Assembly (NCBI GenBank): GCA_002840125.1
Contig: PGZF01000001.1
Span: 62,001 to 126,000, forward strand
DNA: 64,000 nt
Source: Gammaproteobacteria bacterium HGW-Gammaproteobacteria-15
GTDB taxonomy: Bacteria; Pseudomonadota; Gammaproteobacteria; Enterobacterales; Alteromonadaceae
Direction of reading: 5' to 3'
Below, in pieces: positions 1 to 64,000 of this stretch (the first letter of the stretch is position 1; each line of letters begins with the position of its first letter). The notes under the pieces are model-generated. The model searched no databases and had not been told where the DNA came from. It was given only the letters and a program-made list of their open reading frames with translations. A program made the translations under genes and the position numbers.

Positions 1-1
1 C

Positions 2-2173
2 GATTTAATGAGCCTGGATTATTTGATCCTGGGCCTGCGCCTGATTGGCCTGGTATTAACACTGCTAACGGCAACAGCTATAAGCAGTATGAATTTTAAT
101 GATATTTTTTATTTTTCATCCGGCGGAGTTATAGGTGATGTCGTTAGTGGCGCCTTGCTGCCGTACTTTAATTTTATTGGTACTGTTTTACTGTTGTTGT
201 GTGGTTTTGCTACCGGCTTAACGCTAATGACAGGTATTTCCTGGCTAACGGTAGCTGATGCGCTGGGCGCGGCCTGTTACAGCGCAGTGCAGTTTGCTAT
301 GTCTGTGCCACAGCGCTTACGTGAACGTAGTAAAGACGACTATGACCCTTTTGCTGCCGAACCGGAGCAAGACGAATTTGACGATGAGCCTGTCGTTATA
401 GCTGAAAAACCACGTAAAACACCGCAGCTGAGTAAGCCGGTGGCAGATACTTTGCCAATCACGCCGTTAAATGCCAAAACTGAAGCTAAGGCGTTTTACA
501 GTGTTGATACGCTGGCTGATGAAGAGTTGTCGTTCAGTGCTATTGATGAACCGGACGCTGCGCGCTGGAGTGATACCCTGCAACAACTTGATTTACCGCC
601 AGACTCTGAAATTGAAACCATTCTGACTGAAATTGCAGATGAGGAAGATGATAGCGAAGAAGTCTCGCATTTGATGGAAGAGCTGCCATCACTGGCGTTG
701 CTGGACCGGCCTGACAAAGCCGTAAACCCGATAGACCCGGCCGATTTAGAACGGGTGTCACGTTTGGTAGAGGCGAAGCTGCTTGATTTTAATGTTGACG
801 CTAAAGTAGTAGGCGTACACCCAGGCCCGGTAGTTACCCGTTTTGAGCTCGATTTAGCACCTGGTGTTAAAGTCAGTAAAATTACCGGCCTGGCCAAAGA
901 TTTAGCGCGCTCGTTGTCTGCTATCAGCGTGCGGGTAGTGGAGGTTATTCCGGGTAAGTCTTTTATCGGTTTAGAGCTGCCAAACCAGCACCGTGAAATA
1001 GTGCGTTTATCTGAAGTGATTGGTGATGAAATATTTGAAAGCTCTAAATCACCACTGACAATGGTATTGGGTAAAGATATTGCCGGTAAGTCGGTAGTAG
1101 CTGATCTGGCCAAAATGCCGCATTTGCTGGTGGCAGGTACTACCGGCTCTGGTAAGTCGGTTGGCGTAAACGTAATGATTTGCAGCCTGTTATATAAGTC
1201 GACGCCGGATGATGTGCGCTTTTTAATGATCGACCCGAAAATGCTTGAGCTGTCTATTTATGAAGGTATTCCGCACCTGCTGACAGAAGTGGTTACCGAC
1301 ATGAAAGATGCCGCCAATGGTTTACGCTGGTGTGTCGGCGAGATGGAGCGGCGCTATAAACTGATGTCTGCGCTGGGTGTACGTAATCTCAAGGGTTATA
1401 ACGCCAAAGTAAAAGAAGCGATTGCAGACGGCGCTCCGTTAAAAGATCCGCTGTGGCGCCCGTCAGATAATATGCGTACTGAAGCGCCGTTATTAGAGAA
1501 ATTACCGTCTATTGTTGTCGTTATCGACGAATTTGCCGACATGATGATGATTGTCGGTAAAAAAGTAGAAGAGTTGATTGCCCGTATTGCGCAAAAAGCG
1601 CGGGCGGCAGGTATTCACCTGATCTTAGCTACCCAGCGGCCATCGGTAGATGTGATTACCGGTTTAATTAAAGCCAATATCCCTACCCGGATAGCGTTTC
1701 AGGTGTCATCGAAAATTGACTCCCGTACTATTTTGGATCAACAAGGCGCTGAAAGCTTACTGGGACAGGGCGATATGCTGTATCTGCCACCAGGCTCAGG
1801 TGTACCAAACCGGGTGCATGGTGCCTTTGTTGATGACCATGAAGTACATGCTGTGGTTGCCGACTGGAAAAAACGCGGCAAGCCAAACTATATTGCTGAA
1901 ATTTTAAGCGGCGAAACCACCGAAGAAAATCTGCTGCCAGGTGAAACGCTGGAAGGTGAAGATGGTGAAGCTGATCCGCTGTATGATCAGGCCGTGGCCT
2001 TTGTTACCGAAAGCCGCCGTGCTTCGGTATCCGGTGTACAGCGCAAGTTTCGTATAGGGTATAACCGTGCCGCCCGTTTGGTAGAACAAATGGAACACAG
2101 CGGTATTGTCAGTGGCCCCGGCCACAATGGTAATCGTGAAGTGATGGCCCCACCGCCACCAAAAGGATATTAA
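2..2173 (+). CDS. ftsK: DNA translocase FtsK (5' end outside window)
   Basis: FtsK pumps chromosome termini towards dif at the division septum and activates XerCD; it is anchored in the inner membrane. The frame is open to the left edge (codons GAT TTA precede the ATG at 8) and the first residues match the end of the FtsK membrane domain, so the true start lies upstream. Counting from the ATG at 8, hydrophobic segments lie near 7-27 and 52-75, followed by an acidic linker (about 105-245) much shorter than in E. coli FtsK. The motor has Walker A GTTGSGKS (377-384) and Walker [11 protein letters not shown] (502-511). The last ~65 residues form the winged-helix gamma domain that reads KOPS. The stop codon is immediately followed by the lolA ATG. 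Confidence 0.97.
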
Positions 2174-2785
2174 ATGCTACGTAGTTTGTTAGCGGTTGTT
2201 GTGTTGTGTAGTTCTGTTTCTGCTGTGGCGCAAAATGCTGAGCAGACGCTACAACGTAAACTGGCCAGTATTAAAAGTTTTTCTGCCAGTTTTGAGCAGC
2301 AGGTGTTTGACGCACAAAAGCAGTTGCTGCAACAGGGCAAAGGCGAACTGATGATCAAGCAGCCGGCACTGTTCCGCTTTGAAACCACTGAACCCGAGCC
2401 AAACCTGTTTATTGGTGATGGCCAAAGCCTGTGGTTTTATAATGAAGCGCTGGAGCAGTTAACCATTTATGACGCTGCCAGTGAAGTAAACCGTACGCCC
2501 TTCGTGTTACTCACATCAACGAAGCCTGAGCTGTGGGCGCAGTATAACGTAGAGCAACAAGGCGAGCTGTTTGTTATCCGCTCAAAAGACGCCGATAGCC
2601 CGGTAAAACAGCTAACCCTTAGCTTCGCCGGCGCGGCATTATCAAAAATGCAGGTACTGGATATGAACCAGCAAACCAGCGAATTTAATTTCACGTTAAT
2701 GCAGCTGAATATTGAGCTGGAGAAAGGTTTGTTCCGGTTTAACCCGCCAGAGCACACTGATATTGATGATCAGCGTCAGCGATAG
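2174..2785 (+). CDS. lolA: Outer-membrane lipoprotein carrier protein LolA
   Basis: Periplasmic chaperone that takes lipoproteins from the LolCDE complex and passes them to LolB at the outer membrane. The 203-residue product has a clear signal peptide (about 1-19, cleavage after AVA) and then the LolA fold, with the family's early TLQRKLASIKSFSASFEQ stretch and the basic/acidic lipid-carrier strand pattern. It begins directly after the ftsK stop with no gap, the ftsK-lolA-rarA order common in gammaproteobacteria, so co-transcription is likely. Length is normal for the family. Confidence 0.95.
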   Translation: MLRSLLAVVVLCSSVSAVAQNAEQTLQRKLASIKSFSASFEQQVFDAQKQLLQQGKGELMIKQPALFRFETTEPEPNLFIGDGQSLWFYNEALEQLTIYDAASEVNRTPFVLLTSTKPELWAQYNVEQQGELFVIRSKDADSPVKQLTLSFAGAALSKMQVLDMNQQTSEFNFTLMQLNIELEKGLFRFNPPEHTDIDDQRQR

Positions 2786-2803
2786 CAATTTGAAGATAAC
2801 ACT

Positions 2804-4143
2804 GTGAACTCATTACCACTTGATTTTGCTGATGACTTTCGCCCGCTGGCAGCCAGAATGCGGCCGCAAACACTGGCCGAATATGCAGGGCAGCAGCATT
2901 TAATTGGCGAGGGCACCGCACTTAAAAAAGCGATTGAAGCCGGGCGGGTGTTTTCGCTTATTTTGTGGGGCCCGCCGGGCACCGGCAAAACCACTTTAGC
3001 AGAAGTAATAGCCCGGCATGCCGACGCGGCTATCAGCAAGTTATCAGCGGTAACCTGCGGTATTAAAGAAATTCGTGAAGCCATTGCACAGGCACAGCAA
3101 CGTCAGCAGCAGTATCAGCAACGTACTTTACTGTTTGTCGATGAGGTACATCGTTTTAATAAAAGCCAGCAAGATGCCTTTTTACCTTTTATTGAAGATG
3201 GCACCATTATTTTTATTGGCGCCACCACTGAAAACCCGTCTTTTGCCCTGAACAACGCCATTTTATCCCGTGCCCGGGTGTGTGTACTCAAACCGCTGAC
3301 TAATACCGATTTACAGCAGGTATTGGCGCAGGCTCTTACAGATAAAGAGCGTGGTTTGGGCCTTGAGGCTGTGCGCCTGGCCGCCGATGCTGAGCAATTG
3401 CTGTTACAACTGGCAGACGGTGACGCGCGTAAATTGCTTAACCTGCTGGAACAAGCGGCAGAGCTTACCGAGGCGGATAACGACAGCAAAGTAATAAGCT
3501 TTGAGACGCTGAAAAATCTGGTGCCAAAGCAGTTACCGGGCTTTGATAATCAGGGTGATATGTTTTATGACCTGATCTCCGCCTTTCACAAATCAGTACG
3601 CGGCTCAGATCCGGATGCAGCCTTGTATTGGTACTGCCGTATTCTGGCTGGCGGTGGCGATCCGCTATATGTCGCCAGGCGGTTACTGGCCATTGCCAGT
3701 GAAGATATTGGCAATGCCGATCCGCGTGCGTTAACACTGGCGCTAAACGCCTGGGATACCTTTGAACGGGTAGGGCCGGCCGAAGGTGAGCGGGCTATTG
3801 CCCAGGCTGCAGTGTATCTGGCGCTGGCACCGAAAAGTAATGCCGTGTATAGCGCCTTTAATCAGCTTAAACAGCTGGTGGCAGAACAACCTGCTTTTGA
3901 GGTGCCGCTGCATTTGCGCAATGCGCCAACTAAGTTAATGAAGCAGCTGGGTTTTGGTGAAGGTTATCGTTATGCACATGACGAAGCCGGCGCTTATGCC
4001 GCTGGCGAGCGTTATTTGCCGGCAGAGCTTGCCGGGCAACAATTTTATCAGCCGGCAGAGCGTGGCATGGAAAAGCAGCTGGCAGAAAAGCTGCGTTACC
4101 TGAAGCAGCTTGATGCCGACAGCCCACGCAAGAGAGATAAATA

Positions 4144-4144
<1 letters not shown>
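2804..4144 (+). CDS. rarA: Replication-associated recombination protein A (AAA+ ATPase)
   Basis: RarA/MgsA is a clamp-loader-like AAA+ ATPase acting at stalled replication forks. The 446-residue product shows Walker [10 protein letters not shown] near residues 55-63, Walker [21 protein letters not shown] near 107-126, sensor [12 protein letters not shown] and the C-terminal tetramerisation region with [12 protein letters not shown]. The start is a GTG at 2804, chosen because the conserved N-terminus ([19 protein letters not shown]) lies just downstream and no ATG fits. The stop overlaps the crcB start by one base (TAATG), so translation is probably coupled. Confidence 0.96.
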
Positions 4145-5813
<1,669 letters not shown>

Positions 5814-5878
5814 TAAGCTGCAGGTCGTCGTTAGCTCCACGTCAGCTATACTGGGTGGAGCTTTATAAGGATAGCTAA

Positions 5879-6025
5879 ATGGCGCCAAAACCGCGTAAAA
5901 GTAGTAAACACAGCAACCCGGCTCTGATGCGGGCTATATACTGGGCTATTATTATCGGCATTGTTGCCGTAGTTGCCCTTATTACCCTGGAAGCTATTGT
6001 TGGTATTGTCAGCGACGCCGTTTAA
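5879..6025 (+). CDS. Small single-helix membrane protein (48 aa), unknown function
   Basis: A short frame with ATG at 5879, preceded by a Shine-Dalgarno-like AAGGA about 9 bases upstream. The product has a basic, charged N-terminus (MAPKPRKSSKHSNPALMRA) and one strong hydrophobic helix from about residue 20 to 44, predicted N-in by the positive-inside rule. It follows serS by 65 bases on the same strand and ends 3 bases before the tusE stop on the other strand. I do not recognise a family. The ribosome-binding site and protein-like composition make it likely real. Confidence 0.65.
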   Translation: MAPKPRKSSKHSNPALMRAIYWAIIIGIVAVVALITLEAIVGIVSDAV

Positions 6026-6028
6026 CGG

Positions 6029-6364
6029 TTAAAGGCATTTTGCCGGTTTAGGTAACCCCGCTATGCGGGTTGCCTGCTTGGCCGGCCCTTGTGGGAACAA
6101 CATAAACAAGTATTTACTGTTGCCTTTATCCGGGCCGAGCTGTTGCGCCATGGCTTTTACCAGAATGCGGATAGCAGGGGAGGTATTAAATTCCAGATAA
6201 AACTGCCGCACAAAATGTACCACTTCCCAATGTGCATCAGTCAGGTTAATGTTTTCCAGCCGGGCAAACTCTTCTGCCACTTGCTTATTCCACTGTTGCA
6301 TATCTGCCAGATAGCCATGTTTATCCAGCGCCAGCGGCGCATCATTTACTATCAATTCTGCCAT
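6029..6364 (-). CDS. tusE: Sulfur relay protein TusE (DsrC family)
   Basis: TusE accepts sulfur from the TusBCD complex and delivers it to MnmA for 2-thiolation of the tRNA wobble uridine. The 111 residues match the DsrC fold ([17 protein letters not shown], then [18 protein letters not shown]). The sulfur-carrying cysteine is the penultimate residue, C110 (KPAKCL). Only this cysteine is seen, as in TusE, rather than the two-cysteine arm of dissimilatory DsrC. It is the last gene of tusD-C-B-E and overlaps tusB by 13 bases. Confidence 0.93.
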
Positions 6365-6618
6365 AACACATTCTGCTCTGCGTTAATACTCAGCTCAACC
6401 CAGCGTTGGGCACTGATAACGGTTACTGCTGCCAGCGGCGAGATTAGCCTTACCTGTATATCCACATCCAGCGCATAAAGCGGGCAAGGCCAGCTAAGAT
6501 CAGTGCGTAAACACAGATAGACTGCATCCTGGCGCAGCAAAATAATATCCTGAGGCTGGCATATAAGGCTTAGCTCACTCAGGCTCACTGACGGATTAAT
6601 AACGCTGATTAATTTCAT
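6352..6618 (-). CDS. tusB: Sulfur relay protein TusB (DsrH family)
   Basis: Subunit of the TusBCD sulfurtransferase hexamer that moves persulfide sulfur from TusA to TusE in 2-thiouridine synthesis. The 88-residue product has the DsrH-like layout (short beta-alpha start, QDAVYLCL segment, C-terminal Trp-containing end). Sequence conservation in this subunit is low, so the assignment relies partly on position between tusC and tusE. The start overlaps the tusC stop by one base. Confidence 0.85.
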
Positions 6619-6974
6619 TAGCTGCTGATCACCTGATGTTGGCGGGCAAACAGTTCTGCTATACCCTGAGTATCGAGCCCGGTAACGTCAATACTTAAAT
6701 CTGAAGCATTAATGCCGCGCTGTTTAAGTGACTGCTGGCAAACATATACCTGCTCAATATCATACAGCGCAAACAGCTTAAAACTGCGCGGATACGCTTT
6801 AAGCTTAAAATCTGGCTGATCTTGTGTTGGCAACAACTGATATACCGCATCAGCACTGAATAGCACGCTGACATTGTGCTCTACTGCAGCCAGCGCCAGT
6901 ACCATATCCAGTGCCTCACGGCCTTTACTGTTGTTAAACGGGCTGCTGCGCTGCAATAACAGAATATTACGCAT
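6618..6974 (-). CDS. tusC: Sulfur relay protein TusC (DsrF family)
   Basis: Second subunit of the TusBCD complex; structural rather than catalytic, since the transferring cysteine sits in TusD. The 118 residues show the DsrE/F fold: a beta strand with LLLQRSSPFNNSKGREALD, then LALAAVEHNVSVLFSADAVYQL. The ATG overlaps the tusD stop (TAATG) and its stop overlaps the tusB start, consistent with a tightly coupled operon. Confidence 0.92.
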   Translation of the reverse strand: MRNILLLQRSSPFNNSKGREALDMVLALAAVEHNVSVLFSADAVYQLLPTQDQPDFKLKAYPRSFKLFALYDIEQVYVCQQSLKQRGINASDLSIDVTGLDTQGIAELFARQHQVISS

Positions 6975-7336
6975 TAAAATTGTACCAGTTTATCAATGTT
7001 GGTCTGTCGCATAGCAAACTCTGCCAGGCCGGCGGCAATATATCCGGGGCGTGCACTCAGGTTGCTTCCGGTTACACCACGTTTTTCGGCTGCAGTGACA
7101 CAAAACAATAAAGGAATATTGTGTTGCTGACAAAACTGCGCCAGTTCAGCACTGAGATCGGGTTCATCAGCGGGCAAATCGATATGGTTTGCCGCACTGT
7201 AGACGGCATCCTGATATAAAAATATATGCTCAATACTGTGGCCGAGAGTAACCGCTGTTTTAGCAAACAACAGCGCACTGGCAAGGCTTTGGCTGGCAAA
7301 GCTATCGCTGGTAAGCAGCAATCCAAAGCGTGTCAT
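6974..7336 (-). CDS. tusD: Sulfurtransferase TusD (DsrE family)
   Basis: Catalytic subunit of TusBCD. The product has the DsrE fold and the active cysteine C79 in LLFCVTAAEKRGV, equivalent to E. coli TusD Cys78. I chose the ATG at 7336 (120 aa) over an in-frame start 18 bases upstream because AGGGA lies 8 bases before it and the family starts at this point (MTRFGLLL). It heads the tusD-C-B-E operon, just downstream of the yccA terminator. Confidence 0.93.
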   Translation of the reverse strand: MTRFGLLLTSDSFASQSLASALLFAKTAVTLGHSIEHIFLYQDAVYSAANHIDLPADEPDLSAELAQFCQQHNIPLLFCVTAAEKRGVTGSNLSARPGYIAAGLAEFAMRQTNIDKLVQF

Positions 7337-7352
7337 AGCGATCCCTAAAAAC

Positions 7353-7380
7353 AAAAATGCCCCGACTGGCGGGGCATTTT
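7353..7380 (-). terminator. Rho-independent terminator of yccA
   Basis: Read on the minus strand, the inverted repeat AAATGCCCCG / CGGGGCATTT encloses a 5-base loop and is followed by a run of five T. It lies between the yccA stop and the tusD ribosome-binding site and is symmetric enough to work on both strands. Confidence 0.85.
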
Positions 7381-7413
7381 AGCGAATAACCTGATTAAGG
7401 CAAAGCGCTGTGC

Positions 7414-8082
7414 TTAATCATCACCACCAAAAATACCCAGCAGCTGCAGCAGGTGGACGAAAATGTTAAAGACATTCAGGTACAAACTTACTGTGGCGCG
7501 AATATAGTTGGTTTCGCCGCCGTTAATAATACGGCTGGTATCAAACAGGATCAGTGCTGACATAATCAGGATAATAGCAGCGCTGATTGTCAGGCTTAAT
7601 GCCGGAATGGCCAGGAAAATATTTGCCAGTGCGGCTACCAGCACCACAATAAGACCTACCATTAAAAAACCACCCATAAAAGAGAAGTCTTTACGTGTGG
7701 TAAGAGCATAAGCTGACAGGCTGAAGAAAATCAGCGCAGTACCGCCCAATGCCTGCATAATTAATGCAGTACCATTTGGCAGGCCGGCGTAATGATTAAG
7801 CATTGGGCCTAATGACGCACCCATCGCTGCGGTAAAAGCAAACACCCAGAAAATACCACTGGCAGAATCTGCCTTTTTATTCACCACAAACAGCATGATA
7901 AAACCAGCAACAAAACACACCAGAGACATCATAGGTGACATGTTCAGCGCCATGGCAACGCCTGCCGCTGCCGCACTAAATGCTAACGTCATTGCCAGCA
8001 AAAAGTAGGTGTTGCGTAGTACTTTATTAATCTCAACACTACGTCCGGCAGTACTGAGAGTAGAGGTTTCTCTGTATGACAT
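7414..8082 (-). CDS. yccA: BAX inhibitor-1/YccA family membrane protein
   Basis: Seven-helix inner-membrane protein of the BI-1 family; E. coli YccA interacts with and modulates the FtsH protease. The 222-residue product contains the family signatures KVLRNTYFLLAMTLAFSA, MQALGGTALIFFSLSAYALT, TRKDFSFMGGFLM and the C-terminal INGGETNYIRATVSLYLN. The start at 8082 is preferred over an upstream in-frame codon at 8103 because AGGAGA lies about 8 bases before it and the family begins here. It is a single gene, closed by the hairpin at 7353-7380. Confidence 0.93.
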   Translation of the reverse strand: MSYRETSTLSTAGRSVEINKVLRNTYFLLAMTLAFSAAAAGVAMALNMSPMMSLVCFVAGFIMLFVVNKKADSASGIFWVFAFTAAMGASLGPMLNHYAGLPNGTALIMQALGGTALIFFSLSAYALTTRKDFSFMGGFLMVGLIVVLVAALANIFLAIPALSLTISAAIILIMSALILFDTSRIINGGETNYIRATVSLYLNVFNIFVHLLQLLGIFGGDD

Positions 8083-8245
8083 AATTATGTTCTCCTGATA
8101 CAAAGTTTATTAACGCATTTGAGGACATCATACCCAGTTAGTTCCCGCCAGACCAGTGCCTGAGGATACAAATTGATAATAGCGTTAATTTTTTTGCATT
8201 TAGTGCTTTCTTTTGCTGTTCTAACTGATTAATATACGCGTCGCC

Positions 8246-8336
8246 GGAGGGATGGCAGAGCGGTTTAATGCACCGGTCTTGAAAACCGGCGTGGGTTAAT
8301 AGCCCACCGAGAGTTCGAATCTCTCTCCCTCCGCCA
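8246..8336 (+). tRNA. tRNA-Ser(UGA), copy 1
   Basis: The 91-base cloverleaf has acceptor stem GGAGGGA/TCCCTCC, anticodon loop CTTGAAA (anticodon TGA), a long class II variable arm (GTGGGTTAATAGCCCAC), the T arm GAGAGTTCGAATCTCTC and an encoded CCA end. It is identical to the copy at 8522-8612. Confidence 0.98.
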
Positions 8337-8340
8337 CTAA

Positions 8341-8367
8341 AACCACCTTTACCGGTGGTTTTTTTGT
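8341..8367 (+). terminator. Terminator after first tRNA-Ser
   Basis: AACCACC / GGTGGTT stem with a 6-base loop followed by an unbroken T run, directly after the first tRNA-Ser. The second copy therefore needs its own promoter. Confidence 0.85.
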
Positions 8368-8479
8368 TTTGGTACAATTAAGTTGGGCCTGGCAGGGCAT
8401 TTTGCGCAGATTAATTGCCTGATAAATGGCTTTGTTGATGATTTACTAAGCAAACGGCTAAAAATAGCAAAAAAGCCCT

Positions 8480-8508
8480 TTACAAAGCAGCAGCCAGTTT
8501 CTAATATG
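8480..8508 (+). promoter_or_regulatory. Sigma-70 promoter of second tRNA-Ser
   Basis: TTTACA (-35), a 17-base spacer and TAATAT (-10), followed by a GC-rich discriminator (GCGCC) as expected for stringently controlled stable-RNA promoters. It ends 13 bases before the tRNA. Confidence 0.65.
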
Positions 8509-8521
8509 CGCCCTGTAACGC

Positions 8522-8612
8522 GGAGGGATGGCAGAGCGGTTTAATGCACCGGTCTTGAAAACCGGCGTGGGTTAATAGCCCACCGAGAGTTCGAATCTCT
8601 CTCCCTCCGCCA
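8522..8612 (+). tRNA. tRNA-Ser(UGA), copy 2
   Basis: Exact repeat of the tRNA at 8246-8336, including the CCA end, with anticodon TGA and the same long variable arm. Flanking sequences differ, so this is a gene duplication with separate upstream and downstream signals. Confidence 0.98.
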
Positions 8613-8821
8613 CTTTCCTGTTTTTACCTATTATCAATTACATCCACATAAATCATCTCAAATCATCTAGATTTGTTTCATATGATTAACCTTTCTGGCA
8701 CACTAAGCTGCAACCGTGCAAAACAACCTTTATTGATTTAATTTGTTTAGCAAAATGGCTGATGCTCGGCTATGCTAGACAGCTAGAACAATTCTAAAAA
8801 CCAGTAATCCGGAGAGCGAAA

Positions 8822-9466
8822 TTGATTAACGTTCTGTTAGTTGATGATCATGAGCTTGTTCGTACTGGGATCAGTCGCATACTAATGGATGAGCGCGGTA
8901 TCAAGGTGATTGGCGAGGCTGGCTCAGGCGAAGAAGCATTACAATTTTGCCGTCAACACGAGCCCGATGTAGTGTTGATGGATATGAATATGCCCGGTAT
9001 GGGCGGTATGACTGCAACAAAGCGTATTTTACATTACTGCCCGGACATTAAAGTGTTGGCGTTGTCGGTATCCTGCGAAGAGCCGGTACCTACTAAAGTA
9101 ATGCAACTGGGGGCGGCAGGGTTTATTTCAAAAAATTCACCGCCGCGTGAAATGGTGGCTGCAATACGCAAAGTGTATTCTGGTGCCCGGCATATTTCTG
9201 ATGAAGTGGCGCAGAAAATGGCCATGAGTAAAGTGAATAACCAAAGTCAGAACCCATTTGATGATTTGTCAGATCGCGAACTGCAAATCATGATGATGAT
9301 TACGCAGGGACAAAAAGTAAATGATATTGCCGATCAGCTCAATGTCAGTGCTAAAACGGTGAACTCATATCGTTACCGGATGTTTGAAAAGCTGGCAATT
9401 AGTGGCGATGTAGAGCTGACACATATGGCATTGCGCCATGGCATGATCGACATCGCTAAAGCCTGA
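8822..9466 (+). CDS. uvrY: Two-component response regulator UvrY/GacA
   Basis: Partner of the BarA/GacS sensor kinase that switches on Csr/Rsm small RNAs and thereby controls carbon storage, motility and biofilm. The 214 residues comprise a receiver domain with acidic pocket D8/D9 and phospho-acceptor D54 (VLMDMNMPG), then a LuxR-type helix-turn-helix (LSDREL...VNDIADQLNVSAKTVNSYRYRMFEKL). It begins with TTG at 8822 (GGAG about 8 bases upstream); the family's first residues MINVLLVDDHELVR support this start. The stop overlaps the uvrC ATG (TGATG), the usual uvrY-uvrC arrangement. Confidence 0.96.
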   Translation: MINVLLVDDHELVRTGISRILMDERGIKVIGEAGSGEEALQFCRQHEPDVVLMDMNMPGMGGMTATKRILHYCPDIKVLALSVSCEEPVPTKVMQLGAAGFISKNSPPREMVAAIRKVYSGARHISDEVAQKMAMSKVNNQSQNPFDDLSDRELQIMMMITQGQKVNDIADQLNVSAKTVNSYRYRMFEKLAISGDVELTHMALRHGMIDIAKA

Positions 9467-11283
9467 TGTTTGACGCTAAAACCTTTTTAAAGCAGGTTCC
9501 TCATCAGCCCGGCGTTTATCGTATGCTAAACGCCGCGGATCAGGTTATTTATGTTGGTAAAGCCAAAGATCTGCGTGCCAGGCTCAGTAGCTATTTTCGT
9601 ACTAATGTCGACAGTATAAAAACCCGTTCTCTGGTTAGCCAGATAGAGCAGGTTGAATACACGCTGACGCATAGCGAAACCGAAGCACTGATCCTGGAAA
9701 ACAACCTTATTAAGCAGTTTTTGCCGCGTTACAACGTATTACTGCGGGACGACAAATCTTACCCTTATATTTTAATCAGCGATCATAAACATCCGCGTAT
9801 CAGTTCGCACCGTGGGCCGCGTAAAAGCGCCGGGCAGTATTTTGGCCCTTACCCCAATGCCGGGGCAGTGTGGCAAAGCCTGAAAAGCCTGCAGAAAATT
9901 TTTCCCATCCGACAGTGTGAAGATGGCTTTTATCGAGCCAGAACCCGTCCATGCCTGCAGTACCAGTTAAAACTTTGCTCTGCCCCCTGTGTCGGGAAAA
10001 TTTCTGATGAGGAATACCAGCAGCAGGTGCGGCTGGCCAGTTTATTTCTGCAGGGCAAAGATCAGCAGGTTATTGATAATCTGGTGCAGCGGATGACGCA
10101 GGCCAGTGAGGCGCTGCAGTTTGAACAGGCGGCCCAGCTGCGCGATAAAATTATTGCGCTGCGAAAAGTGCAGGAACAGCAAAGCGTCAGTGGCGAGCAT
10201 GACGAAATGGATATTATTGGTTTTGCTTATTCACATGGTGTGGCTGCTGTACATGTATTGTTTGTGCGCCAGCAAAAAGTTCTGGGCAGCAAAGCTTACT
10301 TTCCTAAAGTGCCGGCAGATACTGAAGAGAGCGAAATTCTCAGCGCTTTTTTACTGCAGTTTTATCTGGATGGTTATGGCACCCAACAAATGCCACGCGA
10401 AATTGTTATTGCCAAACCACTGCCTGAGATGGACGCCGTAGCGGCTGCTATCAGCGAAATTGCCGGTCGCAAGGTGCGCATTACGTATGCCCAGCGCGGT
10501 GAGAAAGCACAATATCTTAGCCTGGCACAAAAAAATGCCCAGCTGTCTTGCGACAACAAGCAATCGCTTAGCCAGAAAATGGCCTTACGCTATCAGCAGT
10601 TGCAACAATTATTGCAGTTAGATCAGCCGATAACACGGATGGAGTGTTTTGATATCAGCCATACGATGGGGCAGGCCACTATTGCCTCCTGTGTGGTGTT
10701 TGATGGTCAGGGGCCATATAAAGCAGAGTACCGCCGTTATAATGTTACCGGTATTACCGGTGGCGATGACTACGCAGCTATGCAGTTTGCGCTGGACAAG
10801 CGTTACACTAAGCTGCAGGATGCAGAAAAAATACCGGATATTATTTTTATTGACGGTGGCCAGGGCCAGCTGAATATTGCCATAGCACAATTTGCTCACT
10901 GGCCGCATGCCAAAATGCCTTTGCTGGTTGGCGTGGCCAAAGGTACCAGCCGCAAACCTGGCCTTGAAACCCTTATTCTGGCACAAAGCGGACGCAGCAT
11001 TAATTTGCCGGCCGATGCGCCGGCATTGCACCTTATTCAGCAAATTCGTGATGAAGCGCATCGTTTTGCTATTACCGGGCATCGTAATAAACGTGGCAAA
11101 GCGCTGATTAAAAGCCCGCTGGAGCAAGTAAAAGGTATCGGTGAAAAACGGCGTCAGGCTCTGTTGCAGTATCTTGGCGGCTTACAGGGCGTAATGCGCG
11201 CTTCCGTTACCGAGCTTAGCTCAGTGCCGGGAATATCAAAAGCACAGGCAGAAAAGATTTACCATGCCTGTCATAACAAGTAG
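9466..11283 (+). CDS. uvrC: Excinuclease ABC subunit C
   Basis: Endonuclease of nucleotide excision repair that makes both incisions around a lesion held by UvrB. The 605-residue product has an N-terminal GIY-YIG nuclease (GVYRMLNAADQVIYVGKAKD, about 17-36), a UVR motif near 200-235 (FEQAAQLRDKIIALRKVQ) that binds UvrB, a central RNase H-like nuclease (MECFDISHTMG and FIDGGQGQLN) and C-terminal helix-hairpin-helix repeats (VKGIGEKRRQALLQYLG). It overlaps uvrY by one base and is followed by pgsA. Confidence 0.98.
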   Translation: MFDAKTFLKQVPHQPGVYRMLNAADQVIYVGKAKDLRARLSSYFRTNVDSIKTRSLVSQIEQVEYTLTHSETEALILENNLIKQFLPRYNVLLRDDKSYPYILISDHKHPRISSHRGPRKSAGQYFGPYPNAGAVWQSLKSLQKIFPIRQCEDGFYRARTRPCLQYQLKLCSAPCVGKISDEEYQQQVRLASLFLQGKDQQVIDNLVQRMTQASEALQFEQAAQLRDKIIALRKVQEQQSVSGEHDEMDIIGFAYSHGVAAVHVLFVRQQKVLGSKAYFPKVPADTEESEILSAFLLQFYLDGYGTQQMPREIVIAKPLPEMDAVAAAISEIAGRKVRITYAQRGEKAQYLSLAQKNAQLSCDNKQSLSQKMALRYQQLQQLLQLDQPITRMECFDISHTMGQATIASCVVFDGQGPYKAEYRRYNVTGITGGDDYAAMQFALDKRYTKLQDAEKIPDIIFIDGGQGQLNIAIAQFAHWPHAKMPLLVGVAKGTSRKPGLETLILAQSGRSINLPADAPALHLIQQIRDEAHRFAITGHRNKRGKALIKSPLEQVKGIGEKRRQALLQYLGGLQGVMRASVTELSSVPGISKAQAEKIYHACHNK

Positions 11284-11316
11284 CATAGCGGCATATATGC
11301 CGTAGAGAATATTAAG

Positions 11317-11871
11317 ATGTGGAATATTCCCAATCTGTTAACCCTGTTCCGACTGTTTCTGATCCCGGTTTTTATTTTATGTTTTTATTCAGGCATGGAA
11401 AACGCCCGGTTCTGGGCGTCATTTGTATTTTGTCTTGCTGCTATTACCGATGCATTGGATGGTTATCTGGCCCGTAAGCTAGAGCAGTCTACGCCGTTTG
11501 GCGCTTTTCTTGATCCGGTTGCAGATAAAGTGATGGTAGCGGTAGCACTGGTATTGATAGCGGTAGACAGTATATCGCTTTGGGTGACGATACCGGCCAT
11601 TATTATGATAGGGCGTGAAATTGTCATTTCTGCCTTACGGGAGTGGATGGCAGAGCTTGGCAAGCGCGCTAATGTGGCGGTATCTAATTTAGGCAAATAC
11701 AAAACTATTGCCCAGATGCTGGCATTAATTGGCCTGATCTGGCGGCCGGAGTTCTGGCTGGTGAGCTGGTTTACGCCGGTAGGTATGTTGTTGCTGTACG
11801 TTGCAACGGTGCTGACAATATGGTCGATGTACAGTTACCTCAAAGCGGCGTGGCGGGATTTGATACATTAA
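11317..11871 (+). CDS. pgsA: CDP-diacylglycerol-glycerol-3-phosphate phosphatidyltransferase
   Basis: Inner-membrane enzyme making phosphatidylglycerol phosphate, the committed step to acidic phospholipids. The 184 residues carry the CDP-alcohol phosphotransferase signature DG-x2-AR-x8-G-x3-D-x3-D in [20 protein letters not shown] then LDPVADK, and several hydrophobic helices. The N-terminus [12 protein letters not shown] is typical. It lies 33 bases after uvrC and directly upstream of the Gly-Cys-Leu tRNA genes, the same order as in E. coli. Confidence 0.97.
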
Positions 11872-11945
11872 TAACTGTTTTTGTTGCTTATTAGCGCAAC
11901 TCAGTCAAATTTTAATCAGTCAGTCATAAAAGCAAAAATTTATTA

Positions 11946-11973
11946 TTGACTGGCTGAATTAAAACAGTAGAAT
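11946..11973 (+). promoter_or_regulatory. Sigma-70 promoter of the Gly-Cys-Leu-Gly tRNA cluster
   Basis: TTGACT (-35), 16-base spacer and TAGAAT (-10) followed by GCGTC, a GC-rich discriminator typical of stable-RNA promoters. It ends 33 bases before the first tRNA-Gly. Confidence 0.8.
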
Positions 11974-12006
11974 GCGTCTCGTGTTAAGGCACATGGCCAT
12001 AACAAC

Positions 12007-12082
12007 GCGAGTATAGCTCAGCTGGTAGAGCGCGACCTTGCCAAGGTCGAGGTCACGAGTTCGAACCTCGTTACTCGCTCCA
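12007..12082 (+). tRNA. tRNA-Gly(GCC), copy 1
   Basis: 76-base cloverleaf with acceptor GCGAGTA/TACTCGC, anticodon loop TTGCCAA (anticodon GCC), T arm ACGAGTTCGAACCTCGT and encoded CCA. Identical to the copy at 12356-12431. Confidence 0.98.
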
Positions 12083-12112
12083 ACTCTTTCAAAGAGTGAA
12101 AATTGTTTGAAT

Positions 12113-12186
12113 GGCGGGTTGGCAGAATGGCCATGCAGCGGATTGCAAATCCGTCCATCTCGGTTCGACTCCGGGACCCGCCTCCA
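12113..12186 (+). tRNA. tRNA-Cys(GCA)
   Basis: 74-base cloverleaf with acceptor GGCGGGT/ACCCGCC, anticodon loop TTGCAAA (anticodon GCA) and encoded CCA. It is second in the Gly-Cys-Leu order found after pgsA in many gammaproteobacteria. Confidence 0.98.
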
Positions 12187-12237
12187 TCACACAGTTTTGT
12201 CTGGTAAAACCAGAAAAGTAACACAAGAAAGTTGTCT

Positions 12238-12324
12238 GCCCGGGTGGTGAAATCGGTAGACACAAGGGATTTAAAATCCCTCGCTCGAAAGGGCGTGCCG
12301 GTTCAAGTCCGGCCCCGGGCACCA
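12238..12324 (+). tRNA. tRNA-Leu(UAA)
   Basis: 87-base class II tRNA with acceptor GCCCGGG/CCCGGGC, anticodon loop TTTAAAA (anticodon TAA), a long variable arm (TCGCTCGAAAGGGCGTG) and encoded CCA. Confidence 0.98.
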
Positions 12325-12355
12325 TTACTCATTAAGAGTAAATAACCAGATTTTC

Positions 12356-12431
12356 GCGAGTATAGCTCAGCTGGTAGAGCGCGACCTTGCCAAGGTCGAG
12401 GTCACGAGTTCGAACCTCGTTACTCGCTCCA
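12356..12431 (+). tRNA. tRNA-Gly(GCC), copy 2
   Basis: Exact repeat of the tRNA-Gly at 12007-12082, placed last in the cluster, 31 bases after tRNA-Leu and before the cluster terminator. E. coli has only Gly-Cys-Leu at this place, so the fourth gene is an extra copy. Confidence 0.98.
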
Positions 12432-12436
12432 AACAT

Positions 12437-12466
12437 AAAAAACGCAGCCCAGTGGCTGCGTTTTTT
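12437..12466 (+). terminator. Terminator of the tRNA cluster
   Basis: AAAACGCAGCC / GGCTGCGTTTT with a CAGT loop, ending in six T. It follows the last tRNA-Gly by 5 bases and has A runs on its other side, so it may also serve the facing transporter gene. Confidence 0.9.
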
Positions 12467-12497
12467 ATTGTCTGCATTCTTTATTTTCTACAGATAG

Positions 12498-12518
12498 CCC
12501 ACCCGTTGGCCGGGTGGG
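12498..12518 (-). terminator. Hairpin downstream of the SLC13 gene
   Basis: CCCACCCG / CGGGTGGG with a 5-base loop lies just past the transporter stop. No strong T run follows on the minus strand, so termination is possible but unproven; the tRNA-cluster hairpin beyond it has the better tail. Confidence 0.4.
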
Positions 12519-12525
12519 GTAAAGC

Positions 12526-13968
12526 TTAAAAATCAAATATATAACGCGCCAGAAATAACACCGCTAGTGTAATCAGCACTATGGCTGCCAGGTTCAGCGC
12601 CAGGCCAGCTTTTACCATATCAATAATTTTCAGCTTGCCGGATGCAAACACTATGGCATTTGGCGGGGTGGCTACCGGCATCATAAAGGCGCAACTGGCT
12701 GCCACTGCTGCCGGGATCACCAGCATGGCAGCTGAGGTGTCCAGCGATACGGCCACTGGCCCCAATAGCGGAAGAAACGCCGCTGCGGTGGCGGTGTTGC
12801 TGGTGATTTCAGTCAGAAAAATAATCACAGCGGTCACCAGCACAATCAGCAAAACCAGATTAATGCTGCCAAGCTGGCCAATTTGTGTGGCGATATAAGC
12901 AGATAAGCCTGAGTTATCAATTTGGGTTGCCAGGGTTAAACCACCGCCAAATAACAGCAATACGCCCCAGGGTAGTTTCTGGCAATCTTCCCAGTTCAGA
13001 ATGCGTTGGCCGGTTTTTAATGACACCGGCAGGACAAACAGCAAACTGGCCGCAAAGATAGCAATTAACGTATCGTCCAGTTTAATGCCGCTGATATTGC
13101 TAAGAGGCCCGCGAAATACCCAGAAAAAAGCTGCCAGGGAAAACACCATCAGCACTAACTTTTCAGCAGTGTGCATAACCCCCAGCGCGGATAGCTTTTG
13201 CCGGTATAAGGAGCGGCTATCTACTGACGGCATCTTGTCCAGCCGGAAATGCAGCTGTGTCAGCCAGAACCAGCATACCAGTAACAAACTAACTGCCAGT
13301 GGCACACCAAACAGCATCCAGTCACTAAAGCTGAGTTGTAACTGATAACTGCGCTCCAGATAGGCAGCAAGCAGGGCATTAGGCGGTGTGCCAATTAAGG
13401 TGGCTACACCACCAATGCTGGCGGCATAGGCAATGGATAACAAAATGGCTTTGGCAAAATTATCGTTACTGATACCTTGCTCTTGCTGCATGGCAATAAC
13501 AGACAAACCAATTGGCAACATCATTACGGCGGTTGCCGTATTAGACATCCACATAGATAAAAAAGCGGTTACCAGCATAATACCGGCAATTTGCTGGCTG
13601 GGTTTGGTACCTACCAACAGCATGGTTAACAGCGCAATGCGTTTGTGCAGGTTCCAGCGCTCCATGGCAATTGACAACATAAAGCCGCCAAGAAACAAGA
13701 AAATTAACGGATGAGCGTAAGGGGCTGTCACGTTGCCTATAGTATCAAGGCTAATAAGCGGCACTATAACAATCGGCAGCATGGCTGTAACCGGTATCGG
13801 CACCGGCTCTGTTATCCACCACAAGGCCATCCAGCAGGTGAGGCCGGTAATCAGCCAGGCATTTACTGACATACCGCTAAACACCGGTTCAGAGACTAAT
13901 GTCAGTAAAAACAGTAAAGGCCCAAGCAGCAAAGTAATATAAAACGGTAATTTAAACTGTATCTGCAT
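12526..13968 (-). CDS. SLC13/DASS-family sodium:anion (dicarboxylate-type) symporter
   Basis: Inner-membrane carrier of the divalent anion:Na+ symporter family (VcINDY, CitT, human NaDC relatives), which usually move succinate, malate, citrate or sulfate with sodium. The 480-residue product is hydrophobic throughout and carries both hallmark Ser-Asn-Thr motifs (MSNTATAVMM in the first half, TSNTATAAAF in the second) plus the paired TPPNA motifs (IGTPPNALLA and VATPPNAIVF). The start at 13968 is chosen because AGGGAG lies about 6 bases before it. The substrate cannot be read from sequence. Confidence 0.9.
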   Translation of the reverse strand: MQIQFKLPFYITLLLGPLLFLLTLVSEPVFSGMSVNAWLITGLTCWMALWWITEPVPIPVTAMLPIVIVPLISLDTIGNVTAPYAHPLIFLFLGGFMLSIAMERWNLHKRIALLTMLLVGTKPSQQIAGIMLVTAFLSMWMSNTATAVMMLPIGLSVIAMQQEQGISNDNFAKAILLSIAYAASIGGVATLIGTPPNALLAAYLERSYQLQLSFSDWMLFGVPLAVSLLLVCWFWLTQLHFRLDKMPSVDSRSLYRQKLSALGVMHTAEKLVLMVFSLAAFFWVFRGPLSNISGIKLDDTLIAIFAASLLFVLPVSLKTGQRILNWEDCQKLPWGVLLLFGGGLTLATQIDNSGLSAYIATQIGQLGSINLVLLIVLVTAVIIFLTEITSNTATAAAFLPLLGPVAVSLDTSAAMLVIPAAVAASCAFMMPVATPPNAIVFASGKLKIIDMVKAGLALNLAAIVLITLAVLFLARYIFDF

Positions 13969-14020
13969 AATGCTCCCTGATTGTGTCAATTATCCAAGCG
14001 GCCTTAAGCATCAAAACTGC

Positions 14021-14803
14021 TTAATCATCAAAGCTGTCATTGCCCAAGCTGTTGTCGGCGGTTTTACTGGAGTTTAGCAGCTCTGCTTCAAGCATTTTTA
14101 TTTCAATGTCATCGAGTAAACGCCATTGCCCCGGTTTTAAACCCGCGCCACGAATATGCATAATGCGGGTACGTTTTAAGGTTTGTACTTCGTAACCCAG
14201 ATACTCACACATGCGGCGTATTTGCCGGTTTAGTCCCTGCGTTAAAATAATAGAAAAACTCTGTTTTGAGCGTTGCTGCACGGTACAGGGCAGGGTTACG
14301 GTATCGAGAATGGGCACACCTTTGCCCATCTGCTGAATAAAGCGCTCTGTAATGGGCTTATTAACAGTAACCACATATTCTTTTTCATGCGCATTACCGG
14401 CGCGCAGAATTTTGTTGACGATATCGCCGTCATTGGTCAGAAAAATAAGCCCTTCAGAGGGTTTATCCAGCCGGCCGATCGGAAATATGCGCTCCGGGTA
14501 ACGTACGGCATCAATAATATTGCCGTGAATATGGCGCTCTGTGGTGCAGGTAATGCCTACTGGTTTGTTATAGGCCAGATAAACCCGTTTTGGCTTGGCT
14601 TTTAACGGTTTACCGTCAATCAGTACCTGATCATTTTCAGTGACTTTAAGGCCAACAGGCGCTACAGCGCCATTAACCGTAACCTGACCATTTTCAATAA
14701 ATCTATCGGCTTCACGGCGCGAGCAAAAACCTGTATCACTAATAAATTTGTTTAACCTGTATAACGTGGCATCAGACATAACGCAGAAGTATTCCGGCAG
14801 CAT
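14021..14803 (-). CDS. rluF: 23S rRNA pseudouridine synthase RluF
   Basis: Modifies U2604 (and in E. coli also tRNA-Tyr U35) of the translation machinery. The product has an N-terminal S4 RNA-binding domain (LNKFISDTGFCSRREADRFI) and the RsuA/RluB-F catalytic domain with D113 in IGRLDKPSEG. The segments NKILRAGNAHEKEYVVTVNKP and LNRQIRRMCEYLGYEV resemble E. coli RluF closely. The C-terminus is shorter than in E. coli (no long basic tail). The start could instead be the ATG at 14779; neither has a strong ribosome-binding site. Confidence 0.9.
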   Translation of the reverse strand: MLPEYFCVMSDATLYRLNKFISDTGFCSRREADRFIENGQVTVNGAVAPVGLKVTENDQVLIDGKPLKAKPKRVYLAYNKPVGITCTTERHIHGNIIDAVRYPERIFPIGRLDKPSEGLIFLTNDGDIVNKILRAGNAHEKEYVVTVNKPITERFIQQMGKGVPILDTVTLPCTVQQRSKQSFSIILTQGLNRQIRRMCEYLGYEVQTLKRTRIMHIRGAGLKPGQWRLLDDIEIKMLEAELLNSSKTADNSLGNDSFDD

Positions 14804-14812
14804 TTAATAATG

Positions 14813-14855
14813 GCGATAGTGTAGGGGTTCATGCTGTTTTTCGCTACACTATCGC
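14813..14855. repeat. 12-bp inverted repeat between rluF and the reductase gene
   Basis: GCGATAGTGTAG at 14813-14824 is matched by its exact complement CTACACTATCGC at 14844-14855, separated by 19 bases. It lies in the divergent promoter region of rluF and the aldo/keto reductase gene. Each arm contains a TACACT that could be a -10 element for the outward-facing gene, but no good -35 is visible. Confidence 0.6.
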
Positions 14856-14879
14856 GGTATTTCATTGTCAGGAGTTTTT

Positions 14880-15839
14880 ATGATCCCTTTATCCCGGCAT
14901 CTGCCCGGTATTAGTTCACTGGCGTTTGGCTGTATGGGTTTGGGCGGCAGCTGGGACAGCAACGCCACCAGTGCGCAGCAACAACAGCATGCGTTTTCTG
15001 CTATTGATGCAGCGCTGGCTAATGGTATTAATTTTTTTGATCACGCCGATATCTACACCCGTGGTAAAGCCGAGCAGGTGTTTGGCCAGTACCTGGCGGC
15101 TGCGCCGTCTAAGCGCACAGAGCTGTTTATCCAAACTAAATGTGCTATCCGCTTTGCCGACGAGCAGGGCCCCGGCCGGTATGATTTTTCTAAAGACTAT
15201 ATTATCCGCTCTGTGGAGCAGAGCTTAACGCGGTTAAACACCGACTATCTGGATCTGTTGCTATTACACCGGCCGGATCCACTGATGCAACCGGAGCAGG
15301 TAGCGCAGGCGTTTGAACAGTTAGTACAGCAAGGTAAAGTACGCCACTTTGGCGTGTCCAATATGGGCTGGGCGCAAATGCAGTGGTTACAGTCGGCATT
15401 ATCTCAGCCGTTGTTGGTGAATCAGCTGCAAATGAGCCTGGCCGACATCGACTGGCTGGAAGAAAGTGTGCTAACGGGCCTGTCGCAAGGTAGTAACAAG
15501 CATTTTAGTTATGGCACTGTGGAATATTGTCAGCAACAGGACGTGCAGCTGCAAAGCTGGGGCAGCCTGGCAAAAGGCGCTTTTAGCGGGGCACAAACAC
15601 AAACCGACACTGAGCGTGCCACTGCAGCTTTGGTGGCTCAATTAGCCGAGCAATATCAATGCAGCCGTGAAGCCATTGTACTGGCCTGGCTTATGCGGCA
15701 TCCAGCCGCTATTCAACCGGTGATTGGTACAGCCAACCCGCAACGCATAGCGGCCTGCGCTGAAGCAAACCAGGTGCATTTAAGCCGCGAGCATTGGTAT
15801 CAGTTGTATATCAGTAGCCGGGGCGCGCCGTTACCCTGA
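14880..15839 (+). CDS. Aldo/keto reductase (YdhF-like)
   Basis: NADPH-dependent oxidoreductase of the AKR superfamily, acting on an unknown carbonyl substrate in the cytoplasm. The 319-residue product has the catalytic tetrad D54 and Y59 (FDHADIY), K87 (QTKCA) and H130 (LLLLHRPD), and the cofactor-binding stretch PVIGTANPQRI near the C-terminus. LLLHRPDPLM and GVSNM resemble E. coli YdhF. The ATG at 14880 is preceded by AGGAG; an in-frame TTG 15 bases upstream is less likely. It is divergent from rluF. Confidence 0.92.
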   Translation: MIPLSRHLPGISSLAFGCMGLGGSWDSNATSAQQQQHAFSAIDAALANGINFFDHADIYTRGKAEQVFGQYLAAAPSKRTELFIQTKCAIRFADEQGPGRYDFSKDYIIRSVEQSLTRLNTDYLDLLLLHRPDPLMQPEQVAQAFEQLVQQGKVRHFGVSNMGWAQMQWLQSALSQPLLVNQLQMSLADIDWLEESVLTGLSQGSNKHFSYGTVEYCQQQDVQLQSWGSLAKGAFSGAQTQTDTERATAALVAQLAEQYQCSREAIVLAWLMRHPAAIQPVIGTANPQRIAACAEANQVHLSREHWYQLYISSRGAPLP

Positions 15840-15865
15840 CAGATAAAAAACCTTAACGGCAAATA

Positions 15866-15898
15866 CAAAAAAGGCCTGGCGTTAAAATGTCAGGCCTT
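15866..15898 (-). terminator. Terminator of the tubulin-like gene
   Basis: On the minus strand AAGGCCTG / CAGGCCTT pairs around a 12-base loop and is followed by a T run. It sits 18 bases past the stop of the minus-strand gene at 15917. Confidence 0.75.
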
Positions 15899-15916
15899 GT
15901 AGCTAAGCCGCCAGGG

Positions 15917-18097
15917 TTATTCTGCAGCGGCTTTTTTATTAGTTTGCGGGTTAAGTGAAATAACTTTGGTTTTACTGATCTTATGCCGGTAAATCTCGCG
16001 CAGGTACTTAATGGCTTTTTTCACGCTGTCGCGGCTTAGACGAATATCATTAATCGAGACAAATTTGTCTTTGTTATGAATAAGTTCACGGTATTTTTTC
16101 TCGTACATTGGCTTAATGGCATACCAATTGGTGTCGAGTATTTTGGCCGGGTTCTCAAATTCGTGCAGCATTTTATCCAGTGCTTCTTCATCGAAGTGTT
16201 CAGCGCGGATAAACTCCAGCATCGCCTGATCTAACTGCTCGTCAAAGCGATAGTTGTCTTTGGCAAAACAGCGTTTAATAAAGGCAACTATCAGCGTTAA
16301 AAAGTCGTCGCTTAAGCAGGGGCTTTTCACAATCAGCGTTGTCAGTGAAATGTTGGCAGAAGCACCAATTACCAGTGCATAGCGTTTTAGTGTGGTGTTA
16401 GGAAACAACGCATTTAAATGCGACTTCAGCCGGTTTAAATCCATGTAAGACAATTTGTAGTCTTTTGGCAGTGACACTATAGACACCACTGACGAGCAAT
16501 TTTTAAAGAAATGCAGATCTTTTAGCTCGGCAGCGTTATAGCCATTTTTGACATAGCTGGCCAACGTTTCGCGGTAGCGGCCGGATTCAATTGGCAGCAG
16601 GCTGATACCTTCGATGGCCTGGGTCACTTTATTAAAGTGTGGCAGGTCAATAGAGCGGAAGAACAAGTCATCAATATTTAAACCGGTACCGGTTTTCTCA
16701 AACAGCTTGAGTTTTTCGGCATTGCTGCTGTCGCCTGGTATTACGGATTCGGCATAGGCCACCGCAACGGGGCCGGCCAGGCTCATAAACAGGTCATTGG
16801 CATCAAGGCGGATAGTTTCACCGATATCGATACCGGCACGGCGGAAATAGTTTTCGTCGTAATCAGTGGTAACGGCCTGGGCGGTCAGAATATTAAAAAT
16901 CTGCTGTGAGATGTACTGGTTGGCATATTTTTCCATCGCATTAACATCGATATGCTGAATACCACCGTCATCGGTTTCTTCGGCATAACGCATAATGTCA
17001 TTGGAGATCAGCATCATGGCATTCCAGGGCCGAATGCGGTGCATTACGCTGGATTCGCTGCTGTCTTCGTTATCAAAGTTGTAGGAGAAATCCCACTCTT
17101 CAGCCAGGTATTTGCACAATAAGCGTCCGGCGTTTATATGCAGTGCTTCAGACATTTCCACGCCATGATCAGAAATGTTCGGCAAAATACAAATACCGCT
17201 GGTAAAGATCGGTTCAAATACAAAGGAGTGGCCGCGGTTTTCTTCATCTTCGCCCATAGTGCGGGTATCGAAGGTTTTGCTCATATACGCATATTGTTGG
17301 GCCAAGCCAAACTCTGACGCCATACCCGAGCCGGTACCGCCGCCGGCGCTGAAAATATAGAAATACAGCCGCGACTGATTAGCTTTAATACCACACGAAT
17401 CAATAAGGTAAGAATGAATATGCTTCCAATCGGCATTAGCAAAGCGCTGGGTGTCTTTATTGAGGATAATTTTTGCCAGATACTGGCCAAGAATAGGTGC
17501 ATTACCGGCGCCACCGGCATGCACTTCAGACAAGTCCATAATTTTCATCTTGGTGTAGTCATGCAAAAAGCCGCTTTTTTCACCTTTGTGGGAAAAACGG
17601 ATGCGGCCTTCGATGTCTTTATCCAAATCGCCGAGCATCACCAGCGGTTCAATTAAAAATACCGGTTTAACGGCCTGTGTGTCTGATAAATTCAGGCTGC
17701 GCTTAATCCAGCGCATAGGCCGGTACTCTTGTTCACGGGTTTGTTTTTCTTCGTTGTTAAATTCGTTCAGGTAAAAGTTACGGGCGTTATACACTAATGA
17801 GGCTACATCAAGCGCAATATTAGAGCCGCACCGGCCCAGGCCAATCAGACATACCGAAGGAAAGTTTTGCTGTTTACGGCTTTCTATTTCGTTGTCAGGA
17901 TTAACCAGCGGAAAAACGCTACTGCGCAGTGCATCCAGGTTCGTCAGAATTTTATTCAGATCGCGCTCAGTAAAATACATGTAGCGATCGCTGGCGAAAG
18001 AGGGGGGCAGAATTTGAGGTGAATTTTTTTTCGGCGCGTTTTTTACAATTACTACATCATCTTGTACGGTCCGTTCCGTATTTATTTTATTTGTCAT
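15917..18097 (-). CDS. Tubulin/FtsZ-superfamily GTPase-like protein, role unknown
   Basis: A 726-residue soluble protein. What is seen: after an ~80-residue leader there is a glycine-rich strand-turn GLGRCGSN (86-93) placed like the first nucleotide loop of FtsZ; the tubulin signature GGGTGSG at 252-258; ISND at 364-367, matching the FtsZ IPND segment whose Asn reads guanine; and RLDAND (430-435), matching the T7 loop N-x-D-x2-D with both aspartates (D432, D435) kept but the Asn replaced by Arg. These alignments are by eye. They suggest a GTP-binding, possibly hydrolysing, tubulin relative far larger than FtsZ (~380 aa), with a helical C-terminal region ending in a basic tail. It is a lone gene with its own terminator and no TubR-like partner. 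ATG 18097 is preferred to the adjoining GTG 18100. Composition is like its neighbours. Confidence 0.75.
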   Translation of the reverse strand: MTNKINTERTVQDDVVIVKNAPKKNSPQILPPSFASDRYMYFTERDLNKILTNLDALRSSVFPLVNPDNEIESRKQQNFPSVCLIGLGRCGSNIALDVASLVYNARNFYLNEFNNEEKQTREQEYRPMRWIKRSLNLSDTQAVKPVFLIEPLVMLGDLDKDIEGRIRFSHKGEKSGFLHDYTKMKIMDLSEVHAGGAGNAPILGQYLAKIILNKDTQRFANADWKHIHSYLIDSCGIKANQSRLYFYIFSAGGGTGSGMASEFGLAQQYAYMSKTFDTRTMGEDEENRGHSFVFEPIFTSGICILPNISDHGVEMSEALHINAGRLLCKYLAEEWDFSYNFDNEDSSESSVMHRIRPWNAMMLISNDIMRYAEETDDGGIQHIDVNAMEKYANQYISQQIFNILTAQAVTTDYDENYFRRAGIDIGETIRLDANDLFMSLAGPVAVAYAESVIPGDSSNAEKLKLFEKTGTGLNIDDLFFRSIDLPHFNKVTQAIEGISLLPIESGRYRETLASYVKNGYNAAELKDLHFFKNCSSVVSIVSLPKDYKLSYMDLNRLKSHLNALFPNTTLKRYALVIGASANISLTTLIVKSPCLSDDFLTLIVAFIKRCFAKDNYRFDEQLDQAMLEFIRAEHFDEEALDKMLHEFENPAKILDTNWYAIKPMYEKKYRELIHNKDKFVSINDIRLSRDSVKKAIKYLREIYRHKISKTKVISLNPQTNKKAAAE

Positions 18098-18311
18098 CAC
18101 ACTACTTCCTGTCTCTGGCGAAGCCTTTCAGCTTGTTAATTTAAACAATACCCATAACCAAAGGTAGTTGTTGTTTAAAATTAATACAATGAAAAGCTTA
18201 AAAACACCAGCATATAAACAGTAAATATCAGTAAATTAAAATGTAGTAAGTAAAACAGCGCCTTAACGTCATATTCTCGTAGGAACAGGCGCAGGCGCTG
18301 TCGGTTTATTG

Positions 18312-19946
18312 TTACATATTCGGGTAGTTAGGCCCGCCAGCCCCTTCAGGAGTAACCCAGGTAATATTTTGCGACGGATCTTTAATATCGCAGGTTTTAC
18401 AATGAATGCAGTTTTGTGCATTTATTTGAAACTGTGGTTCATTATTTTCGTTCTGAACGATCTCGTACACTCCGGCCGGGCAATAACGCTGGGCCGGCTC
18501 ATTATATTTGGGCAGGTTAACGCTAACCGGGATCTGGCTGTTAGCCAGTTTAAGGTGGCAGGGTTGTTCTTCTTCGTGGTTGGTGTTGGATAAATACACC
18601 GAAGATAACCGGTCAAAACTCAGTACATTGTCTGGTTTAGGGTAGTTGATGACCGGAGCTTCACTGGCGAGCTTCAACTGGGCGTAGTCCAGGCTGTTAT
18701 CTTTTAATGTAAACGGAAATTTACCGCCAAACCAGTTTTGCTCCAGCGTATTAAAGGCACCGCCCCAGAAAGTGCCAAACTTATGCATAGCCGGGCCAAA
18801 GTTGCGTGAACGGTATAGCTCGTCATACAGCCAGCTATTTTTTATTGCCTCGGCAAAAGCGGTCAGATCTTGCCCACCTTCGTCAGCATTACTGATGGCG
18901 TTAAACAGCGTTTCAGCCGCCAGCATGCCGGATTTCATTGCCGTGTGATTGCCTTTAATTTTAGCGCCGTTAAGGGTGCCGGCGTCACAACCAATCAGCA
19001 GACCGCCGTTAAAGCTCATTTTAGGCAGGCTGTTCAGGCCACCTTTGGCGATAGCACGGGCACCATAGCTGACTCGTTTGCCGTTGCTAAGGTACTGGCT
19101 GATCACCGGGTGCTGTTTATAGCGCTGAAACTCTTCAAACGGGTTTAAATGCGGGTTGCTGTAGCTAAGATCAATAATTAAGCCAACCACAATTTGCTGG
19201 CTTTCAGCATGGTATAAGTAGCCACCACCGGCAGTATCATTAGTTAAAGGCCAGCCGGCCGAATGCACCACCAAGCCAGCGTGATGTTTGGCTGCAGGCA
19301 CATCCCAGATTTCTTTAAAGCCAATGGCATAATGCTGCGGTGTTTTACCTTCATCCAGTTTAAAGTGCTTTATCAGCTGTTTACCCAAATGGCCGCGGCA
19401 GCCTTCTGCAAATACGGTGTATTTTGCCCGCAGCTCCATACCTGGCACATAACTGTCTTTAGGCTGGCCGTGTTTATCCAGCCCCATATCACCAATAACA
19501 ATGCCTTTTACTACATTGTTTTCAATCAGTACTTCACTGGCAGCAAAACCGGGGAAAATTTCCACCCCAAGTTGCTCGGCCTGCTGTGCCAGCCAGCGAC
19601 ACAGGTTCGCTACCGATACGATATAGTTGCCACTGTTATGCATGGTTTTAGGCACAGCAAAGCCCGGCAGTTTGGTCGCGCTTTGGGCATTTTTCAGCAG
19701 ATAAATATCATCATGAGTAACAGGAACGGTTACCGGTGCACCTTGCTGTTGCCAGTCGGGGAGTAATTCATTTAACGCCCGCGGTTCGAATACAGCGCCC
19801 GATAAGATATGCGCGCCTACTTCAGAGCCTTTTTCAACTAAACAAACGCTGAGTTCTTTTGCTGCTGCTTTGGCTTGCTGCATCAAACGGATAGCAGCCG
19901 ACAACCCCGCCGGGCCACCACCTACTATAACAACATCGAATTCCAT
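18312..19946 (-). CDS. Electron transfer flavoprotein-ubiquinone oxidoreductase
   Basis: Membrane-associated FAD/4Fe-4S enzyme that passes electrons from reduced ETF (acyl-CoA and branched-chain acyl-CoA dehydrogenases) to quinone. The 544-residue product starts with the dinucleotide fold VVIVGGGPAGLSAA and ends with the 4Fe-4S ferredoxin-like region CPAGVYEIV and CIHCKTCDIKDPSQN. GFKEIWDVP and YLYHAESQQIVVGLIIDLSY are family features. ATG 19946 is preferred (GAGA just upstream, flavin motif at once). It is divergent from etfBA, and the shared 200-base region holds two palindromes likely to co-regulate both. Confidence 0.95.
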   Translation of the reverse strand: MEFDVVIVGGGPAGLSAAIRLMQQAKAAAKELSVCLVEKGSEVGAHILSGAVFEPRALNELLPDWQQQGAPVTVPVTHDDIYLLKNAQSATKLPGFAVPKTMHNSGNYIVSVANLCRWLAQQAEQLGVEIFPGFAASEVLIENNVVKGIVIGDMGLDKHGQPKDSYVPGMELRAKYTVFAEGCRGHLGKQLIKHFKLDEGKTPQHYAIGFKEIWDVPAAKHHAGLVVHSAGWPLTNDTAGGGYLYHAESQQIVVGLIIDLSYSNPHLNPFEEFQRYKQHPVISQYLSNGKRVSYGARAIAKGGLNSLPKMSFNGGLLIGCDAGTLNGAKIKGNHTAMKSGMLAAETLFNAISNADEGGQDLTAFAEAIKNSWLYDELYRSRNFGPAMHKFGTFWGGAFNTLEQNWFGGKFPFTLKDNSLDYAQLKLASEAPVINYPKPDNVLSFDRLSSVYLSNTNHEEEQPCHLKLANSQIPVSVNLPKYNEPAQRYCPAGVYEIVQNENNEPQFQINAQNCIHCKTCDIKDPSQNITWVTPEGAGGPNYPNM

Positions 19947-20031
19947 TGATTCTCTTTCCACAGCCCTTGCCTCTTGGAGTTTATTATTTACAGCTTACAC
20001 TGCTTTTATCATGCTGTTTAGGGTATTGCAG

Positions 20032-20049
20032 GTTGACGTTAACGTCAAC
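20032..20049. promoter_or_regulatory. 18-bp perfect palindrome, LiuR-like operator 1
   Basis: GTTGACGTTAACGTCAAC is a perfect inverted repeat in the divergent region between the ETF-QO gene and etfB. It resembles the LiuR (MerR family) operator I recall from gammaproteobacteria, roughly TTKACGTTAACGTMAA, which controls branched-chain amino acid and acyl-CoA catabolism genes. The match to LiuR is from memory. Confidence 0.6.
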
Positions 20050-20084
20050 AGTAAGTAGATTGTGGCAAACCAAAGCGTGCTAGC

Positions 20085-20100
20085 TTTACCTTAACGTAAA
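20085..20100. promoter_or_regulatory. 16-bp near-palindrome, LiuR-like operator 2
   Basis: TTTACCTTAACGTAAA is an inverted repeat with a single mismatched pair. It has the same TTAA centre and ACGT arms as the palindrome 53 bases upstream (centre to centre about 52) and lies 48 bases before the etfB ATG. Confidence 0.55.
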
Positions 20101-20147
20101 CCTGTGGCAAAGCTGCTTGCCTGTTACAGGAAAAGAATGAGGAATTT

Positions 20148-20897
20148 ATGAAAATACTGGTGCCGGTGAAACGGGTAATAGACTACAACGTAAAAGTGCG
20201 GGTAACGGCGGACCAATCAGGTGTTGATCTGGCTAACGTTAAAATGGCATTAAACCCGTTTTGTGAAATCGCAGTAGAAGAAGCTGTACGGTTAAAAGAA
20301 GCCGGTAGCGCGACAGAAATTGTGGTTGTGTCCATTGGCACCACAGCGGTACAAGAGCAACTGCGCACTGCGTTGGCATTAGGCGCAGATCGTGCACTGC
20401 ACATAGAAACGGATCAAAACCTGGATTCATTACAGGTGGCAAAATTGCTGGCCAAAGTGGTAGCAGATGAGCAGCCTGGCCTGGTTATTTTAGGCAAGCA
20501 GGCGATTGACTCTGACAACAACCAAACCGGCCAGATGCTGGCAGCGTTAACCGGTATGGGGCAGGGTACTTTTGCTTCCAAGGTACAACTGGCTGATGGC
20601 AAAGTGCAGGTTACCCGTGAAATAGACGGTGGCTTACAAACGGTAGAACTGTCACTGCCAGCGGTAGTGTCAACCGACTTACGCTTAAACGAGCCGCGCT
20701 ATGCGTCACTGCCCAATATTATGAAGGCAAAGAAAAAGCCGCTGGATGTTAAAGCTGCCGACAGCTTTGGTGTCAGTTTAAGCTCTAATGTTACTGTGCT
20801 AAAAGTGGTGCCTCCGGCAACCCGTCAGGGTGGTGTTAAGGTGGAATCAGTGGCAGAGCTGGTAGATAAGTTAAAGCATGAAGCGAAGGTGATCTGA
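20148..20897 (+). CDS. etfB: Electron transfer flavoprotein beta subunit
   Basis: Small subunit of the soluble ETF heterodimer, binding AMP and docking to acyl-CoA dehydrogenases. The 249 residues begin with [19 protein letters not shown] and contain the ETF-beta signature region [20 protein letters not shown] and the AMP loop [17 protein letters not shown]. The stop overlaps the etfA start (TGATG). Expression is probably set by the palindromes upstream together with the divergent ETF-QO gene. Confidence 0.97.
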
Positions 20898-21823
20898 TGG
20901 CTATTTTAATTATTGCAGAGCATAACAACCAAAGCCTGAAGAGCGAAACACTTAAAGTGGTACAGGCTGCCACCGCTATTGGTGGTGATATTACCGTGCT
21001 GGTAGCCGGCTTTAACAGTGCGGCAGCGGCAACTGAGGCGGCGGCGATAGCGGGCGTAACAAAGGTGCTGCATGCTGACAACGCCGCCTACGAGCATCAG
21101 CTGGCAGAAAATATTGCTGCTTTGGTAACCGAGCTGGGTAAAGACTACAGCCATATTCTGGCAGCTGCGACCACCACCGGCAAAAACTTCCTGCCACGGG
21201 TAGCGGCCATGCTGGATGTAGCGCAAATTTCAGATGTCATCGCCATTGAAAGCGCTGATACCTTTGTCAGGCCAATTTATGCCGGCAATGCTATTGCAAC
21301 AGTAAAATCTGCTGATGCCATTAAAGTACTTACCGTGCGCCCGGCAGCATTTGGCGAAGCGCAAACCGGCAACAATGCCCCGGTTGAAACGTTAACAGCT
21401 GTGCATGATGCCGGTATATCAAGTTTTGTGGCGCAAGAGCTGACAAAATCTGAGCGGCCTGAATTAACCGCAGCCCGGGTGGTGATCTCCGGTGGCCGTG
21501 GTATGCAAAATGGTGAGAACTTTGCGCTGTTAAATGGCATTGCTGATAAGTTAGGTGCCGCCATTGGCGCCTCGCGCGCAGCGGTAGATGCCGGCTTTGT
21601 ACCAAACGATATGCAGGTTGGCCAAACCGGTAAAATTGTAGCACCAGAGCTGTATATAGCAGTGGGTATCTCCGGTGCTATTCAACATCTTGCCGGTATG
21701 AAAGACTCTAAAGTGATTGTAGCCATTAATAAAGACGCCGAAGCGCCGATTTTCCAGATCGCCGATTACGGTCTGGTAGCCGACTTATTCACCGTGCTGC
21801 CAGAGCTCGAACAGCAACTCTGA
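20897..21823 (+). CDS. etfA: Electron transfer flavoprotein alpha subunit
   Basis: FAD-binding subunit of ETF. The 308-residue product has an N-terminal nucleotide-binding-like domain and the C-terminal FAD domain with [20 protein letters not shown] and the signature [20 protein letters not shown] followed by [20 protein letters not shown]. It overlaps etfB by one base and is closed by a hairpin terminator. Confidence 0.97.
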
Positions 21824-21842
21824 AGCTAGCAAGTGTGCGATA

Positions 21843-21866
21843 AAGCCAGCATCTTGCTGGCTTTTT
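21843..21866 (+). terminator. Terminator of etfBA
   Basis: AAGCCAGC / GCTGGCTT with a 5-base loop and a T run, 19 bases after the etfA stop. Confidence 0.85.
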
Positions 21867-21938
21867 GCGTTTTAGCCCTTGTTGATTACAACTAAACCCC
21901 CTTAAGATAATTACCTGTATATTGTGAAGGACGCCATT

Positions 21939-22436
21939 ATGCCCGCTGTGATCCGCCATGCTGAACCCGCTGACATTGACGCTATTAAAGCTATTTATGA
22001 TCAACCTACTGTGTATGCCAATACGCTGCAGCTGCCTTATCAGCCAGTGGCAAACTGGCAAAGGTTGTACACCGCTGGCGCCGGTTTTTATAACCTGGTA
22101 GCCGAGGTAGAAGGTAAAGTAATAGGCCAGCTCGGGTTACAGGTATGCCAAAACCCACGCCGCCGGCATGTGGCCGAGCTTGGCATGGGCGTGTCGGAAG
22201 AGTATCAGGGGCAGGGCATTGGCTCGGCCTTATTGCGCTCGGCATTAGAAATGGCCGACAACTGGCTGAATATCCGCCGTATGGAGCTTACTGTTTACAC
22301 CAGCAACGAAGCAGCAATAGCGTTATACGAACGCTTTGGTTTTGAAGTAGAAGCAGAGCTAACCGATTTTGCCTTTCAATACGGCAATTATGTCAATGCG
22401 TTATGTATGGCGCGTATCAATACCGGTTCTGTTTGA
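21939..22436 (+). CDS. GNAT N-acetyltransferase, YhhY/AaaT-like
   Basis: Acetyl-CoA-dependent N-acetyltransferase. The 165-residue product has the GNAT A motif with the pyrophosphate loop EEYQGQGIGSALL (Q-x2-G-x-G/A) and motif B with ALYERFGFEVE. The N-terminus IRHAEPADIDAIKAIYDQP and the PRRRHVAELG stretch resemble E. coli YhhY, reported to acetylate several amino acids. ATG 21939 is chosen because GAAGGA lies just upstream; an in-frame GTG at 21924 is less likely. The gene ends at a strong terminator that marks the left edge of the accessory island. Confidence 0.88.
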   Translation: MPAVIRHAEPADIDAIKAIYDQPTVYANTLQLPYQPVANWQRLYTAGAGFYNLVAEVEGKVIGQLGLQVCQNPRRRHVAELGMGVSEEYQGQGIGSALLRSALEMADNWLNIRRMELTVYTSNEAAIALYERFGFEVEAELTDFAFQYGNYVNALCMARINTGSV

Positions 22437-22492
22437 ATATAAAAAAGCGGAATTAAACCACCTTTAAACAGACTTAAACCAAACAAACAAAC

Positions 22493-22526
22493 AGCCGGGC
22501 GCTAACCACAGCGCCCGGCTTTTTAT
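22493..22526 (+). terminator. Strong terminator after the acetyltransferase gene
   Basis: AGCCGGGCGCT / AGCGCCCGGCT forms an 11-bp GC-rich stem with a 6-base loop and a TTTTTATT tail. Confidence 0.92.
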
Positions 22527-22848
22527 TGTCTGCGATACCGTTCGTCATTGAGTACAACTGCTCAGTTATCTTTCAAACAGCTGATATATTTTATTTACAC
22601 GGCACATATATATGTTGCACATGCAAAATACTTTAGCTAAGTTAACTGCTTATGGCAGCGGAGCGGAGAAATATCACGCACGCCAGTAAAAATATAGTAC
22701 AAGCTTGTTGTTCCAAAACGTGAAAATCGAGATTGAAAATTTGTGTTTATTTTCCAATAAATTATCAATTTCCGTTTCCGCTGTTGAAATTGAGAAAACG
22801 AGCGTACCCAAGAATAAAGCGTTATCTTTTTTGACACAGGAGTTTATT
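22527..22848. other. AT-rich non-coding left border of the accessory island
   Basis: No convincing gene. The stretch contains short palindromes (CATATATATG near 22605 and TTGCACATGCAA near 22614) and an open frame that leads into the next gene without a good start. A GTTAACT at about 22638 could be a worn recombination site, but I cannot show an attC fold here. It probably holds the promoter of the following membrane-protein gene. Confidence 0.4.
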
Positions 22849-23397
22849 TTGCCAAATTTATTTGAAATTATTGATTTTACGGATCCATTTGTTTGGTCAT
22901 ACCATATTCTTGGACTAGCATTAGCTCCAGCGATTTGTGGTGCGTTATTCGGAAAATCTAAAGATAACGATATGCAGAAAACTTGGGCTTATAGGGGCGC
23001 AGGATTTGAAATATCATTCGTTTTACTTCCATTTTTTATTTACTTTTTGATAAATATTTTTAGTGGAAAAATAAACTCGCTACTTATAAGCCCAGAGCTG
23101 CCGATGGCAGGTTTGTTGCTTAGCAGCATATCCTTACTGTGGATAATGAAAGGTGCAAGAGCAACCAGAGATTTATTTCCTATTGAAAGCCTACAGATTA
23201 TGCAGCTTGTTGCTATTGTATTTTTTGTAGTTAATTCTTTGGTGGTTTTCTATTTAACTACATCTTCCGGGGTGGCTGATTGGTTCAGTATTATTAATTC
23301 GATACTTATTGTCCTGTGTGTATATGGTTCATTTGGTATCGTCGCAGTAATGAATTATGCATCGCAATATCCGGAGAAACTTGCACGAAAAAGCTAA
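22849..23397 (+). CDS. Hypothetical five-helix membrane protein (cassette gene)
   Basis: No family recognised. From the TTG at 22849, which has CAGGAG about 7 bases upstream, the product is 182 residues with about five hydrophobic helices (near 14-32, 55-78, 88-104, 122-147 and 150-175). The frame is open 48 codons further upstream, but without an ATG or ribosome-binding site. Base composition is AT-rich compared with the flanking core genes. Its stop codon lies inside an attC-like site, the normal position for an integron cassette gene. Function unknown. Confidence 0.65.
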   Translation: MPNLFEIIDFTDPFVWSYHILGLALAPAICGALFGKSKDNDMQKTWAYRGAGFEISFVLLPFFIYFLINIFSGKINSLLISPELPMAGLLLSSISLLWIMKGARATRDLFPIESLQIMQLVAIVFFVVNSLVVFYLTTSSGVADWFSIINSILIVLCVYGSFGIVAVMNYASQYPEKLARKS

Positions 23398-23458
23398 CAA
23401 GCACCAGCTCAAACACGCTCTCACAACAAGTTGCTTGCGTGTGTGGTGTGCGTTATAT
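23392..23458 (+). other. attC-like recombination site A
   Basis: The site starts with AGCTAACAAGCACCA, overlapping the stop codon of the preceding gene, and ends with GTGTGCGTTATAT. The arms can pair (ACACGC with GCGTGT; the CACC region with GGTG; CTAAC with GTTAT) around a loop containing CAACAAGTTGCT. GTTATAT would be the R' crossover box. Both ends and the 12-base loop motif recur at 25168-25249. The pairing is imperfect, as in genuine attC sites. Confidence 0.6.
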
Positions 23459-23486
23459 CCAATCAATAATCTAAAAAGGAAAATTT

Positions 23487-24173
23487 ATGGCAGACTCCCA
23501 CCCTTACATATCCGGTCCCGGAAACATTGCACAAATGATTCTTCAGCTGCGCAATTCATTTCCGCCGAGTGTCACTTCAGATACTGTAAAAAGACTTGGA
23601 CTGGCGTCAAATAACGAAAGTTATGTTATTAATGCGCTTCAGTTTGTTGGAGTGATTGACTCAGATGGAAAGAGGACTAAGGAGGCTGCAGATGTATTTT
23701 CTCATCATAAGGACGAAGAATTTTCTTCATCCTTCAAAGAGTTGGTTTCAAAGGCCTACTCAGATCTGTTTGACCTTCATGGTGAAAAAGCTTGGACTCT
23801 GGATGAAGATTCTTTAATTACGTTTTTTAGGCGTGCCGACCAAACTAGCGTAACTATCGGGAAGAGACAGGCTGGTACTTTTAAAATATTTTCGGCATTG
23901 TCTGGGTACGGCGAACTTCCGACCCCACGAGGGGCGAAACCAAAAGTTAATAGTGATGCGGCAAAAAAAATAACTAAGCGAGATCCTCCTAAAAAGCAAG
24001 AACCTGCCAAATCAGATAATCCATTATTTTTAAGTGAGCGGTCAAGCAACAAAGGGACGAATAGAGACTTCGGTCTCAGTGTCCGAATTGAAATAAACTT
24101 GCCTGCAGATGGATCCAAGGAAACTTACGACAATATTTTCAAGAGTATTAGAGAGAATCTCTTGAATGACTGA
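23487..24173 (+). CDS. DUF5343 family protein, candidate defence component
   Basis: 228 residues. The N-terminal part (about 1-145), beginning HPYISGPGNIAQMI with a winged-helix-like LASNNESYVINALQFVGVI, matches DUF5343 as I recall it. It is followed by a Lys/Pro/Asp-rich linker (about 150-180) and a conserved C-terminal tail VRIEINLPADGSKETYDNI. The biochemical function is not known. AAGGAAAA lies 6 bases before the ATG. The gene overlaps the next (TIGR02391/Ymh) by 8 bases, so the two products are probably made together and may interact. AT-rich, and located between two attC-like sites. Confidence 0.8.
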   Translation: MADSHPYISGPGNIAQMILQLRNSFPPSVTSDTVKRLGLASNNESYVINALQFVGVIDSDGKRTKEAADVFSHHKDEEFSSSFKELVSKAYSDLFDLHGEKAWTLDEDSLITFFRRADQTSVTIGKRQAGTFKIFSALSGYGELPTPRGAKPKVNSDAAKKITKRDPPKKQEPAKSDNPLFLSERSSNKGTNRDFGLSVRIEINLPADGSKETYDNIFKSIRENLLND

Positions 24174-24648
24174 TGTGCTTAAACGGTTTGAGTCAATTGC
24201 TAGAAGAGCTTTTGAGTATACGTCTGCGTCACTTCAAGAAGAAGCAACAGGAGTGCATCCTTTTGACGAAAGAAACATGCACCCTGATATTGCATCACTC
24301 ACTCAAAAGCTTTTTGATGACGCGCATTATGCTCAGGCAACATTCGAAGCATACAAATATGTGGATAAGAAAGTTGCTAAATTGGCAGGAGTATCAGATA
24401 CAGGTGTAAAGCTTATGATGAGGGCGTTTAACGAAAAATTCCCTTTAGTAAAACTCAATGCTCTGAGCTCTATAAGCGAAACAGATGAACAAGAGGGCTA
24501 TAAATTTCTTTTCTCTGGTAGCGTAATGGCAATTCGAAATCCTCGGGGCCATGAACCCAATATGAAAGAAACTCCTACAGAGTGCCTAGATCACTTGAGT
24601 CTGGCTTCTATGCTATTAAGAAGAATTGAAAAGTCGCCATGGGTATAA
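24166..24648 (+). CDS. TIGR02391/Ymh family protein with HEPN-like R-N-x3-H motif
   Basis: 160 residues matching the TIGR02391 (Hypoth_Ymh) family: HPDIASLTQKLFDDAHYAQA, then a helical middle and a conserved end SVMAIRNPRGHEPN. R124-N-P-R-G-H129 has the form of the HEPN ribonuclease active site (R-[N]-x3/4-H), so an RNA-cleaving toxin or abortive-infection role is plausible; this is inference. Translation begins inside the DUF5343 gene (8-base overlap), implying coupling. Its stop codon runs into TATAACAAATGC, which looks like the left end of an attC site. Confidence 0.8.
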   Translation: MTDVLKRFESIARRAFEYTSASLQEEATGVHPFDERNMHPDIASLTQKLFDDAHYAQATFEAYKYVDKKVAKLAGVSDTGVKLMMRAFNEKFPLVKLNALSSISETDEQEGYKFLFSGSVMAIRNPRGHEPNMKETPTECLDHLSLASMLLRRIEKSPWV

Positions 24649-24668
24649 CAAATGCGGTGTTGTCACTT
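24644..24668 (+). other. Possible truncated attC left end
   Basis: TATAACAAATGCGGTG overlaps the stop codon of the Ymh gene and resembles the 5' end of attC sites, but no matching GTTATA right end follows before the next ORF. It may mark a deletion that fused two cassettes, or be chance. Confidence 0.3.
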
Positions 24669-24685
24669 TAAATAAAAAGGGGCAG

Positions 24686-24868
24686 ATGAAAATTAAAAGG
24701 TTGAGAAATCAAGCTTATTTTTTTGACCCTAATAATAGGATGGTGTTAGCGGCTAGGTTGTTGTCCATCAGCAATATAGACGGCTCCATCTGTCATGATG
24801 GTTGCCCGGCGATTCAGCAGTATGAGACAAGGACTTTTTCCGAGGGGTTAAAATGCCTGAACAGATGA
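24686..24868 (+). CDS. Hypothetical small protein (60 aa)
   Basis: No family recognised. GGGG lies 4-5 bases before the ATG at 24686, and the 3' end overlaps the next ORF by 16 bases, which argues for a real, coupled gene. The product is basic at the N-terminus (MKIKRLRNQAYFFDP) and has two closely spaced cysteines (ICHDGC). The frame is open a further 20 codons upstream. It could be the first member of a small toxin-antitoxin-like set, but nothing in the sequence proves this. Confidence 0.5.
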   Translation: MKIKRLRNQAYFFDPNNRMVLAARLLSISNIDGSICHDGCPAIQQYETRTFSEGLKCLNR

Positions 24869-25035
24869 CACGATTGACCTTGCAGCAAATCAGAAAGCTA
24901 AAAAGCCTGTCTGATGCAAAGAAATTTAAAGAAACCACAGAAGAGGAAATTGATAGGCAAATTGCTGAAGACCCGGATCTTTACCAGCTTACGGATGAAG
25001 AACTAAAGCAATTTGAACTGGCCAGGAGAACATAA
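24853..25035 (+). CDS. Small acidic protein (60 aa), antitoxin-like
   Basis: Begins MPEQMTRLTLQQIRKLKS and ends with an acidic helical part (TEEEIDRQIAEDPDLYQL). The pattern T-L-x2-h-R/K-x-h followed later by TEEEID-x-x-I-x-x-DPD recalls small BrnA-like antitoxins, but no BrnT-type toxin is next to it. It overlaps the preceding ORF by 16 bases and the next by one base (TAATG). The N-terminal motif is repeated in the next ORF. Confidence 0.55.
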   Translation: MPEQMTRLTLQQIRKLKSLSDAKKFKETTEEEIDRQIAEDPDLYQLTDEELKQFELARRT

Positions 25036-25163
25036 TGAAAAAGGTTGCAGGAAGGACACGAGTGACGTTAGAAGAGTTGCGTAAGATGAAGGGAAAATCG
25101 AACTTCGCATTGCTGTATAAGCAGCAAAGAGAAGAAAAATCGAAACCCAAGTCTGATGACTGA
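25035..25163 (+). CDS. Small basic protein (42 aa) sharing a motif with its neighbour
   Basis: ATG at 25035 overlaps the previous stop by one base, and GGAG lies about 8 bases before it. The product contains TRVTLEELRKMK (residues 8-19), which aligns without gaps to TRLTLQQIRKLK of the preceding 60-residue protein, then a Lys-rich tail. This suggests the two arose by duplication of one small domain. Function unknown; an attC-like site follows the stop within 10 bases. Confidence 0.55.
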   Translation: MKKVAGRTRVTLEELRKMKGKSNFALLYKQQREEKSKPKSDD

Positions 25164-25167
25164 AAGG

Positions 25168-25249
25168 TCACAAACAAGCAGCATTCAAAACGTGCCCAAA
25201 GTGCGCTCGGCACGCAACAAGTTGCTCGTGTTTGTAGCGGACGTTATAG
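25168..25249 (+). other. attC-like recombination site B
   Basis: Left end ACAAACAAGCAGCATTCAAA, right end CGTGTTTGTAGCGG then ACGTTATAG, with CAACAAGTTGCT shortly before the right arm. The left AACAAGCASCA, the CAACAAGTTGCT block and the CGTTATA end all recur in site A (23392-23458) about 1.8 kb away. The arms CAAAACG and CGTGTTTG can pair. It starts five bases after the stop of the 42-residue ORF. Confidence 0.6.
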
Positions 25250-25277
25250 AAATATCATCGAATAAACAAGCGGGATT

Positions 25278-25574
25278 ATGCTTAAACTAAAATTTATTAC
25301 TGCCGCAATTTGCATTTTTTGCTTACTGGTTTTCGGTTTTTACGCAAACGAAGCACGAAAGGAAGTCTATTATCTTTGCGGCAATGTTAGTAAAGGAACG
25401 GCTTATTCAAGTGTGGTCCGGCAATTAAATACGGTTAATTTGTCGGAGTACAAAGTAGAAAACCTGCAGCAGGGTAAACGTGTTGTTCACAGCAGCGCAC
25501 TGCATTTTCACTTGCTTAGCTGCGATATAGAGTTTAACCCGCAAGAAAAGGTGGTGTCTGTTTTATATGGCTAA
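25278..25574 (+). CDS. Hypothetical membrane-anchored or exported protein (98 aa)
   Basis: No family recognised with confidence. A single hydrophobic N-terminal segment (residues 6-23, LKFITAAICIFCLLVFGF) looks like a signal anchor, followed by a small extracytoplasmic domain with two cysteines (YYLCGNVSKG and LLSCDIEF) that could form a disulfide. GGGA precedes the ATG at 25278, which lies 28 bases after attC-like site B. The last codons overlap the next ORF by 8 bases. Confidence 0.6.
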   Translation: MLKLKFITAAICIFCLLVFGFYANEARKEVYYLCGNVSKGTAYSSVVRQLNTVNLSEYKVENLQQGKRVVHSSALHFHLLSCDIEFNPQEKVVSVLYG

Positions 25575-25749
25575 ACATAACAACAGCAATCAGATACGAG
25601 TACTGCTACAGCGTCGGCTTGAGCTGCTTGAAAGGCTTTTAATGGGAGAGCAGGCTGTGTTTGAAGGAAGAACCTGCAGCCAAGCTGAGGCCAGAGAGAA
25701 AATGAGTAAATGGCTGGCCGCTACAGGCAATAAAAAAGGCGCTGTTTAA
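25567..25749 (+). CDS. Small helical protein (60 aa), unknown
   Basis: A predicted helical, charged product (LLQRRLELLERLLMGEQ, then SQAEAREKMSKWL). This layout is reminiscent of small Phd/ParD-type antitoxins, but I see no toxin gene beside it and do not assign a function. It overlaps the preceding ORF by 8 bases and its last codons run into the terminator shared with asnS. Confidence 0.5.
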   Translation: MAKHNNSNQIRVLLQRRLELLERLLMGEQAVFEGRTCSQAEAREKMSKWLAATGNKKGAV

Positions 25750-25759
25750 AGCGCCTTTT
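25734..25759. terminator. Bidirectional terminator between the island and asnS
   Basis: AAAAGGCGCT / AGCGCCTTTT with a 6-base loop; A and T runs on both sides let it work for both converging units. Confidence 0.85.
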
Positions 25760-25782
25760 CTGCATTTTGTGTTTGGGAGTTA

Positions 25783-27183
25783 TTAAAACTCAGCATTGCC
25801 CGGCGTACGCGGGAAGGCGATAACGTCGCGCACGTTACCTACACCGGTAACGTAAGACACTAAACGCTCAAAGCCCAAACCAAAACCGGCGTGTGGCACT
25901 GTGCCGTAGCGGCGCAGGTCGCGGTACCAGCTGTAGTCTTCTTTATCCAGACCCATTTCAGCCAAACGCTTATCAAACTCTTCGAGGCGCTCTTCACGCT
26001 GGCTGCCACCGATAATTTCACCGATACCGGGGGCCAATACATCCATTGCCGCTACGGTTTTGCCGTCGTCATTTAAGCGCATGTAAAAAGCTTTAATGTC
26101 TTTCGGGTAGTTTTGCATAATGATCGGTGCGCCGATGTGCTCTTCAGCCAGGTAGCGCTCGTGCTCAGATTGCAAATCGACACCCCATTCCACAGGGTAT
26201 TCGAACTTCTTACCGCAGGTTTTTAAAATCTCGATAGCGTCAGTGTAATCCATCCGCACAAACGACGAGTCAACTAACTGCTGTAACCGGGTTACGGCTG
26301 TCGGGTCGATACGCTCGGCAAAAAATGCCATATCATCGGCGCGCTCGGTCAGTACGGCTTTACATACGTACTTCAGCATATCTTCGGCCAGCTGGGCGAT
26401 GTCTTTAAGCTCAGCAAAGGCTACCTCTGGCTCAATCATCCAGAATTCCGCTAAATGGCGGCTGGTGTTGGAGTTTTCGGCACGGAAAGTCGGGCCGAAG
26501 GTGTAAATTTTTGACATGGCGCAGGCATAGGTTTCGCCGTTTAACTGGCCGGATACGGTTAAGAAGGTTTCTTTACCGAAGAAGTCTTTGCTGTAATCAA
26601 TGTTGCCTTTGTCGGTACGCGGCAGGTTTTCCAGGTCCAGCGTACTGATGCGGAACATCTCACCGGCGCCTTCAGCGTCTGAGCCGGTAATAATTGGCGT
26701 GCTGATCCAGTAATAACCCTGCTCATGGAAAAAGCGGTGTACCGCCTGGGCTAAACAATGCCGCACACGGGTAACGGCACCCATAATGTTGGTGCGGGCG
26801 CGCAAATGGGCATGTTCACGCAGGTATTCCATGCTGTGGCGCTTGGGTGCCATAGGGTAGGTGTCTGGGTTTTCTACCCAGCCTAATACCTCAACTGCAG
26901 CAGCTTGCAATTCAAATGCCTGGCCCTGGCCTTCAGAACGTGCCACAGTACCGGTTACGGCCACAGAGCATGACGTTGTCAGGCGTTTTACTTCAGCTTC
27001 ATAATTGGGTAAGTCTGAAGGGGCTACGGCCTGTACCGCATCAAAGCAGCTGCCATCATGAATAGCTAAAAAGGAAATACCTGCTTTTGAATCGCGGCGG
27101 GTGCGGATCCAGCCTTTAACGGTGATAGACTCACCAACGGCATAGCGACCAGCTAAAACATCTTTAATAACGGCGTGCGTCAT
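25783..27183 (-). CDS. asnS: Asparaginyl-tRNA synthetase
   Basis: Class IIb synthetase charging tRNA-Asn. The 466-residue product has an N-terminal OB-fold anticodon-binding domain ([20 protein letters not shown]), motif 2 with [21 protein letters not shown] and motif 3 [15 protein letters not shown], and ends [10 protein letters not shown] like E. coli AsnS. ATG 27183 is chosen over an in-frame extension of 25 codons because GGAG precedes it and the length then equals the family norm. Confidence 0.98.
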
Positions 27184-27284
27184 GCAACAAACTCCAGAGG
27201 GTGTAAACTTAGCAAACTGCGTAAAGCCTGTAATGATACTGAGCCAAACGCACAACACAAGTAAAAGTTATCAGGACTTTAAAA

Positions 27285-27659
27285 TTGATCACAGAGCAGG
27301 AAAAGTCAGAAAAATATGAGCGCCGCCAGGGGCCGGATATACTGTGCCGGGCTTTTGGCTGGCTGGCAATAACCGGCTGGATATTGTTTATTGCCGGTAT
27401 GGTGCTGGCGCATTATGCCAGCCCGGAGCTGGATACCGGGCTGGTGCGTTATTGGGGTATAGAAATTCGTAGTGACTGGCATCCGCAGTTAACGGTTTAT
27501 CTGCAATACCTGCTGTGGGCCGTGGCACTGGTCAGTGGTTTGAGTTTATTACTTAACCGGCTGCGTTTGCGCCGCCGCGGCGATCATCTGCATTTTAATA
27601 TTGTTATATTGCTGCTTAGCAGCATTGGCTTACTGCTTTACCTGTATCGGCAGGTCTAA
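27285..27659 (+). CDS. Conserved-looking three-helix membrane protein (124 aa), unknown
   Basis: Starts with TTG at 27285 (AGGA 9 bases upstream; no in-frame ATG is available). Three hydrophobic helices lie at about 23-44, 70-88 and 103-122, separated by a short loop (ASPELDTGLVRYWGIEIRSD) and a basic loop (NRLRLRRRGDH). I do not recognise a family. Composition is like the surrounding core genes. It is divergent from asnS and alone. Confidence 0.65.
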   Translation: MITEQEKSEKYERRQGPDILCRAFGWLAITGWILFIAGMVLAHYASPELDTGLVRYWGIEIRSDWHPQLTVYLQYLLWAVALVSGLSLLLNRLRLRRRGDHLHFNIVILLLSSIGLLLYLYRQV

Positions 27660-27661
27660 GC

Positions 27662-27710
27662 TTTGAGTTTTGAGTTGTGAGTTTTGAGGTATAAGTTTTA
27701 AAGTATGAGC
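27662..27710. repeat. Degenerate 7-bp tandem repeat
   Basis: Seven in-register heptamers: TTTGAGT, TTTGAGT, TGTGAGT, TTTGAGG, TATAAGT, TTTAAAG, TATGAGC. It lies between the three-helix membrane protein and the bioA stop. Confidence 0.75.
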
Positions 27711-27720
27711 ATTGGTCGCT

Positions 27721-28992
27721 TTACACTCCGCTTACCTTGCGCATGGCTGCAGTCAGCTCGCTTAGCTGATCTGGGCGGATAATAAACGGCGGCATTACGT
27801 AAATCAGGTTATTAAACGGCCGGATCCATACCCCCAACTGAACAAACTGCTGCTGCAGTGCACCAACATCTACCTTGTTATGCATCTCCAACACACCTAT
27901 AGCACCCAGCACCCGCACATCTTTTACTAACGGTGATTGGCGGCAGGCGGCCAGCTCCTGCTGTAATTGTGCTTCAATCGTGGCTACCTGCTGCTGCCAG
28001 TCGCCTTGTGCAATCAACGTTAAACTGGCATTGGCCACGGCGCAGGCCAGCGGGTTGGCCATAAAAGTAGGGCCGTGCATTAAACCACCGGCCTGGCTTA
28101 AGCTGATGCCGCGCGCCACTTCATCCGTGCACAGTGTAGCGGCCAGCGTAATATAGCCGCCGCTGAGTGCCTTACCTACACACATAATATCCGGTTGAAT
28201 ACCGGCATGCTCACAGGCAAATAACTTGCCGCTGCGACCAAAGCCGGTGGCAATTTCATCGGCAATCAGCAGCACTTTATATTCATCGCACAAGGCTCTG
28301 GCACGGCGTAAATACTCCGGGTGGTAAAAGCGCATGCCGCCGTAGCCCTGCACTATAGGCTCTAAAATCAGCGCGGCAATGTCGCTGTGTTGTTCTGCCA
28401 ACAGTTGCTGCAGCGGCGCTATATCACTTGGTAAAAATTCGCCGTCAAAGCGGCTTTGTGGTGCCGGCAAAAAGTAATGCTGTGGCAGTAAGGCTGCGAA
28501 CATATCGTGCATACCATCTACCGGATCGCATACCGCCATAGCGGCAAAGGTATCGCCGTGGTAGCCCTTACGCAGGCTGATTAACTTTTGTTTTTGCGGT
28601 GTGCTGCTTGCCAGCCAGTATTGCAGCGCCATTTTAATCGCCACTTCTACTGCGATAGAGCCACTGTCGGCCAAAAACACCTTGGTTAAATTTGGCGGCA
28701 CCATACTCAGCAGTTGTTTACATAAATCAACCGCCGGCTGATGGGTAATACCACCAAACATGACATGCGCCATTTTCCCCAGCTGCGTGGTAACAGCTGC
28801 GTTAAGGGCAGGGTGGTTGTAGCCATGTACCGCCGACCACCAGGATGCGGTGCCGTCAATTAAACGCTGACCATTTTCCAGCACCAGCTCACAGCCTTGT
28901 GCGGCCACCACCGGATACACCGGTAACGGGTTTTGCATTGAGGTGTAGGGGTGCCAGATATGCGTGCGATCAAAAGCCAAATCGATGCTCAT
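27721..28992 (-). CDS. bioA: Adenosylmethionine-8-amino-7-oxononanoate aminotransferase
   Basis: PLP-dependent class III aminotransferase converting KAPA to DAPA with SAM as amino donor, in biotin synthesis. The 423 residues begin with the BioA-typical [13 protein letters not shown], include [16 protein letters not shown] and the PLP lysine K274 in [10 protein letters not shown], and keep the [14 protein letters not shown] motif. It is divergent from bioBFCD, the classic bio layout, sharing a 106-base control region. Confidence 0.97.
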
Positions 28993-29029
28993 TATTTAAC
29001 CTGTAGTAAAGTTTTAATTCTGGTCAGCG

Positions 29030-29057
29030 TTGACAACGCGAAGGTGGCGGTTAGACT
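29030..29057 (+). promoter_or_regulatory. Promoter of bioBFCD with a palindrome over the -35
   Basis: TTGACA, 16-base spacer, TAGACT. The -35 is embedded in GCGTTGACAACGC (29027-29039), an inverted repeat with 6-bp arms. A canonical BirA operator (TTGTAAACC-type) is not visible in the bioA-bioB gap. Confidence 0.65.
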
Positions 29058-29098
29058 AGCCGAAAACACCTTTAACCTCAATTTAAACAGGGATTTTT

Positions 29099-30139
29099 AT
29101 GCAGGCTGTTGTCCGCCACAACTGGACCCTCGCGCAGGTCAATGCACTTTATGCGCTGCCATTTAACGATTTATTGTTTCAGGCGCAAACGGTACACCGC
29201 CAGCACTTTAAACCGAATGAAGTACAGGTAAGCACCTTATTGTCGATTAAAACCGGTGCCTGCGCGGAAGACTGCAAATATTGCCCGCAAAGCGGCCACT
29301 ACAATACCGGGCTGGAACGCGAGCGCCTGCTGGAAGTAGAAAAGGTATTAACCCAGGCCAAAGCCGCTAAAGATAAAGGCGCCAGCCGTTTTTGTATGGG
29401 CGCTGCCTGGACCAACCCGAAGCAGCGCGATATGCCGTACATTATTGAAATGGTGCAGGGCGTAAAAGCCATGGGGCTGGAAACCTGTATGACACTGGGC
29501 ATGTTAACCGGTGAACAGGCGCAAACCCTGGCCGGTGCCGGGCTGGATTACTACAACCACAACCTGGATACCTCGCCGGAGTTTTATGGCGAAATTATCA
29601 CTACCCGCACCTATCAGGACCGCTTAGATACCTTAAGCCATGTGCGCGATGCCGGTATGAAAGTATGCTGCGGCGGTATTTTGGGTATGGGCGAGAGCGC
29701 CAATGATCGCTCGGCGCTGTTAATGCAGCTGGCTAATTTACCGGAGCATCCGGAGAGTGTACCGATTAATATGCTGGTAAAAGTTGCTGGTACACCGCTG
29801 GAAAATGTTGACGATTTAGACGCCTTTGAGTTTATCCGCACTATTGCGGTGGCGCGCATTATGTTGCCGCAAAGCCATGTACGCTTATCGGCCGGCCGCT
29901 CGCGGATGAACGAGCAAATGCAGGCGCTGTGTTTCTTTGCCGGGGCTAATTCTATTTTCTACGGCGATAAATTGCTGACCACCGATAACCCGGAAGCCGA
30001 TGCCGACATGCAACTGTTTGCCAAACTGGGCATTACGCCGGAGCAGCGCCACGGTGTATCCGACGAAGCGCATGAACTGGCGCTGGCCGATGCGATAAAA
30101 GAGCAGGCTAACCCGCAGCTGTTTCACGCGGCACAGTAA
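29099..30139 (+). CDS. bioB: Biotin synthase
   Basis: Radical-SAM enzyme inserting sulfur into dethiobiotin. The 346 residues contain the C55-x3-C59-x2-C62 cluster ligands ([12 protein letters not shown]), the characteristic [13 protein letters not shown] and the [2Fe-2S] binding region around CMTLGML and [19 protein letters not shown] supplies the Arg ligand. It leads the bioB-F-C-D operon; bioF starts three bases after its stop. Confidence 0.98.
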
Positions 30140-30141
30140 AG

Positions 30142-31293
30142 ATGTTACAAGCCAGGCTGGCACAGTTAAGCCAGGCGCTTGAGCAGCGTGCAGCCCAGCA
30201 GCTACTGCGCCGCCCGGTAACGCTGGACAGCTACAACGGCAGGCTGGTAATTGTAGCCGGTAAAAGTTACCTCAATTTTTGCGGCAATGACTATCTGGAT
30301 CTTGCCACAGCGCCACAGGTACTGCAGGCGTATGCCGATGGCGCAGCACAGTTTGGCGCAGGCAGCAGCGGCTCGCCACTGGTTACCGGCCAGCATGCGG
30401 TGCATCAGCAGCTGAGCGACAGCATAGCCGATTGGCTGGGGGTAGAGCGGGTATTGCTGTTTTCCTCCGGCTTTGCTGCCAACCAGGCCATGCTGCTGAC
30501 GTTAAGCAGCAAAAACGACACCCTGCTACTGGATAAGCTTAGCCATGCCTCATTAATTGATGCTGCACTGCACAGTGAAGCCAGCTTAAAGCGCTTTGCC
30601 CACAATGATGTTGCTGCCTTGCAGAACCTGCTTAGCCAGGTAAGCCAGCCGATGGTGGTGACAGAGGGGGTGTTTAGTATGGATGGCGACAGCCCCGACT
30701 TAACTGCCATGTTAACGCTGTGCCGGCGCTACCACGCACCGCTGCTGCTGGATGATGCCCATGGCTTGGGCCTGTTGGGGCCACAGGGCAGAGGCACTGC
30801 TGCGGCACAGGGCATTGCGCAAAGTGAGCTGTTTTGCACCATGGCCAACTTTGGTAAAGCATTGGGCACCGGCGGCGCTTTTATCGGCGGCAGTAAAACC
30901 GTGATTGATTATATCGAACAGTTTGGCCGGCATTATATTTACAGCACAGCGTTGCCACCGCCGCTGTGTGCGGCCGTATTAAAAAGCATTCAGTTGTGCC
31001 GTGCCGATAACTGGCGGCGCGACAAACTACACAGCAATATTGCCTTATTTCGCCGCCTGGGAGCCGATCTGGGGCTGCTTAATTCGCAAAGCGCCATTCA
31101 GGGCGTGGTGCTGGTCAGCAGTGAGCGCGCTTTGGCCGTTAGCAACCAATTAAAACAACAGGGCATTTGGCTTAGCGCCATTCGCCCGCCAACAGTACCA
31201 CAGGGCAGTGCCCGTTTACGTATTACGCTAAGTGCAGCGCACACGGCAGAAGATATTACACTGTTGCTGCAACAATTAAGGCAGGTGCTATGA
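30142..31293 (+). CDS. bioF: 8-amino-7-oxononanoate synthase
   Basis: PLP alpha-oxoamine synthase condensing pimeloyl-ACP with alanine to KAPA. The 383 residues show FCGNDYLDLA, GSGSPLVTGQH-like substrate loops, LLDDAHGLGLLGPQGRG and the PLP lysine K239 in FGKALGTGGAF. Its stop overlaps the bioC start (ATGA), indicating translational coupling. Confidence 0.97.
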   Translation: MLQARLAQLSQALEQRAAQQLLRRPVTLDSYNGRLVIVAGKSYLNFCGNDYLDLATAPQVLQAYADGAAQFGAGSSGSPLVTGQHAVHQQLSDSIADWLGVERVLLFSSGFAANQAMLLTLSSKNDTLLLDKLSHASLIDAALHSEASLKRFAHNDVAALQNLLSQVSQPMVVTEGVFSMDGDSPDLTAMLTLCRRYHAPLLLDDAHGLGLLGPQGRGTAAAQGIAQSELFCTMANFGKALGTGGAFIGGSKTVIDYIEQFGRHYIYSTALPPPLCAAVLKSIQLCRADNWRRDKLHSNIALFRRLGADLGLLNSQSAIQGVVLVSSERALAVSNQLKQQGIWLSAIRPPTVPQGSARLRITLSAAHTAEDITLLLQQLRQVL

Positions 31294-32099
31294 CAGCAGT
31301 TAGCGCTGAAACCACGCAGGGCTTTATCCGCCAGGTGGCGCACAGCTTTGGTAAAGCCTGCGACAGTTATTTACCGGCGGCCCGGCTGCAGCAACAGGTG
31401 GCACTGGATGCATTGGCATTGCTGCCGGCAAACAAACAGGGCCATTTACTCGATTTAGGCTGTGGCCCGGGCTGGATCCATCCGCGTTTTGTGTCTTATT
31501 GCAGCCAGTTTACCGCAGCAGATTTAAGCGCCGGTATGCTGGCTAAAGCGGCAACTCAGCAGTTAGCCCCACACTTAACTACAAACTACGTGCAAGCCGA
31601 TGCACAGCAATTGCCATTGGCGGCGCAAAATGTTGATAAGCTGTTTTCCAGCTTAATGTTGCAGTGGTGCGCCAAGCCGGCTGCAGTATTTGCTGAAATA
31701 GACCGCGTACTGGCGCCCGGCGGCCGGGTAGTGCTGACCACGCTGGTCGATGGTACCCTGGCCGAACTGAAACAGGCATTTGCCAGTGTTGATACATTGC
31801 CGCATGTAAACCGCTTTTTACCTGCCGCCGCTGTGATTGCGGCCGCTGAGTCTGTCAGCGCTATTAACTGGCAGTTTGAACAACGCTGTTACCCGCTGTT
31901 TTATCCGGATGTTATCAGCCTGGCGCGCGAGCTAAAAGCACTGGGTGCCAATCAGGTTGCCGGCCGGCAAAGCCGCGGTTTAACCGGCAAGGGTTACTGG
32001 CAAAATCTGGCCGCTGCTTATGACAGCAATCGCACCGCCCTGGGTTTACCGGCCAGTTATCAGGTGTTGATTATCAGCGGGTATAAAAATGCCAATTAA
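31290..32099 (+). CDS. bioC: Malonyl-ACP O-methyltransferase
   Basis: SAM-dependent methyltransferase that caps malonyl-ACP so it can enter fatty-acid elongation and become pimeloyl-ACP methyl ester. The 269 residues carry motif I LLDLGCGPG (53-61) and the class I methyltransferase layout, with FSSLMLQWC at motif IV-V typical of BioC. It overlaps bioF by 4 bases and bioD by 11. The bioH-type esterase partner is not in this window. Confidence 0.94.
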   Translation: MTAVSAETTQGFIRQVAHSFGKACDSYLPAARLQQQVALDALALLPANKQGHLLDLGCGPGWIHPRFVSYCSQFTAADLSAGMLAKAATQQLAPHLTTNYVQADAQQLPLAAQNVDKLFSSLMLQWCAKPAAVFAEIDRVLAPGGRVVLTTLVDGTLAELKQAFASVDTLPHVNRFLPAAAVIAAAESVSAINWQFEQRCYPLFYPDVISLARELKALGANQVAGRQSRGLTGKGYWQNLAAAYDSNRTALGLPASYQVLIISGYKNAN

Positions 32100-32787
32100 C
32101 CGCTGCTTTATTACCGCTACCGATACGGATGCCGGTAAAACCTATGTCAGTGTTATGTTGCTGCAGGGCTTTAAAGCGCTTGGCAGCGTAGCGGTAGGCG
32201 TAAAGCCAATAGCAGCGGGGGCTGACGGGCAAGGTCGCAATGGTGACGCGTTACTGTTGCAGCGTCATTCTGGTATCGCGTTACCCTATAAAGTGATAAA
32301 CCCAATTTGCTATCAGGCGCCGGTGGCACCGCATTTGGCCGCTGTGGCTGAGCAAACCCCGATTGATGAAGCCGAACTTAATAACGCTTTGGCGCGCTGG
32401 CAACAGTTGCCGTTGCAACAGTTATTAATTGAAGGCGCCGGTGGTTGGTTATTGCCGATAAATAATCAGCGTTATCTGGCCGACTGGGTGGCCGATAAGC
32501 AGTTACCGGTGGTGCTGGTAGTAGGGATGAAACTGGGCTGTTTAAACCATGCCATGCTAACGGTACGTGAAATTGAGCGCAGTGGCTGCCGGCTGCTGGG
32601 CTGGGTAGCAAATTGTATTGATCCGCAAATGGCGTTACTTGAGCAAAATATTGCCGATTTACGCCAGCGTATCGCTGCGCCTTGTTTAGGTGTAGTACCT
32701 TTTGCGCCGGACCCGGCGCAGTATCAGCATCTGGCAATAGAGCTGGCGACACAACTTTGCACCAACGCCGGTTACAACACCCGATAA
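32089..32787 (+). CDS. bioD: Dethiobiotin synthetase
   Basis: ATP-dependent enzyme closing the ureido ring of dethiobiotin. The 232 residues begin with the P-loop region CFITATDTDAGKTYVSVML and have LLIEGAGGWLLP, the strand that binds substrate. It is the last gene of bioBFCD and overlaps bioC by 11 bases. Confidence 0.96.
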   Translation: MPINRCFITATDTDAGKTYVSVMLLQGFKALGSVAVGVKPIAAGADGQGRNGDALLLQRHSGIALPYKVINPICYQAPVAPHLAAVAEQTPIDEAELNNALARWQQLPLQQLLIEGAGGWLLPINNQRYLADWVADKQLPVVLVVGMKLGCLNHAMLTVREIERSGCRLLGWVANCIDPQMALLEQNIADLRQRIAAPCLGVVPFAPDPAQYQHLAIELATQLCTNAGYNTR

Positions 32788-32894
32788 GCTCGCCACAGCA
32801 ACTCGCTACCGCTTGCGCGTCCGCTCAGACACTCTGTGTCGACTGATCGGGTATTCTAACCTCTGAGTCTCAGCAGTTGATGATGGTTATTGCG

Positions 32895-33596
32895 TTACAA
32901 CAAAAACTCAGCTAAATCGCTATTTTCTGCCAGTGGCGTTTTATTACCGCCGACAAACAGATAACCGCCGCCTGTACCGAGCAAGGTCAGGTTGTTACCA
33001 CTGCGTTTTAGTGCTGTACCTTCGGGCAGGGCAATAATCGGCGTGGCAGGATGCAGCTGCATAAACTCAACTAAGCGCATATCGCGGGTTTCACCGTGAA
33101 AACCCTCCGGTTTATAGTCGGTGTAATGCGGGTTTAATTGCAGCGGTAACAGGTTTAGCGCATTAAAAGAAGCTGGTTCAATGATGGGCATATCGTTGGT
33201 AGTGCGAATGGTTGCACCAGCGATATTTGAGCCGGCACTCCAGCCTATATAGGGCACACCTTCGGTTACGCGTTTCTTGATTAATTGCACTATATCCTGT
33301 TGATATAACTGATAAAGCAGGTGAAAGGTATTACCGCCACCTACTGCAATAGCCTGAGCTTGCACCACTGCCTGGCGTGCGTCAGCAAACTGGTGAATAC
33401 TGCGCACCTTAATGCCCTGTGGCGCCAGTGCCTGCTGTACAGTTGCCAGATAGTCGTCGTAGTTAATGCTGACGCCGGCGTAAGGAATAAACAGCAATTC
33501 CTCTACACCGCGTAAGTGCTGCGTGATCCACGCCATATATGGGGCCAGATAAGCGCTGTTATTAGCGCGCGAACTGCTAAGTAGTAATAATTGCAT
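32895..33596 (-). CDS. pepE: Peptidase E, alpha-aspartyl dipeptidase
   Basis: Cytoplasmic serine peptidase (family S51) cleaving Asp-X dipeptides. With the start at 33596 (AGGAG 6 bases upstream) the product is 233 residues, close to E. coli PepE (229), and the catalytic triad aligns: S120 in GWSAGSN, D135 in RTTNDMP, H157 in LNPHYTD. The frame stays open 178 codons further upstream across htpX, but that part is antisense to htpX and has no family match. It is divergent from htpX. Confidence 0.95.
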   Translation of the reverse strand: MQLLLLSSSRANNSAYLAPYMAWITQHLRGVEELLFIPYAGVSINYDDYLATVQQALAPQGIKVRSIHQFADARQAVVQAQAIAVGGGNTFHLLYQLYQQDIVQLIKKRVTEGVPYIGWSAGSNIAGATIRTTNDMPIIEPASFNALNLLPLQLNPHYTDYKPEGFHGETRDMRLVEFMQLHPATPIIALPEGTALKRSGNNLTLLGTGGGYLFVGGNKTPLAENSDLAEFLL

Positions 33597-33680
33597 GGCT
33601 AACTCCTTCATGTTGAAGCCATTGTAGCCAAATGCACTACGGCAGACACCTTTTCTTACAAATAATCCGCGTTGTTTAAA

Positions 33681-33707
33681 TTGAAAATGGCCTCCAAAGC
33701 CATATAT
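33681..33707 (+). promoter_or_regulatory. Sigma-32-like heat-shock promoter of htpX
   Basis: TTGAAA, a 13-base spacer and CCATATAT resemble the heat-shock consensus CTTGAAA-N11/16-CCCCATNT. It lies 32 bases before the htpX ATG; htpX is a heat- and envelope-stress gene in E. coli. Confidence 0.55.
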
Positions 33708-33738
33708 TACGTGCAGTAAACCAATTGAGGAATGCAGT

Positions 33739-34602
33739 ATGAAAAGAGTCTTTTTATTTTTAGCCACCAACCTGGCGGTTATTCTGGTGCTGAGCATAGT
33801 GCTCAATATCGTATTCAGTTTCCTCGGCGTGGATCGCAGCAGCATTGGCGGCTTACTGGTATTTGCTGCAGTGTTTGGTTTTGGCGGCTCTTTTATATCC
33901 CTGGCTATGTCAAAGTGGATGGCAAAACGTTCTACCGGTGCAGTGGTAATAGAGCAGCCACGCAATGCTACCGAACAATGGCTAATGACTACCGTAGCGC
34001 GCCAGGCCAAAGCCGCCGGTATTGGTATGCCGGAAGTGGCCGTGTACGACTCGCCGGAAATGAACGCCTTTGCTACCGGCATGAACCGCAATAATGCTTT
34101 GGTTGCCGTAAGCACCGGTTTGCTGCGCAATATGCGCGAAGATGAAGTAGAAGCGGTGTTGGCGCACGAAGTGTCGCATATTGCTAACGGCGATATGGTG
34201 ACGCTGACGCTTATTCAGGGCGTGGTAAACACCTTTGTAATCTTCCTTGCCCGTTTGGTTGCCGGCATGCTGAACAATAACGGTAATAATAATCAGGGTG
34301 GCGGTATCGCCTATTTTGCCACAGTAATAGTGCTGGAAATGGTATTTGGCGTACTGGCCAGTATTATCGTGATGTGGTTTTCGCGCCAGCGCGAATACCG
34401 GGCCGATGCCGGTGCCGCTAAGCTTGAAGGCGGGCCGAATAAAATGATCGCTGCACTGGAACGGTTAAAGCATAACCACGAAAGCCGCCTGGAAGGCAGT
34501 ATGATGGCGTTTGGCATTGCCGGCGGTGCCGCTAAATCTGAGCTGTTTTTAAGCCACCCGCCGCTGGAAAAACGTATTGCAGCACTGCGCGGACGTTTTT
34601 AA
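33739..34602 (+). CDS. htpX: Heat-shock membrane metalloprotease HtpX
   Basis: Inner-membrane M48 zinc protease that works with FtsH in membrane-protein quality control. The 287 residues have two N-terminal helices (4-25 and 36-57), the zinc motif H143-E-x2-H147 ([12 protein letters not shown]), two further helices (about 155-175 and 192-214) and the third-ligand region [13 protein letters not shown]. Length and layout equal E. coli HtpX. A sigma-32-like promoter lies upstream. Confidence 0.97.
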
Positions 34603-34620
34603 GTAGTAGCTGGTAAAAAC

Positions 34621-34646
34621 AAAACGGGGCTTTATGCCCCGTTTTT
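34621..34646. terminator. Terminator between htpX and yjdM
   Basis: AAAACGGGGC / GCCCCGTTTT with a 5-base loop and T/A tails on both sides, serving both converging genes. Confidence 0.9.
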
Positions 34647-34652
34647 GTTTTC

Positions 34653-34994
34653 TTAGTCTTGTACTTTACGGACAAACTCCGACTTTAAGCTCATAGCACC
34701 AAAGCCATCAATTTTGCAGTCGATATCATGATCGCCCTCTACCAGGCGGATATTTTTCACCTTAGTGCCAATTTTTACTACTGAGGATGACCCCTTTACT
34801 TTTAAATCTTTGATCACGGTAACGGTATCGCCATCTTGCAGCACATTGCCGGCGCTATCGCGAATTTGTTTACTGTCGGTAGTATCAGCCGCTGTAGCAG
34901 ACCATTCATGGCCGCATTCCGGGCAGATCAGCAAAGCGCCGTCTTCATAGGTGTAAGCAGACTGGCATTTAGGGCAGGCGGGTAATGTACTCAT
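34653..34994 (-). CDS. yjdM: YjdM/PhnA-family zinc-ribbon protein
   Basis: Small cytoplasmic protein once named PhnA; its role is unclear and it is not phosphonoacetate hydrolase. With ATG 34994 (AGGA upstream) the product is 113 residues: an N-terminal zinc ribbon with CPKC (near 8-11) and CPEC (near 25-28), then the conserved domain [19 protein letters not shown] and [19 protein letters not shown], nearly identical to E. coli YjdM there. Confidence 0.94.
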
Positions 34995-35159
34995 AGCAGG
35001 GTTCCTGAAACGGCGCTTAAGCGCAAAAACGCGCATTATACCTCAGGCCGGTACGATGGTGACACTATTGATCCTTTGAATAGCGGCAATAGCCGAACAA
35101 TACTGCTATCAAGCTGTGATTTTGCTAAGGTAAGCAAAAAATAACTGTACGGAGTGGCT

Positions 35160-36302
35160 ATGCTACAAACTATGTTACCGGCACCGAAAATAGACGCTTT
35201 TTTACCACCACGCCGCATTTTAATGGGGCCGGGGCCATCTGATGTGCACCCTCAGGTGTTGGCCGCCCAGGCCCGGCCAACAGTTGGCCATTTGGATCCG
35301 CTGTTTATTGGCATGATGGATGAGTTAAAGCAGCTGCTGCAGTATGCCTTTCAAACCAAAAACGACATGACACTGGCAGTATCCGCGCCCGGCAGTGCCG
35401 GTATGGAAACCTGCTTTGTGAATCTGTTAGAGCCAGGTGATACGGTAGTAGTGTGCCGTAACGGCGTATTTGGCGAGCGGATGCGCCAAAACGTTGAGCG
35501 CTGTGGTGCCACAGCAATCACTGTTGATAATGTCTGGGGCGAGCCGGTAGACCCAACTGCAGTGGAAGCAGCATTAAAAGCCAACCCGCAGGCCAAGTAT
35601 CTGGCCTTTGTGCATGCTGAAACTTCAACCGGCGCCTTGTCGGATGCGAAGACCCTGTGCGCTCTGGCGCAGCAATATGACTGTTTATCCATTGTTGATG
35701 CCGTTACCTCATTGGGCGGCGTTGAGTTGCGGGTAGATGACTGGGGTATCGATGCCATTTATTCTGGCAGTCAGAAGTGTTTATCTTGTGTGCCGGGTTT
35801 ATCGCCGGTGTCATTTTCGCCCAAAGCGGTTGAGCGCATTAAAGCGCGCACGCGGCCGGTACAAAGCTGGTTTTTAGATCAAAGCCTGGTTATGAGCTAC
35901 TGGAGTGGTGGCGCCAAACGCAGTTATCACCACACGGCACCGGTCAACGCCCTGTATGCACTGCATGAATCGCTGCGCTTGCTGACCGGCGAAGGGCTGG
36001 AGCAAAGCTGGCAGCGCCATAAGCAAATGCATGAACTGCTAAAACAAGGTTTAACGAATTTGGGGTTGGAGTTTGTGGTGGCAGAGCCGTACCGCCTGCC
36101 GCAGCTGAACAGTGTGTATATTCCGCAGGGCGTCGATGATGCCGCAGTGCGTAAACAGTTGCTGGCACAATATAATCTGGAAATAGGTGCCGGCCTGGGT
36201 GAGCTGGCGGGTAAAACCTGGCGTATCGGCCTGATGGGGTATGCGGCCCGGCGCGAAAATATCGCACTGTGTATCAAAGCGTTAGAGGATGTTCTGGCGT
36301 AG
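35160..36302 (+). CDS. Class V aminotransferase (alanine/serine-glyoxylate type)
   Basis: PLP enzyme related to human AGXT and bacterial serine-glyoxylate aminotransferase. The 380 residues include the entry MGPGPSDVHPQVLAAQARPT, the substrate loop VSAPGSAGMETC, IVDAVTSLGG and the PLP lysine K206 in YSGSQKCLSCVPG. The C-terminal IGAGLGELAGKTWRIGLMG is typical. ATG 35160 (CGGAG upstream) is chosen over a GTG two codons earlier. Whether alanine or serine is the donor cannot be told from sequence. Confidence 0.9.
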   Translation: MLQTMLPAPKIDAFLPPRRILMGPGPSDVHPQVLAAQARPTVGHLDPLFIGMMDELKQLLQYAFQTKNDMTLAVSAPGSAGMETCFVNLLEPGDTVVVCRNGVFGERMRQNVERCGATAITVDNVWGEPVDPTAVEAALKANPQAKYLAFVHAETSTGALSDAKTLCALAQQYDCLSIVDAVTSLGGVELRVDDWGIDAIYSGSQKCLSCVPGLSPVSFSPKAVERIKARTRPVQSWFLDQSLVMSYWSGGAKRSYHHTAPVNALYALHESLRLLTGEGLEQSWQRHKQMHELLKQGLTNLGLEFVVAEPYRLPQLNSVYIPQGVDDAAVRKQLLAQYNLEIGAGLGELAGKTWRIGLMGYAARRENIALCIKALEDVLA

Positions 36303-36433
36303 TTTATTGGCTAATCATGCCTTGTGGTTATTTGGTCGTTTTTGTTTGGCGCGTTTTGCTGCTTCTGCTAAGTTGAAGCACAAAATAAACATAACGAAGC
36401 CACTCAATTAAGTTAAATAGGCACGAGGCCATA

Positions 36434-39400
36434 ATGAAACTACGTTACACCTTACTAAGCCTGGCGTTGCCGGGTTTATTGTCGTTGCCGGCATTGGCAG
36501 TACAGGGTTATTACCGTTCGCCGGTATTACAGCAGGATCAGCTGGTGTTTACCGCTGAAGGCGATTTATGGCAGGGCTCGCTAAACAGCGAAAAAGCCCG
36601 GCGTATTACCAGCCATCCGGCAGAAGAAACCCAGCCGCTGTTATCGCCTGACGGTAGCCAGTTAGCCTTTGTAGCCGATTATGACGGCGCTGCTGAAATC
36701 TATGTTATGCCATTAACCGGTGGCGTAGCCAAACGTATCAGCTACGAAAACAGCAGGGTGCGTATTCAGCAGTGGTTAGCTGATGGCCGTATTTTATACG
36801 CTACCGATAGTGGCGCCGGGCCAGCCAATTACTGGCTGTTGAAAACGGTTGATGCGTTAAGTTTAGCCACTGAAACCTTACCGCTGGCCGATGCCTCTGG
36901 CGGCACGATCGATGAGCAAAGCGGCACGGTATTTTTTACCCGCTTTGGTCTGCAATTAACCGGCGACAATAGCAAGGTATACCGCGGCGGTGCCATGGGT
37001 GAGCTATGGCGCTGGACGCTGGGTAGTAAAGATGAAGCCGTACTGCTAAGCAAGGGGCACAATGGCAGCATCAGCCAGCCGCTGTTTTATCAGGGCCGGG
37101 TGTATTTTGTCAGTGATGCCGACGGTAACAGCAATATCTGGTCGGTTGCCGCTTCAGGCGGTGATTTTAAGCAGCACAGTTTTCATCAGGACTGGCGTAT
37201 TGGCCGCATCAGTGTGTCGGACGGGCGTATTGCGTATCAGTTGGGTGCCGATTTGCAGCTGCTGCAACTGGCAGATGGCCAAAGCCGCACTTTAGCGCTT
37301 GAGATACAGTCTGATTTAGTCCAACAGCGCGAACGTATTATCAGTAAACCGCTGCAGTATTTTAATTCCGCTATGTATCAGGCGCAGCAGGATGACAGCG
37401 ATAAAGTGGTGGTAACCGCCCGTAGCCAGATAGCGGTTGTCATGCCGGGTAAGCAGCGCTTAGTACAGATCAGTACACCAGCTGGCAGCCGCTCCCGCGC
37501 GGCGGTGCTGTCTAAAGATGGTAAATGGGTCTATGCCATTAACGATCACAGTGGCGAAAATGAAATTTGGCGTTTCGCTGCCGATGGCTCAGATAATAAG
37601 CAACAATTAACTAAAGATGGCAGCGGCCATCGCTGGCAGCTGATGTTATCGCCCGATGGCGACTATCTGGCACATGATGATAAAAACGGCGATTTATGGC
37701 TGCTGCAGTTAAGCACTGGCCGTAATAGTAAAGTTTACAGCGGCGGCATAGGCTTAGCTGGCTATGAAGATATTAACTGGTCGGCCGACAGCAAACTGCT
37801 GGCATTTACCCTTAACTCGTCAAGGCAAAACCGCTCGCAGGTAGTGTTGTATAGCCTGGCCGAGCAAAAAAACGCAGTGCTGACCTCCGATAAATATACG
37901 TCATTTGCACCGGCATTCAGCCCCGATGGTTTGTGGCTGTATTTTGTTTCAGACAGGCAGTTTACTGCTACTCCAGGCCATCCCTGGGGGGATCGTAATC
38001 TGGGCCCAATGTTTGACCGGCGCAGCCAGCTGTTTGCCGTTAGCCTGAAGCAGCAAGCCTGCTTTGCGTTTCGCCCGGTGCAGGAGCTGGAAAACTGTGA
38101 CGACAAAGCGGCTAAAGACAGCCTGACAGGCAAAAAAGCGACATTAGTGGATTGGGACGGCCTTAGCACCCGCTTGTGGCAGGTGCCGGTGGCGTCAGGC
38201 AACTACAGCCAACTGGCGGTAACCGATAAACGGCTTTATCTGCTGGATCGTAACAGTGGCCCGGACAGCAAACCGGTATTAAAGCAGATTAAGTTCAGCC
38301 AAACAGAAGCCAAAGCTGAGATGTTTGCCACTGATATTGCCGATTATCAGTTAGCTGCCAATGGCAAGAAGCTGTTTATGCGTAAGCATAGCAGTGAGGG
38401 TGCTGGCGCTATGTATGTGGTGGACGCCGGCGATAAAGCGCCTGCTGATCTGGCCAAAAGCCGGCTTAATAGTGACAGCTGGCAGCTGAGTATTAACCCG
38501 GCAGATGAATGGCAGCAAATGTTTGCCGACGGCTGGCGCATGCATCGTGACTTTTTATTTGATAAAGGCATGCGCGGCCTGGACTGGCAAGCCAGCAAAG
38601 CTAAGTATCAGCCATTATTAGCGCGGGTGACCGACCGCTATGAGCTGGATGATATTTTTGCCCAGATGATGGGCGAGCTTAATGCATTGCACTCGCAGGT
38701 ACGTGGTGGTGAATATCGTGCTGATGAAACCGCAGCAAAAGCCGCCAGCCTGGGGGCCGAATTTAACGCCGGTAAAGATGGCCTGGTGATCCGCCATATC
38801 TACCGCACTGACAATGAACTACCGGCACAAGCTGCGCCTTTGGCTAAACCCGGTGTTAATGCCAAAGTGGGGGATAGCTTAGTGGCTGTTAATGGCCGGG
38901 CGGTAAAGGATATTCCCGGCCTGACTCAGGCCCTGCGTAATCAGGCTGGTAAGCAGGTATTGTTAACTCTGCAACGTGGTAAGCAACAATGGCAAACGGT
39001 GGTAGAGCCGGTTAGCAGTAGCCATGACAGTATGCTGCGGTATCAGGATTGGGTATCAGCTAACCAGCAGCAGGTTGCCGGCGCGACCAATAACCAGTTA
39101 GGTTACTTACATTTGTATGCGATGGGCGCCAATGATATTGCCAACTTTGCCCGCGAGTTTTATGCCCACTATGATAAACCCGGCTTAATTATTGATGTAC
39201 GGCGCAACCGTGGCGGTAATATTGACAGCTGGATTATTGAGAAACTGCTGCGCCGGGCCTGGGCTTTCTGGCAGCCGACACAGGGCGATGCCTACACCAA
39301 TATGCAGCAGGCGTTTCGTGGCCACCTGGTGGTGTTAACCGACCAGCTGACCTACTCAGATGGCGAAACCTTCTCTGCCGGGGTTAAAGCGCTGGGATTG

Positions 39401-39712
39401 GGGCCGTTAATTGGTAAACGCACAGCAGGCGCCGGTGTCTGGTTATCCGGCCGTAACCGGCTGGCCGATAATGGCATGGCGCGGGTGGCGGAAACGGCTC
39501 AGTTTGCCATGGATGGGCGCTGGATCATTGAAGGCTATGGCGTAACACCGGATCAGGAAGTCGATAATTTACCTTATGCCCGCTTTAACGGCAAAGACGC
39601 GCAATTAGAGCAGGCTATTGCCTATCTGCAACAAAAATTACAGAGCCAGCCGGTTGCACCGCTAAAAGCGCAACCTATGGCAAAACCGCTGGCGGCGGAT
39701 ATATTGCCTTAG
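36434..39712 (+). CDS. Tricorn-like protease with beta-propeller, PDZ and S41 domains
   Basis: Exported peptidase of family S41B. A signal peptide (about 1-22, cleavage after ALA) leads into beta-propeller repeats of the TolB/tricorn kind (LLSPDGSQLAFVADYDGAAE, LSPDGDYLAHD, FSPDGLWLYFVSD) over about 25-640. Then come a helical tricorn C1 domain (MHRDFLFDKGMRGLDW), a PDZ domain (about 790-880) and the S41 catalytic domain with RRNRGGNIDSWI and the nucleophile region TYSDGETFSAG near 974. At 1092 residues its length matches bacterial tricorn homologues. It likely degrades peptides in the periplasm. It is a single gene with its own terminator. Confidence 0.93.
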   Translation: MKLRYTLLSLALPGLLSLPALAVQGYYRSPVLQQDQLVFTAEGDLWQGSLNSEKARRITSHPAEETQPLLSPDGSQLAFVADYDGAAEIYVMPLTGGVAKRISYENSRVRIQQWLADGRILYATDSGAGPANYWLLKTVDALSLATETLPLADASGGTIDEQSGTVFFTRFGLQLTGDNSKVYRGGAMGELWRWTLGSKDEAVLLSKGHNGSISQPLFYQGRVYFVSDADGNSNIWSVAASGGDFKQHSFHQDWRIGRISVSDGRIAYQLGADLQLLQLADGQSRTLALEIQSDLVQQRERIISKPLQYFNSAMYQAQQDDSDKVVVTARSQIAVVMPGKQRLVQISTPAGSRSRAAVLSKDGKWVYAINDHSGENEIWRFAADGSDNKQQLTKDGSGHRWQLMLSPDGDYLAHDDKNGDLWLLQLSTGRNSKVYSGGIGLAGYEDINWSADSKLLAFTLNSSRQNRSQVVLYSLAEQKNAVLTSDKYTSFAPAFSPDGLWLYFVSDRQFTATPGHPWGDRNLGPMFDRRSQLFAVSLKQQACFAFRPVQELENCDDKAAKDSLTGKKATLVDWDGLSTRLWQVPVASGNYSQLAVTDKRLYLLDRNSGPDSKPVLKQIKFSQTEAKAEMFATDIADYQLAANGKKLFMRKHSSEGAGAMYVVDAGDKAPADLAKSRLNSDSWQLSINPADEWQQMFADGWRMHRDFLFDKGMRGLDWQASKAKYQPLLARVTDRYELDDIFAQMMGELNALHSQVRGGEYRADETAAKAASLGAEFNAGKDGLVIRHIYRTDNELPAQAAPLAKPGVNAKVGDSLVAVNGRAVKDIPGLTQALRNQAGKQVLLTLQRGKQQWQTVVEPVSSSHDSMLRYQDWVSANQQQVAGATNNQLGYLHLYAMGANDIANFAREFYAHYDKPGLIIDVRRNRGGNIDSWIIEKLLRRAWAFWQPTQGDAYTNMQQAFRGHLVVLTDQLTYSDGETFSAGVKALGLGPLIGKRTAGAGVWLSGRNRLADNGMARVAETAQFAMDGRWIIEGYGVTPDQEVDNLPYARFNGKDAQLEQAIAYLQQKLQSQPVAPLKAQPMAKPLAADILP

Positions 39713-39740
39713 GGCGTTTCACTTGCATTCAGCTTTGTAT

Positions 39741-39769
39741 AAGCCCGGTGAGATTGCCGGGCTTTTTTT
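39741..39769 (+). terminator. Terminator of the tricorn-like gene
   Basis: AAGCCCGG / CCGGGCTT with an 8-base loop and seven T, 29 bases after the stop. Confidence 0.9.
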
Positions 39770-39850
39770 GCTGCTGTATTTCACATCAGCGCTTTGCTTT
39801 TAGGCCAAGGGCAGCTATGGTGAGTAAAACAACAGAGCAGGAACGCACCT

Positions 39851-40099
39851 ATGCCAATATCACCACAACTTAATGCTGAAATTCGCGTGTTAACCTTATT
39901 TAATCTCGACAGTGCCATGGAGGGGATCAAAGTGCATAAATCGGCCGATACGGATACGCTGGCCGCGATAAAACGCCTGTATGACAAAGGCCTGGTCACA
40001 CAGGAAGATGGCGGTTACCTGACCGATCTTGGCATCCACTGCGCCGAACATCTGCAAACGGCTTTACGTATTCTTGATGGCACGCCGCAAACGGCCTAA
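39851..40099 (+). CDS. TIGR02647 family protein (82 aa)
   Basis: Small soluble protein of a family found in Pseudomonas, Shewanella and Vibrio relatives; function unknown. The sequence LTLFNLDSAMEGIKVHKSAD then AIKRLYDKGLVTQEDGGYLT looks like a small winged-helix-type fold. GGAACGCACC lies before the ATG at 39851. Its last 36 bases overlap, on the opposite strand, the end of the transglutaminase gene. Confidence 0.85.
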   Translation: MPISPQLNAEIRVLTLFNLDSAMEGIKVHKSADTDTLAAIKRLYDKGLVTQEDGGYLTDLGIHCAEHLQTALRILDGTPQTA

Positions 40100-42028
40100 C
40101 TCTGCTTTATGGCACTTAAGTAGTTGTTTCAGCTGATTAAGTGCCTCAGTGTCCTCTTTATATAATGCCTGCTCGTATAGTGCAGTTAACTGCTTAAGGT
40201 ACGCATCGTGTGCCGGATAGCGCTTAGCGCATTGCAGCAAAAATGCCGAAACAGATAGCGATAGCGGTTTTGTCGCCAGTGCTTTGCCCAAATAGCGATA
40301 CAGCTGTTTTGTTGCTTGTGGTGTGTTGTCAGTGCCGCTTTGCGTTAAGCGCAAATACAGCAGCACCACAATAATAATGCTAAACAGCACAGCCGCCGAA
40401 TAAGCCATAGCCGGCAAATGACGGTACAAGGTACGCCACAGCTGCCGCTGGCTGTTATCATTAAACCCCAATACCCATACTGACCAGTAATAGTCGAGAT
40501 GCATCAGCTGTTGCCGCAGATTTTGCAGCAAAACCAGCTGGCGCCAGCCCGGATCCAGTAAAGCACGCTCATCTTCCGGTAAGGCAGAGTCCAGGCTATC
40601 CAGAATGCGATCAGGCGCTACCGCCGCTGTTGGATCAAACGGCTGCCAGACACCATTATGCAGATATTCTACCCAGGCATGGGCTTCGCGCTGCCGTACT
40701 GCCAGATAACCTTGCTGCGGGTGCCAGTTACCGCCCTGATAACCACCCACCACCCGTGCAGCAATACCGGCATGGCGCAGAATAACGGCGCTGGCTGAAG
40801 CATAATGGCTACAAAAACCGGTACGGCTGTCAAACAAAAAAGCGTCAATACTGTTGCTGCCAAGCGTCGGCGGGGTAAGGCTGTAATAAAATGGCTGCTG
40901 GCGAAAATGCTCGGCCAGAGCCTGCACCAGCTCATGGCTTTGTGGATACTGCTGCTTCAGCTGATAGGCAAATTGCTGTGTATGCGGGTTACCTGGCGGC
41001 ACACGCAAGTTAAGCTGTTGCTCCTGCTCAGATACCAACACCACGGGTGTAAGGCTGCTGCTTACCTGATAACTTAACCGCTGGCTCACAGGCTTATTGC
41101 TGCTTAACAGCCCACTTGGGCTGATAAAAACATTACTGCTGCTGGTAACCGGTGTAGCTAAGGCAAATAAGCCGGTTTGCTGGCTGGCTTCGGCAATAAT
41201 ACGGTAACTCAGGCTGCTGTCTTTACTAGCTGCAGCATTGTCAGGCGCGCGCTGACGGCTGGCATTTTGCCGCAGCGCATTTACCTGCCAGCGCCTGCCA
41301 TCAAAGTCTTCATATAGCCTGGCGCGCCAATACAGCTGCTGCCGCGGTGGTAAGGTATCCGTAAACTCTACCCGAAATGCCAGGCTGTCATCCTGTACCA
41401 GTTGCTCTATGCTGCCCGGATCCAGAGTGTCGCTAAGGCCGGTACTGGCAATATTAGCATTGGGGATTTGCCAAAACGGCGGCAGGCGCGGGAACAGTAA
41501 AAATATGGCCAGCCATAATGGCAGAATAATCAGTATGCTGCGGCCAGCCTGCAACCAGTTTAAACGGCTGACAGGGGGCGAAAACAACCGGTAATGGCTG
41601 TACAGGTTAACGGCAAACACCAGCAAAATGAACAGGGCTATCAGCATGTCCTGGTGCAGAATAAAGCAGCAGGCAATCAGAAAATAATGCACCCACACCA
41701 GTTGGCGGGCTTCGTACAAATGCTGCAAAGCCAGCAGGCGTGCTGTGGCCGCCAACAGCAGAATTTGCAACATAAAATGCAGTACACCGGCTTGTCGTAG
41801 CTGCAAAAAGAATGTTATCGCAATAATGCCGGCCAACAGATTCACCAGTTTAAGGCTAATGCCGGCTTTGGCTTTAAATACGCTTAACAACCGGTACAAT
41901 AGCAACAAAGCAAATATGGCAATAACCCAGCCGGCAAAAGCTTGCTGCAGTAGCAGCAACAATGAAAACTGAATGGCAGCCCAGCTTAGCAGTAATTGTT
42001 TTTGTTTCTGCATCTGCTGTGTCAGCAC
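40064..42028 (-). CDS. TgpA-like membrane transglutaminase-family protein (DUF3488)
   Basis: Inner-membrane protein of 654 residues: about six N-terminal helices (to ~190, DUF3488), a periplasmic transglutaminase-like domain with catalytic Cys C406 (RTGFCSHYASA), His in EAHAWVEYL and Asp in PFDPTAAV, one more helix near 545-567, and a C-terminal DUF4129-like tail. Pseudomonas TgpA is an essential periplasmic transglutaminase of this architecture. It is the third gene of moxR-DUF58-tgpA and overlaps the DUF58 gene by 7 bases. Confidence 0.92.
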   Translation of the reverse strand: MLTQQMQKQKQLLLSWAAIQFSLLLLLQQAFAGWVIAIFALLLLYRLLSVFKAKAGISLKLVNLLAGIIAITFFLQLRQAGVLHFMLQILLLAATARLLALQHLYEARQLVWVHYFLIACCFILHQDMLIALFILLVFAVNLYSHYRLFSPPVSRLNWLQAGRSILIILPLWLAIFLLFPRLPPFWQIPNANIASTGLSDTLDPGSIEQLVQDDSLAFRVEFTDTLPPRQQLYWRARLYEDFDGRRWQVNALRQNASRQRAPDNAAASKDSSLSYRIIAEASQQTGLFALATPVTSSSNVFISPSGLLSSNKPVSQRLSYQVSSSLTPVVLVSEQEQQLNLRVPPGNPHTQQFAYQLKQQYPQSHELVQALAEHFRQQPFYYSLTPPTLGSNSIDAFLFDSRTGFCSHYASASAVILRHAGIAARVVGGYQGGNWHPQQGYLAVRQREAHAWVEYLHNGVWQPFDPTAAVAPDRILDSLDSALPEDERALLDPGWRQLVLLQNLRQQLMHLDYYWSVWVLGFNDNSQRQLWRTLYRHLPAMAYSAAVLFSIIIVVLLYLRLTQSGTDNTPQATKQLYRYLGKALATKPLSLSVSAFLLQCAKRYPAHDAYLKQLTALYEQALYKEDTEALNQLKQLLKCHKAELGRLRRAIKNT

Positions 42029-42972
42029 AGTGCCAGCTCCTGCAGGCAGCGCTGTAAATGTTGCGGGCCTTTTGCCTGAGGCAATGTCAGTGCAGGCAGT
42101 TTCAGCCCGTAACTGCTGCCGGATTGCTCCAGTTGCAATAATTGCTGGCAGGCATAACGTAATGCACGCTCTAAGGCATCACCTGATAACGCCGGCACGA
42201 CTATCCAGCTTGGCTCTGCCTGAGCAGAAAAGTGTTGTTGCCTTACCACAGGGTTCGTTGGATCGCGGGCCAGGCGTTTCCACACCATATGTCGCACGCT
42301 ATCGCCGGCACGATAAGGTGCCAGTGTTTCACCGGCATCGGTTTTAGCCTGTTGGCTGCTATCAGTGGCTGCGACGTTAACAGCTGATTTATCTGCATCA
42401 GGTGCCGGGTATACCCAGTATGGCTGTGCCAGAGCTACATAGCTCCAGGCGCGCCATAAACCAAAAGGGTACTGGCTGGTTATTTTTATACGTGGCAGGG
42501 TGTATTTACCGCGCTTTGTGCCGGTAAGGTTTAGTGATGCTGTCGTAGCTGGCTGGCTTAACAATACTGTTTCATTGTGCCGGACAAAATTCATGTTCAG
42601 CATAAAGTGTTTTTTGTCACTGCTAAGATTTACCGTCACGGTGGTGTCTGTACCGGCAAAGCCTTCTGCTGCCTGCTGGCATTGCAGTGTTAAACCACTC
42701 ATATTCTGGTAAGCCAGCACAATATTGACCAAAAATACACTTAGTAATAGGTAGCACAATAATAGGATCAGGTTGTTTTGATAGTTGGTACCCAATAAAT
42801 ATAACAGCGCAATCAACAACACAAACCACCAGCCATAACGGGTTGGCAGAATAAAAATCAGCTTTTGCACCAGCCTAACCTTGTCTGCAGGGGGTTGGCG
42901 CTTATCCAGATAGCGGCTGATCAGTTGCCAGTATCGCTGGTATAGCCGCTGTTTTAACGTCAGATTGGGCAT
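42022..42972 (-). CDS. DUF58 domain membrane protein
   Basis: 316 residues with two adjacent helices (about 48-66 and 69-88) and a C-terminal DUF58 region including PYRAGDSVRHMVWKRLARDP, related to von Willebrand A-like folds. Genes of this type sit between moxR and a transglutaminase gene in many proteobacteria and are thought to act with the MoxR ATPase in maturing envelope complexes; substrates are unknown. It overlaps moxR by 13 bases and the transglutaminase gene by 7. Confidence 0.92.
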   Translation of the reverse strand: MPNLTLKQRLYQRYWQLISRYLDKRQPPADKVRLVQKLIFILPTRYGWWFVLLIALLYLLGTNYQNNLILLLCYLLLSVFLVNIVLAYQNMSGLTLQCQQAAEGFAGTDTTVTVNLSSDKKHFMLNMNFVRHNETVLLSQPATTASLNLTGTKRGKYTLPRIKITSQYPFGLWRAWSYVALAQPYWVYPAPDADKSAVNVAATDSSQQAKTDAGETLAPYRAGDSVRHMVWKRLARDPTNPVVRQQHFSAQAEPSWIVVPALSGDALERALRYACQQLLQLEQSGSSYGLKLPALTLPQAKGPQHLQRCLQELALC

Positions 42973-43871
42973 GGCGTCTGTAATAGCAGTATCTGGCTTA
43001 AACGGCTCTCCTGTGCGTCCGACGATGGCGCCAGACGGTGTTCAGCCACATAAGGAAACACCTGTTGTACATCTGCTGCGGTAACATAATCACGCTGGTT
43101 AATTAAAGCGAACGCTTTGGCGGCACGCAAAATAGCTTTTGATGCGCGGGGGGACAATGGCAGCATATCGCTGCGATGACGGCTACTGTTAACCAGCGCC
43201 AGTAAATAATCTATCAGCGCATCTGATGCAGCAACTTTGGGCACTTGCTGCTGCAGGGCGCGCAGCTGTTCGGTATTCAGTTGCTCGGTTAGCAACTCGA
43301 GCCGCGAAGTACTGCTGTCGCGTTGTAATAACTGATGTTCAGCCTGATGATCGGGAAAGCCCAGCGACAGGCGAAACATAAAGCGGTCCAGCTGTGACTC
43401 TGGCAGTGCTGAAGTACCGGCATGAAATAACGGGTTTTGCGTGGCAATAACAAAAAATGGCGTAGGCAGGGCGCGGGTTTCACCATCTACTGACACTTGT
43501 TTTTCTTCCATCGCTTCGAGCAATGCGCTTTGTGTTTTCGGGCTGGCGCGGTTTATCTCATCTGCCAGTAATACCTGGCTGAATACCGGACCGGCCTGAA
43601 ATCGAAATTGTTGTGACCGGGTATCGTAAATGTTCATGCCGACTAAATCGCCGGGCAGTAAATCGCTGGTGAATTGTACCCGGCGGTAACTAAGGCCAAG
43701 GCTGTTTGCCAGAGCATGCGCCAGAGTGGTTTTTCCCATACCGGGTAAATCTTCCAGCAGTAAATGGCCTTCTGCCAGCAGGCAGCATAACGCCAGCCGG
43801 ATCTGGCTGCTTTTTCCCAGAATCACCTGATTAAGGCTTTGCTCTACATTATGCAACTGAGTTAACACCAT
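42960..43871 (-). CDS. MoxR-family AAA+ ATPase
   Basis: AAA+ chaperone-like ATPase of 303 residues. Walker A lies at LPGMGKTTLA (42-51), Walker B at VLLADEINRASPKTQSALLE, and the MoxR signature MEEKQVSVDGETRALPTPF, ATQNP and LPESQLDRFMF are present. It heads the three-gene unit with DUF58 and transglutaminase proteins. The start at 43871 places the family's usual N-terminus. Confidence 0.94.
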   Translation of the reverse strand: MVLTQLHNVEQSLNQVILGKSSQIRLALCCLLAEGHLLLEDLPGMGKTTLAHALANSLGLSYRRVQFTSDLLPGDLVGMNIYDTRSQQFRFQAGPVFSQVLLADEINRASPKTQSALLEAMEEKQVSVDGETRALPTPFFVIATQNPLFHAGTSALPESQLDRFMFRLSLGFPDHQAEHQLLQRDSSTSRLELLTEQLNTEQLRALQQQVPKVAASDALIDYLLALVNSSRHRSDMLPLSPRASKAILRAAKAFALINQRDYVTAADVQQVFPYVAEHRLAPSSDAQESRLSQILLLQTPCPI

Positions 43872-43946
43872 GGCTCCTTACTGCTGTGAGCGGAAAAACA
43901 TTATACCGTTGACTCATACTACCTCTGAGATGCAGAACTGCAAACT

Positions 43947-43968
43947 AAAAAGGCGGCCGAAGCCGCCT
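43947..43968 (-). terminator. Terminator of the subtilase gene
   Basis: On the minus strand AGGCGGC / GCCGCCT closes a TTCG tetraloop and is followed by TTTTTAG, 23 bases beyond the stop. Confidence 0.9.
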
Positions 43969-43990
43969 GTAGATACTTTTAGCTTTATTA

Positions 43991-46480
43991 TCAGAAGTTA
44001 ACGGTTAAATCTGCCGAACAAGCGTCTGTACCTGCCAGACAAATCTTGTACGTTACTGTTGCCGCTTGTGAGTTAAAACGATCACGGTAGCTGCCGCTAT
44101 TATCAATGGTTTCTACCAGTTGACCATCGCGGAACAGATCTAACTCACCAGATGCACCTGTCCAGCGCAGATCAACAATGGTTGAACCGGTACGGGTACG
44201 TACAGAGCGTTGCAGGCTAAGTACAATAGTGCTGTCGGTTACGGTTACTGTTTTCTCTGCTGTGTTGCTCAGGCCGGTACTGTCAGTGGTGGTTAAGCTA
44301 ACGCTGTAACTGCCGCTGCTGGCATAGGTATGGCTTGGGCTGGCAGTATCGGCCTGATTGCCGTCACCAAAATCCCAGCTCCAGCTGCTGATATCGTTAT
44401 CTGCATCGGTGGAAAGATCGGTAAAATTAACGGTTAAGCCTGACGCGACAAAACTAAAATCAGCTACCGGTGCCACAGGGCCGGGTGGGGTATCATCGTC
44501 AGACAATGCCGTCAGCGTCAGCGTCCAGCTATTGAGGGTTCCGGTATCTAACCCGGCGTTGTCAGACACTAACAGTGTCCAGTCGCCCTGCATGCTTTCG
44601 CTGTTAAAGCTGTCCACTTGCCAGTTTTGTATCAAATCGTCAGCACTGCCACCGGTACGGTTATGCAGCATATGCTCTGTGCCCTCTGGCGAGCGCAGTT
44701 TAACGATAAGATCTCCACGCCAGGTATGGGTAATATTTACGCCAACATCAGTACCAAACACCACGCCGGTTTGCGGCACACTAATAACACTTTCTATACC
44801 GGCCGCATTGTTGTCCGGAATAGCCACAGCAGTGTTGTTGCTAAAAGAGTAATCCTGCAAGCCTTGTGGCAATATATTCAGGCTGGCATTGACCGATTTC
44901 ACCAGCTCACCGGTGGCACTGTCGACGCCGGTAACAGTAAACTGATAGCTACCCCAGTCAGTATCAGCCGACGTTACAACGTCCAGCGTCACAGTATCAC
45001 CCGGTTGTGCCGTGCTGGCAGACAAGCTGACGCCATCCAAATCGGGTTGTACATCAACACTCAGGGTAACTTCGCCTGTCCAGTCGGCAATATTGCCGAT
45101 GTCCAGCGTGTACTGCGCGGCATCACCGGCGGTAATTTGCTGAGTACGCGGGCTGATAGCCAGTTTAAACGACGGAGTAGGATCGGCTTCAACCATTGCG
45201 CTGGACAGATTCAGCCGTTTGCCTGATACCGTTTTCCCATCTAGTGCTGGCAGGCTATCGCCTGAATCCATCAGAATGGCCTTCATTTCAAGCGGTGTAA
45301 TCTCAGGGTTAACTGACCACAACAACGCTGCCGCACCCGCCACATGAGGCGATGCCATAGAAGTACCTGAGTAGCTGGCATAGCCGCCACCGGGTACGGT
45401 AGATAAAATAGCAGAGCCTGGCGCGCCAAGATCTACCGACGTTGCGCCATAGTTAGAAGCGCCATTGGTAAAGATAGACAGGTTGTCATTTCTGTCGGTC
45501 GATGCAACCGATACGATAACATCAAGATCATAAGCTGCCGGATACATTGGCGTGCTGTCTGCATCTGCGCCATTATTACCTGCTGCGGCAATAAACAGAA
45601 TACCGGCATCGCCACCTGACTGAATTGCGGCCCTTAAGGTTTCAGAAAAAGCACCACCACCCCAGGAATTATTGGTTGCCTTAATATCAACGCCGTGGTT
45701 CAGTTTTAAATCAGTAAAATAGTTAATACATTCGATAGCGCCAGCGGTGCTGCCCCCCAAAGGCCCCAAAAACTGACAAGGTAACAAGGTTACACTCCAG
45801 TTCACGCCTGTAATGCCAACACCATTATTGCCTGATGCACCTATAGTACCTGCTACGTGGGTACCATGGCTGTCGCTGTCCATAGGATCTTGTTCGGCAT
45901 TTAACGTTGAATAACCATAAGTGCTGCCTGGCAGATTACCCGGATTTACCCAGCGGTTATCTAAAAGATCCGGGTGGGTGTAGTCCATACCGCTGTCGAT
46001 TACGCCAATAATAATGTCATGGCTGCCGGTCGAGATATCCCAGGCATCAACCGCTTTAATATCGGCACCCGCAGTGCCGCCGTTTTGCCCGGTGTTTCGC
46101 AGGCCCCATAAATCACCAAAACTTGGGTCATTTGGCACTGCCAAAGCGTGTAACGGATAATCTGGCTCGGCTACTTCAATGGCCGGGTTTGATGCCAGTT
46201 TCTTGATCAGATGATCACGCTGACCCCCTTTGGGCACCTGAACTTTAACGATACGACCCTCTGCAACATAGCGCATTTTCATATCGCGGCCCTGTGCATC
46301 CAACTGACGCAGGCTGGCGCCATGCTGCTGAATAACAGTTTCACGTTCTTGTTTGGATACGCCATGTTTAAACATCACCAATACAGCATTTTCTGCTGAA
46401 CTTGTTGCGGTGTCAGCCAGTGCATTTGCTGATAACAAGGCTGCTGCTACAGCCAATGCGATCATTTTTTTATTAGTCAT
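43991..46480 (-). CDS. Secreted subtilisin-like serine protease with P and PKD domains
   Basis: 829 residues. Signal peptide (1-22, ALA), an I9-type propeptide (about 30-110), and an S8 catalytic domain with D162 (GVIDSGMDYTHPDL), H208 (DSHGTHVAGT), oxyanion-hole region AAAGNNG (near 298-304) and S374 (SGTSMASPHVAG). A P-domain (about 545-665, with HTWRGDLIVKLRSPEG), a PKD domain (about 672-750, with WDFGDGNQAD) and a C-terminal beta-rich domain (755-829) follow. Likely a secreted protease for protein breakdown. It is divergent from the curli genes across a 287-base AT-rich gap and has its own terminator. Confidence 0.95.
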   Translation of the reverse strand: MTNKKMIALAVAAALLSANALADTATSSAENAVLVMFKHGVSKQERETVIQQHGASLRQLDAQGRDMKMRYVAEGRIVKVQVPKGGQRDHLIKKLASNPAIEVAEPDYPLHALAVPNDPSFGDLWGLRNTGQNGGTAGADIKAVDAWDISTGSHDIIIGVIDSGMDYTHPDLLDNRWVNPGNLPGSTYGYSTLNAEQDPMDSDSHGTHVAGTIGASGNNGVGITGVNWSVTLLPCQFLGPLGGSTAGAIECINYFTDLKLNHGVDIKATNNSWGGGAFSETLRAAIQSGGDAGILFIAAAGNNGADADSTPMYPAAYDLDVIVSVASTDRNDNLSIFTNGASNYGATSVDLGAPGSAILSTVPGGGYASYSGTSMASPHVAGAAALLWSVNPEITPLEMKAILMDSGDSLPALDGKTVSGKRLNLSSAMVEADPTPSFKLAISPRTQQITAGDAAQYTLDIGNIADWTGEVTLSVDVQPDLDGVSLSASTAQPGDTVTLDVVTSADTDWGSYQFTVTGVDSATGELVKSVNASLNILPQGLQDYSFSNNTAVAIPDNNAAGIESVISVPQTGVVFGTDVGVNITHTWRGDLIVKLRSPEGTEHMLHNRTGGSADDLIQNWQVDSFNSESMQGDWTLLVSDNAGLDTGTLNSWTLTLTALSDDDTPPGPVAPVADFSFVASGLTVNFTDLSTDADNDISSWSWDFGDGNQADTASPSHTYASSGSYSVSLTTTDSTGLSNTAEKTVTVTDSTIVLSLQRSVRTRTGSTIVDLRWTGASGELDLFRDGQLVETIDNSGSYRDRFNSQAATVTYKICLAGTDACSADLTVNF

Positions 46481-46767
46481 AACTGTCCCCAGATTAATTA
46501 ATTGTGAAAAATATGCTTATTTTTAGCACCAACTAGGAATAGCATGCAATGCAACAACTATTAAACAATTTATACAAAAATAAGCCAAATTAACTAGGCT
46601 AATAGGTGGGGTAGTTGTAAATAATAATCTGCATATGTTTGTTTATTAATGGTTATATTGTTTTAATAAGTGTTGTAAATGTTTTTAAAAATAGCTCTTT
46701 ATTCCTATTGCGCCTTTTTCGTGGTGCTTTAGCCTAACTTTCGTCGTAACGATTTGAGGTAGATATT
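46481..46767. other. Divergent AT-rich control region, subtilase and curli
   Basis: 287 bases rich in A/T tracts, the kind of curved DNA often bound by H-NS or CsgD-type regulators. AACTAGG occurs twice (near 46530 and 46592). I could not place a convincing -35/-10 pair or a CsgD box for csgB or the protease. Confidence 0.4.
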
Positions 46768-47169
46768 TTGCATGGAATTAACAAAAAACTGGCATTAGTG
46801 AGTTTGTTGCTGATATGCGGCTGCGTGCATGCTGATATCTCGTTGCAAATGACGTCTCTGCTGGAACGACGTGCACTGGCAAGCGGTGTTGATATTACGC
46901 AATTGGGAGATCTGAACGTGGCCGATGTTACCCAGTCTGGTCAGGCTCATTACGCTGTGCTGTTGCAACAAGGCGTGCTAAATCAAATTTTGTTGCAACA
47001 AACTGGCTATGGGCATCAGGCTGAACTGGTGCAAACAGGTAACAATAATATTGCCAACATCAGCCAAACTGGTGAAAGCAATCTGATCCGGGTAGAGCAG
47101 TGGGGCAACAGACAATTGTCCATTGAGCAAAGCGGTGTGGGAGAGCGGATCTCTATTGTGCAGTACTGA
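46768..47169 (+). CDS. csgB: Curli nucleator-like minor subunit CsgB
   Basis: Secreted minor curlin that seeds amyloid fibre growth on the cell surface. The 133-residue product has a signal peptide (ending about VHA-D) and four to five curlin repeats of the form x-Q-x-G-x2-N-x-A-x-h-x-Q (for example VTQSGQAHYAVLLQQG and VQTGNNNIANISQTGESN), ending in ISIVQY. The start is a TTG at 46768 with GAGG 9 bases upstream; no ATG is available before the signal sequence. First gene of csgB-A-E-F-G. Confidence 0.85.
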   Translation: MHGINKKLALVSLLLICGCVHADISLQMTSLLERRALASGVDITQLGDLNVADVTQSGQAHYAVLLQQGVLNQILLQQTGYGHQAELVQTGNNNIANISQTGESNLIRVEQWGNRQLSIEQSGVGERISIVQY

Positions 47170-47265
47170 GGTGAGGACTGAGGGCGCTTCACTTTGCAAT
47201 AACGTTATCCGGTAACAAGACGCAAATAATAAATTAATAAACAACAATGAGTTAGGGAGAATCAG

Positions 47266-48744
47266 ATGAAAGGTCTAATTTCACGTAAACATATACTTGG
47301 CCTTACGGTTGCGCTGGCGATGTCGGCACCTGCGATGGCTGTCAGCAATGAAGTTATTATTAATCAGACATCAGCAGCAGCGGTTGAAGGCAATCTGGCT
47401 GAAGTGACACAAAGCGGCGAAATCAGCCTTGCTGTTATTGATCAAAACGGCAGCATAAATACTGCCAGTGCTATGCAGGATGGTGTTTGGCTGGAGGCTT
47501 ATCATTTTGTCAGCGGCAACGACAACCAAACCCGCACTGAACAACTAACAGACTGGCATATTGCCTATATTGATATTGTTGGTGACGACAACACCGTAAG
47601 CATGACGCAAGACGGTTTTTACAACGTTGCCGAAGCGGTTATAACCGGCAATACCAATGATGTTGCTGTGTTACAACTTGGCGATTTGAACGAAACCTTT
47701 ATCAACATTACCGGCAACGGTAATTTGGTTGAAACAACGCAGGAAGGTTTTGCTAACTGGACCAACGCTGGCTTCAGTGGTAATGACAACAGCTTGTTCA
47801 GTGTGCAGGTTGGCGATAACAACGAAGCCGGTATGTTTAATCTGGCCGGCAACCGCAATACCTTTGAATCAGAGCAAATCGGTAATGCCAACGTTGGCGG
47901 TATTGTTGGTGTAAGCGGTGACAACAATAGCACTTTTGTGCAACAACAAGGTGATGGCAACGTTTTTATCCTGTCTAACCTGATTGGCGATGATAACCTT
48001 ATTGATGTGTATCAGAATGGTAATGCTAACCAATTCCTGCTTGACCCATTACAGGGCGAGCAAAATCTGGTGTTAATTGATCAACGTGGCGATGGCAACC
48101 TTATTGAGGCACCGCTTGGCCTGGTTGGCAATGACAACCAAATTGATATCTGGCAAAACGGTAATCTTAATACCACGTTATTTGCCACTGATGGTGATGG
48201 TCATAACCTCGAAGTTATTCAGCGTGGTGACGGTAACATAGCAGAGCTGGTACTTGCCGGTAGTGATAACAGCGCCACAATTTACAGCCGGGGCGATGAT
48301 AATATTGCCGCTGTGGGCTTATTTGGTGCTGGCAACAGCGCCGATATTCAGCAATTAGGTGATGCAAATTTTGCTGTGGTTGATGTGCTTGGTGATAACA
48401 ATGATTTTTATATCGACCAGTCAGGTTCTGCCAATGAATTGCTGATAACCAGCGATATAGCCGTGAATGGTAACAGCGTAAATGTTGAGCAAAACGGCGA
48501 TATTAACCTGGTTGATGTGTTAATTGCCGGCAATGCTAATACGCTGGATATCCTGCAGTCAGGCAGTGGTAACTGGGTTGCCGGTGATAATGGTTATTTT
48601 GCATTAAGTGGTAACAACGGCCTGGTGGCAATTACTCAAAACGGCAATGACAACCTGGTACTGGGTAGCCAGTCTGGTCAGGGCAATGTGATGAGTGTTA
48701 CGCAAAATGGCGATTTCAATACTGCCATCGTAGTACAAAACTAA
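47266..48744 (+). CDS. csgA: Extra-long curlin major subunit, CsgA-like
   Basis: Amyloid fibre subunit exported through CsgG. After a 25-residue signal peptide (PAMA) nearly the whole of the 492 residues is built of strand-turn-strand units with G-x2-N turns (SGNDN, VGDDN, QNGNAN, RGDGN); I count about 38 turns, or about 19 repeats of ~22-23 residues. E. coli CsgA has five repeats in 151 residues. The repeats are Asn/Asp-rich and not identical. The C-terminal repeat (VTQNGDFNTAIVVQN) matches the end typical of curlins. GGGAG lies before the ATG. Confidence 0.88.
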   Translation: MKGLISRKHILGLTVALAMSAPAMAVSNEVIINQTSAAAVEGNLAEVTQSGEISLAVIDQNGSINTASAMQDGVWLEAYHFVSGNDNQTRTEQLTDWHIAYIDIVGDDNTVSMTQDGFYNVAEAVITGNTNDVAVLQLGDLNETFINITGNGNLVETTQEGFANWTNAGFSGNDNSLFSVQVGDNNEAGMFNLAGNRNTFESEQIGNANVGGIVGVSGDNNSTFVQQQGDGNVFILSNLIGDDNLIDVYQNGNANQFLLDPLQGEQNLVLIDQRGDGNLIEAPLGLVGNDNQIDIWQNGNLNTTLFATDGDGHNLEVIQRGDGNIAELVLAGSDNSATIYSRGDDNIAAVGLFGAGNSADIQQLGDANFAVVDVLGDNNDFYIDQSGSANELLITSDIAVNGNSVNVEQNGDINLVDVLIAGNANTLDILQSGSGNWVAGDNGYFALSGNNGLVAITQNGNDNLVLGSQSGQGNVMSVTQNGDFNTAIVVQN

Positions 48745-48793
48745 TGCGTTGGCTCAGGCAGCCTGCCTGTCTGAGCCTGCTGTATTACCTGCT

Positions 48794-49174
48794 ATGAAAT
48801 TATTTTTTATTTTGTTGTTGGCCAGCGGCCTTAGTCTGCCGCTGGCCGCTACCGATATTGAGCTGGAAGGACTGGTGCTGGATCGCACCATTTCGCGTTT
48901 TGGCAAAGATTTTACCTATTACTATGCCGGTTACTGGCGCGATATGCCGGGGACCGATGGTATCACTGTTGTGGTGTACGAACAGGTATACCCGCAAGCC
49001 GGCACCTTTTTGTGGGTAGAAATGAATCAGAGCCGGGTGTATCAGACTTATTTCGGCCGGCGCTATAACGACGTCAAACAAATGGCTGAACAAGCTATTC
49101 TTTTAAGTATTAACGAGTTAGCCAATATACAAACTGCGCGTATGCTGGGTGACCCACAGAGCGATAAGCTGTGA
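48794..49174 (+). CDS. csgE: Curli assembly protein CsgE
   Basis: Periplasmic adaptor that caps the CsgG pore and guides curlin into it. From ATG 48794 the product is 126 residues with a signal peptide (about 1-18) and the CsgE features LVLDRTISRFGKDFTYYYAG, VVYEQVYPQAGTFLWVEMNQ and the Tyr/Arg-rich YQTYFGRRYND. An in-frame start 45 bases upstream would spoil the signal peptide. It lies between csgA and csgF; the ribosome-binding site is weak. Confidence 0.93.
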   Translation: MKLFFILLLASGLSLPLAATDIELEGLVLDRTISRFGKDFTYYYAGYWRDMPGTDGITVVVYEQVYPQAGTFLWVEMNQSRVYQTYFGRRYNDVKQMAEQAILLSINELANIQTARMLGDPQSDKL

Positions 49175-49185
49175 AAGGATTAAAA

Positions 49186-49569
49186 ATGAAGTGGATATGT
49201 CTGTTGTTATTCATGCTAAGCGCCGGTATTCAGGCCACTGAACTGGTGTATACACCAATCAACCCCAGTTTTGGTGGTAATGCGTTAAACGGCAATTTTT
49301 TACTGCAAAAAGCCCAAAGCCAGAATGCGCATACGGCCAGCCGACCTGGCCAGTCTTTTGTTGACAAGTTTCGTGAAGCGCTCGAGCGCAGTATTATTAA
49401 CTCACTTACCCGGCGTATCGCTGATGGTGAGCTGGTCGAAGGGGTGTATAACACCGGTGAGTTCCTGGTTGAAGTGACCACCGGAACTAACGGTAGCGTT
49501 ATTGTTAATATTACCAATCTTAATACTGGCGAAATTACCGTAATAACCATTCCGGTAATTGGAGGATAA
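49186..49569 (+). CDS. csgF: Curli assembly protein CsgF
   Basis: Surface-exposed chaperone that anchors CsgB at the CsgG pore. The 127-residue product has a signal peptide (about 1-17, IQA) and the CsgF N-terminal plug motif LVYTPINPSFGGNALNG, followed by the beta-rich domain (VEVTTGTNGSVIVNITN). ATG 49186 is chosen because AAGGA lies 7 bases upstream. The csgG ATG follows its stop at once. Confidence 0.94.
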   Translation: MKWICLLLFMLSAGIQATELVYTPINPSFGGNALNGNFLLQKAQSQNAHTASRPGQSFVDKFREALERSIINSLTRRIADGELVEGVYNTGEFLVEVTTGTNGSVIVNITNLNTGEITVITIPVIGG

Positions 49570-50346
49570 ATGAAAGCAGTATTCTTCCTAACCGCTGCCT
49601 TACTTAGCGGCTGTTCGTTATTACCCAAACCGGCAATTAATATCTCGGCGGCCAGTATTGATGTACCAAGTACACTGATGCAGGAATTGCAACAAGGCAA
49701 TAAACCCAGGCTGGCTATTCCGGTATCGGTGTATACTTTTCGTGATCAAACCGGGCAATACAAACCTCAGGCCAATGTTTCCAGTTTTTCTACTGCCGTT
49801 ACTCAGGGCGCAACCTCTATATTGACTCAAACCTTACTGGACAGTGGCTGGTTTGCCCCACTTGAGCGTGAAGGGCTGCAAAACCTGCTGACGGAGCGTA
49901 AAATTCATGGCTCGAATAAAAAAGCGGCTGAATTGCCACCGCTAAAAGAAGCCCGTTTACTGTTTGAAGGCGGTATTATCAGTTATGAAACCAACCTGAC
50001 AACCGGCGGTATTGGCGCGGAATACTTTGGCGTGGGTGCCTCTGAGTTATATCGTGAAGATCAGGTCACCATTTATCTGCGCGCTGTGGATGTGCACACC
50101 GGCCAGGTGTTGTTGTCTGTGGCCAGCAATAAAAAGGTATTTTCGCAGGAGCTGCGGGCCGGGCTGTTCCGTTATGTATCGTTAAATCGTTTATTGGAAG
50201 CAGAAGGCGGTTACTCAACCAACGAGCCGGTACAGTACTGTGTGAAGCAGGCTATTGAAACCGCCGTTGCTGAACTGATAAGTCAGGGCCAGCAACGTGG
50301 TTTTTGGCGGGCAGATACTCAGGCGGGCCTTACCAGCGAAGGTTGA
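49570..50346 (+). CDS. csgG: Curli secretion channel lipoprotein CsgG
   Basis: Outer-membrane lipoprotein forming the nonameric curlin export pore. The lipobox LLSGC places the acylated cysteine at C15. The 258 residues carry the family's VSVYTFRDQTGQYKP, TQTLLDSGWFAPLEREGLQN and LNRLLEAEGGYSTNEP. It is the last gene of the curli unit. Its final 28 bases overlap, antisense, the 3' end of the CsgD-like gene. Confidence 0.95.
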   Translation: MKAVFFLTAALLSGCSLLPKPAINISAASIDVPSTLMQELQQGNKPRLAIPVSVYTFRDQTGQYKPQANVSSFSTAVTQGATSILTQTLLDSGWFAPLEREGLQNLLTERKIHGSNKKAAELPPLKEARLLFEGGIISYETNLTTGGIGAEYFGVGASELYREDQVTIYLRAVDVHTGQVLLSVASNKKVFSQELRAGLFRYVSLNRLLEAEGGYSTNEPVQYCVKQAIETAVAELISQGQQRGFWRADTQAGLTSEG

Positions 50347-50996
50347 TCATGTCGGCTGGGCTGCTGCAGCCAGCGCAGCAGCTCTACCCGGTTTCTGGCC
50401 TGAGTTTTACGGAAAATGGATGACATATGTGCTTTAACAGTATGGGCACTGATATTGAGGTTGTCGGCAATTTCTTTATTCCGCGAGCCTTCTGCCACCA
50501 GTTGAATAATACGTTTTTCTTGCCTGGTTAGCAGATTACTGTCTGTAACATGGCGTTGCCCGGCATTAGAGTTCAGCCTTTGCAACAGCAGTTCATCCAG
50601 CAATTCGGACATTACCGGGCGGGCATAATACAGCTGGCCGTCCATCATGGTTTTCAAGGCTGTTAGTACCCGGTCCAGCTGCTCGTCGCGGTATATCGCA
50701 CCGCGAATGCCGTTTACTAAGGCCTGGGTGGGATTAAGCAGGGTACGTTCAGCCTGAAAAAAAAACACTGGCGCTTTTTGTTGCAAACATTGCAGTTCTA
50801 CCGACATGCCTTTTTTATTTAAATCTGTACTGTGATATGGGCAGGCCAGTAACGTGCCTGCTTTAAGTTGCGGCATTTGCAATACATCTGAACGACTTTG
50901 TTGTTGTACTTTAATGCCGACAGACTGCGCCAGCAGTGAAATATTGTGTACAGTTTCCTGCTCCGTCAGCACGATAAGTTTGACAAACTTATCCAT
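50319..50996 (-). CDS. csgD: CsgD-like LuxR-family regulator
   Basis: 225 residues with a degenerate receiver-like N-terminal domain (no clear phospho-acceptor aspartate at the expected strand, as in CsgD) and a C-terminal LuxR helix-turn-helix LTRQEKRIIQLVAEGSRNKE then ISAHTVKAHMSSIFRKTQ (about 155-210). Its position next to csgBAEFG and its length support a curli and matrix regulator. It converges on csgG with a 28-base overlap, unlike E. coli, where csgD is divergent from csgBAC. Confidence 0.85.
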   Translation of the reverse strand: MDKFVKLIVLTEQETVHNISLLAQSVGIKVQQQSRSDVLQMPQLKAGTLLACPYHSTDLNKKGMSVELQCLQQKAPVFFFQAERTLLNPTQALVNGIRGAIYRDEQLDRVLTALKTMMDGQLYYARPVMSELLDELLLQRLNSNAGQRHVTDSNLLTRQEKRIIQLVAEGSRNKEIADNLNISAHTVKAHMSSIFRKTQARNRVELLRWLQQPSRHDQPSLVRPA

Positions 50997-51131
50997 TTAC
51001 TTCTCTCCGAAAAACAATCAAATTCTCCTGTCAGGAAACGCCATACTGAACCTGTGTTTAGCAATATGCAACCATTTAACGTTCAGCTCAAAGCATGCTA
51101 GCATAGTAAAATTGAGATACAGGGAGTTGTT

Positions 51132-51614
51132 ATGCCAAGGAAAATCTTGTTTGTCTGTCTGGGGAATATCTGTCGTTCACCCACCGCTCATGCGGTTATG
51201 CGCTATAAAGCGGCGCAATATGCTTTGGCGGTTGAAATAGAATCGGCCGGTACCAGCGCGTCGCATCGTGGGGAAGCCCCCGATCAGCGCAGTGTACGGG
51301 AAGGCCAGGCGAACGGTTATAAGTTTAACGGTATAACATCAAGGCCGGTAAAAGAGCAGGACTTTGCGTACTACGATCTGATCCTGGCAATGGATAATGA
51401 TAATTTGCAGGAATTGAATCGCCGTTGTCCGCCAGAGCATCAGCATAAGCTGCAGTTGTTTTTGCAATACCATCCTGAATTTCCGGCCATAAGTGAAGTA
51501 CCTGATCCCTATTACGGCGGCAGCCGGGGCTTTGCGCTGGTATTACAGCTGATTGAACAAGGCTGTGATGGTCTGGTGGAATATTTGTCAGATCCGTACT
51601 TTAGGCAAGCCTAA
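51132..51614 (+). CDS. Low-molecular-weight protein-tyrosine phosphatase
   Basis: 160-residue cytoplasmic phosphatase. P-loop C9-x5-R15-S (VCLGNICRSP) at the N-terminus and general acid D125 in DPYYGG are both present, so it should be active. Some relatives (Wzb, Etp) control polysaccharide export kinases, but no kinase gene is nearby. GGGAG lies before the ATG. It is separated from csgD by a divergent gap. Confidence 0.95.
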   Translation: MPRKILFVCLGNICRSPTAHAVMRYKAAQYALAVEIESAGTSASHRGEAPDQRSVREGQANGYKFNGITSRPVKEQDFAYYDLILAMDNDNLQELNRRCPPEHQHKLQLFLQYHPEFPAISEVPDPYYGGSRGFALVLQLIEQGCDGLVEYLSDPYFRQA

Positions 51615-51754
51615 CTGAACAAAACTACAGCAGTTTTTCGCCAGCAGATAAAATTGTCATAAATTATGCCATGTTCAGCATTGAATTTACGTCCAGAAGT
51701 CTATAACTTGCATGGCAATTCATCAGACTCATCATCAAATATAGGAAAATCATC

Positions 51755-53104
51755 GTGACCACCTGGACGCCTCAAAGCTGGCGCAGCTTACCGATCCAAC
51801 AGCAACCAAGCTACAAGGATCAGGATTTGCTAGACCGTGTTGAACAGCAATTACATAAATATCCGCCGCTGGTGTTTGCCCAGGAAACGCGGGATCTGTT
51901 TAGCCAGTTGGGCCAGGTTGCTGAAGGTCAGGGTTTTTTACTGCAAGGTGGCGACTGCGCCGAAAGCTTTAACGATTTTAACGCGCCTAAAATTCGTGAC
52001 ACCTTTAAAGTATTACTGCAAATGGCGGTGGTGCTGACGTTTGCCGGTGGTTTGCCGGTAGTAAAAGTTGCCCGTATGGCCGGGCAATATGCCAAGCCCC
52101 GCTCAAGTGATCTGGAAACCATCAATGGCGTGTCACTGCCAAGCTACCGCGGTGATATTGTTAATAGTTTTGAATTTACTGAAGCGGCGAGGCTGCCCGA
52201 TCCAAACCGGTTAACCACGGCTTATCATCATTCCGCCGCTACGCTGAATTTACTGCGCGCTTTTGCGCAGGGCGGTCTGGCCGATTTACATCAGGTCAGT
52301 AAGTGGAATATGGGCTTTGTTGAGTCTAACCCGCTAAAAGATCGCTATCAGGATGTGGCGCAACGTATTCAGGAAGCGCTGCGCTTTATGGAAATTTGCG
52401 GCATTACCGGCCAGAATTCACCCTCTATCCGTGAAACCCAGTTGTATACGTCGCATGAAGCTTTGCTGCTAAATTATGAAGAAGCACTGACACGACGTGA
52501 TTCGTTAACCGGCGACTGGTACGACTGCTCGGCGCATATGGTGTGGATTGGTGAGCGTACCCGCCAGTTGGATCATGCGCATATTGAATTCTTCCGCGGC
52601 ATTCATAACCCGGTTGGCGTAAAAGTTGGCCCGGGTATGCAGCCGGACGATCTGATCCGCCTGATTGATGCATTAAACCCGGACAATGTTGCCGGGCGCT
52701 TAACACTCATCACCCGTATGGGTGCAGACAAACTGGCAGATAAATTACCCGCTTTAGTGCGTAAAGTGCAGCAGGAAGGCCGTAAAGTAGTGTGGAGCTC
52801 AGACCCGATGCACGGCAATACGGTAAAAGCGAGCAACGACTACAAAACCCGTGATTTTGAAGCCATCTTACGTGAAATCCGTAATTTCTTTGCGGTGCAT
52901 AAAGCCGAAGGCAGCCATGCCGGTGGTATCCACCTGGAAATGACCGGTGAGCATGTTACCGAATGTACAGGCGGTGCTTACGGTTTAAGTGAACACGATT
53001 TGGGTAAACGCTACTTTACTCAATGCGATCCGCGCTTAAATGCTGATCAGGTACTGGAATTAGCCTTCCTGATTGCCGATACTCTACGCACTGCGCGTAA
53101 ATAA
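51755..53104 (+). CDS. Class II 3-deoxy-7-phosphoheptulonate (DAHP) synthase
   Basis: First enzyme of the shikimate pathway, condensing phosphoenolpyruvate with erythrose-4-phosphate. The 449 residues belong to the plant/actinobacterial class II type: [66 protein letters not shown] and the metal region [14 protein letters not shown]. Start codon is GTG at 51755 with AGGAAAA upstream. The AroG/F/H class I form is not in this window. Confidence 0.95.
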
Positions 53105-53126
53105 TCACGCGCTCAAAGGAGCGTAA

Positions 53127-54194
53127 GTGTTATCAGGACAACAAGCTCAGGATGACGCTGGCCAGTATTCTACTGCTGGCCAGCGTTACTGTATTGGTAT
53201 AGTGGGTGCAGGCAGTGTGGGTTGCTATCTTGGCGCTTACTTATGCCAGGACAGTGCACTGGACGTTAAATTTTTTGGCCGTGAAACTATGGCACTGGAA
53301 CTGGCGGCTAATGGTTTAAGTGCTACCTCGTTTGATCATCAGGCATATTTCGCCCAGCCAGTTGCTTTTTACAGCTCGCTTAACAGCTTAATTGAGTGCG
53401 ATGTGGTGCTGTTAACAGTAAAAGCCCCCGCATTAGTGCCAATGCTGACCCAGTTAAAACGCTTTTTACGTCCTGAAGTCCCGGTGGTGGCAATGCAAAA
53501 TGGTATAGGCATTGGTGAAATGCTAACCCAGGATCTGACTAATCCGGTATTGCGCGCCATAGTGCCATTTAACGTGGTAAAAAACCGCGCGGGTCAGTTT
53601 CATCGTGCCACCGAGGGTAATATTGTCTGGCAGCAAAGCCAGTATGCAGCGGTAAATTACGTGGTCAGCGTGTTTAATCATTTACAGTTGCCGGTGCAAT
53701 TGACGACAGATATTACAGCTGCGGAATATGGCAAGCTATTACTTAACTTAAACAATGCGCTAAATGCGATCAGCAATGTCCCACTGAAACAGCAGCTGCT
53801 GCATGCCGACAGCCGTATGTTACTGGCGCTGGCCATGCAGGAGTGGCTGGCAATATGCAGTAAAGCAAAAATCCGCCCGGTGCCATACACCGGCTTACCC
53901 AACGCTATGTTGCCATGGTTGCTGCGTTTACCTACTGTATTGTTCCGCCGTATTGCCGGTAAAATGTTGCCAATGGATGAACAAGCCCGCTCATCGATGT
54001 GGGATGATATACAGGCAAAAAAGCGCACTGAAATTATGTTTTTAAATGGTGCAGTGGTGCGGATGGGCCAGCTTTATCAACTACCCACCCCGGTTAATAC
54101 CTTATTGGTTGAGCAGATAAAACGGCTGGAAAGCGGCGAAGCTGAGCCGCTTTCTATTAGTGAGATACTGCAGCAAGTGTTACTAAAAAAGTAG
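53127..54194 (+). CDS. panE: 2-dehydropantoate 2-reductase (ketopantoate reductase)
   Basis: NADPH-dependent reductase of the pantothenate pathway. 355 residues with the Rossmann motif GIVGAGSVGCYLGAYL (about 24-39), the catalytic-lysine region LLTVKA, MQNGIG, and the second-domain lysine in AAEYGKLLLNLNNAL. It is longer than E. coli PanE (303) because of a ~20-residue N-terminal extension; the GTG start is supported by AAGGAG 5-6 bases upstream. It follows the DAHP synthase gene by 22 bases. A paralogue with another substrate cannot be excluded. Confidence 0.85.
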   Translation: MLSGQQAQDDAGQYSTAGQRYCIGIVGAGSVGCYLGAYLCQDSALDVKFFGRETMALELAANGLSATSFDHQAYFAQPVAFYSSLNSLIECDVVLLTVKAPALVPMLTQLKRFLRPEVPVVAMQNGIGIGEMLTQDLTNPVLRAIVPFNVVKNRAGQFHRATEGNIVWQQSQYAAVNYVVSVFNHLQLPVQLTTDITAAEYGKLLLNLNNALNAISNVPLKQQLLHADSRMLLALAMQEWLAICSKAKIRPVPYTGLPNAMLPWLLRLPTVLFRRIAGKMLPMDEQARSSMWDDIQAKKRTEIMFLNGAVVRMGQLYQLPTPVNTLLVEQIKRLESGEAEPLSISEILQQVLLKK

Positions 54195-54197
54195 AAA

Positions 54198-55007
54198 CTA
54201 ATATTTATGCCGTTTAAGCCCGGTTTTGGCGATAATCTTTGCTGAAATCTCCTCTATCGACAGATGGGTGGAGTTTAAAAACGGAATTTGCTCGCGCTGG
54301 TATAAGTTTTCTACCTCAGCCAGCTCCAACTGACACTGACGCAGCGACGCATAACGGCTATTCGCCCGGCGTTGCTCGCGGATCTGGCTTAAACGCTCAG
54401 CGGTGATCGTTAAGCCAAACAGTTTGCTCTTGTTACGCTTTAACACCTCCGGCAAATGCAGTTGCTGCATATCTTCTTCTACAAACGGGTAGTTTGCCGC
54501 TTTAATACCGTATTGCAGTGCCAGATACAGGCTGGTCGGGGTTTTGCCGGAACGGCTTACCCCCACCAGAATAATGTCGGCCTGATCAAAGTTTTTCAGG
54601 TTAGAACCATCATCATTGGCCAGGGCAAAATTAACTGCATCAATGCGAAAATCATAACTTTGTTCATGGATGCTGTGAGTGCGATGGGTTTTGGGCACCG
54701 GTGCCACACCAAGCTCGCGTTGAATGGGTTCGACAAAGGTATTGAGGAAGTCGTAACAGACGCCGTTGCTGCTGTTAATAATCTGCCGTAACTGGTCATC
54801 AACAAAGGTTTGAAAGATTAACGGCCGTTGCCCCGTTGTTTTATAACGATCGTTAATACGCTGTTTTACCTGCTCGGCCATATCGGCAGTTTCAACAAAC
54901 GGGATGGTAACATGCTCAAATTGTGCAGGAAAAAGAGTAAGTAAGGCATGGCCAAACACTTCTGCAGTAATAGCGGTTCCATCTGATATGTAAAAGGCTG
55001 TACGCAC
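54198..55007 (-). CDS. ppsR: PEP synthase regulatory protein (kinase/pyrophosphorylase)
   Basis: Bifunctional DUF299 enzyme that inactivates PEP synthase by ADP-dependent phosphorylation of a threonine and reactivates it by phosphorolysis. The 269 residues have the P-loop GVSRSGKT (149-156) and family stretches [19 protein letters not shown] and [20 protein letters not shown]. It is divergent from ppsA, its target, with a 137-base gap. Confidence 0.96.
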
Positions 55008-55144
55008 CGGAAACTCCGTTTTGTTGTTATAAAATTACATTGAAATTAAGGTTTTAATTAACCCTGACGCCAGTGTAAAATCGTCTGGCCCTGTAATGCT
55101 GGATGTAAGCTTACACGCCATACGACAAAAATTGGAGACGAACT

Positions 55145-57523
55145 GTGCAAGAATTTGTGATTTGGTATGAAAACCTGGGAATGCACGATGTAAACCGGGT
55201 GGGGGGCAAAAATGCCTCACTGGGTGAAATGATCAGTAATCTGGCCAATGCCGGGGTACAGGTACCGGGCGGCTTCGCTACTACGGCCTACGCCTTTAAC
55301 CAATTTCTTGAACAAAGCGGCGTTAATGAGCGCATTTATCAACTGCTCGACGGCCTGGATGTTGACGATGTAACGGCACTGGCCAAAGCCGGCGCACAGA
55401 TCCGCCAGTGGGTTATTGATACGCCGTTTCAGCCGGAATTAGAACAGGCCATTCGCCAGGCTTACCAACAACTGCATCCGGACGCAGCGCAAGATGTATC
55501 TTTTGCCGTACGTTCATCGGCAACCGCCGAAGACATGCCGGATGCGTCTTTTGCCGGCCAGCAGGAAACCTTCTTAAACGTGCGCGGCTATGATGCCGTG
55601 ATTATCGCTATTAAACATGTGTTTGCCTCGTTATTTAACGACCGCGCTATTTCTTACCGGGTGCACCAGGGCTATGACCACCGTGGCGTGGCGTTATCAG
55701 CTGGTGTACAGAAAATGGTGCGCTCTGATTTAGCCTCTTCCGGCGTTATGTTTAGTATTGATACTGAGTCTGGCTTTGAAGAGGTGGTGTTTATTACGTC
55801 TTCTTACGGCTTGGGCGAAATGGTGGTGCAGGGCGCCGTTAACCCGGACGAATTCTATGTGCACAAACCCACACTGGCAGCAGGCCGTCCGGCAGTGGTA
55901 AAACGCAACTTAGGCAGTAAAAAAGTCGAGATGATTTACTCTGGCGAGCAAGGCCACGGCAAGCAGGTTAAGGTAGTGGATATTGAACCACAGCGTAGCC
56001 AACAATTTTCACTTACCGATGCTGAAGTCGAGGAGCTGGCTAAACAAGCCGTTATTATTGCTAAGCATTATGGCCGCGCGATGGATATCGAGTGGGCCAA
56101 AGATGGTAACGACGGCAAGCTGTATATCGTGCAGGCGCGGCCGGAAACGGTAAAAAGCCGCGAAGACAGTAACAGCATGGAGCGCTTTCAACTGTTGGCG
56201 AAAGCGCCGGTATTGGTTGAAGGCAGGGCTATCGGCCAGCGTATTGGTGCCGGCACTGCTAAGGTGCTCAAAGGCATAGAGCAGATGGACCAAATTCAAC
56301 CGGGCGATGTGCTGGTAACCGACATGACTGACCCGGACTGGGAACCGATCATGAAGCGGGCGTCGGCCATTGTCACCAACCGTGGTGGACGCACTTGCCA
56401 TGCCGCCATTATTGCCCGTGAATTGGGTATTCCGGCGGTAGTGGGCTGTGGCGATGCTACGGCCAAAATTAAAACCGGCCAGCAGGTTACCGTGTCTTGT
56501 GCTGAAGGCGACACCGGCTTTATTTACGACGGTAAGCTGGAATACAAGGTGGTAAGCAGCCGCGTTGATCAGATGCCAAAGCTGGATTTAAAAATAATGA
56601 TGAACGTCGGCAACCCGGAGCGGGCATTCTCGTTTGCCAAACTGCCACATGCCGGTATTGGTCTGGCACGGCTGGAGTTTATTATTAACCGCATGATTGG
56701 CGTGCACCCTAAGGCACTGCTGAACTTTGATGCGCAAACACCAGAGCTTAAAGCCACCATCAGCGAAATGATTGCCGGTTATGCCAATCCGGTTGAGTTT
56801 TATATTGCCAAGCTGACCGAAGGCATCGCGACCTTAGCCTGTGCTTTTGCGCCGCAAAAAGTGATAGTGCGGATGTCAGATTTTAAATCAAACGAATACG
56901 CTAACTTAGTTGGCGGACGCCAGTACGAACCACACGAAGAAAACCCGATGATAGGTTTTCGCGGCGCTTCGCGCTATATCTCCGAAGATTTCCGTGATTG
57001 CTTTGCACTGGAGGTTGAGGCGTTAAAGCGGGTGCGCAATGTGATGGGCTTTACCAATGTAGAGGTGATGATCCCGTTTGTACGCACCCTGGGTGAAGCA
57101 AGCAGCGTAATTGATTTACTGGCAGAGCACGGTTTAAAACGTGGCGACAACGGTTTACGTGTGATTATGATGTGTGAGCTGCCGTCTAACGCCTTACTGG
57201 CAGAAGAGTTTTTAGAATACTTCGATGGTTTCTCCATTGGCTCAAACGACTTAACCCAGTTAACACTGGGGCTGGACAGAGACAGCGGCCTCATCGCCCA
57301 CTTGTTTGATGAGCGTAACCCGGCGATTTATAAGTTGCTGGAAATGGCCATCAAAACCTGTAAAGCCAAAGGTAAGTACATTGGTATTTGTGGCCAGGGC
57401 CCGTCGGACCACGACGATTTTGCCGCCTGGTTAATGCAACAGGGCATCGACAGTGTATCGCTAAACCCGGATACCGTGCTGGAAACCTGGCTGTATCTGG
57501 CTGAAAAATACGGTAAACAATAA
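55145..57523 (+). CDS. ppsA: Phosphoenolpyruvate synthase
   Basis: Converts pyruvate to PEP with ATP for gluconeogenesis. 792 residues: N-terminal ATP-grasp domain ([31 protein letters not shown]), a swivelling domain with phospho-histidine H419 in [20 protein letters not shown], and a C-terminal TIM barrel with [15 protein letters not shown] and the cysteine of ICGQGPSDH. The threonine before the histidine is the expected PpsR target. The start is GTG at 55145 with GGAG upstream. Confidence 0.98.
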
Positions 57524-57540
57524 CCTGTTTTTCGCACACC

Positions 57541-57566
57541 AAGCCCCTTTAACAGGGGCTTTTTTA
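57541..57566 (+). terminator. Terminator of ppsA
   Basis: AAGCCCC / GGGGCTT with a 7-base loop and a TTTTTAT tail, 17 bases after the stop. Confidence 0.9.
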
Positions 57567-57669
57567 TGGCTGGCGCCCGGTATGGCATCAGTATGATACA
57601 AAAGCTGATTGTGATTTTTGCCACTTCAGCACATAGTAAATAGCTATACGTCACTAAGGAGCCCTGACT

Positions 57670-58356
57670 ATGCGTGAACTCTATATCGCCAACAAAAATT
57701 ATTCTTCCTGGTCGTTACGGCCCTGGGTGTTAATGCACCAGCTGAATATTCCGTTTATTGAGCAACTGGTGCCTTTTAGCCAGCAGGGCAATTTTGAAAA
57801 ATTCCGTACTTTCTCACCCTCTGGCAAAGTGCCATGTTTGGTGCAAAAAGACATTGTGGTATGGGATTCGCTGGCCATTGCCGAATACCTGTATGAAACT
57901 TATCCGGCGGTGTGGCCCAAAGACGTGAAAGCCCGCGCTTTTGCCCGTTGCGCCGCAGCAGAAATGCACTCTGGTTTTAGCACACTGCGTAATACCTGCG
58001 GCATGAGCTGTGGCCATACTGTTAAGTTGCATCAGGTAACTGCAGCTCTTTTACAGGACATCGAGCGTTTAAGTGAATTATTTGAGCAGGGGATCCGGCA
58101 GTTTGGCGGGCCATTTTTAGCTGGTAAAGAGTTTTGTGCCGCAGATGCGTTTTTTGCGCCGGTGGCATTTCGTATGCAGAGCTATGGTTTGGCGTTTAGT
58201 CAGGTAGCCACCAGCTATCTGCAACACCTGTTAGCCTTACCTGCCATGCAGGACTGGTACAAGCAGGCGTTGGCAGAGCCATGGGTGGATCAGGCGCATG
58301 ATGATGAAATCGCCACGGCCGGGCAAATTATCGCAGATCAGCGGCAAAGCAGCTAA
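57670..58356 (+). CDS. Glutathione S-transferase family protein
   Basis: 228 residues: N-terminal thioredoxin-like domain with a YSSWSLRPW active-site region (Ser of SSWS as probable catalytic residue), the cis-Pro motif GKVPCL and the glutathione contact VWDSLAIAEYL. The C-terminal helical domain contains FCAADAFFAPV. This S-S-W-S-x-R-x-W pattern marks a zeta/YfcF-like subgroup; substrate unknown. AAGGAG lies just before the ATG. Confidence 0.9.
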   Translation: MRELYIANKNYSSWSLRPWVLMHQLNIPFIEQLVPFSQQGNFEKFRTFSPSGKVPCLVQKDIVVWDSLAIAEYLYETYPAVWPKDVKARAFARCAAAEMHSGFSTLRNTCGMSCGHTVKLHQVTAALLQDIERLSELFEQGIRQFGGPFLAGKEFCAADAFFAPVAFRMQSYGLAFSQVATSYLQHLLALPAMQDWYKQALAEPWVDQAHDDEIATAGQIIADQRQSS

Positions 58357-58438
58357 CGGCGTAGCAATTCTGCTTTTGCTGTGGCAAATTATGCGGCGTA
58401 TAACACAATTAGCTGAAAAATAATTATAAGGAAGGGAA

Positions 58439-59956
58439 ATGGAAGGCTTTATTAGTGCGCTAAATGGCATTATCTGGAGCCCGGCGCTGATCTATCTGTG
58501 TCTTGGCGCTGGCTTATTTTACTCAATACTGACCCGGTTTGCGCAGGTTCGTCATTTTAAAGAAATGTGCAAACTGCTGCTGAACAACACCGAATCAGAC
58601 AAAGGTATCTCGTCATTTCAGGCACTGGCTGTGTCGTTATCCGGCCGGGTTGGGGTGGGCAATATCGCTGGTGTGGCCGCAGCTATTGGCTTTGGTGGCC
58701 CAGGTGCCGTGTTCTGGATGTGGGTTGTCGCATTTTTAGGCGCCAGTACTGCCTATGTTGAATCTACACTGGGGCAAATTTATAAAGTTGAAGAAAACGG
58801 CCAGTATCGCGGGGGCCCGGCTTACTATTTTGAACGTTGCCTTGGTTGGCGCTGGTTAGGTATTTTGTTTGCTATCTCGGCTATTATTGGCTGCGGTATC
58901 TTTTTACCGGGAGTGCAGGCCAATGCTGTAGGTAATGCTGTAACGCAGGTTTTTGGCGACGGTAATATGGTGGTGACCAGTTTTGGTGAAGTAGGTACCC
59001 ATAAACTGATTGCGCTGGCAGTGATCCTTATTGTACTGGCGTTTATTATTTTTGGCGGTATTAAGCGTATTGCTCATTTTACCCAGATTGTGGTGCCTTT
59101 TATGGCGCTTGGTTACATTGTACTGGCACTTATCGTGGTATTTCTTAATCTGGACAAAGTTCCTGGCATTTTTGGCATGATCCTCACGGATGCCTTTACA
59201 GCACAAGCCGGTTTTGGTGCCGCAATAGGCTGGGGGGTGAAGCGGGGTATCTACTCGAATGAAGCCGGCCAGGGCACAGGCCCACATGCTGCGGCAGCCG
59301 CTGAAGTTGATCATCCGTCACAGCAGGGCTTAGTGCAGGCGTTTTCGGTTTATGTCGATACCCTGTTTGTTTGTACGGCCACGGCGCTTATGATCTTAAT
59401 TACGCAGCAGTACAATATTCAGACCGAGAACTTTAATGCAGCCACTGGTGTTGGCACCATGATCCTGCAGAACGTTGATGCGGCAACCGAAGTAGCTTCA
59501 CCTGCCTTTACCCAAATGGCCTTATTAAGTGTCTTTGGTCAGTTTGGCCAGGTATTTGCCGGCTTAGCTATTTTCTTCTTCGCTTTTACTACCATTTTGG
59601 CGTACTACTACATTACAGAAACTAACGTGGCTTATTTAAACCGGGTATTTAATAATAAACTACCCAATATCGTATTTAAGCTGTTGTTGATGTTTATGGT
59701 GGCGTACGGCACGGTAAACAGCGCCGGTTATATCTGGAATATCGGTGATATAGGCGTAGGCCTGATGGCCTGGGTTAACGTGGTTGGTATTCTGGTAATA
59801 TTTTTTATGTATAAGCCTACTATGCGCTGCCTGCGTGATTTTGAAGAACAGAAAAAGGCAGGAGGGCCTATTACCTTTGACCCGGTAAAACTGGGCATTA
59901 AAAACGCGACCTTCTGGGAAAAGCGCCTGGCCAAACAGCAGCAACAGCAGAAATAA
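58439..59956 (+). CDS. Sodium:alanine/glycine symporter, AGCS family
   Basis: Eleven-to-twelve-helix inner-membrane carrier taking up alanine or glycine with sodium. 505 residues; the family signatures SLSGRVGVGNIAGVAAAI and the N-A-G-Q-G loop GIYSNEAGQGTGPHAAAAAE are clear. A basic Lys/Gln-rich tail (AKQQQQQK) ends the protein. GGAAGGGAA precedes the ATG. It is downstream of, and possibly read with, the glutathione S-transferase gene. Alanine versus glycine preference cannot be read here. Confidence 0.94.
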   Translation: MEGFISALNGIIWSPALIYLCLGAGLFYSILTRFAQVRHFKEMCKLLLNNTESDKGISSFQALAVSLSGRVGVGNIAGVAAAIGFGGPGAVFWMWVVAFLGASTAYVESTLGQIYKVEENGQYRGGPAYYFERCLGWRWLGILFAISAIIGCGIFLPGVQANAVGNAVTQVFGDGNMVVTSFGEVGTHKLIALAVILIVLAFIIFGGIKRIAHFTQIVVPFMALGYIVLALIVVFLNLDKVPGIFGMILTDAFTAQAGFGAAIGWGVKRGIYSNEAGQGTGPHAAAAAEVDHPSQQGLVQAFSVYVDTLFVCTATALMILITQQYNIQTENFNAATGVGTMILQNVDAATEVASPAFTQMALLSVFGQFGQVFAGLAIFFFAFTTILAYYYITETNVAYLNRVFNNKLPNIVFKLLLMFMVAYGTVNSAGYIWNIGDIGVGLMAWVNVVGILVIFFMYKPTMRCLRDFEEQKKAGGPITFDPVKLGIKNATFWEKRLAKQQQQQK

Positions 59957-59989
59957 CCTAGCCTGAGTGCTAAAATCTGCTTAAAGAGA

Positions 59990-60009
59990 GCCCGGCCAAT
60001 GCGCCGGGC
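59990..60009. repeat. Hairpin downstream of the AGCS gene
   Basis: GCCCGGC / GCCGGGC separated by 6 bases, 33 bases after the stop. No T run follows on the plus strand, so intrinsic termination is doubtful. Confidence 0.45.
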
Positions 60010-60129
60010 CCGTAACGAGCATGTGCAACGCGTGGTTGTGGGACATACAAGTTGAAACGCCTCACACAATCTTAATGTTAGTTGGTTTATGTTGGTGCTC
60101 TGGTTTGTCAGGTTGTTAAGAGGAAACAT

Positions 60130-60855
60130 ATGAAACGTACTTTACTTGCAATAGGGCTCTTGTTGTCGTCTGGTGTTGCGTGCGCTGGCGAGGCCGCCTG
60201 GGGTTATAGTGGCGATACCGGGCCTGAGCAATGGGTAAAACTAACTCCGGAGTACAGCAGTTGCGCGGGTAGCCATCAATCACCGATCAATATTGATAGT
60301 GCTGTTGACGGCAAGCTTGAACCGATTAAATTTAACTATACCCGTGGCAGTGCAAGCATTATTAATAACGGCCATACCGTGCAGATAAATATGTTACCGG
60401 GTAACAATATTACTGTTGATGGTATCGAGTTTGAATTAAAGCAGTTCCATTTTCATGTACCCAGCGAAAACCTGATCAATGGCGAGTCCTTTCCGATGGA
60501 AGGACATTTAGTGCATGCCGACAAAGCAGGGCATTTAGCTGTTGTTGCCGTGATGTTTACCCAAGGTGGCAGTAATAATGTCCTTAGCAAAGCCTGGGCG
60601 CAGATGCCACAACTTGGTGAAACAAAACCGCTGTCGGCGGATATTTCAGCGCTGGATATTCTGCCGGCCAGTCGAAGTTATTATCGTTTTGAAGGCTCAC
60701 TGACCACTCCACCTTGCTCGGAAGGTGTGCGCTGGCTGGTAATGAAACAACCGGTGTTTGCTGCACCAGAGCAGATCACGCAATTTTTGCATGTAATACA
60801 TCATCATAATAATCGTCCGGTGCAGCCTGTTAATGACCGTGTGGTACTGCAATAA
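60130..60855 (+). CDS. Periplasmic alpha-carbonic anhydrase
   Basis: Zinc enzyme interconverting CO2 and bicarbonate. From ATG 60130 (GAGGAAA upstream) it has 241 residues with a signal peptide (about 1-19, ACA). Zinc ligands H107 and H109 (KQFHFHVPSE) and H126 (MEGHLVHAD) are present. SHQSPINID and the substrate-pocket SLTTPPCSEGVRW are canonical, and C45 with the Cys of PPCSEG gives the usual disulfide. An in-frame start 48 bases upstream would lack the normal signal-peptide form. Confidence 0.95.
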   Translation: MKRTLLAIGLLLSSGVACAGEAAWGYSGDTGPEQWVKLTPEYSSCAGSHQSPINIDSAVDGKLEPIKFNYTRGSASIINNGHTVQINMLPGNNITVDGIEFELKQFHFHVPSENLINGESFPMEGHLVHADKAGHLAVVAVMFTQGGSNNVLSKAWAQMPQLGETKPLSADISALDILPASRSYYRFEGSLTTPPCSEGVRWLVMKQPVFAAPEQITQFLHVIHHHNNRPVQPVNDRVVLQ

Positions 60856-60897
60856 GGCAGAGTAAAATGCGGCCCCGATAGACACAGCTCTAAATGT

Positions 60898-60923
60898 AAA
60901 CGCCGGCTAAGTGCCGGCGTTTT
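60898..60923. terminator. Bidirectional terminator, carbonic anhydrase and ABC exporter
   Basis: AAACGCCGGC / GCCGGCGTTT with a 5-base loop lies between the two converging genes; tails are short T/A runs. Confidence 0.8.
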
Positions 60924-60960
60924 ACTAAATTGGGGTAGAATGGCTGATTAACGCTTTGCT

Positions 60961-62808
60961 TTATTCTACGCCAATAAAACCACCGGTTTGGTGCGCCCAC
61001 AGCTGGGCGTATATGCCGCCGCTGGCAATCAGCTCGCTGTGGCTACCTTGTTCAACGATATTGCCCTGATCCAGCACAATAAGCCGGTCCATCTGTGCGA
61101 TAGTAGATAACCGGTGAGCAATGGCAATAACGGTTTTACCGGCCATCAGCGTGTTTAAGCTGGCCTGAATAGCGGCTTCTACTTCTGAATCCAGTGCCGA
61201 AGTGGCCTCATCCAGAATTAAAATCGGCGCGTTTTTCAACAGTACCCTGGCGATAGCGATACGCTGGCGTTGGCCGCCGGAGAGTTTAACGCCGCGCTCA
61301 CCAACCTGGGCATCAAAGCCGCTGTTGCCTTTAGGGTCAGTTAAATCACGGATAAAATCACCGGCTTCGGCTTGTTCTGCCGCCAGCTGCAATTCAGTTT
61401 CTGTGGCGTCCGGTTTGCCATAGGCAATATTATCGCGCACTGAGCGGTGCAGCAGGGAGGTATCCTGCGTTACCATGGCGATATGTTGGCGCAGGCTTTC
61501 CTGGCTTACCTGGCTGATATCCTGGCCGTCGATCAGTATTTTACCGCTCTCGATATCGTAAAAACGCAGCAACAGGTTTACCAGCGTGGATTTACCGGCG
61601 CCGGAGCGGCCAACTAAACCGACTTTTTCGCCTGGTTTTATGCTCAGGTTCAGTTGTTGCAATACTGCCGCTTTGCCGTCTCCGGTTGTGGCTTTGCCAT
61701 AATTAAAACTAACCTGCTGAAATTCTATTTTGCCCTGTGGCACCGTTAATTTAGCGGCGTTATCGGCATCTTTTACTTCAATCGGCCGTGACAGTGTGGC
61801 GATACCGTCGGCAACCGTGCCGATATTTTCAAACAGTGCACTAACTTCCCACATAATCCACTGTGCCATACCATTTAAACGTAGCGCCAGGCTAATCGCG
61901 ATAGCGATAGCACCCACTGTAATGGCACTGCCAGCCCATAAATACAGCGACAATGCCGCCACACTGAAGACTAAAATATAGTTAAGCGTTTGCACTGATA
62001 CACTTAACCCGGTAGCCAGGCGCATTTGCTGATATACCGGCTGCAGGAAAACATCCATACTGTCTTTGGCATAACCTTCTTCGCGGTTTGTATGCGAAAA
62101 CAGCTTAATGGTGGCGATATTGGTGTAGCTGTCAACGATACGGCCGGTCATCTCTGAGCGGGCATCAGCCTGTGCGGTGGACACGCGTTTTAAGCGAGGC
62201 ACAAAATAAAACTGCAATGCGATGTAAAACACCAGCCAAATCAGCATAGGCACTATTAAGCGTATGTCGGCATCTGCCACAAAAAACAGCATGGCGCTGA
62301 AATACACCAGCACGTATACCATCACATCCAGCAGCTTCATTACCGTTTCGCGCACCGACAGCGCCGTTTGCATAACCTTGGTTGCGATACGGCCGGCAAA
62401 GTCATTCTGATAAAAACTGACACTCTGGCGCAATAAGTAACGGTGGGCCAGCCAGCGGATCGACATTGGGTAATTACCCAGCAAAGTTTGATGCACTATT
62501 GCCGAGTGAAGAAAGGTCATTAATGGCAATAACACCAGGGTTACCAGCGCCATCCAAATCAGGGTGGCGCGCTCGTCGGTAAAAAAGTTTTCCGGATCAT
62601 TAGCTACCAGCCAGTCAACCAGCTGGCCCATAAAGCTAAACAGCGACACTTCCAGTACGGCTAAGATGGCTGACGATAAAGACATAAATAACAACGAAGT
62701 TTCCATGCCCTTGGTATAGTGGCGACAAAAAGCCAGTAAGCCACGTGGCGGTTGGCCTGGCTCGGCTGCTGGAAAGGGTTTGGTAAGGCGTTCAAAAAAG
62801 CGTAGCAT
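60961..62808 (-). CDS. ABC transporter, fused permease/ATPase (exporter type)
   Basis: 615-residue half-transporter that would work as a dimer in the inner membrane. An ABC exporter membrane domain with six helices (about 35-330) is followed by the ATPase with Walker A GLVGRSGAGKST (near 397-408), signature LSGGQRQRIAIARVLL, Walker B ILILDEATSALDSE and the His switch IAHRLST. It resembles MsbA/MdlB-like and YwjA-type multidrug exporters; the substrate is unknown. It stands alone. Confidence 0.92.
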   Translation of the reverse strand: MLRFFERLTKPFPAAEPGQPPRGLLAFCRHYTKGMETSLLFMSLSSAILAVLEVSLFSFMGQLVDWLVANDPENFFTDERATLIWMALVTLVLLPLMTFLHSAIVHQTLLGNYPMSIRWLAHRYLLRQSVSFYQNDFAGRIATKVMQTALSVRETVMKLLDVMVYVLVYFSAMLFFVADADIRLIVPMLIWLVFYIALQFYFVPRLKRVSTAQADARSEMTGRIVDSYTNIATIKLFSHTNREEGYAKDSMDVFLQPVYQQMRLATGLSVSVQTLNYILVFSVAALSLYLWAGSAITVGAIAIAISLALRLNGMAQWIMWEVSALFENIGTVADGIATLSRPIEVKDADNAAKLTVPQGKIEFQQVSFNYGKATTGDGKAAVLQQLNLSIKPGEKVGLVGRSGAGKSTLVNLLLRFYDIESGKILIDGQDISQVSQESLRQHIAMVTQDTSLLHRSVRDNIAYGKPDATETELQLAAEQAEAGDFIRDLTDPKGNSGFDAQVGERGVKLSGGQRQRIAIARVLLKNAPILILDEATSALDSEVEAAIQASLNTLMAGKTVIAIAHRLSTIAQMDRLIVLDQGNIVEQGSHSELIASGGIYAQLWAHQTGGFIGVE

Positions 62809-62930
62809 GAAGAATAACCGGTAGTAAAAACAGCGGCTATTGTAACCTGTTTAATAAAAATTGCATGGCTGCTGCGGCAATTCACCGGTTTTTAACGGTG
62901 TTAGTCGTGGACACATTTCGCGGTGTTGTT

Positions 62931-62947
62931 TTGTGATATTATCACAA
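62931..62947. promoter_or_regulatory. 17-bp perfect palindrome upstream of ribA
   Basis: TTGTGATATTATCACAA has 8-bp arms around one central base. It recalls a CRP half-site pair (TGTGA/TCACA) but with 5 instead of 6 bases between, so another regulator is more likely. It lies in the divergent gap between the ABC exporter and ribA, about 30 bases before a TATAAT at 62978-62983. Confidence 0.55.
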
Positions 62948-63101
62948 CTTATCTGCTTATTTGACAGTGAACGCTGCTATAATACCGGCTTTGGGTCTCC
63001 TTGAATTAACGGCACTATGGCCCCATTAAGGCCCAATGAAAGCTTGCGCTTTAGCCAATAAAGCTTGTGCTGTATTAAGTGCGGCCGTTATCTGAGAAGT
63101 C

Positions 63102-63686
63102 ATGATGAAACTAAAACTTGTAACCTCAACATTGTTACCCACTCCTTTTGCTGAATTTCGCCTGCATGGTTTTGAAGCACCTAATGGTAAAGAGCATGTC
63201 GCATTAACGCTGGGCGATGTCACAACAGACGAGCCCGTACTGGCGCGGGTGCACTCCGAGTGTTTAACCGGTGACGCCTTGTTTAGCTTGCGCTGCGATT
63301 GTGGCCCGCAGTTAGAAGCTGCGATGCGTAAAATTGCTGATCTGGGCCGCGGTTGCATTTTGTATTTACGCCAGGAGGGCCGCGGCATTGGCCTGATTAA
63401 TAAAATTCGCGCTTATGCTGAGCAGGACAAAGGCCTGGACACGGTAGAAGCCAATGAAATTCTGGGCTTTTTACCCGATATGCGTGAATACGATATAGCG
63501 GCGCAAATGTTTGCACAACTGGGTATTGGGCAAATACGCCTGCTTACCAATAACCCGCGTAAGCTAAAAGCCTTAACCGATGCCGGTGTTAACGTATTAG
63601 AAAGAGTACAGCACCGGGTAAAAACCTCGGCGCACAGCCACCGTTATCTGGCTACCAAAGCCAGCAAGTTGGGGCATTTACCTTAA
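63102..63686 (+). CDS. ribA: GTP cyclohydrolase II
   Basis: Opens GTP to start riboflavin synthesis. The 194-residue product is the stand-alone RibA type, with zinc ligands C54, C65 and C67 ([18 protein letters not shown]), the catalytic [18 protein letters not shown] and LLTNNPRKL. Length equals E. coli RibA (196). A second ATG follows at once, so the start may be 63105. No FMN riboswitch is apparent in the upstream 290 bases. Confidence 0.97.
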
Positions 63687-63718
63687 GCTGCTGTGCCATT
63701 GCAGCAAAATACGGATTT

Positions 63719-63752
63719 AACGGCGGCTGTGGTATTATAGCCGCCGTTTTTC
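63719..63752 (+). terminator. Terminator of ribA
   Basis: AACGGCGGCT / AGCCGCCGTT with a 10-base loop and a five-T tail, 33 bases after the ribA stop. Confidence 0.85.
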
Positions 63753-63779
63753 ATCAGACTTTTGCTACAGGATATTATC

Positions 63780-64000
63780 TTGACCAATAACGACGTACTG
63801 CGCAGCCTGCGTTACACGCTAAATGCACCCAACCACGGCATCATTGCCATTTTTGCTTTAACCAATGTCACGGTAACGAAAGAGCAGGTGATGGCCTGGC
63901 TGGAGTCTGACGAAAGTGAAGATTTTGCCTTGATTAGCGACGTATTGCTGGCCGGGTTTCTCAATGGCGTGATTATCCAGCGCCGCGGTGCCAAAGACGG
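63780..64000 (+). CDS. YehS-like DUF1456 protein (3' end outside window)
   Basis: The frame begins with TTG at 63780 (AGGA 8 bases upstream) and runs off the right edge after about 73 codons. NNDVLRSLRYTLNAPNHGII, EQVMAWLESDESEDF and LLAGFLNGVIIQRRGAKD match the first of the two repeats of the DUF1456/YehS family; function unknown. Confidence 0.85.
   Translation, partial: MTNNDVLRSLRYTLNAPNHGIIAIFALTNVTVTKEQVMAWLESDESEDFALISDVLLAGFLNGVIIQRRGAKD

Follow-up and report, generated by a model that had tools for sequence, protein, structure and literature searches.

A lone chromosomal gene for an FtsZ-like 2 protein, a predicted tubulin-superfamily GTPase, among the Gammaproteobacteria

Within the window, the 64,000-nucleotide stretch of DNA analysed here, an open reading frame for a 726-residue protein runs along the minus strand from an ATG at 18097 to a stop codon at 15917–15919; a GTG one codon upstream of the ATG is an alternative start. 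An earlier note on this DNA had described a frame at 15917–18097. The frame is real, hundreds of gammaproteobacterial genomes encoding homologues of the whole protein, and its coding strand is the minus strand, the plus-strand translation of the same interval having many stops.

On one side the gene converges with an aldo/keto reductase gene, and the two have in common a likely terminator, a stem-loop that on the minus strand leads into a T run (15866–15898, stem-loop 15871–15898; z −2.6 on the minus strand and −4.9 on the plus strand), which is missing from the list of a simple consensus scan. On the other side lies etfQO, read in the same direction, and the ~210 bases between the two genes contain a strong stem-loop followed by TTTT (18255–18301, minus strand; z −5.3), the likely end of the etfQO transcript. 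A possible sigma-70-type promoter, TTGTAT-N17-TACCTT (18161–18189, minus strand), is tentative, as it was read by eye and is missing from the simple scan's list; similar sites lie upstream of several relatives. With a stem-loop on either side and a promoter-like site of its own, the gene looks monocistronic, in line with the earlier description of a lone gene with its own terminator among housekeeping genes. Nothing resembling a partner gene was seen next to it; the 64-kb window yielded no GGDEF/EAL gene, and the two flanks scanned yielded no iteron-like repeat array.

Elsewhere in the window, on the plus strand, two tRNA-Ser(tga) genes lie near each other (8246–8336 and 8522–8612), and a tRNA cluster, Gly-Cys-Leu-Gly, includes two tRNA-Gly(gcc) genes (12007–12431). 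An adjacent gene pair at 23487–24648, also on the plus strand, resembles an anti-phage defence pair; its first gene matches PADLOC PDC-M34A (E 1e-22), and its second matches TIGR02391 (above cut-off) and the PD-Lambda-3_B and Aga_HEPN models.

The same genome encodes an ordinary FtsZ of 386 residues (locus L203, contig 5), about half the size of the 726-residue protein, as had been noted for FtsZ in general. Conservation of the larger protein was assessed in 203 homologues, the most distant at 58% identity, and in a separate alignment of 25 members. Across the 203 homologues 271 alignment columns are invariant; loops T1, T3, T4, T6 and T7 follow one another as in FtsZ and hardly vary. A variable N-terminal tail (residues 1–38; 17984–18097, minus strand, as for all features of the protein) is almost absent in the Marinomonas-like branch of the 25-member alignment. 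The T1-like loop GLGRCGSN (residues 86–93; 17819–17842; GVGGGGGN in the genome's own FtsZ) is identical in 201 of the 203 homologues, the other two having GFGRCGSN. An insert peculiar to the family (residues 107–190; 17528–17779), which contains the near-invariant stretch VFLIEPLVMLGDLDKDIEGRIRFS, separates this loop from T3. The T3-like loop HAGGAGNAPI (residues 193–202; 17492–17521) conforms to HAGG[AS]GNAPI in all 203 and by eye resembles the GAGANPEIG of the genome's own FtsZ. The phosphate-binding T4 loop AGGGTGSG (residues 251–258; 17324–17347; GMGGGTGTG in FtsZ) is present in 202 of 203 homologues, and none of 200,000 shuffled versions of the protein contained GGGTG[ST]G.

Further along the chain, the T6-like, guanine-reading ISND (residues 364–367; 16997–17008; IPND in FtsZ) is found in 203 of 203 homologues, and the equivalent of the T7 catalytic loop, RLDAND (residues 430–435; 16793–16810; NVDFAD in FtsZ), in 202, with RLDANG in one. 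Each of the four motifs that the earlier note had picked out (GLGRCGSN, GGGTGSG at 252–258, ISND and RLDAND) therefore sits in the translation where it was said to be. The arginine in place of the T7 asparagine, which had been regarded as odd, is not a peculiarity of this gene but a feature of the family, and may signify altered, tuned or abolished hydrolysis. The family-specific C-terminal region (residues 452–716, 265 residues; 15950–16744) contains highly conserved blocks and has no Pfam match.

In terms of superfamily, the window protein falls below the Pfam cut-offs for both Tubulin (PF00091; E 0.015, cut-off 33 bits) and Tubulin_2 (PF13809; E 0.01, cut-off 27 bits), with scores of 16.1 and 15.6 bits, respectively. 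All 25 of the members scanned match both models (best E 0.0027 for Tubulin and 0.0047 for Tubulin_2), whereas each competing Pfam family matches at most 6 of the 25; matches to DUF6562, Noc2, malate:quinone oxidoreductase and ribosomal protein L23 are weak, occur in one or a few members and were set aside as chance. An HHpred match of the Pseudomonas protein PFL_1302 to PF00091 has been published (E 0.0033; PMC2875224). A hidden Markov model of 23 gammaproteobacterial FtsZ sequences did not distinguish the family from shuffled sequences, and hhalign against FtsZ gave an alignment in the T4 segment only. As a direct FtsZ profile is blind to the protein, assignment to the superfamily depends on the Pfam models, the order of the motifs and the published HHpred result. 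No meaningful sequence relative was returned by searches of the PDB, and AlphaFold2 models of the full protein and of residues 76–455, which were discarded, had low confidence (pLDDT 31 and 34), probably because the homologues used were too alike. The consistent double match and the FtsZ-like motif order support the assignment to the tubulin/FtsZ superfamily proposed earlier; the GTPase fold itself, GTP binding, hydrolysis, polymerisation and a cellular role are predictions from these sequence features.

The protein fits a family already known. FtsZ-like 2 (FtsZl2) was defined by Makarova and Koonin in 2010, with PFL_1302 of Pseudomonas fluorescens Pf-5 as its type, as a family confined to Proteobacteria, with T1, T4, T6, T7 and H7, inserts in the T1-to-T4 region, a C-terminal region of its own of ~300 residues, no coiled-coil domain and no associated genes, for which the authors predicted filaments (PMC2875224). 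The window protein has GGGTG(S/T)G together with T1, T6 and T7, an insert at residues 107–190, an extra C-terminal region without known relatives and no associated genes, and is homologous over its full length to a Pseudomonas copy: the P. protegens FD6 protein (L098) is 77% identical to it over residues 1–723. L098 probably corresponds to PFL_1302, as it comes from the same species, is present in one copy per genome and has matching motifs. What had been called an unexplained cytoskeletal or switch protein thus fits a family named in 2010; a cytoskeletal or switch role is one that we likewise infer. We found no work on FtsZl2 after 2010 in the open-access literature under the names searched.

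Carriers of the gene were found only in Gammaproteobacteria among the genomes searched. They make up 22 of 31 genomes in its own genus (the window's genome counted), 99 of 149 in Pseudomonas (the genus being inferred) and 30 of 49 in a genus termed Marinomonas-like on the basis of PMC2875224 and its genome make-up; in its own family the gene occurs in 55 of 267 genomes and 17 of 52 genera, and elsewhere carriers are few (2/369, 9/398 and 20/342 in three further genome sets). Nearly every carrier has a single copy, the one apparent duplicate being in a genome (G1062) that is 5% contaminated. The most diverged members, L328 and L329 (genomes G1236 and G1321), have 58% identity. Ten non-carriers of its own genus lack the tubulin-like gene but retain etfQO and rluF, and four of these also an aldo/keto reductase gene. 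Genome G044, from a relative in the same order, has a decayed copy with frameshifts and stops at L176:8396–11230 (minus strand). The gene is dispensable in nature, as it is naturally absent from relatives. Its insertion site differs by lineage (etfQO, MFS/3-hydroxyisobutyrate dehydrogenase, ppx, GAPDH, thiC/gltX, acetyl-CoA synthetase and others), and no universal partner gene was found across the neighbourhoods of these lineages. A survey of gene presence and neighbours, which the earlier note had recommended, thus yields a patchy, single-copy gene without a universal partner.

The protein is under very strong purifying selection. Between species dN is 0.03–0.25, and synonymous sites are saturated for most pairs; pairs with finite dS give dN/dS values of 0.034/1.31, 0.107/2.15 and 0.132/2.25. 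As synonymous sites are saturated at low dN, the high identity reflects selection and not recency, which rules out recent transfer as its source for most pairs. The protein is among the most conserved in its neighbourhood: in the same genome pairs its identity exceeds that of the flanking EtfQO (94 vs 88%, 92 vs 84% and 87 vs 81%), as it does in comparison with Alkalimonas (88% vs 79%). The gene tree has SH-aLRT support values from a brief search and contains some long branches. In it the Rheinheimera, Paraglaciecola and Cellvibrio copies form one clade beside Pseudomonas, separate from the majority of other Alteromonadaceae, and an Alteromonadaceae copy (L319, genome G1174) is nested in the Marinomonas-like clade, likely as a result of transfer between orders. 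These placements show horizontal transfer, and the gene spreads between species on its own. Dispensability, lone-gene transfer, very slow evolution, single copy and patchy presence are what the present analysis adds to the published description.

On balance, we consider it probable that the protein is a chromosomal FtsZl2 member that serves as an accessory polymerising GTPase of the tubulin/FtsZ superfamily, with a hydrolytic site completed by T7. In the proposed mechanism, T1 (86–93), T3 (193–202), T4 (251–258) and T6 (364–367) would form the GTP pocket, and their fixation argues for GTP binding. Subunits would stack head to tail, such that Asp432 and Asp435 of RLDAND complete the hydrolytic site of the next subunit and a dynamic filament results; the fixation of both aspartates suggests that T7 meets the nucleotide of the next subunit, as in FtsZ filaments. 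The C-terminal region and the 107–190 insert would set lateral, cargo or partner contacts. Such a protein would act beside FtsZ and not in its place, and would be distinct from the tubulins of plasmid partition and of phages.

The same loops could be read in another way, as a GTP-dependent switch or scaffold with a tubulin core that does not polymerise, in which the T7 arginine and the inserts block filament contacts and the C-terminal region serves as effector. The arginine fixed at the T7 asparagine position, the large family-specific insert and C-terminal region, and the lack of an FtsZ-like alignment beyond T4 are all consistent with a switch. However, the T7 aspartates are also fixed (the second in 202 of 203 homologues), as expected if a T7-to-GTP contact between subunits is used, and all FtsZ-type elements, T6, T7 and H7 included, are present (PMC2875224); we regard the switch as possible but unlikely.

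Constraint as extreme as this is in keeping with a protein that assembles with itself or binds a component found in every host. A more speculative, rather doubtful extension of the polymerising reading is that of a one-gene cytoskeletal system, horizontally mobile among gammaproteobacteria and acting on a component that all hosts have, and perhaps wired in some lineages to local c-di-GMP enzymes. No co-transferred partner would be needed, since the target would already be in every host, and a universal target would entail stronger constraint than that on core enzymes. Patchy presence, single-gene transfer and varied insertion sites could also describe an accessory system spreading in the manner of a mobile element, such as one for anti-phage defence or stress survival that uses the tubulin fold. 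This is improbable, as the FtsZl2 protein has no PADLOC match, its neighbours are housekeeping genes and not defence islands, and it evolves very slowly, unlike most defence genes. It is equally hard to credit the protein with a part in division as an FtsZ modulator or paralogue: it coexists with FtsZ and has nucleotide-binding loops in common with it, but its gene lies outside the division gene cluster in all annotated neighbourhoods and is missing in many close relatives, and the C-terminal tail of the protein varies and has an ending unlike that of FtsZ.

A link to c-di-GMP was suggested by gene neighbourhoods in the first genome set, in which six different GGDEF/EAL protein families are encoded within two genes of the FtsZl2 gene. 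These neighbours are, in Pseudomonas, MHYT-GGDEF-EAL and NMT1-GGDEF proteins on either side and, in the Marinomonas-like genus, an Amt-PAS-GGDEF-EAL protein on either side; others occur in an Alkalimonas MAG, Paraglaciecola polaris and genome G055. The genes lie at L034:12190–15237, L041:7438–8424, L170:5403–8471, L174:11386–14481 and L175:11516–13408 on the minus strand and at L055:12192–13868, L059:8227–9855 and L075:12151–14331 on the plus strand. Counted once per family, GGDEF/EAL proteins make up 6 of the 79 near families and 1 of the 256 more distant ones (post hoc, p = 0.0008). In a held-out set of genomes, from Alteromonadaceae and other groups, however, just 1 of the 74 near families is of this kind (p = 0.40), so the signal is not established and the 2010 statement of no fixed partner stands. 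The proximity is possibly a hotspot effect, or may reflect lineage-specific wiring. That the protein is a component coupled to c-di-GMP, as effector or localiser of the adjoining GGDEF/EAL enzymes, is very improbable, as the held-out genomes speak against it, the Marinomonas-like partner (L170, in which PAS-GGDEF-EAL is fused to an ammonium-transporter domain) is encoded by 41 of the 49 genomes of that genus, with or without the tubulin gene, and the Rheinheimera flanks examined, like the window, contain no GGDEF/EAL gene.

If the assignment is correct, most Pseudomonas species sampled have a second, non-division protein of the tubulin superfamily that is nearly frozen in sequence. Being dispensable, horizontally inherited and constrained, FtsZl2 would offer a tractable way to examine how proteins of the FtsZ type gain new jobs.

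Among known systems, plasmid TubZ/RepX and the PhuZ of jumbo phages are related to the protein at the level of the superfamily, but FtsZl2 has no TubR or centromere partner and no plasmid or phage homologue. No homologue was found in 72,556 plasmids, in 50,697 phage records, in viral contigs or in an E. coli collection; these absences, with the chromosomal housekeeping context and the lack of an iteron array in the flanks, led us to reject both TubZ type III partition and PhuZ, as the earlier note had anticipated. FtsZ-like 1, to which the Pfam Tubulin_2 model belongs, is matched weakly (PF13809, E 0.005–0.01). That family has coiled coils and vWA/GTPase/OmpA operons, whereas the window gene has no such partners and a score below cut-off: no operon of this kind was found around the carriers examined, and the annotated immediate neighbours include no vWA protein and one lone OmpA-like barrel protein (at locus L319). 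With the genome's own FtsZ the protein shares the order and character of T1, T3, T4, T6 and T7; it differs in the T1–T3 insert, the unrelated C-terminal region and the T7 arginine, and its gene is patchy and sits beside etfQO and the aldo/keto reductase gene, outside the division cluster. The closest correspondence is with FtsZl2 as typified by PFL_1302: no feature of the window protein contradicts membership, and the two agree in GGGTGSG, in T1, T4, T6 and T7, in an extra C-terminal region, in being proteobacterial and in being encoded by a lone gene alongside FtsZ.
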